A model generated the notes under the pieces. The model did not search any database and was not told the origin of the DNA. It saw only the letters and a program-made list of their open reading frames with translations. Source: a virus. From it: DNA of 20,619 bases. The first letter of the stretch is position 1; every line of letters begins with the position of its first letter. The stretch is taken from the IMG/VR virus record IMGVR_UViG_3300019487_000110, positions 1 to 20,619 of that record. One strand, given 5' to 3'. This document shows positions 1 to 20,619 of this stretch, one piece after another. The translations under genes were made by a program, and so were the position numbers.

Positions 1-137
1 CAGCGCCGTATGTCCGCCGCCTGGAGTTCGGCTGGTCGAGGCAGGCGCCGCAGGGGTTCATCCGTCGGGCGGTGATGGCGGCCCAACACATCCTCAACGA
101 AGTCGCCGCCCACGTGCTCAAGCTGAGACCGGCCTGA
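1..137 (+). CDS. HK97 gp10-like neck/head-tail joining protein, C-terminal part
   Basis: The reading frame is open from base 3 and gives 44 residues ending in a TGA at 135-137; the start lies outside the window. The visible piece contains YVRRLEFGWSRQAP and then GFIRRAV, which follows the C-terminal pattern of HK97 gp10-like proteins (a Leu-Glu-Phe-Gly turn, then a hydrophobic Phe-Ile/Leu-Arg segment and a terminal helix). That family sits at the neck between head and tail in siphoviruses and is normally encoded directly before the tail terminator, as here (3-base gap to the next ATG). The assignment rests on a short fragment plus gene order. It could be another neck protein. Confidence 0.6.
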   Translation, partial: APYVRRLEFGWSRQAPQGFIRRAVMAAQHILNEVAAHVLKLRPA

Positions 138-140
138 TGT

Positions 141-572
141 ATGAGTCAAGACACCGACCTCACGTCGGCGCTCGAGGCGCGGCTCTTCGCCATCAGCGGG
201 ATGCCGGACGCCAATCATCGCGCATTGGAGAATACCGCGTTCGAGGCCGAAGCCGGCGAGCCCTGGGTCAGAGTCACGCACAAGTTCGGGATCGAACAAC
301 TCATGACGCTGCCCGCGAAGGGCGGGCGCCTCTGGAAGTACGGCTTCACGCAGGTCGATGCGTTCTATCCGCTGCTCACCGGCGGTGCCGCGCTGTCCAC
401 GCTGATGGATGCGATCCGCGCCGCCTTCCCGCCCGAGTTGTCGCTGTCCGTCGGCGGGCTCGTGCTCACGGTGCGGTGGAGCCAGCGGTTTGGCGGGGAG
501 CGGGACGAAGGGTGGTGGAGAGATCATTGCGACGTCTACTGGGTGTTTCGGGCGGCCAGCCCGCTCACGTAA
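141..572 (+). CDS. Tail terminator-like protein (DUF4128 type)
   Basis: A 143-residue protein, the usual size for tail terminators, which form a ring capping the tail tube and joining it to the neck. The N-terminal helix (LTSALEARLFAI) is followed by a beta-rich core with FEAEAGEPWVRVT and the late WSQRFGG segment, a pattern I associate with DUF4128 tail terminator-like proteins. Its place between a gp10-like gene and the tail tube gene is the canonical terminator position. The ATG lies 3 bases after the upstream stop, has no strong Shine-Dalgarno site, and is probably reached by translational coupling. A longer frame over the same bases (137-592) is a shadow of this gene. Confidence 0.7.
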   Translation: MSQDTDLTSALEARLFAISGMPDANHRALENTAFEAEAGEPWVRVTHKFGIEQLMTLPAKGGRLWKYGFTQVDAFYPLLTGGAALSTLMDAIRAAFPPELSLSVGGLVLTVRWSQRFGGERDEGWWRDHCDVYWVFRAASPLT

Positions 573-584
573 GGGAGGGTCATC

Positions 585-2102
585 ATGGGTAGCGCCGCTG
601 GAACCTTCGTCAATTACGCCAAGAGCTCCGTTGCGCTTGGCGGCACATTCGGAACGGCGATCGCAAGCCCCGCGTTCAAGCGAGCCAGAATCACGAGCGA
701 TGGTCTCAAGGGAAACTATAAAGTCGAGAAGAGCCGCGAACTCGTCAATTCGTTCCGGACCAAGAACTTCCGCCGGCTGGGGCTTGATGCCGGCGGCGCG
801 CTTGGCTCCGAGTTCATCTTCGGCAATCTGGATGACTGGCTCGAGTCGCTGCTCTACTCCACCTGGCAACGGACGGCGCAACGGTACAATGCCACCGCCG
901 ATACGCAAATCACGGACGTCGCGGCGGGCACGGGGGTGTTCACCATTCTTGCTGCGTCCGCCGGAGATGAGAACCGGGTGGGCACCTTCGCGGTGGGGCA
1001 TCTCGTCCGGACCACCGCATTCACCAACGCTGGGAACAACGCCCTCAAGCGGGTCACCGCGGCCTCTGCGACCAGTTTCACCGTCGCAACGGCGGGCCTC
1101 GTCAATGAGGCTGCCCCGCCGCTCGGCGCCCGGGCCAAGGCGGTCGGGATCGAAGCACCCGCCAATGGGAACATCTCGGTCACCACCTCCGGTCTCGGTG
1201 CGGGAGAAGTCGCCATCATCAACGCCTCGGGGATCGACTTTGCGGCCTTGGGTATCGTGGCCGGAATGTGGTTCAAGGCGAGCGTATTCCCTACTGCAGC
1301 CGACAACGGGTGGTACCGGGCCCTCAATGTCACCGCCACGAGGATCGGGTGTGATCGGGCTCCCGTTGGTGTCGCCACGGACGCGGCGGCATCCGTCCAG
1401 GTACGGCTCTGGCTCCCGGACTACATCCGGGATGGCACGAGCGCGATCGTGTGGTTCGACTTCGAGCGGCAACTGCCGCAGCTTGCCACACCGGAGTACC
1501 ACTACTTCATCAGTATGATGGCCAAGAGCTGGTCGCTCGGTCTCACGCCCCAGGGCATCGTGACCTGCAGCGTGGGATTCATCGGGTCCAAGAAGAGTAC
1601 CGGGACCGCGCGGGTCGCGTCTCCGACCGACGTCACGGCGGATGCCCTTGGTGCCATCCCCCGCGTCGGGGAAATGTTCGACGCCTCCAACAACGTGGCG
1701 CGCGTGGCCCTCAACGGCACGCCCCTGGTCGATGTCGTCACCGACTGCTCGTGGCAGATCGACAACAATGCGTCCGGTCTTCCGGCCGTGGGGAACCTCG
1801 GTGCGGGACGGCTCCAGCGACCGGCATGGAATCCGGTGCTGACCTTGCGGAGTTACTACGACTCCCGCTCCCTCTTGGCCAACATCGAAGCCGACACGGT
1901 GTTCGGCGTCGAGAGCATTCTCACCGATCCGCTTGGGACCCGCGCCTTCATCATGGACTACCCAAGCGCCAAGACGCTCTCGGGTGACCTCAACGACATC
2001 GTGGCGGACGGAGAGCTCGACCTGCCGCTGAGTATCGGCGGCATCGAGAACACGACCTTCGGATGCCAAGTCCAGTACATGCGCTTTGAAGAGTATGCCT
2101 AA
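585..2102 (+). CDS. Major tail tube protein with duplicated small beta domain
   Basis: A 505-residue protein likely to be the main tail tube subunit. The N-terminal part (about 1-100) contains GALGSEF and then GNLDDWLESLL, a signature of Phage_tube_2-type tail tube proteins. These are often nearer 300 residues; the extra length comes largely from residues about 114-276, which hold two similar beta units. Each unit has a Phe-Ala turn, a Gly-Met/His-hydrophobic strand, an Asn/Asp-Asn-Gly-type loop and then RVTAASATSFTV or ALNVTATRIGC. The C-terminal part (about 277-505) returns to tube-type sequence. The ATG has Shine-Dalgarno GGGAGG (573-578) at 6-base spacing. It is followed by the chaperone and tape measure genes, the normal order. 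Confidence 0.8.
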   Translation: MGSAAGTFVNYAKSSVALGGTFGTAIASPAFKRARITSDGLKGNYKVEKSRELVNSFRTKNFRRLGLDAGGALGSEFIFGNLDDWLESLLYSTWQRTAQRYNATADTQITDVAAGTGVFTILAASAGDENRVGTFAVGHLVRTTAFTNAGNNALKRVTAASATSFTVATAGLVNEAAPPLGARAKAVGIEAPANGNISVTTSGLGAGEVAIINASGIDFAALGIVAGMWFKASVFPTAADNGWYRALNVTATRIGCDRAPVGVATDAAASVQVRLWLPDYIRDGTSAIVWFDFERQLPQLATPEYHYFISMMAKSWSLGLTPQGIVTCSVGFIGSKKSTGTARVASPTDVTADALGAIPRVGEMFDASNNVARVALNGTPLVDVVTDCSWQIDNNASGLPAVGNLGAGRLQRPAWNPVLTLRSYYDSRSLLANIEADTVFGVESILTDPLGTRAFIMDYPSAKTLSGDLNDIVADGELDLPLSIGGIENTTFGCQVQYMRFEEYA

Positions 2103-2112
2103 CGGAGGCCCC

Positions 2113-2316
2113 ATGACGGAAGCGGAACGCGCCACACTGCTCAAGGCGAAAGCGTGGACCATCGGGCAGCGCAACGACGGCCAGTACGGCGTCCGGGACA
2201 GCAGCGGGAATCAGGTCGGTGTTGGGCCCGATCCCGATGCCGCCATCACCGCAGCGGTGGACTACGGCACGCCGGCACGGCTGGCCACGGTTGTCGGTGA
2301 CGAGGACGAGGAGTAG
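2113..2316 (+). CDS. Small hypothetical tail-region protein (67 aa)
   Basis: This short gene lies 10 bases after the tail tube stop, with GGAGG at 2104-2108 four bases before the ATG at 2113. An upstream in-frame ATG at 2086 would overlap the tube gene and lacks that site, so I prefer 2113. The product starts with a charged helix (TEAERATLL), then a beta-like stretch with NDGQYGVRDSSG and a Gly/Pro turn, and ends in an acidic tail (DEDEE). I do not recognise a family. The position, between tube and chaperone genes, is one where small tail accessory proteins occur. Confidence 0.6.
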   Translation: MTEAERATLLKAKAWTIGQRNDGQYGVRDSSGNQVGVGPDPDAAITAAVDYGTPARLATVVGDEDEE

Positions 2317-2346
2317 CAACACGCCGTAAAAGACCCACAGGTCCGG

Positions 2347-2367
2347 CGGCGCACGATCGCTGCGCCG
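2347..2367 (+). other. Hairpin in the tube-chaperone intergenic region
   Basis: CGGCGCA (2347-2353) and TGCGCCG (2361-2367) are perfect reverse complements around a 7-base loop. No T-run follows, so it does not look like an intrinsic terminator. It lies 23 bases before the larger hairpin at 2391-2448 and may be part of the same structured leader. Confidence 0.4.
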
Positions 2368-2390
2368 ATCCGAGGCAGTGCTCATATCCT

Positions 2391-2448
2391 GTGCCCCAAG
2401 GGTGATGCCAGTGTTCCCGCACTGGGCGATCCATCACCGGAGGGGCAT
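2391..2448 (+). promoter_or_regulatory. Long RNA hairpin ending at the chaperone start codon
   Basis: Three stacked stems are visible. The inner stem pairs 2408-2413 with 2420-2425 (CCAGTG/CACTGG, loop TTCCCG). The middle stem pairs 2401-2407 with 2432-2438 (GGTGATG/CATCACC, with a 6-base bulge at 2426-2431). The outer stem pairs 2392-2397 with 2442-2447 (TGCCCC/GGGGCA) plus a terminal G-U at 2391/2448, across a 3x3 internal loop. That is 19 Watson-Crick pairs in 58 bases. The right arm contains the Shine-Dalgarno GGAGG (2439-2443) of the chaperone gene and stops one base before its TTG. The inferred role is control of chaperone translation; this is not tested. Confidence 0.55.
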
Positions 2449-2922
2449 TTGAGTGAGGAGACCATGGCAGGACTGTACGCCCACTACGAAGCGGACCTCG
2501 TCGCCGACGTCCTTATGGCGGAGGGCTTCACGGTCCGCATCCGCTCGGTGCATCACCCGAAGATGCGGGCGCTGACCCAGCACCAGCTCCGCAAGTACCG
2601 GAGCTACCTGAACAGCACGGCGCCCATCCCCCACGCGATCGAGGAGCAGATGGAGATCGAGCGCGCGGAGTGCGCGATCGAAGGCTGGTCTGGTGAAGGG
2701 GCCGTCGACCGTGAAGGGCAACCGATGCCCTTCACCCCGGAGAACGTCCGCCAGGTGCTCGGGGATCCGAAGATGGTGCACTTCCGAAAGGATGTGCTCC
2801 TTGCCAGTACCTCGATCACCGCGTTCCAGCGGCAGGAGCTCGCCGAGTTGGGAAAAGCCTCGTCGCTGTCCTCCGGGCCGACCTCCAGCGGCCCAACCGC
2901 TGGGACACCGCCCGCGGCCTGA
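2449..2922 (+). CDS. Tail assembly chaperone, short form (gpG-like)
   Basis: A 157-residue product read without frameshifting. In siphoviruses the short chaperone (lambda gpG type) binds the tape measure protein and tail tube subunits during tail assembly and is absent from the mature virion. The identification rests on position between tube and tape measure genes, size, and a lambda-type slippery heptamer near the 3' end. The last 21 residues are Ser/Thr/Pro/Gly-rich, as expected where a frame is used mainly as the unshifted alternative. I chose TTG at 2449 because GGAGG (2439-2443) lies 5 bases upstream; ATG 2464, with AGG at 2456-2458, is an alternative that removes five residues. Confidence 0.7.
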   Translation: MSEETMAGLYAHYEADLVADVLMAEGFTVRIRSVHHPKMRALTQHQLRKYRSYLNSTAPIPHAIEEQMEIERAECAIEGWSGEGAVDREGQPMPFTPENVRQVLGDPKMVHFRKDVLLASTSITAFQRQELAELGKASSLSSGPTSSGPTAGTPPAA

Positions 2923-3227
2923 TCGACCAGGGGCTCGACGTGCCGGAGGAGATGGTCCTCGAAGTCCCGCCAGCCGGGGAGGGATTTTGGGAAGTGTTTC
3001 AGGCGTTGCAGGGCGAGCGGACCTACTCGGGCGGCATGGTGCCGATCCCGAATGGGCTGCGGCTGGACGCCATTCGAGCGGAAGCCCGAGCCCGTGACCT
3101 GATTGAGAGTGAAGCGGTGTTCCTGGTGCAGATGCTGGACAGCACCTGGCTCGCCCATCAGCTGCAGCGGGTGAGGAAACAGGTCGCCACGAAAAACGCG
3201 CACGCACAGGGACAGGAGAGCGAATGA
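2449..3227 (+). CDS. Tail assembly chaperone, frameshifted long form (gpGT-like)
   Basis: A -1 shift at 2850-2856 joins the first 136 residues of the short chaperone to 123 residues read in the next frame, about 259 in all. The -1 frame is open from the slip site through 3227 and has good protein character: LRADLQRPNRWDTARGLID, then FWEVFQALQG, and a helical C-terminus (LDSTWLAHQLQRVRKQVA). In lambda the T domain of gpGT binds tail tube protein while the G domain coats the tape measure, and the G:GT ratio matters; the same role is inferred here. A separate gene starting at GTG 2940 is possible but explains neither the slip site nor the open frame upstream of it. Confidence 0.78.
2850..2856 (+). 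promoter_or_regulatory. Programmed -1 ribosomal frameshift site
   Basis: The heptamer G GGA AAA is in the correct X XXY YYZ register with respect to the chaperone frame (codons TTG GGA AAA GCC). Slippage by one base re-pairs Gly and Lys tRNAs on GGG and AAA. Lambda uses G GGA AAG at the equivalent place. The -1 frame then runs without a stop to 3227. Confidence 0.8.
2884..2904 (+). other. Hairpin downstream of the frameshift site
   Basis: CCAGCGG (2885-2891) and CCGCTGG (2897-2903) form a perfect 7-bp stem with a CCCAA loop, plus a U-G closing pair at 2884/2904. It begins 28 bases after the slippery heptamer, further than the usual 5-9 base spacer, so its stimulating role is uncertain. Confidence 0.4.
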
Positions 3228-3277
3228 TCCCAACTGGTGTAGGGCTGCAGGTGTCTCCCGGCGAGAGCGCCGCATGA
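3224..3277 (+). CDS. 17-residue coupled micro-ORF before the tape measure gene
   Basis: An ATG at 3224 overlaps the long-chaperone TGA (ATGA at 3224-3227), and the micro-ORF's own TGA (3275-3277) overlaps the tape measure ATG (ATGA at 3274-3277). A good Shine-Dalgarno AGGAG (3214-3218) sits 5 bases before the micro-ORF ATG, whereas the tape measure ATG has only a weak GAGAG upstream. The peptide (MIPTGVGLQVSPGESAA) has no recognisable feature. It may matter as a ribosome relay coupling chaperone and tape measure synthesis rather than as a peptide. Confidence 0.4.
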   Translation: MIPTGVGLQVSPGESAA

Positions 3278-6200
3278 CAGGCCCGCCCCTGAAGGTGGTG
3301 GTTGGGATCGACACCAGCTCGATCCCCGGTGACGTCCAGATCCACACCAGGGGTATCGAGCAAGTCAAAGCAAACCTCGGTGGGCTGGCCTCAGCCTATC
3401 GCTCGACGAGTCCGGCGGTTCAGCAGCTCCGCGAGGCCATGATTGCCCAGGGATCCTCCCTGCGCGACACCGACGCGGGACTCCGGAAACTCGGGTTTAC
3501 ATCTGCCGAGATGGGCCAATCCCTGCAGCGAGCTGGCGGAGTCACTCAGGCGGTACAACCCGGCTTCAACAAACTCCAGAACGCGACCCAGATGTTGGCG
3601 CTCTCGCTCGCCGGGATTCCGGGGCCGGCGGGTCGGGTAGTGAGCAGTCTCGGTATGATGGCCGCTGGCTCGGGCTGGACGGTCGCGCTGGTGGCGGGCG
3701 TGTCCGTGATCGTCGCGGCCATCACCGCGATTGGCAAAGAGGCCCGCGACGCCAAACGACACGTCGACGATCTCACGACGTCACTCTCGGAGGCCTATCG
3801 CAAGCGGACAGGAATCGCTGACGAGCAGGCCGCGCTCGAGCTGGAACGCCGCCTCAACATGCTCAAACTCCTCCGCTCTCAGCTTGGAGAGGAACTGGCT
3901 CGGGAGGGCAGGATCAAGATCGGGGACGAATGGCTCTCCGTCGTTGCGGCAATGACAAAAACGGCGGAGGCTCTTAAGGAGATCGCCGCGCGTGCGGCCG
4001 ACGCCAGGGAAGCCATTATCCGAACAGCCGAAGATGCACGCCTGAGTGCTCAAAGCATCCGCGCCGCTCTGAGTGATTCTCCAGAAACGCGTGCTGCCGC
4101 AGTGTTGGCGCAACAGCGGGTCGATCGCCAGCGGGCGTATGATGACGCCAAGAAGATCGTTGGTGCAGACGCCGAAGGGTTACGTATCGCCAAGGAGACG
4201 GCGGACGCCCTCGCTAACCAAGTGGCGAAGAAGAAAGAGCTGGAAGTGGTGGAGTCGAAGACATTCGAATTGCAAAAGCTGCGTGCTGAGCAGTCTGGCA
4301 ATTGGGGCGCTGCAGAGACAGCCATCTTAAAGCTCGAAGAGATGGCGCGTGACCGCGCCATCAGACAGATGACTTGGCTAAGCACCGAACAGGCTAAGCA
4401 ATACCGTCTATTGCTCGAACAGATCGACGCGCTCGGCGCTCAGGCCAGGCTCAACGAGCGAATTGGGAAACAGAGTGCCTTGGAGTCGTTGGCGACCGAC
4501 CGCCGCACTGCTCTAGCCGAGGCCCAGGCCAGGCTCAATACGTCCCTGCTCCGGGGCGCCGATGCCCTCACCGCCCTGCAGCGCCTCCAGCAAACCGAAG
4601 CAGCCGCGGTCGCGCAGGCCGAGGCCCAATGGGCGATCTATCGGCAGACGCTCGGGCAGCTGCCCCAGGCCTACGTCGGAGTCCGGGAGGCGGCAGCGAA
4701 GTATCACGACACCATGGCGCAGAAGTGGTTGCAGGACGCGCGACAGTACCAGCGGGCGCTCTCGGACATTAACCTCGCGCTCGAACAGCAGGCCGACCTC
4801 TTTGCCGAGGGACCGGTCACGTTGCTCGGCGATCAAGTGTTCCCCACGTCTGAGCAATGGGAGCGCAAGAATGCCGCCGAGATCGCGCGCCAGAAAGCTG
4901 CTGAGGTGGACGCTTTAGAGAGGATGCGGCAGCTGACGGAGCAGGCCGCTCAGCAGATACAGGACACACTGCTCGGCGGATTCCAGGATCTCTTCTCGGC
5001 AGCCCTATCGGATGGCGCGGATTTCTTCCGGGCACTTGAAGGGTTTGCTGCCCAGAGCGCGAACGCGATTCGCCAGAAGCTCATCTTCCAAGCCGGCTCG
5101 TTCAACAAGGCCGGCGAGTGGGTTGCTCCGTCCTTTGGCGCGCAGCTCGGCATCAGCGCTGGTGTCTCCGTTCTCACGGCTGGGATCACGTCGTTCCTGG
5201 ACGACATGTTCAACGGGGCGGCGCGCGCCCGTGAGGCCGCCGAGCAGATGCGGCAAGCGCAGGAGCAATGGGCGCAGATCCTCTCCGACTTCACCAATAT
5301 CTGGAATCCCCGGGGTCCGCTCGGTGATGCGCTGGAGCAGTTGAGGCGTCAGTACGAGAGAGGGAAGCTCGCTGTCCCTGGCCGCTCCCCAGCCGAGCAG
5401 CAGTACTTGATTGAGAAGTACGCCGATCGTGAGCTCACTGGCGGCGTAGCCGATCACCTGATTCGTGAAGCCCGCCAATACCGGGAAGAGCAGCGGAAGC
5501 TCACCGAGGAGTACGAAAAAGCCGTCGCGGCGACCAAGGCACGGATCGAAGCCGAGCAAGCCGAGGAAGCCGCCCGCAAGGAAGCCGAGGAAGCCCGGCG
5601 CGCCGCTGGCTTTCGGTTGACCGACCTCTCACTCCGGGAGCAGGAGCTGGACCTCGCCGGCGACCGACCGGGGGCCTTGCGCGCGGCTCGCGATCGTCAA
5701 CTGGAGGAAGCCCACCAGCAACTCGCGGCAGGGGGGTTGACGCGAGAATTATTTGCTCGTACTGCGGCGCTGATCGAAGGGCGACTCGCGAAGGCGCTCC
5801 AGGACTTGGCCGACCAGGCGGAGGCAGCCGCGGAAGCCGTCTTCGCGTACAACCGCCGCGCCCAGGACGACCTTGCCCTGGAGATCCTGCAACACCAAGC
5901 CACTATCTCCGGTCGTACCGAGGACCTGCGGCTGGCCGAAGACGTTCAGTTGCAATTGGAAGCTCGGCGGCGGGTAGAACAGGCAGTCCGCGAGGGCGCG
6001 ACCGAGGCAACACTAGCCCTCCTGGAGCAGGCCAATGCCATGCGGCAGCAAGCCGTCGAGGCCGAGCGCTCCCGCCGCGCTGCGGAAGCGGCCGCGCGGG
6101 CGCAAGAGGAGTACGCCCGGGCGCAGGAGGCGTCGGCGCGGTTCCTGGAAGACCTCACGGTCAGGGAGTTGCGAGCGCGCGGCATCGAGGCCGGGGCAGA

Positions 6201-6648
6201 CGAGGCGAGCCGACTCTATCAGCAGCAGGAGGAGATGCGCCGGGCGATTGCCCGCGGTGCGTCGTCTGCAGAGATCGCCGAACTGCTCCGCGTGCAGGCC
6301 CTGGAACGGCACCGGGCCGACGAGCAGCGCCGCCTGGCTCAGCAGACGGCGTTTGACCAAACCTTCCCCGCGACGAGCGCGGCCACGATCGCGGCGAGCG
6401 CGAGCGGCATCAGTCTCGCGGTGGGGGTGTCCGAGACCACCGCAGGGCGACTGGCGGGGATTGGCATCAGCCAACTGGCCGTGCATCGAGAGCATGTGGC
6501 CATTGCGCGGGAGATGGTCGCGCTCCTCCGACAGATCGCGGCGTCCGTGGGCAACAACCGCATCGCGCCGACCGACCTTGACGAGGTGTTCGGGCAGCTC
6601 GACGCCTCGGGTGAGCGGGTGGCTGGCAACGCCCCGAGCTATCCATGA
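3274..6648 (+). CDS. Tape measure protein
   Basis: A 1124-residue protein, the largest helical product in the tail module, placed directly after the chaperones. Tape measure proteins set tail length and leave through the tube on infection; at roughly 1.5 angstrom per helical residue this one would suit a tail of about 170 nm (family rule, not measured). Residues about 108-155 are hydrophobic and Gly/Ala-rich (SLGMMAAGSGWTVALVAG, then VIVAAITAIG), a likely membrane-inserting segment, and a second one lies at about 622-650 (GISAGVSVLTAGITSFL). Much of the remainder is Ala/Glu/Arg/Gln-rich coiled coil, strongest from 740 to 1040. No peptidase or lysozyme domain was recognised. Bases about 4260-4440 are lower in GC than the flanks. 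Confidence 0.9.
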   Translation: MTGPPLKVVVGIDTSSIPGDVQIHTRGIEQVKANLGGLASAYRSTSPAVQQLREAMIAQGSSLRDTDAGLRKLGFTSAEMGQSLQRAGGVTQAVQPGFNKLQNATQMLALSLAGIPGPAGRVVSSLGMMAAGSGWTVALVAGVSVIVAAITAIGKEARDAKRHVDDLTTSLSEAYRKRTGIADEQAALELERRLNMLKLLRSQLGEELAREGRIKIGDEWLSVVAAMTKTAEALKEIAARAADAREAIIRTAEDARLSAQSIRAALSDSPETRAAAVLAQQRVDRQRAYDDAKKIVGADAEGLRIAKETADALANQVAKKKELEVVESKTFELQKLRAEQSGNWGAAETAILKLEEMARDRAIRQMTWLSTEQAKQYRLLLEQIDALGAQARLNERIGKQSALESLATDRRTALAEAQARLNTSLLRGADALTALQRLQQTEAAAVAQAEAQWAIYRQTLGQLPQAYVGVREAAAKYHDTMAQKWLQDARQYQRALSDINLALEQQADLFAEGPVTLLGDQVFPTSEQWERKNAAEIARQKAAEVDALERMRQLTEQAAQQIQDTLLGGFQDLFSAALSDGADFFRALEGFAAQSANAIRQKLIFQAGSFNKAGEWVAPSFGAQLGISAGVSVLTAGITSFLDDMFNGAARAREAAEQMRQAQEQWAQILSDFTNIWNPRGPLGDALEQLRRQYERGKLAVPGRSPAEQQYLIEKYADRELTGGVADHLIREARQYREEQRKLTEEYEKAVAATKARIEAEQAEEAARKEAEEARRAAGFRLTDLSLREQELDLAGDRPGALRAARDRQLEEAHQQLAAGGLTRELFARTAALIEGRLAKALQDLADQAEAAAEAVFAYNRRAQDDLALEILQHQATISGRTEDLRLAEDVQLQLEARRRVEQAVREGATEATLALLEQANAMRQQAVEAERSRRAAEAAARAQEEYARAQEASARFLEDLTVRELRARGIEAGADEASRLYQQQEEMRRAIARGASSAEIAELLRVQALERHRADEQRRLAQQTAFDQTFPATSAATIAASASGISLAVGVSETTAGRLAGIGISQLAVHREHVAIAREMVALLRQIAASVGNNRIAPTDLDEVFGQLDASGERVAGNAPSYP

Positions 6649-7445
6649 CCACCACGGGCTACGTTGACGCCTACAGTTTCGAGGCGGACTTCGGCCTCTA
6701 CCTCGCCGATCAGGATGGCCAACTCGACGGGGCGGCACCTGTCCCGCAGGAAGTCGAAATCCCGCAGGCCCGCGGGGCCATCCTTGTGGGCCCCGACCGG
6801 GTTGGGGTTCGTGAGTTCCTGCTGGACGGCGTTCTGGATGGTGCGAGTCGCGCCGCCGTCCGCACGAATCTCCGGAAGCTCCAAGCCCTGCTCCTCGACG
6901 GAAACAGCCACACCGTCCGGCTCGCGGATTGGGACACGGTGCAGATCGCTGCCCGGTGCGTTCGGTTCGATGTCGATCCGGACCCACCGAAACAGATCAG
7001 TATCCCGGTCAACGTCAGGCTCCACTTCCGAGCGTCCAACCCCTTCTGGCAGGACACGTCCACCCAGGACTACGGATTCGATGCAACGCCGACCGGGATG
7101 CCCCAGGGCACAGCACCCGCAGAGCCGCTCCTTCTCTCCCCGGGATCCCTGACCACACCGGTGCTCACCGGATACGACTACCTGAGCACGGTGCTCTGGA
7201 CCTGCACCCTTGCGACCCTCGGTGTCAATGATCGCTACCGCATCAATACTGCGCCCGGGGTGATGTCGATCGAGAAGTCGACGGACAGTGGGTCGACGTG
7301 GGCGGCGGCGGATAACGCGATCACCGCCGGTCGCTTCCCGATGGTCCTCCCCGCCAACGGAACCGCCTATCAGAGCGGGCTGTGGCCGCTCCTCAAGGCG
7401 TCCGTCGGCACGTGGACCGCACGCTATGCCCGGCAATGGAGATAG
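6645..7445 (+). CDS. Distal tail (Dit-like) protein
   Basis: A 266-residue protein whose ATG overlaps the tape measure stop (ATGA). The position immediately after the tape measure is that of the distal tail protein, a hexameric ring at the tube tip that anchors baseplate or tip proteins. The sequence is beta-rich. After the N-terminal half a conserved-looking RLHFRASNPFWQD segment (about residues 122-135) matches the Asn/Asp-Pro-Phe-aromatic turn that closes the N-terminal domain in Dit-type proteins. The C-terminal half (about 136-266) is a further beta domain ending in TARYARQWR. It could instead be a lambda gpM/gpL-type tip protein; Dit fits the length better. Confidence 0.65.
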   Translation: MTTTGYVDAYSFEADFGLYLADQDGQLDGAAPVPQEVEIPQARGAILVGPDRVGVREFLLDGVLDGASRAAVRTNLRKLQALLLDGNSHTVRLADWDTVQIAARCVRFDVDPDPPKQISIPVNVRLHFRASNPFWQDTSTQDYGFDATPTGMPQGTAPAEPLLLSPGSLTTPVLTGYDYLSTVLWTCTLATLGVNDRYRINTAPGVMSIEKSTDSGSTWAAADNAITAGRFPMVLPANGTAYQSGLWPLLKASVGTWTARYARQWR

Positions 7446-7456
7446 GAGGCTGAGCC

Positions 7457-10400
7457 ATGGCCTCCGACCAATTCCAGTATCTCGAGGTCTGGGATCGGCT
7501 CCAGGCTGCTGGCGGGGTGTGTAAGGGTCGGTTCCTGCCAGCCAGCACGGATCGACGCCGGAGCGTGAACGGCGACGATGCCTATCAGGTGCGCCTGCCC
7601 AAGACCAATCGCTGTGTGCCCTTCATCGAGCAGGGGGCGGCGATCCGGGAAATCCTGTCGGTGGACGGCGCGACCTGGCGCGAGTGGCCGGTCGCGGAAA
7701 GTCCGCACAGCGGATCGGGCAACGACCTCCTGGTTGTGGTGGACTGCATTTCCCCGCTGCTCACCCTGGTCAACTACCCCATTGAAACGTCCGACGGGGA
7801 TGGGTTTGTCTACCAGGAAACCGCCGCCGTGCAGATCACCATTGCGACCATCCTGGCAACCTGGGTGCGGGCGCGGACCCCGTCCTGGATTGTGAATGGC
7901 ACGCTCGACCCCACCGGGCTCTTGGAGGTGCCGTTTAGCCGTGACACGGCGCTGTCTGGCCTCCGACGCATTGAGGAAATCACCGACAAGGAAGCCTCAC
8001 TCACCCCGATCGGCACCACGCAGTACGGGATCCACCTGACGACGATCGGTGGGTCCGCTGCTCCACTCTACCTCCGTGCCGGGAAGCAGCTCCAGCAGTT
8101 CCGCAAGAAGGGGGTGCCGGGGATGGTGAACCGGTTCGACCCGATCCGCGGGAAAGACGGGGACGATCCGGGCACCAGTCCCATTGCCTTCGCCTACTGG
8201 GAGGTCGATGGGGCTCCGAGCGGGAGCAAGGTCAAGCTGAAGGCGATCCATGGCGGCGATGGGCCGATCGGCTTTGACGATCAGCTCAACCATGCCAACC
8301 TGCCCGGCGGGGCGAACAGCCTCTACCTGGAGAAAGAGGACGGAACCTTCACCCAGATCACCGACAGCGAGGTCGCGACGCAGGAACTCACGGTCGCCTC
8401 CATCACGGGGATCAGTGCAGGGCATTGGGTCCGGATCGTTGCGTCCAGCACCGGCCGACATCTCACGTTTCTCGATCATCCGAGCTCGATCGCGGCCTAC
8501 GGCGTGGTGGCAGGGGAGTACGAATCTGCCTTCGATGATACGGTGCAAATCGCGAAGAACGGATTGCAGGAGAACTGGGCCACCCCGTCGAGCGTGCCGG
8601 ATGGATGGTCCGGGGTGGGCAGCCGGACCACCGCAGCGAACGAATGGGCGACCGCAGGCCAGGCGCTCAAGATGACGGGGAGTCGATCGAACGGGACGCA
8701 GCTCGCGGCACCTCCAGCCCGCCCCTGGAGGATTCAGAATCGCCGCTCCTTCTTCTCCGCCACCGCGATCATCCGCGTGCTGGCTGCTTTCAGTCAGCCG
8801 GATAGCCAGCTCATCCTGCGGCTCAAGGCGGGGAGCACCGTGCTGGGCCAGATCGGCTACGGCACGGCGCGCTACAACGACATGGTGCAGCTCAAGATGG
8901 CCGGCGTGGATCTCACGGCGTACATCGGCCAGACGCCGAGCCTCACGGCGGAGCTGGTGCTGGGCGCTCCCACGAGTGGCAGCGAGAACGTGCAACTCAT
9001 CGTGGACTCCATCTGCTTTGGACCATCGCTCACCGCGCGCGCCCCCTGCGAAGGAAGCAACGGCGCCAGGGTCTGGCAGGAGGTGAACCGGCGCCTCGAG
9101 GAAACTGCTCCGCTCGCGGTGGCCTACGAAATGGGCGCGGCCGATCTCGATGCGCTCGGCGTGTCAGGGCAGGTGCCAGTAGTGCTCGGGCAAACGGTAC
9201 ACACCTACCCAGACGAACCCAATCTGCCGACTGTGGTCATCGCCCGCTTACTGCAAATCAGCGACAGGAGCGAAGACAAATCCGACGCGCGGTACGTGAT
9301 CGGGACCCTGCCACCACGCGCCTCCCGGAAGCGGGCTGCCCCTGCCGACTTGGTGATTCCGTTCATTGAACCCCTGGACGTGCAATGGGCGAAGGAAGAC
9401 ACCCGCAACGCGGCGCTATTCCTGGCGATCAAGACCCCGCTGGAGGATGATGCGACCACCGTCACAATCAATCTCGACGTGCGCGATACCCGCGGGGCCA
9501 CGCCAACGATTACGGCGACCGCGATCGGTGGGGCCTCAGTGATCAGCGGATCCGGTACCGGGCCCTGGGTCATCGGCAAGCCAGCGGCAGGGGCAGATGC
9601 CGGTCGGGCCATCTTCACGGCGAAGTACCCCGGCCGCAATGACGCGACCGACGCAGTGGATATCCCCGCTCAGGTGGGCATCCCGCTCACGTTGCAGGCC
9701 CTCTTGCAGTCGACCACGGCCTCCCAGATGGTCGTGCGCGTCTTTGGAGCCGATGGGGTGGGAGGTGCAACGGTCACCCTGACCTACTCTGCCCCTGGGC
9801 TCACGGTCAGCCCAGCGAGCGGGCAGACGTTCACCTCGGTTGCGAGCCCGACGGCGACGCCCGGGGTCGGTGAGTATGTCGACCTCACCATCACGCGGCC
9901 CGCTGAGAACACGGGCACCCGGCGGGTCCAGTGTCGGGCGACGGCCTCCGGCCATGACGCCGGTGCGGTCAGTATCGAGGTGCCGGATCAGTCGGTGGCG
10001 GGGATCCTCGGGAAACTCGAGGTCGTCAGTACCAGCGGGACGCAGACCGTCGTGCGTATGAGTACCGCTATTGTCGGTGGACCTGCCACCACGGCTATCT
10101 CCCTCCAGTACGAGAACAACGGCCTGACCGTCTCCCCGGCGTCGGGATCGCAGCAGGTGAGCTCGATGACCAACATCTACGACACGCCGGTCGGGGGGCA
10201 GTACGCCGACTTCACTATCACGCGGGGAGCGGCGGGGACAGGGACGAAGCTGGTCACCTTCTACGGCATCAAGAGCGGATACTGGAACGACCAGGTCTCG
10301 GTCGACGTGCCGGATCAGGGGCAGGCGCTCCTGGTGGCCAAGGCCACCCGCCAAAGCAGCACCGTCGGCTCCATCACGGTGCGGGTGAGTACGGCAGACG

Positions 10401-11485
10401 GCGTGGGCGGGGCAACTGCAACGATTACCTATGACGCGGGAGGGCTGACCGTCAGCCCGGCGAGCGGGCAGACCCAGACGACGATGGCTGACATCGCCTC
10501 GACGCCGGGCGCGAGTGAGTACGATGACTTTGAAATCACGAAACCGACGTTCGGGAACCCGCCCTCGCGCGTAGCGTTCCTCGCGACGGTTGGCAGCATG
10601 AAGTTCCCGTTCGCGGTCGACGTCGAGGCACAGGAGCGGGACACGATCGCGCTGTCGGTCAAACTCAAGCTCCAGACCATCAATGCCACCACAGTTGTCG
10701 TGCGCGTTGAGCCTGTGGACCCGTTCCCGCCCGGTGGGGCAAGCGTTACGCTGAGCTACACGTCCACGACCAGCGCCAGCCCATCGAGTCCACAGACCGT
10801 CACGCCGGACACCGTGTTCAACGACACGAACTACGTCGATTTCACGGTGGACCGGCCGACGGCGGGTGCGAGTGCTGCTCGCTTCACGGTGATCGCGGCC
10901 GATACAACCAATAGTCGTATTCCCGCCACGGACTCGATCGACGTCCCACCGCAGGAGCCCCCGTCGCTCGTGGTGACCGGTGAGCGGGTGAGTACCACGC
11001 AGTGGAAGTTCACGTGGACGTCGACTGGAACGGTGGAGGTCAAGAAGAATAACGAAGCCAGTTGGCAAACCCCGGCGACGTATTTCAGTAGTGGGACTGC
11101 TTTCAATCGGGGTGACACCGATGATGAGTACACATTCAAATGCTCCAATGGCGGCCAGGAAATCAGTTGGTCTGGGAAGGTGCTGGCGAAAGAGGGCGGG
11201 GCGCTCGGTGTCACGGCTCCCCACTACAATTCGGGCAGCAGCGTCGATATCAAGTGGACCCATGCAAACTTCCCGAGCGGCACGGTCTACAATGTCTCCT
11301 GGAAGCGATTCAACTCGTCCGGCACCTTCCAGAATGTTGCTGGTGAATCGCTGGGGGTGTCCGGGAGTCCGCTCAATGTCAACCCGACTGCGTCGAGCAC
11401 CGATCGCTTTGAAGTGACCGTCAGTGCGGTCTTTAACGGTCGGACCTTAAATGCAATCACCTTCTACCGGCAACTCACCACGTAA
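7457..11485 (+). CDS. Tail hub/tip protein with jelly-roll insert and Ig-like repeats
   Basis: A 1342-residue protein with Shine-Dalgarno AGGAGG (7444-7449) at 7-base spacing. Residues 1 to about 366 and about 524-620 together look like a tail hub (gp27/Tal-type) domain: the second part contains LGQTVHTYPDEP and then ARLLQISDRSED, matching the end of such hub domains. Between them, about 367-523 reads as a jelly-roll or carbohydrate-binding-like domain (PDGWSGVGSRT, then ILRLKAGSTVLG). Residues 638-1166 hold five Ig-like repeats of about 106 residues, four of them with a late Asp-Val/Ile-Pro-x-Gln. Residues 1167-1342 form one or two more beta domains. It probably links the tail tip to the receptor. 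No peptidase motif was found. Confidence 0.75.
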   Translation: MASDQFQYLEVWDRLQAAGGVCKGRFLPASTDRRRSVNGDDAYQVRLPKTNRCVPFIEQGAAIREILSVDGATWREWPVAESPHSGSGNDLLVVVDCISPLLTLVNYPIETSDGDGFVYQETAAVQITIATILATWVRARTPSWIVNGTLDPTGLLEVPFSRDTALSGLRRIEEITDKEASLTPIGTTQYGIHLTTIGGSAAPLYLRAGKQLQQFRKKGVPGMVNRFDPIRGKDGDDPGTSPIAFAYWEVDGAPSGSKVKLKAIHGGDGPIGFDDQLNHANLPGGANSLYLEKEDGTFTQITDSEVATQELTVASITGISAGHWVRIVASSTGRHLTFLDHPSSIAAYGVVAGEYESAFDDTVQIAKNGLQENWATPSSVPDGWSGVGSRTTAANEWATAGQALKMTGSRSNGTQLAAPPARPWRIQNRRSFFSATAIIRVLAAFSQPDSQLILRLKAGSTVLGQIGYGTARYNDMVQLKMAGVDLTAYIGQTPSLTAELVLGAPTSGSENVQLIVDSICFGPSLTARAPCEGSNGARVWQEVNRRLEETAPLAVAYEMGAADLDALGVSGQVPVVLGQTVHTYPDEPNLPTVVIARLLQISDRSEDKSDARYVIGTLPPRASRKRAAPADLVIPFIEPLDVQWAKEDTRNAALFLAIKTPLEDDATTVTINLDVRDTRGATPTITATAIGGASVISGSGTGPWVIGKPAAGADAGRAIFTAKYPGRNDATDAVDIPAQVGIPLTLQALLQSTTASQMVVRVFGADGVGGATVTLTYSAPGLTVSPASGQTFTSVASPTATPGVGEYVDLTITRPAENTGTRRVQCRATASGHDAGAVSIEVPDQSVAGILGKLEVVSTSGTQTVVRMSTAIVGGPATTAISLQYENNGLTVSPASGSQQVSSMTNIYDTPVGGQYADFTITRGAAGTGTKLVTFYGIKSGYWNDQVSVDVPDQGQALLVAKATRQSSTVGSITVRVSTADGVGGATATITYDAGGLTVSPASGQTQTTMADIASTPGASEYDDFEITKPTFGNPPSRVAFLATVGSMKFPFAVDVEAQERDTIALSVKLKLQTINATTVVVRVEPVDPFPPGGASVTLSYTSTTSASPSSPQTVTPDTVFNDTNYVDFTVDRPTAGASAARFTVIAADTTNSRIPATDSIDVPPQEPPSLVVTGERVSTTQWKFTWTSTGTVEVKKNNEASWQTPATYFSSGTAFNRGDTDDEYTFKCSNGGQEISWSGKVLAKEGGALGVTAPHYNSGSSVDIKWTHANFPSGTVYNVSWKRFNSSGTFQNVAGESLGVSGSPLNVNPTASSTDRFEVTVSAVFNGRTLNAITFYRQLTT
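9368..10954 (+). repeat. Five tandem Ig-like domain repeats in the tail hub gene
   Basis: Repeat boundaries follow the closing Pro-x-Gln (or Glu-Ala-Gln) motifs whose Gln residues are 739, 845, 954, 1059 and 1166, giving units of 106, 109, 105 and 107 residues; the first unit starts near residue 638. Units 2-4 share an internal LTVSPASG motif and a D(F/L)xIT strand; units 1 and 5 are more diverged. The DNA copies differ, so the duplication is not recent. Confidence 0.8.
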
Positions 11486-11498
11486 AGGACCTACGACT

Positions 11499-11795
11499 AT
11501 GCGTGCCGAGCTACTCAAGGTTGTGGAGGACATCACGGCTCTTCGCAAGCGGATTCAGACGTTGGCGCTCGAGGCACAAAGCGCAGCCGAGCAGTACGGC
11601 GTGACCTCGTCTGCCCCGGACACGACCGACGAGGAGAAGGCTGCGTTCCATCAGCAGCAGCACTACGAGGCGGTTGAGCGCACGCTGGTCGCCGCTGCGG
11701 CGAAGGCCAAAGAGACGATGGAAACAGCCCGGTCAGCCATCCAACACGTGGATAACGCGTTGCGCGTCGCGGCGGTGCCTCGCGGAGACGGGTGA
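11499..11795 (+). CDS. Small helical protein at the end of the tail module (98 aa)
   Basis: An ATG at 11499 follows the hub gene by 13 bases with AAAGGA (11484-11489) at 9-base spacing; an in-frame ATG at 11451 lies inside the hub gene and lacks such a site. The product is almost wholly helical, with a coiled-coil character in residues 2-30 (LLKVVEDITALRKRIQTL) and about 55-90 (VERTLVAAAAKAKETMETA). No family is recognised. Small coiled-coil proteins after tail tip genes can be virion or chaperone components. It is the last gene before the terminator at 11880. Confidence 0.6.
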   Translation: MRAELLKVVEDITALRKRIQTLALEAQSAAEQYGVTSSAPDTTDEEKAAFHQQQHYEAVERTLVAAAAKAKETMETARSAIQHVDNALRVAAVPRGDG

Positions 11796-11879
11796 GGGAA
11801 GAGGCAGGGCCAGCCGTTGGACGTTTGGGCGGGACTTCCCTAGTTTTGTAGGACAACCGCAGGAGATGAGGCCGGAGGT

Positions 11880-11916
11880 AGGCCCGGGCCCCCTTTCATG
11901 GGGCACCGGGCCTTTT
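11880..11916 (+). terminator. Intrinsic terminator after the tail gene cluster
   Basis: An 8-bp outer stem (AGGCCCGG 11880-11887 with CCGGGCCT 11906-11913) and a 5-bp inner stem (GCCCC 11888-11892 with GGGGC 11900-11904), separated by a single bulged A at 11905, close a CTTTCAT loop. TTTT follows at 11913-11916, and a second TTTT at 11921-11924. This is a strong rho-independent terminator on the + strand. The next ATG is only 41 bases downstream, so the following genes need either readthrough, antitermination or a promoter packed in that gap. Confidence 0.85.
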
Positions 11917-11928
11917 CGCATTTTCAGC

Positions 11929-11942
11929 GGCGCGTGAGCGCC
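11929..11942 (+). promoter_or_regulatory. GNRA-tetraloop hairpin next to a ribosome binding site
   Basis: GGCGC (11929-11933) pairs with GCGCC (11938-11942) around a GTGA loop, which fits the stable GNRA class. The Shine-Dalgarno AGGAG (11943-11947) of the next gene begins at the following base, 9 bases before ATG 11957. Such a hairpin could protect the 5' end of the message or hold the site open. Confidence 0.4.
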
Positions 11943-11956
11943 AGGAGTAGAGCGTT

Positions 11957-12700
11957 ATGCCGATTGCCGCGACTGATCTCAAGCTCTACGGCACCGCCAA
12001 CCACGCCGAGAACGACACCGCGACCCAGGGTGGGGCCATCTCCACCGTCAAGAAACTCGAGTTCACCCAGATCGCGGCGAACGACGATCTCGAGGCCCTC
12101 TCAGACAACGCCGGCGACACGATGAACCTGACCATCACCGCCCGCAGTACTGCGGGGGCCATCGTCTCGGAGACCAAGGCGTTGACCGGGACCACGGCCG
12201 CGATCTTCTCCACGATCGGGGTGGTGGAGCGGTTTCTCAAGGCCGTCCTGGCGAGTGCGGCCACCGGGACGATCACGATTCGGCGCTCGGTGGGGGGAGC
12301 GACGGTTGCCACACTGGCCCCCGGGCAGACCGAAGCTCGGCTGGTGTTCTACGACGCCGCCTCGGAGTCCGGCTCCACCACGCGGTACGAGAAGGGCTTC
12401 TTCAAGAACGAACACGGCTCCCTGACGCTGAACAGCGCGGCGATCAAGTTGACTGCCGATCCCTCCGCAGTCATTCGCGTGGGCTCCGCTCCGTCGAAGG
12501 GCGACACGGCCACCGCCACCAACCGGAAGACAGCTCCCGCGTCCGTGACCTTTGTGGACGATGGGGTCTCGCAGGCCATCCCGACCGGCGCACTCGCTGC
12601 TGGTGAGACGATCGGGGTCTGGTTCGAGCTCGCCCTCGCCGCCGATGCCGCGGCCGCGAAGAGCTCGCTCACCGTGGAGTTGAGCGGCACGACTATCTGA
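11957..12700 (+). CDS. Probable virion structural protein (247 aa)
   Basis: A beta-rich protein opening with MPIAATDLKLYGTANHAEN and QGGAIS. This style of N-terminus (a short Leu-Tyr strand, an Asn/Asp-rich loop, then Gly-Gly-Ala/Met) is one I associate with conserved proteins of unknown detail encoded in tailed-phage structural modules. The sequence alternates Thr/Ala/Val strands with small loops, has no cysteine, no signal peptide and no membrane segment. It is the first gene after the terminator, with Shine-Dalgarno AGGAG at 9-base spacing. Its exact site in the virion is unknown; a decoration or tail-associated protein are both possible. Confidence 0.5.
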   Translation: MPIAATDLKLYGTANHAENDTATQGGAISTVKKLEFTQIAANDDLEALSDNAGDTMNLTITARSTAGAIVSETKALTGTTAAIFSTIGVVERFLKAVLASAATGTITIRRSVGGATVATLAPGQTEARLVFYDAASESGSTTRYEKGFFKNEHGSLTLNSAAIKLTADPSAVIRVGSAPSKGDTATATNRKTAPASVTFVDDGVSQAIPTGALAAGETIGVWFELALAADAAAAKSSLTVELSGTTI

Positions 12701-12715
12701 GAGGAGTAGGCCCCA

Positions 12716-13156
12716 ATGCGTGACATCCAGGAGATCGCTACGGCGATCGACGCCGAACAGCCCGTCACCCGCGCCGAGGCCGACGCGGTCGTTCGGGCCA
12801 TCGGACGCACGTGCACCGGCCCGTTCAAGAGTATGAGCGAACGCACCTTCCGCGAGTTTCTGAAGCGCGTGGGGGAGGATACTGCGTTCACCAAGGAGGA
12901 GCGGGAGTCGGCCATCGCGATCGCCCAGCGTGCGGCGACGGCCCAGGCTGATGCGGCCGGCATCGTCGCAGCGTTCCGCACCCAGGGCCACGTCCAGGGG
13001 GCGACCCTCGCGAACTCCATGTTCCGCGCGGGCTGCGGGCAGGATCTCAATGAGGTGATCCTCGCGGGCCCGCTGGACGGTGACGAGCACTTGGTTCCCT
13101 GCCCCGGGTGCGGTCGAGAGGTGAGCTACCGAGCGCCGTTCATTCGGACGGCCTAG
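12716..13156 (+). CDS. Hypothetical protein with C-terminal CPGC knuckle (146 aa)
   Basis: The ATG has GAGGAG (12701-12706) at 9-base spacing, 15 bases after the previous stop. The first 100 residues are mainly helical with many charged residues. Near the end there are Cys107 and a Cys129-Pro-Gly-Cys132 pair followed by Gly-Arg-Glu-Val, which looks like a zinc knuckle or half of a zinc ribbon; a second complete Cys pair is missing, so metal binding may need Cys107, His125 or a dimer. No family is recognised. It lies between a probable virion protein and the lysis genes. Confidence 0.55.
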   Translation: MRDIQEIATAIDAEQPVTRAEADAVVRAIGRTCTGPFKSMSERTFREFLKRVGEDTAFTKEERESAIAIAQRAATAQADAAGIVAAFRTQGHVQGATLANSMFRAGCGQDLNEVILAGPLDGDEHLVPCPGCGREVSYRAPFIRTA

Positions 13157-13161
13157 GTCTC

Positions 13162-13449
13162 ATGCTGAACCGGGGGTACTTCGAGCCGATCTACATGCCA
13201 TTCGGGATCCGGGTGGCGGCGATCGTGTTTGCGCTCCTGATCGCGAGCCCCGTGCTCATCCACATGTGGGCCCACGCGGCCCTGATGCTGCGTGGGGTCG
13301 CCACCGATAACCTGACGAGTGACTGGCCGCAGTTCTTCCAGCTCGTCCTCGCGGCCGGCGTGGCGTTCCCCGACCCGGTGGTCCGGATGATCCGGGCCTA
13401 CCGGGGACGGAAGACGGGGGAGACGGGGGAGCGGGAGACTCCGCAATGA
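13162..13449 (+). CDS. Small membrane protein upstream of the endolysin (holin candidate)
   Basis: A 95-residue product. I take ATG 13162 (weak AGG 5 bases upstream) rather than the in-frame ATG at 13108, which would overlap the previous gene. Residues about 16-41 form a clear membrane span, and about 57-70 are a weaker second hydrophobic stretch; the C-terminus is charged (RAYRGRKTGETGERE). The stop overlaps the endolysin start (ATGA). A two-span, roughly 95-residue protein directly before an endolysin fits a small holin, but it could also be an antiholin or another membrane factor. The last codons contain a short direct repeat, ACGGGGGAG twice. Confidence 0.55.
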   Translation: MLNRGYFEPIYMPFGIRVAAIVFALLIASPVLIHMWAHAALMLRGVATDNLTSDWPQFFQLVLAAGVAFPDPVVRMIRAYRGRKTGETGERETPQ

Positions 13450-13961
13450 CGCCAGCGATTGCGAGCCCCGGGTTCCTGGAGAAGGTCCAAGAGGTCTCTC
13501 TCGAGGGCCGGCGGCTGATTCAGTCCTTCGAGGGGTGCCGCCTCGCTGCGTACCAGGACCAGGCTGGAGTCTGGACGATAGGGTACGGCACTACCCGCTA
13601 CCCGGACGGGCGACGGGTGCAGCCAGGCGAGACCTGCACGCCCGAGGACGCGGACCGGTTCTTCGCCCACGATCTTCGGCGGTTCGAGGTCGCGGTCGAC
13701 GCCCTCACGACTGACGCGCTGACGCAGCGGCAGTTCGATGGCCTCGTCTCCTGCTGCTACAACATCGGCGAAGGCGGGTATCGAGGCTCGACGCTCAGGA
13801 AGCGGGTGAACGCCAACCCCGGCGATCCCCTGATCCGCGGGGCCTTCATGCTGTGGCACTCGGCGGGCGGGAAGCCGAACAAGGGCCTTTGGCGCCGACG
13901 CCACAAGGAAGCCGATTGGTACTTCGGCGTCCAGACTACGATCCCTCCCTTTCCGGGTTAG
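13446..13961 (+). CDS. Endolysin, GH24 T4-type lysozyme
   Basis: A 171-residue muramidase that cleaves the MurNAc-GlcNAc bond of peptidoglycan to release progeny. The GH24 triad is visible with the T4 spacing: Glu29 in SFEGCRLAAY, Asp38 in YQDQAG and Thr44 in VWTIGYGTT (E-8-D-5-T). Further family landmarks are the FDGLVSCCYNIG helix, GSTLRKRVN and the terminal GLWRRRHKEADWYFG. There is no signal peptide or N-terminal SAR membrane segment, so it should stay cytoplasmic until a holin opens the membrane. The ATG overlaps the stop of the small membrane protein, and a second membrane protein follows 11 bases downstream, making a compact lysis cassette. Confidence 0.95.
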   Translation: MTPAIASPGFLEKVQEVSLEGRRLIQSFEGCRLAAYQDQAGVWTIGYGTTRYPDGRRVQPGETCTPEDADRFFAHDLRRFEVAVDALTTDALTQRQFDGLVSCCYNIGEGGYRGSTLRKRVNANPGDPLIRGAFMLWHSAGGKPNKGLWRRRHKEADWYFGVQTTIPPFPG

Positions 13962-13972
13962 GAGGCTGACCG

Positions 13973-14380
13973 ATGCGAGCCTTTCTTGCGCGACACCGAG
14001 TCCTGATCGGACTCCTGCTCACCGCTGGTGTGGTCTCCCTGCCGCCGCTCTTGTTCGGACAGGAGGATGGAGGCCGGTTGACGGGAGGCCAGATCTTGGA
14101 TCGCCTCGAGAACCCGCTCATCGTGCTTCTGCCTCCGGCCCTCTATAGCCTCGCCGCCCGTACCACTGACTGGGTCGCAGGATGGAGCGATGGGGCCCGC
14201 CGGGCAGTGATCTGGGGGACGCAAGTCCTCGTTGCGGTGGCGCTGTTTGTCGTGCGGGGCACGCTGGACGAGGAAAACGTCATGACGGTGCTGACCAGCG
14301 GGACCGGGATCCTGACCGGTCTCACGGTCCCCGCAGCGCAGGCAGGCGTGGCGAAGATGGCAACCACGGGGATGCCCTGA
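13973..14380 (+). CDS. Multi-span membrane protein, holin candidate
   Basis: A 135-residue protein with AGGAGG (13960-13965) seven bases before the ATG. Hydrophobic segments lie at about 10-28 (VLIGLLLTAGVVSLPPLLF), 46-61, 78-95 (AVIWGTQVLVAVALFVV) and 104-124, so three to four spans are likely. The N-terminus is basic (MRAFLARHR). Adjacency to the GH24 endolysin suggests a holin or a holin partner, and of the membrane proteins here it has the best ribosome binding site. Family membership is not recognised. Its TGA overlaps the next ATG (TGATG). Confidence 0.6.
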   Translation: MRAFLARHRVLIGLLLTAGVVSLPPLLFGQEDGGRLTGGQILDRLENPLIVLLPPALYSLAARTTDWVAGWSDGARRAVIWGTQVLVAVALFVVRGTLDEENVMTVLTSGTGILTGLTVPAAQAGVAKMATTGMP

Positions 14381-14874
14381 TGCCCTGGTGGGGGTGGGTG
14401 CTGCTCGCTCCGGTCGCTGCTCTTGCGGCGTTTACGGCCTTTTTCGCGGTCGTCGGAGCGACTTCCATCCCCTCAGTGGGTTGGCACGTCGGATTCAACG
14501 GCGTGGTGCGGCCGGTGCGCATTCACTATCGCCACTGGCTCCCGCGGCTGCTGCAGGTCTGGGGTATTGCGATGTATCCCCACGTCTACCTGAAAGGCGA
14601 GCTCTGGCCGAAGGGGAAACCGTGGGACGGAAAGACACCAACCGCGCAGGCCTGGCAAGTCGGCCATGAGTTGTGGCATTGCTGGCAGGCGATCGAGTGG
14701 GGCTGGCTTCGGTATCGCGCCACAGCACTGTGGCAAATCGTGCGCTACTGGCGGCACAACAGCCGGCCGATGGAACAGGAGGCGAATGCACGGCAAGCGG
14801 CGATCACGCTCGGGACTGATCCGATTGTGGAGGCACCGCGGCTTGCAGCCTTCGACAACGCGGGAATGCCGTGA
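14380..14874 (+). CDS. Membrane-anchored HExxH metalloprotease-like protein
   Basis: A 164-residue protein starting in the TGATG overlap with the previous gene. Residues about 5-28 are a hydrophobic anchor (WVLLAPVAALAAFTAFF). His96-Glu97-Leu-Trp-His100 is a zincin HExxH motif inside VGHELWHCWQAIEWGW, and 32 residues after His100 the segment PMEQEANARQA offers Glu132 or Glu134 as the third zinc ligand, the layout of gluzincin-like small metallopeptidases. The Trp-rich surroundings (RYRATALWQIVRYWR) suggest contact with the membrane. It overlaps the following gene by GTGA. Whether it cuts protein, or is catalytically active at all, cannot be told from sequence. Confidence 0.6.
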   Translation: MPWWGWVLLAPVAALAAFTAFFAVVGATSIPSVGWHVGFNGVVRPVRIHYRHWLPRLLQVWGIAMYPHVYLKGELWPKGKPWDGKTPTAQAWQVGHELWHCWQAIEWGWLRYRATALWQIVRYWRHNSRPMEQEANARQAAITLGTDPIVEAPRLAAFDNAGMP

Positions 14875-15398
14875 CCTTCTTGCAGAGGTGCCACTACCAG
14901 CGTCTCGTGGTGAGCGCCGCGACGGTGCTCATCGCGGCGTGTGTGGCGGTGGTGGCCGCGTCCGCCGCGCAGCTGCCGGTGCCGGGTGAGGTGGTTTCGC
15001 CCCCGGTGGGGTGGGCCGTGCTCTTGGCCGCGGTTGGGGTCGGAGCGAACGCCGTTATCCGCGCCGTGAAGGAACTGCGCGGGAAGAACGGTAGTGACGT
15101 CGGCGGGGTTGTCGTCGGCGTGCTCCAGCGCGTCGAGGCAAGCATGACGCGCCAGGAAACCAACCTGGCTAAGCTCGGTGCGGTGCTCGACCAGCTGTTG
15201 ACGGCGACAAGTTCCTTGAGGGAAAGCGTCAACGAGACGAAGACGTCGCTGCTGGAGCACCGCGGAGCTGCGGTCAAGATGGTAGAATCGATCGAGAAGT
15301 CGATTGCGCAGAGCCAGACAGTCCTGGAGCTGACCTTGCGAAACATCCCCGACGAGACTGCGAGTGCAGTGGGCAACCGCCTGCGGGGCGTTTCTTAG
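14871..15398 (+). CDS. Two-span membrane protein with coiled-coil domain
   Basis: A 175-residue product starting at GTG 14871 in a GTGA overlap with the HExxH gene. Hydrophobic spans lie at about 12-33 (LVVSAATVLIAACVAVVAA) and 45-64; residues about 84-165 are a long amphipathic helix with coiled-coil character (VLQRVEASMTRQETNLAKL, then KMVESIEKSIAQSQ). A membrane anchor followed by a coiled coil after the lysis genes is reminiscent of inner-membrane spanins or accessory holins, but two spans are unusual for a spanin. No lipobox partner (o-spanin) is seen nested in or after it. The role in lysis is inferred from position only. Confidence 0.55.
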   Translation: MTFLQRCHYQRLVVSAATVLIAACVAVVAASAAQLPVPGEVVSPPVGWAVLLAAVGVGANAVIRAVKELRGKNGSDVGGVVVGVLQRVEASMTRQETNLAKLGAVLDQLLTATSSLRESVNETKTSLLEHRGAAVKMVESIEKSIAQSQTVLELTLRNIPDETASAVGNRLRGVS

Positions 15399-15486
15399 TC
15401 ACCGCTGGGGAGACGGCTGACCAGGTCGCGAGCGGGCCGACTCGGTCGGTGAAGTTGGGGACCCGCCTAACAAGGAGGAGGAAGCG

Positions 15487-15762
15487 ATGAAAGTACGAGC
15501 GAAGGTCAGCGTGGGTTCCATCGAGCGATACCGTAACTACCGAGCCGAGCCGGGGACTACGGGAGACGTGAGGGTGACCTTTGCGTTCGCCTACCGGGAC
15601 GATCCGCAGCACGAGAACAAGCAGTTCTGGGAAGCGACCCCGATGGGGAGCCTCCAACTCCAACTTTCAGGTAAGGCCGGGGTGGGAGCCATCGCGTTTT
15701 TCCAGCGGATGTTCGACGAGAACCGAGAGATGTACCTCGATTTCGAGGAGGCACCACAGTGA
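15487..15762 (+). CDS. Small hypothetical protein (91 aa)
   Basis: A very strong Shine-Dalgarno, AAGGAGGAGG, ends 6 bases before the ATG, so expression is probably high. The product looks like a small alpha/beta domain: an N-terminal strand (KVRAKVSVGSIERY), a loop, VRVTFAFAYRDD, SLQLQLSG, then a helix (AIAFFQRMF) and an acidic end. No family is recognised. The preceding gap (15399-15486) holds a weak hairpin (CCGAC at 15437-15441 with GTCGG at 15445-15449) but no T-run or clear promoter. Confidence 0.6.
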   Translation: MKVRAKVSVGSIERYRNYRAEPGTTGDVRVTFAFAYRDDPQHENKQFWEATPMGSLQLQLSGKAGVGAIAFFQRMFDENREMYLDFEEAPQ

Positions 15763-15866
15763 CCTACCGGGAATGCCCGGACGGAAGTTTGGAAATCCGT
15801 GCCAGCATCGGGTCAGCGTACTGGCACGGGTACTTGGACGAAGGCCATAACTGGAGGAAGGCATGA
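15759..15866 (+). CDS. 35-residue coupled small ORF
   Basis: GTG 15759 overlaps the previous stop (GTGA) and has GAGGAGG (15745-15751) at 7-base spacing; its TGA (15864-15866) overlaps the ATG of the next gene (ATGA). The peptide is rich in Gly, Tyr, Trp and charged residues (GSAYWHGYLDEGHNWRKA at the end) and does not look like random out-of-frame sequence. It fills the gap between two genes exactly. Its last codons also supply the Shine-Dalgarno GGAGGA of the next gene. Confidence 0.5.
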   Translation: MTYRECPDGSLEIRASIGSAYWHGYLDEGHNWRKA

Positions 15867-17026
15867 AAGTCACCATGAAGTTCACTCAGTTCGCCCTCGT
15901 CGCGGCATTACTGGCTCTCACCGGCCCGCTCGCCGCGCAGACCCCGGCGCAGGACAGCGCCACGGTCCGAGTCAAAGGTGACTCGCTCCGGCGTCTCTGC
16001 CCGAGCGGAGCGAGCACGGCTCGGTGTCACCGACTGGCGTGGGAGCAGCTGATCGCCCTGGGCCGGCTGCACGGGCTGGTGGCCGTGCCGGTGCCGCCTC
16101 CTCCACCACCGCCACCGGTACCGCCGCCACCACCCCCGGTGCCGCCCCCCGCGCCACCGCCTCCGCCCCCACCGCCAGCGCCGGTGCCTCCACCTCCGCC
16201 TCCTCCGGACCAGACACTACCCAACCAGCCGGCGGGGTTCTTGCTGATTCAAGATTATCGGTTCGATGTGCATCCCCAGGCGCTGGTGGGCCCGGGGACC
16301 TGGGGCTCGACCTACCGAGATCGGCCGGACGCGGAATACCGGCTGACCGCGACCGGGTTCTCCGGTGCCGCGCCCCACGGGGGAACGGTGGGCGATATGT
16401 GGATGTACAATGCATTCTCGGGAGAAGGGGTGGAGCCCGATGCGTTGGGCATCGAACTCACTGCTGCACACAAGCTCTACGCAAAGCTCTATATCGCCTT
16501 CTGGATTCAGTTCTCGGCGAACTGGCAAGGGCATGGCTCGGGCTTCGACAAGATCTTCCACCTGTGGACCCCGCCGGGTAGCGATCCGCGCAACCGGGTG
16601 TTCTTCTCCGCGGTCAACTTCTCTGGCTCCAATACCGGGAATGACGCCACGACGATCTGGCCGAGTTCCTTCTGTGTGAACCTGCAGACGCCGTGGGGCG
16701 CGAGGAACTTGTACGACCAGTCCCGCCACCCCGACTTTCCGAAACCGCCCGGCATGATGGGGCTTCGGCGCGGTGTGTGGCATCGAATCGAAGTGCTGCT
16801 GGAGCAGAACACCGGCGACAACTTCGACGGGAAGGTCCGGGCGTGGGTGGACGGCGTGCTCACCCAGGATTATTCCGATGTGCGCTTCACGCTGGCCGGT
16901 GAGGCGAAAGGTTGGCACTACTTGGAGTGGGCTCCCACCTGGGGCGGGTACTCCCCGATCAACGTCAACCGCTCGGGCGGGATGCACATGTTCATGGACC
17001 GGATCTACATGAGCGGGCGGAACTAG
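15863..17026 (+). CDS. Secreted polyproline protein with polysaccharide-lyase-like (ConA-fold) domain
   Basis: A 387-residue protein. Residues 1 to about 25 form a Sec signal peptide (Lys-containing N-terminus, FALVAALLALTGPLAA core). A short segment with Cys46 and Cys55 follows, then a proline tract at 76-115. The C-terminal domain (about 124-387) resembles concanavalin-fold polysaccharide lyases of the PL14/PL20 kind: WIQFSANWQGHG, then GVWHRIEVLLEQNTG and GKVRAWVDGVL, then a closing MFMDRIYM strand. Such domains bind or cleave acidic glycans. No lipobox is present. A signal peptide is odd for a virion protein; it may be a phage-encoded exported depolymerase, adhesin or conversion factor. 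Catalytic residues were not assigned. Confidence 0.6.
   Translation: MKVTMKFTQFALVAALLALTGPLAAQTPAQDSATVRVKGDSLRRLCPSGASTARCHRLAWEQLIALGRLHGLVAVPVPPPPPPPPVPPPPPPVPPPAPPPPPPPPAPVPPPPPPPDQTLPNQPAGFLLIQDYRFDVHPQALVGPGTWGSTYRDRPDAEYRLTATGFSGAAPHGGTVGDMWMYNAFSGEGVEPDALGIELTAAHKLYAKLYIAFWIQFSANWQGHGSGFDKIFHLWTPPGSDPRNRVFFSAVNFSGSNTGNDATTIWPSSFCVNLQTPWGARNLYDQSRHPDFPKPPGMMGLRRGVWHRIEVLLEQNTGDNFDGKVRAWVDGVLTQDYSDVRFTLAGEAKGWHYLEWAPTWGGYSPINVNRSGGMHMFMDRIYMSGRN
16088..16207 (+). repeat. Proline-rich tract (residues 76-115)
   Basis: Forty residues composed almost only of Pro with isolated Val and Ala (units such as PVPPPPPP and PPAPPPP). It probably forms a stiff polyproline-II rod between the N-terminal segment and the lectin-like domain. 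Translation of such runs normally depends on EF-P. The CCN-rich codons make the opposite strand glycine-rich, which creates a false frame there. Confidence 0.9.
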
Positions 17027-17718
17027 TGAGTTGGAGTAAAGTAGGGGAGACGGGCTTCGCGACAGGAGTAGGTGATACTCACGTTGTGTCCTTACCTGGG
17101 TCACCTGTTGCTGGTGATTTTGTCTTAGTTGTACTTGCCTGTGATGCAACAGCGGACCCATCGGATGCCACTACGGTCATTACATCGGGTTATACCCAAC
17201 TACTGAGAACTGGCAGTAACGCGCCAACAAACTATGTCGGTTACAAGGTTCTCAGTGGTACACCTGACACTGAGGTTGAGGTGCGTGAGCATGTGGACAC
17301 CCTCTCCTGTGGCCTGATTCAAATTTGGCGAGGTGTGGATACGGCCTCGCCTCTGGATGTGACCCCTCCAGCGGCGGCAACGGGAACGACTGGAACACCA
17401 AACCCACCTTCGATTACTCCAGCAACCGCTAACGCCCTAGTGGTCGCTATCGGCCTCTTGGATGACGATGACGTAGCGGGAAGCGTGACTGCGCCGAGCG
17501 GATACGGCGATCTCATCGCCGCTGACACTGGTCAGGGGAGCGTTGACGGCTCAACAGTCATGGTCGCCTCAAAGGTGCTCGCAACACCAGCCGCCGAGGA
17601 CCCTGCTGCGTTTGGTGGTGGTAACGATGCGTGGATTGGTTTTACTATCGCTTTGCGTCTGGCGGTTGGAAGTTTGCTGCTTAGGCACCGCGCGATGGAC
17701 CACATGCTGGTTCGTTAG
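17026..17718 (+). CDS. Beta-sandwich phage surface-type protein (230 aa), low-GC gene
   Basis: The gene begins at GTG 17026 in a TAGTG overlap with the preceding stop; the frame is open further upstream but only as an overlap with the lyase-like gene. The sequence follows a pattern common in beta-sandwich proteins of phage structural modules: Gly-rich start, SLPGSPVAGDFVLVVLA, a Ser-Gly-Tyr-Thr turn, a Tyr-Lys-Val strand, IQIWRGVDTASPLD, then PSITPATANALVVAIGLLD and a terminal hydrophobic strand. Function as a virion or cell-surface binding protein is inferred. GC is lower than in neighbours (29 of 60 at 17101-17160), which suggests separate acquisition. The C-terminus (LLLRHRAMDHMLVR) looks unusual and may not belong to the fold. 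Confidence 0.6.
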   Translation: MSWSKVGETGFATGVGDTHVVSLPGSPVAGDFVLVVLACDATADPSDATTVITSGYTQLLRTGSNAPTNYVGYKVLSGTPDTEVEVREHVDTLSCGLIQIWRGVDTASPLDVTPPAAATGTTGTPNPPSITPATANALVVAIGLLDDDDVAGSVTAPSGYGDLIAADTGQGSVDGSTVMVASKVLATPAAEDPAAFGGGNDAWIGFTIALRLAVGSLLLRHRAMDHMLVR

Positions 17719-17745
17719 CGAGTAACCCGCGAAAGGAGAGGACCG

Positions 17746-17958
17746 ATGGCGACTTGCCCTGCTTGCGCTCAGCCAGTGCCGGAACCCCGGTACTGTACAG
17801 AGTGCAGTGGGCTTATACGGCGGCGCAACACGCCGCTTGGCCCTCGTGACTGCTGTACGAAGTGGTGCACGCTCGGGCAACAGGAGCAGGCACGCTGTAT
17901 CGAAGCGTCAAAGGACGCTAAGGGACGACCGGCGGCAGCCACCGCCAGGGAGGTGTGA
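17746..17958 (+). CDS. Small Cys-rich zinc-ribbon-like protein (70 aa)
   Basis: An ATG with AAGGAG (17733-17738) at 7-base spacing. Cys4-Pro-Ala-Cys7 and Cys17-Thr-Glu-Cys20 form a compact zinc-ribbon pattern; further cysteines at 36, 37, 41 and 51 (DCCTKWC) could bind a second metal. The C-terminus is basic and Ala-rich. Such small zinc proteins can bind nucleic acid or be structural; no HNH-type His/Asn signature is visible. Its GC is lower than that of the repeat protein gene downstream. It lies between two probable structural genes, so it may be a passenger gene. Confidence 0.6.
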   Translation: MATCPACAQPVPEPRYCTECSGLIRRRNTPLGPRDCCTKWCTLGQQEQARCIEASKDAKGRPAAATAREV

Positions 17959-17960
17959 AT

Positions 17961-18431
17961 ATGGGTCGCCACTATAGCTTGCCCCTCGTATCCACGGCGG
18001 TCACGGCCGCGGTTGATTTGGCTGAGATCGTGACCGCGGCGACGCACATCTGTATCATCCATTCGATCTACCTCCACCAGTCGACCGAGGCTGGCGATGC
18101 TCAGGAGGAACAGCTTCGGCTGGCCTTTAAGACCGGTCAGACAACGTCCGGTTCTGGGGGAAACACCGGCGTGACCCCGGTGCCCCGCCTGCTCGGTGAC
18201 GCCGCGCACGGCATGACGGTGGAGACGTTTAACACCACCAAGGCCTCGGCCGGGACCATCGTGACCCACGGTGCGTGGCCGTGGAATCTCCGACAAGCGT
18301 TCGAGAAGATCTTCACACCGGAGACTAAGATTTTTATTCCGCCCTCGACGCGGGCGACCCTTGAGTTGGTCGCTGCACCGGCCGATTCGGTGACCTTTGA
18401 GGGGGAGATCTTGCTTGAGGTGATCGGGTGA
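17961..18431 (+). CDS. Conserved phage structural-module protein (156 aa)
   Basis: ATG 17961 has GGAGG (17949-17953) at 7-base spacing; an in-frame GTG at 17955 would leave a single base after the site and is rejected. The protein (GRHYSLPLVSTAVTAAVDL, then IIHSIYLHQSTEAGDAQEE, TSGSGGN and the closing EGEILLEVIG) resembles a family of about 150 residues that I recall from many tailed-phage structural modules, with the same order of SQSTE-GDAQEE, TSGSGG and APADS segments. The family's function is not known to me. Beta-rich, no signal peptide. Its stop overlaps the repeat-protein start (GTGA), indicating joint translation. Confidence 0.6.
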   Translation: MGRHYSLPLVSTAVTAAVDLAEIVTAATHICIIHSIYLHQSTEAGDAQEEQLRLAFKTGQTTSGSGGNTGVTPVPRLLGDAAHGMTVETFNTTKASAGTIVTHGAWPWNLRQAFEKIFTPETKIFIPPSTRATLELVAAPADSVTFEGEILLEVIG

Positions 18432-19819
18432 GTAGCGGCGTCTTCCGACGGTACTGGCACCACTATTATCTGCGCCGCCCGACGTTCACGTTTGGGGCGG
18501 CGGCGACGTCGGTGTCGCAGTCGTTCGGCCTGATCCTCGCCTGGAGCCAGGGAATCCGTACCTCGAACACCTTGCCGCTGGAGGTCCTGGGTGGCGTCCG
18601 CTCTGGTGCCACTGGGTCCATGGAGTGGCTCCAGAGCGTCCGGGCCTCTGGCAGCGTTCCCGTGGAGTGGAACCTCGGGTTGCGCTCCTCGCCGGCGCTC
18701 CTCCTTGAATGGCTTGCCACCATCGCAAGCGGCAGAACCCTGCCGTTGGAACGGCTCCTCGGGGTCGCCACAGGGCGCATGGTGGTGATGGAGTGGCTTC
18801 GCGGGATCGCGGCCCAAGCCGGTCTCCCGTTGGAGTCCTTGCTCACCATCCGGCTCGGTCCGACCCCACCGCTGGAGTGGCAGGCGGGCGTTCGCACTCC
18901 CGCAACGGTTCCCTGGGAAAATCGCGGCCCTGTCACGGTGAGCGTCCAAGCCACGCTGCCGATCGAGTGGCTCCACACGATCGCCCAGAGTGCCAGCGCG
19001 CCAACGGACATGCTCCAGGGGGTCCGTGGCGCTCGCACGGTCATCGTCGAGCTCCTCCGTGGGATCGCCTCAGCCGGAGTTGTCCCGGCGGAATGGGCGC
19101 AGGCGATTCGGCAGGGACGGACCGCACCATTCGAATCAGTCGCCAGTCGCACGTCCGGAGCAACGGCTCCGTTTGAGAACCTGCGCGGGGTTCAGGGAGG
19201 TGTCACGGTACCCGCCGAGTGGATCCGGGGCATCCGTGCGAGCGCGGGTCTCCCCGCCGAGTGGATCGCGGCGGTGGCCAGCGGTCGCAGTCTCGCGTGC
19301 GAATGGGTGAGACGCATTGCTGCGAGTGGCGCGATTCCCGACGAATGGGGACTCGGGCTCCGGGCGGGCCGGGCCGTACCGGTGGAATCCCTGCTCACGC
19401 TCCGATCGGGCCCGGTACTGAGGGTGGAATGGCTCGGCTCGGTGCGGAGCGGCCTCCCGCTGCCGTTCGAAGTCGGCCAGGGGCTCCGGTCGGGTCGGAC
19501 CATCCCGCTCGAGCTGCTGGGTCGCCTCGCCGCAGGGCTCACGGCCCGGGTGGAGTGGCTGCAGGGAATCCGCACCAGCACGGGCGTGCCATTCGAATTA
19601 GTGCTCAGCCTCCGGGTTGCAGGGTCCGTGTCCTTCGAGCAGCTCCTCGGTCTCGCGCGCTTGGGGCTCATCCCGATGGAGTGGGTTGGCGGGGCGAGTG
19701 TCACGCACCGGGCCACGACGGTGGAGTTGGCCCTGTCAGTCACCCTGGCCGCCCTGGCCGACCCCGCTACGATCGCGGCGCTTACCGCCTCGCGGACCAC
19801 GCTGGAGGAGATTGAGTAA
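18428..19819 (+). CDS. 14-residue tandem-repeat protein, probable fibre shaft (463 aa)
   Basis: GTG 18428 overlaps the previous stop. After a short aromatic/basic N-terminus (residues 1-30, with YWHHYYLRR), residues 39-418 are built from 27 units of 14 residues. The acidic residue falls at 52, 66, 80 and so on to 164, then (after a 2-residue insertion) at 180, 194 (Asp) and on to 418. Unit pattern: small-Gly-(I/V/L)-(R/A)-x-(S/G)-x-x-hydrophobic-Pro-hydrophobic-Glu-Trp-Leu. By my count Pro precedes the acid by two places in 19 units, Trp follows it in 14, and Arg or Ala lies six places after it in 23. The array ends with a helical tail (ALSVTLAALADPATIAAL). The product is likely a fibrous beta structure in the adhesion apparatus. 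Confidence 0.7.
   Translation: MSSGVFRRYWHHYYLRRPTFTFGAAATSVSQSFGLILAWSQGIRTSNTLPLEVLGGVRSGATGSMEWLQSVRASGSVPVEWNLGLRSSPALLLEWLATIASGRTLPLERLLGVATGRMVVMEWLRGIAAQAGLPLESLLTIRLGPTPPLEWQAGVRTPATVPWENRGPVTVSVQATLPIEWLHTIAQSASAPTDMLQGVRGARTVIVELLRGIASAGVVPAEWAQAIRQGRTAPFESVASRTSGATAPFENLRGVQGGVTVPAEWIRGIRASAGLPAEWIAAVASGRSLACEWVRRIAASGAIPDEWGLGLRAGRAVPVESLLTLRSGPVLRVEWLGSVRSGLPLPFEVGQGLRSGRTIPLELLGRLAAGLTARVEWLQGIRTSTGVPFELVLSLRVAGSVSFEQLLGLARLGLIPMEWVGGASVTHRATTVELALSVTLAALADPATIAALTASRTTLEEIE
18542..19681 (+). repeat. 27-unit, 42-bp coding repeat array
   Basis: The units are 42 bases long and coding; the acidic codon recurs every 42 bases from 18581 to 18917 and from 18965 to 19679, with one 48-base step between. 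DNA copies are well diverged (varied third positions), so selection acts on the protein pattern and no recent expansion is visible. Confidence 0.85.
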
Positions 19820-20155
19820 ATGGCCCTCACCACATTCACGATCAAGCAGGGGGACCGGCTCCCCGCGCTCGCGGCAACCCTGAAGTTCGCGGACGGCACG
19901 ATCAAGGATCTGACGGGGCACACGGTGAAATTCCTAATGCGCTCAGCGAAGACCGGAACGGTGAAGGTCAATGGCAACGCCTCCGTCGTCCTCGCCTCGG
20001 CGGGCACCGTCCGCTACGACTGGGCGGGCAGCGATACGGATACGGTGGGCCATTATCAGGGCGAGTTCGAGACCACGGAAACGGCGACCGGCAAGAAGAC
20101 GACGTTCCCGAACAGCGGGTATCTCACGATTCGGGTGGGTGATGACATCGCATGA
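19820..20155 (+). CDS. BppU N-terminal-like baseplate/fibre anchoring protein (111 aa)
   Basis: ATG directly after the TAA of the repeat gene, with GGAGGAG (19804-19810) at 9-base spacing. The sequence TIKQGDRLPAL, then FADGTIKDLTGHTVKFLMR, VRYDWAGSDTDTVGHYQGEFE and the final GYLTIRV strand follow the BppU N-terminal domain (DUF2479 type): ligand-free beta fold with a Gly-Asp start, an Asp-Leu-Thr-Gly strand turn and a Gly-x-Tyr-x-x-Glu-Phe segment. In lactococcal phages BppU links receptor-binding proteins to the baseplate. Here it is only that domain, so it may anchor the neighbouring repeat protein. The partnership is inference. Confidence 0.7.
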   Translation: MALTTFTIKQGDRLPALAATLKFADGTIKDLTGHTVKFLMRSAKTGTVKVNGNASVVLASAGTVRYDWAGSDTDTVGHYQGEFETTETATGKKTTFPNSGYLTIRVGDDIA

Positions 20156-20173
20156 GCAGACCCGAGCGGTGTA

Positions 20174-20365
20174 ATGGCTCGCTGGCTCGCCCTCGCTCGC
20201 CTCCCGGACCGCCCCACCAAGGCGGACGCCCAGGAGATCGCCGCCCTGTTACACGGCAATAGCCTCATTGCCGTTATCTCCGTCGCCGATTGGGAGCTCA
20301 GTGAGGAGGAGAGGAAAATCAGGGAAGCCCACAAACGCCGGCGCGACGATGATGACGGCGCGTAG
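20174..20365 (+). CDS. Small charged helical protein (63 aa)
   Basis: ATG 20174, 18 bases after the BppU-like stop; the in-frame stop at 20153-20155 excludes an earlier start. No good Shine-Dalgarno is present, so coupling to the upstream gene is likely. Residues 1-30 are amphipathic with a PTKADAQEIAALL helix, followed by an ISVADWELSEEERK turn and a strongly charged end (HKRRRDDDD). No family is recognised. The overlapping frame starting at ATG 20152 is Pro/Arg-rich and looks non-coding. Confidence 0.5.
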   Translation: MARWLALARLPDRPTKADAQEIAALLHGNSLIAVISVADWELSEEERKIREAHKRRRDDDDGA

Positions 20366-20388
20366 CACCTTCTGGGTAGCAGCTGATC

Positions 20389-20619
20389 ATGTGGAGCGCG
20401 GTCGTGCGTAGGGGCACCTGGATCCTCGGAGGCCTCGCCGTCCTGGCAATCGCAGTCCTCGCCGTGCTCTGGGCCCTGGCGGAGAAACGGGCCCGCTCGA
20501 GCGGGATCCGGGCGGACTCCCTCGAGGCAGTAGCCGACACCCAACGCAGCGTCGCCGGCGTCCAGGTCCGGCGCATCGTGCAGCTCGAGGGCGAGCTCTC
20601 CCGGGCCACCGTCGAGGAA
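20389..20619 (+). CDS. Single-span membrane protein with coiled coil, N-terminal part
   Basis: The frame is open from ATG 20389 to the window end (77 codons) and is cut there. A basic N-terminus (VVRRG) precedes a clear membrane span at about 11-30 (ILGGLAVLAIAVLAVLWAL) and a charged amphipathic helix (RADSLEAVADTQRSV, then QLEGELSRATVEE). This is the layout of inner-membrane spanins of the Rz type, which disrupt the outer membrane with a lipoprotein partner, but many other small phage membrane proteins look alike. The ribosome binding site is weak. The missing C-terminus and the next gene would decide. Confidence 0.5.
   Translation, partial: MWSAVVRRGTWILGGLAVLAIAVLAVLWALAEKRARSSGIRADSLEAVADTQRSVAGVQVRRIVQLEGELSRATVEE

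Follow-up and report, generated by a model that had tools for sequence, protein, structure and literature searches.

A tandem array of 14-residue units in the structural module of a tailed phage: a candidate virion fibre and its relatives

A protein made over almost its whole length of tandem 14-residue units, about 28 of them, is encoded in the tailed-phage DNA analysed here (the window, positions 1 to 20,619 of IMG/VR record IMGVR_UViG_3300019487_000110), and on balance we think that it is a virion fibre of the adhesion device, with the units forming a shaft or spacer. The window is a structural segment in which genes for the tail tube and the distal tail protein Dit are followed, further on, by the array gene and a gene for a BppU_N-like protein (Table 1). 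That the array adjoins a BppU-like gene, as the first-pass annotation of this DNA had proposed, is borne out, and the module is a siphovirus structural one, the PF10651 match (E 4e-5) scoring 23.8 bits and thus lying barely over the Pfam cutoff of 23.1. Elsewhere in the window, positions 7457-11485 encode a tail protein of 1342 aa in which several diverged Ig-like segments, each of about 90-100 residues, stand in tandem, and positions 15863-17026 a product with a signal-peptide-like start, a long proline-rich linker and a weak polysaccharide-lyase-like match at its C-terminus (Pfam E 0.005, under the cutoff), features that would suit a secreted or virion glycan-active protein as one possibility.

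Table 1. Positions in the window of the array gene, its parts and the surrounding genes
Feature	Coordinates	Strand	Remarks
Tail tube protein (Phage_tube_2)	585..2102	+	Assigns the array to the virion module of a tailed phage
Distal tail protein Dit	6645..7445	+	phrog_33, E 8e-10
247-aa protein (marker gene)	11957..12700	+	In 27 other loci, homologues come directly after the array gene or lie close to it
Structural-type protein	16912..17718	+	C-terminal homology to LamG-like protein of L251; gene order shared; true start uncertain
Upstream gene, 158 aa	17955..18431	+	Homologues 76% (L251) and 71% (L336) identical
14-residue array protein	18428..19819	+	463 aa; GTG start in a 4-base overlap (GTGA) with the stop codon of 17955..18431
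N-terminal segment, residues 1-32, MSSGVFRRYWHHYYLRRP...	18428..18523	+	VFR motif; possible virion anchor
Array block 1, residues 33-172	18524..18943	+	10 units (unit 1 has Ala for Glu; unit 10 diverged)
2-residue insertion separating blocks 1 and 2	18944..18949	+	
Array block 2, residues 175-426	18950..19705	+	18 units without gaps
C-terminal tail, residues 427-463 and stop	19706..19819	+	
BppU_N-like protein, 111 aa, possible adaptor	19820..20155	+	PF10651 E 4e-5; phrog_1627 E 4e-9, unknown function

A recount of the array gave figures identical to those first reported: acidic residues, 26 Glu and one Asp, recur with exact 14-residue spacing from 52 to 164 and again from 180 to 418, with a single 2-residue insertion, and Pro at offset -2 in 19 units and Trp at +1 in 14 units (counted from the acidic residue) were both reproduced exactly. 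This lattice takes in 27 of the 28 acidic residues that lie within residues 39-426. If the indel is ignored, the best 14-residue lattice still collects 18 acidic residues, against a maximum of 10 and a mean of 4.6 in 5,000 shuffles, and the autocorrelation of residue identity is 0.28-0.31 at lags of 14, 28 and 42 and 0.04-0.11 at other lags. The 27 repeat copies counted previously stand as lattice units; a 28th, at residues 33-46 (FGLILAWSQGIRTS), in which Ala replaces Glu, had been overlooked. The lattice Glu codons are mixed (15 GAG and 11 GAA) and the units have diverged from one another, which argues that the pattern is kept at the protein level and not by recent duplication of DNA. Beyond the array the ORF has the short C-terminal tail and no globular receptor-binding domain.

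The strongest regularity of the window array is the spacing of its hydrophobic residues. Across the units, one of V, I, L, M, F, W or Y occupies offsets -3, -1, +1 and +5 in 78, 78, 74 and 93% of cases, respectively, and offsets 0, +4 and +6 in none; taken as faces, the odd positions (-3, -1, +1, +3, +5) are 70% hydrophobic and the even ones 17%, the exception being offset +2, which is hydrophobic in 78% of units. Judged from this pattern, each unit is probably a single amphipathic beta-strand of about 9 residues followed by a polar turn. The odd face is the more hydrophobic in all 40 of the 40 array proteins compared, an agreement that is partly built in by a phasing profile that favours hydrophobic residues at those offsets. 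Among the commoner indels of the arrays are insertions of two residues, mostly placed immediately ahead of offset +5 (25 of 59) or within the turn, and at such sites they fit a strand whose alternation must be kept. The positions outside the core vary freely between units and between phages.

The window array protein has no match in Pfam or among PDB sequences, and since a search for relatives with the protein itself returned nothing, DNA patterns for 14-spaced PxEW were used instead. Chance accounted for about half of the pattern matches when viral sequences were first scanned and for nearly all of those in GTDB, and several repetitive proteins (L039, L072, L187, L161/L182/L229) were dismissed on inspection as carrying different repeats. 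True arrays were recovered in this way from L002, L007, L008/L026, L010, L006/L011, L012, L016, L019, L020, L021, L022/L023, L032, L152, L164 and L206, and from L117, a contig of a Gammaproteobacteria MAG. The 436 units of 17 of these proteins yield the consensus H-x-[IVL]-P-[VI]-E-W-x-x-x-[LVI]-x-x-D, with 14 as the commonest spacing and 15, 16 and 17 also found. A profile of 17 array sequences finds two proteins that were not part of it, in L264 (E 1e-37) and L254 (E 3e-46), these values being inflated, like all alignment and profile E-values of arrays, by repetition; the same profile has matches in three of 369 genomes sampled from the class to which the L117 genome belongs, its own among them. 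Altogether, some 40 viral contigs from the environment and a few genomes of bacteria carry period-14 array proteins. In the literature we did not find such an array described, a tblastn search of 50,697 named phages with six different arrays gave no sense-strand relative (a recurrent match of PxEW arrays to phage BUCT552 lay on the antisense strand and was taken as chance), and using the tail tube to look for relatives turned up none.

The earlier view that the repeat belongs to no named family holds for Pfam and has to be qualified for PHROGs, in which the 605-position profile 6079 ('tail protein') matches several relatives well (E 1.7e-13 in L021, 2.5e-12 in L010, 9e-13 in L007 and 3e-6 in L206) and the window weakly, at an E of 0.005 that is short of a safe threshold. 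The matches cover profile positions of about 41-230, whereas positions from about 230 to 605 are unmatched by the arrays, for which the label 'tail protein' is an inherited one. Pro-x-Glu-Trp, in turn, can no longer be taken to define these arrays, because across the wider class the period of 14 is retained and the P, the E and the W are not: variants include PxEW, VPFASLLSISRS, IPVEFEKGI, APVEALTGI, IPLSYKIDVN and LDIETLLSLSNNKS, and what is common to all is the period together with alternating hydrophobic residues at -3, -1, +1, +3 and +5. Period-14 arrays of an AEHLxAEQS type, lacking the usual Trp and often Pro, occur in L276 and L306 and may or may not share the fold of the others. Some array proteins (L007, L010, L021 and others) carry additional repeats, namely ARVSTLTVEVLRRGDPA-type units that precede the 14-residue array within the same protein and Trp-centred repeats (RGTVW..., xxxW.A) that come after it (L002, L007, L016, L019 and L206).

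The marker gene at 11957-12700 gave access to arrays by a route that uses no repeat motif. Alignment of its product fetched 65 loci, which together with L251 made 66 loci and 626 ORFs, and these were scanned for periods of 8-34. Strongly periodic ORFs (z>6, the maximum in shuffled sequences being 4.5) had a period of 14 in 24 cases, of 28 in four, and of 12, 16 and 18 in one case each. A period-14 array is present in 28 of the 66 loci, although L255, counted among them, merely shadows the array of L206 on the minus strand and a few contigs are duplicates (L256/L257, L275/L276, L265=L152 and L269=L164), so that the independent cases number somewhat fewer. The array lies upstream of the marker homologue in 14 loci (with a gap of at most 24 bp in 11) and downstream in 13; in L206, L117, L152 and L019 homologues about 36-40% identical to the window protein stand directly behind the array gene, and in the bacterial genome L322 a APVEALTGIQQTAT-type array is followed, some 15 bp on, by the closest marker homologue found, 58% identical to that of the window. 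In the window itself the two genes are 5.7 kb apart and not adjacent; its period of 14, its hydrophobic offsets (-3, -1, +1, +5) and its virion module fit the class. As a control, none of the 285 ORFs of six named phage genomes had a period of 14, and a single tail-fibre repeat, of 20 residues, turned up; the loci picked by pattern are biased toward period 14 and were therefore left out of this comparison. Beside a marker homologue, L252 (8042-10444) carries a short-repeat array of another kind (KTGTASKSGTA).

The placement among phage structural genes that had been expected of homologues extends to these relatives, whose array genes sit in virion structural modules, the commonest arrangement being immediately ahead of a marker homologue. 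Baseplate wedge genes are found near the array in L164 and L022, and a gene for a Gp77 fibre-tail adaptor (E 3.5e-15) near that of L117, with a weaker relative of the same PHROG in L152. Major head or capsid or head protease genes share the contig with the array in L010 and L152, a LamG domain occurs as neighbour or fusion in L164 and a LamG-like protein also in L251, and L254 has a weak match to 'virion structural protein'.

One syntenic slot holds different repeat types, of 14, 18 or 22 residues. The gene that precedes the array is common to the window, L251 and L336 (with 82% identity between the latter two; the values for the window are given in Table 1), and the gene after it begins alike in all three, with the VFR motif near the N-terminus, and goes on in L251 and L336 with repeats of the 18-residue GATTPAGALVKATDKGLT type or the 22-residue GAYTVTGAAATLRAARRLSAVA type. 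Behind this slot, L336 has a phrog_644 gene and then a gene weakly like that of the BppU_N-like protein (BLAST E 0.02), for which Pfam gave no match. Unit number can change as well: L206 and L117 are closely related, and a single whole unit of 14 residues makes the difference between their arrays (dN/dS 0.37). Among cultured phages, the Casjensviridae tail protein of the Aeromonas phage BUCT552 type (phrog_1101) has C-terminal 14-residue repeats, e.g., VQAELLAPYNLRST, with a motif other than that of the PxEW arrays (hhalign probability 34%, the E of 4e-4 being inflated by the repeats), and by analogy these C-terminal arrays, the only candidates from cultured phages that came up in this analysis, could be a cultured counterpart of the window array. 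In these Aeromonas phages (L034, L323-L326) the array motif changes strongly from phage to phage, with a period of 14 in BUCT552, vB_C4, BUCT551 and AhMtk13b and of 16 in A18P4.

Structure prediction gave some indication of how a unit may fold. The AF2 monomer model of the whole window protein (from 17 sequences) has a pLDDT of 34 and scattered strands, and that of an L264 block (18 gapless units, 22 further rows) a pLDDT of 54, with one strand of 8-11 residues per 14 and short turns over most of the block; both are low-confidence and monomeric models, and an obligate oligomer lies beyond what monomer prediction can test. A Foldseek comparison of the L264 block model with BFVD and the PDB gave no match at E<=0.001, and the PDB list, mostly of left-handed beta-helix enzymes with TM of about 0.1-0.2, was set aside. 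The arrays could nevertheless represent a known trimeric fibrous fold in a new sequence, an idea that is compatible with the fibre reading and that we consider rather doubtful, even though the repeat lengths are similar and short hydrophobic strands with Pro or Gly suit beta fibres. One such fold is the triple beta-spiral of adenovirus, reovirus and PRD1 fibres, a homotrimer built from 15-residue repeats, each with two antiparallel strands and a Gly/Pro turn. The arrays resemble it as short beta repeats with Pro or Gly in viral fibres; however, their period is 14 and not 15, they have one hydrophobic strand face, the low-confidence L264 model has one strand per unit, and no PDB chain matched the window sequence; the triple beta-spiral shaft suggested at first is thus not borne out. 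The ladder of Glu and Arg side chains that went with that suggestion finds no support either, since Glu gives way to Ala, Ser or Asn in many L264 units and Arg is not conserved. The other candidate is the left-handed parallel beta-roll of YadA-type heads in trimeric autotransporter adhesins, which has 14 residues per layer, a length shared by the phage arrays, and whose long arrays are proposed to gain and lose entire layers (PMC9543794). Its layers have a conserved Gly at position 8 (PMC9543794), which is missing from the phage arrays (Gly reaches at most about 26% at any offset), Pfam scans of the window protein and its relatives gave no match to the YadA-head repeat, and the YadA-type head stands on a bacterial surface, whereas the arrays belong to a phage virion module and one strand per unit is suggested.

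Other readings concern function rather than fold. The array itself might bind receptors or glycans, as a beta-sheet adhesin of repetitive build in which the exposed residues of the units contact the host, which would be consistent with a protein that is nearly all array and has no tip domain after it, with the freedom of the non-core positions to vary between units and phages, and with the LamG-type proteins that adjoin the arrays or are fused to them (L164, L251). Wholesale replacement of the repeat type beside a gene that is 71-82% identical suits a length element at least equally well, however, and we hold direct binding by the array to be unlikely. The head genes near the arrays of L010 and L152 count against a tail device, since a fibre or decoration of the head or neck would fit them too, as it would the weak structural match in L254; the tail tube, Dit and BppU_N genes of the window, the baseplate genes of L164 and L022, and the Gp77-type adaptor of L117, with its weaker relative in L152, make this alternative still less probable. 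Least probable of all, in our estimate, is that the array is disordered and strings together short linear motifs, with every unit binding a partner: the low AF2 confidence and the Trp-containing motif at fixed spacing agree with it, but the period is strict with small indels only, the odd and even faces alternate in every array protein compared, and the insertions that preserve this alternation are among the commoner ones.

On the reading that we prefer, an adhesion-device fibre carried by the particle, each unit would contribute one amphipathic beta-strand (offsets of about -4 to +5, with the odd face hydrophobic) and then a polar turn of 4-5 residues, and these strand-turn units would build a long sheet or sheet-sided fibre, possibly oligomeric, with unit number setting its length. 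Attachment of the array to the tail would be through the short N-terminus and the BppU_N-like protein encoded next to it. Because no globular domain follows the array, we assign tip binding to a partner, which could be the product of 11957-12700 or the LamG-type neighbours. The receptor-binding fibre proposed in the first-pass annotation is supported in part: the location in a structural module and the BppU_N neighbour speak for it, and the lack of a receptor-binding domain after the array speaks against it.

More tentatively, the arrays may belong to a large and unnamed class of phage fibres, the invariant of which would be the 14-residue amphipathic strand-turn unit, with a topology not yet solved, and the slot of the array gene might act as a cassette in which related phages exchange 14-, 18- and 22-residue types and so alter how long or how stiff their adhesion device is. 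Such arrays were found in 28 of the 66 loci fetched with the marker, yet they lack a Pfam family, and their coverage by PHROGs is only partial. The swap of repeat types beside a gene conserved at 71-82% is a natural experiment on which properties an array has to preserve (length, stiffness) and which it can give up (sequence). If the arrays are shafts, their countable units would be a simple ruler for how long a fibre is, and the beta-fibre topology that they could be used to test may be a new one.
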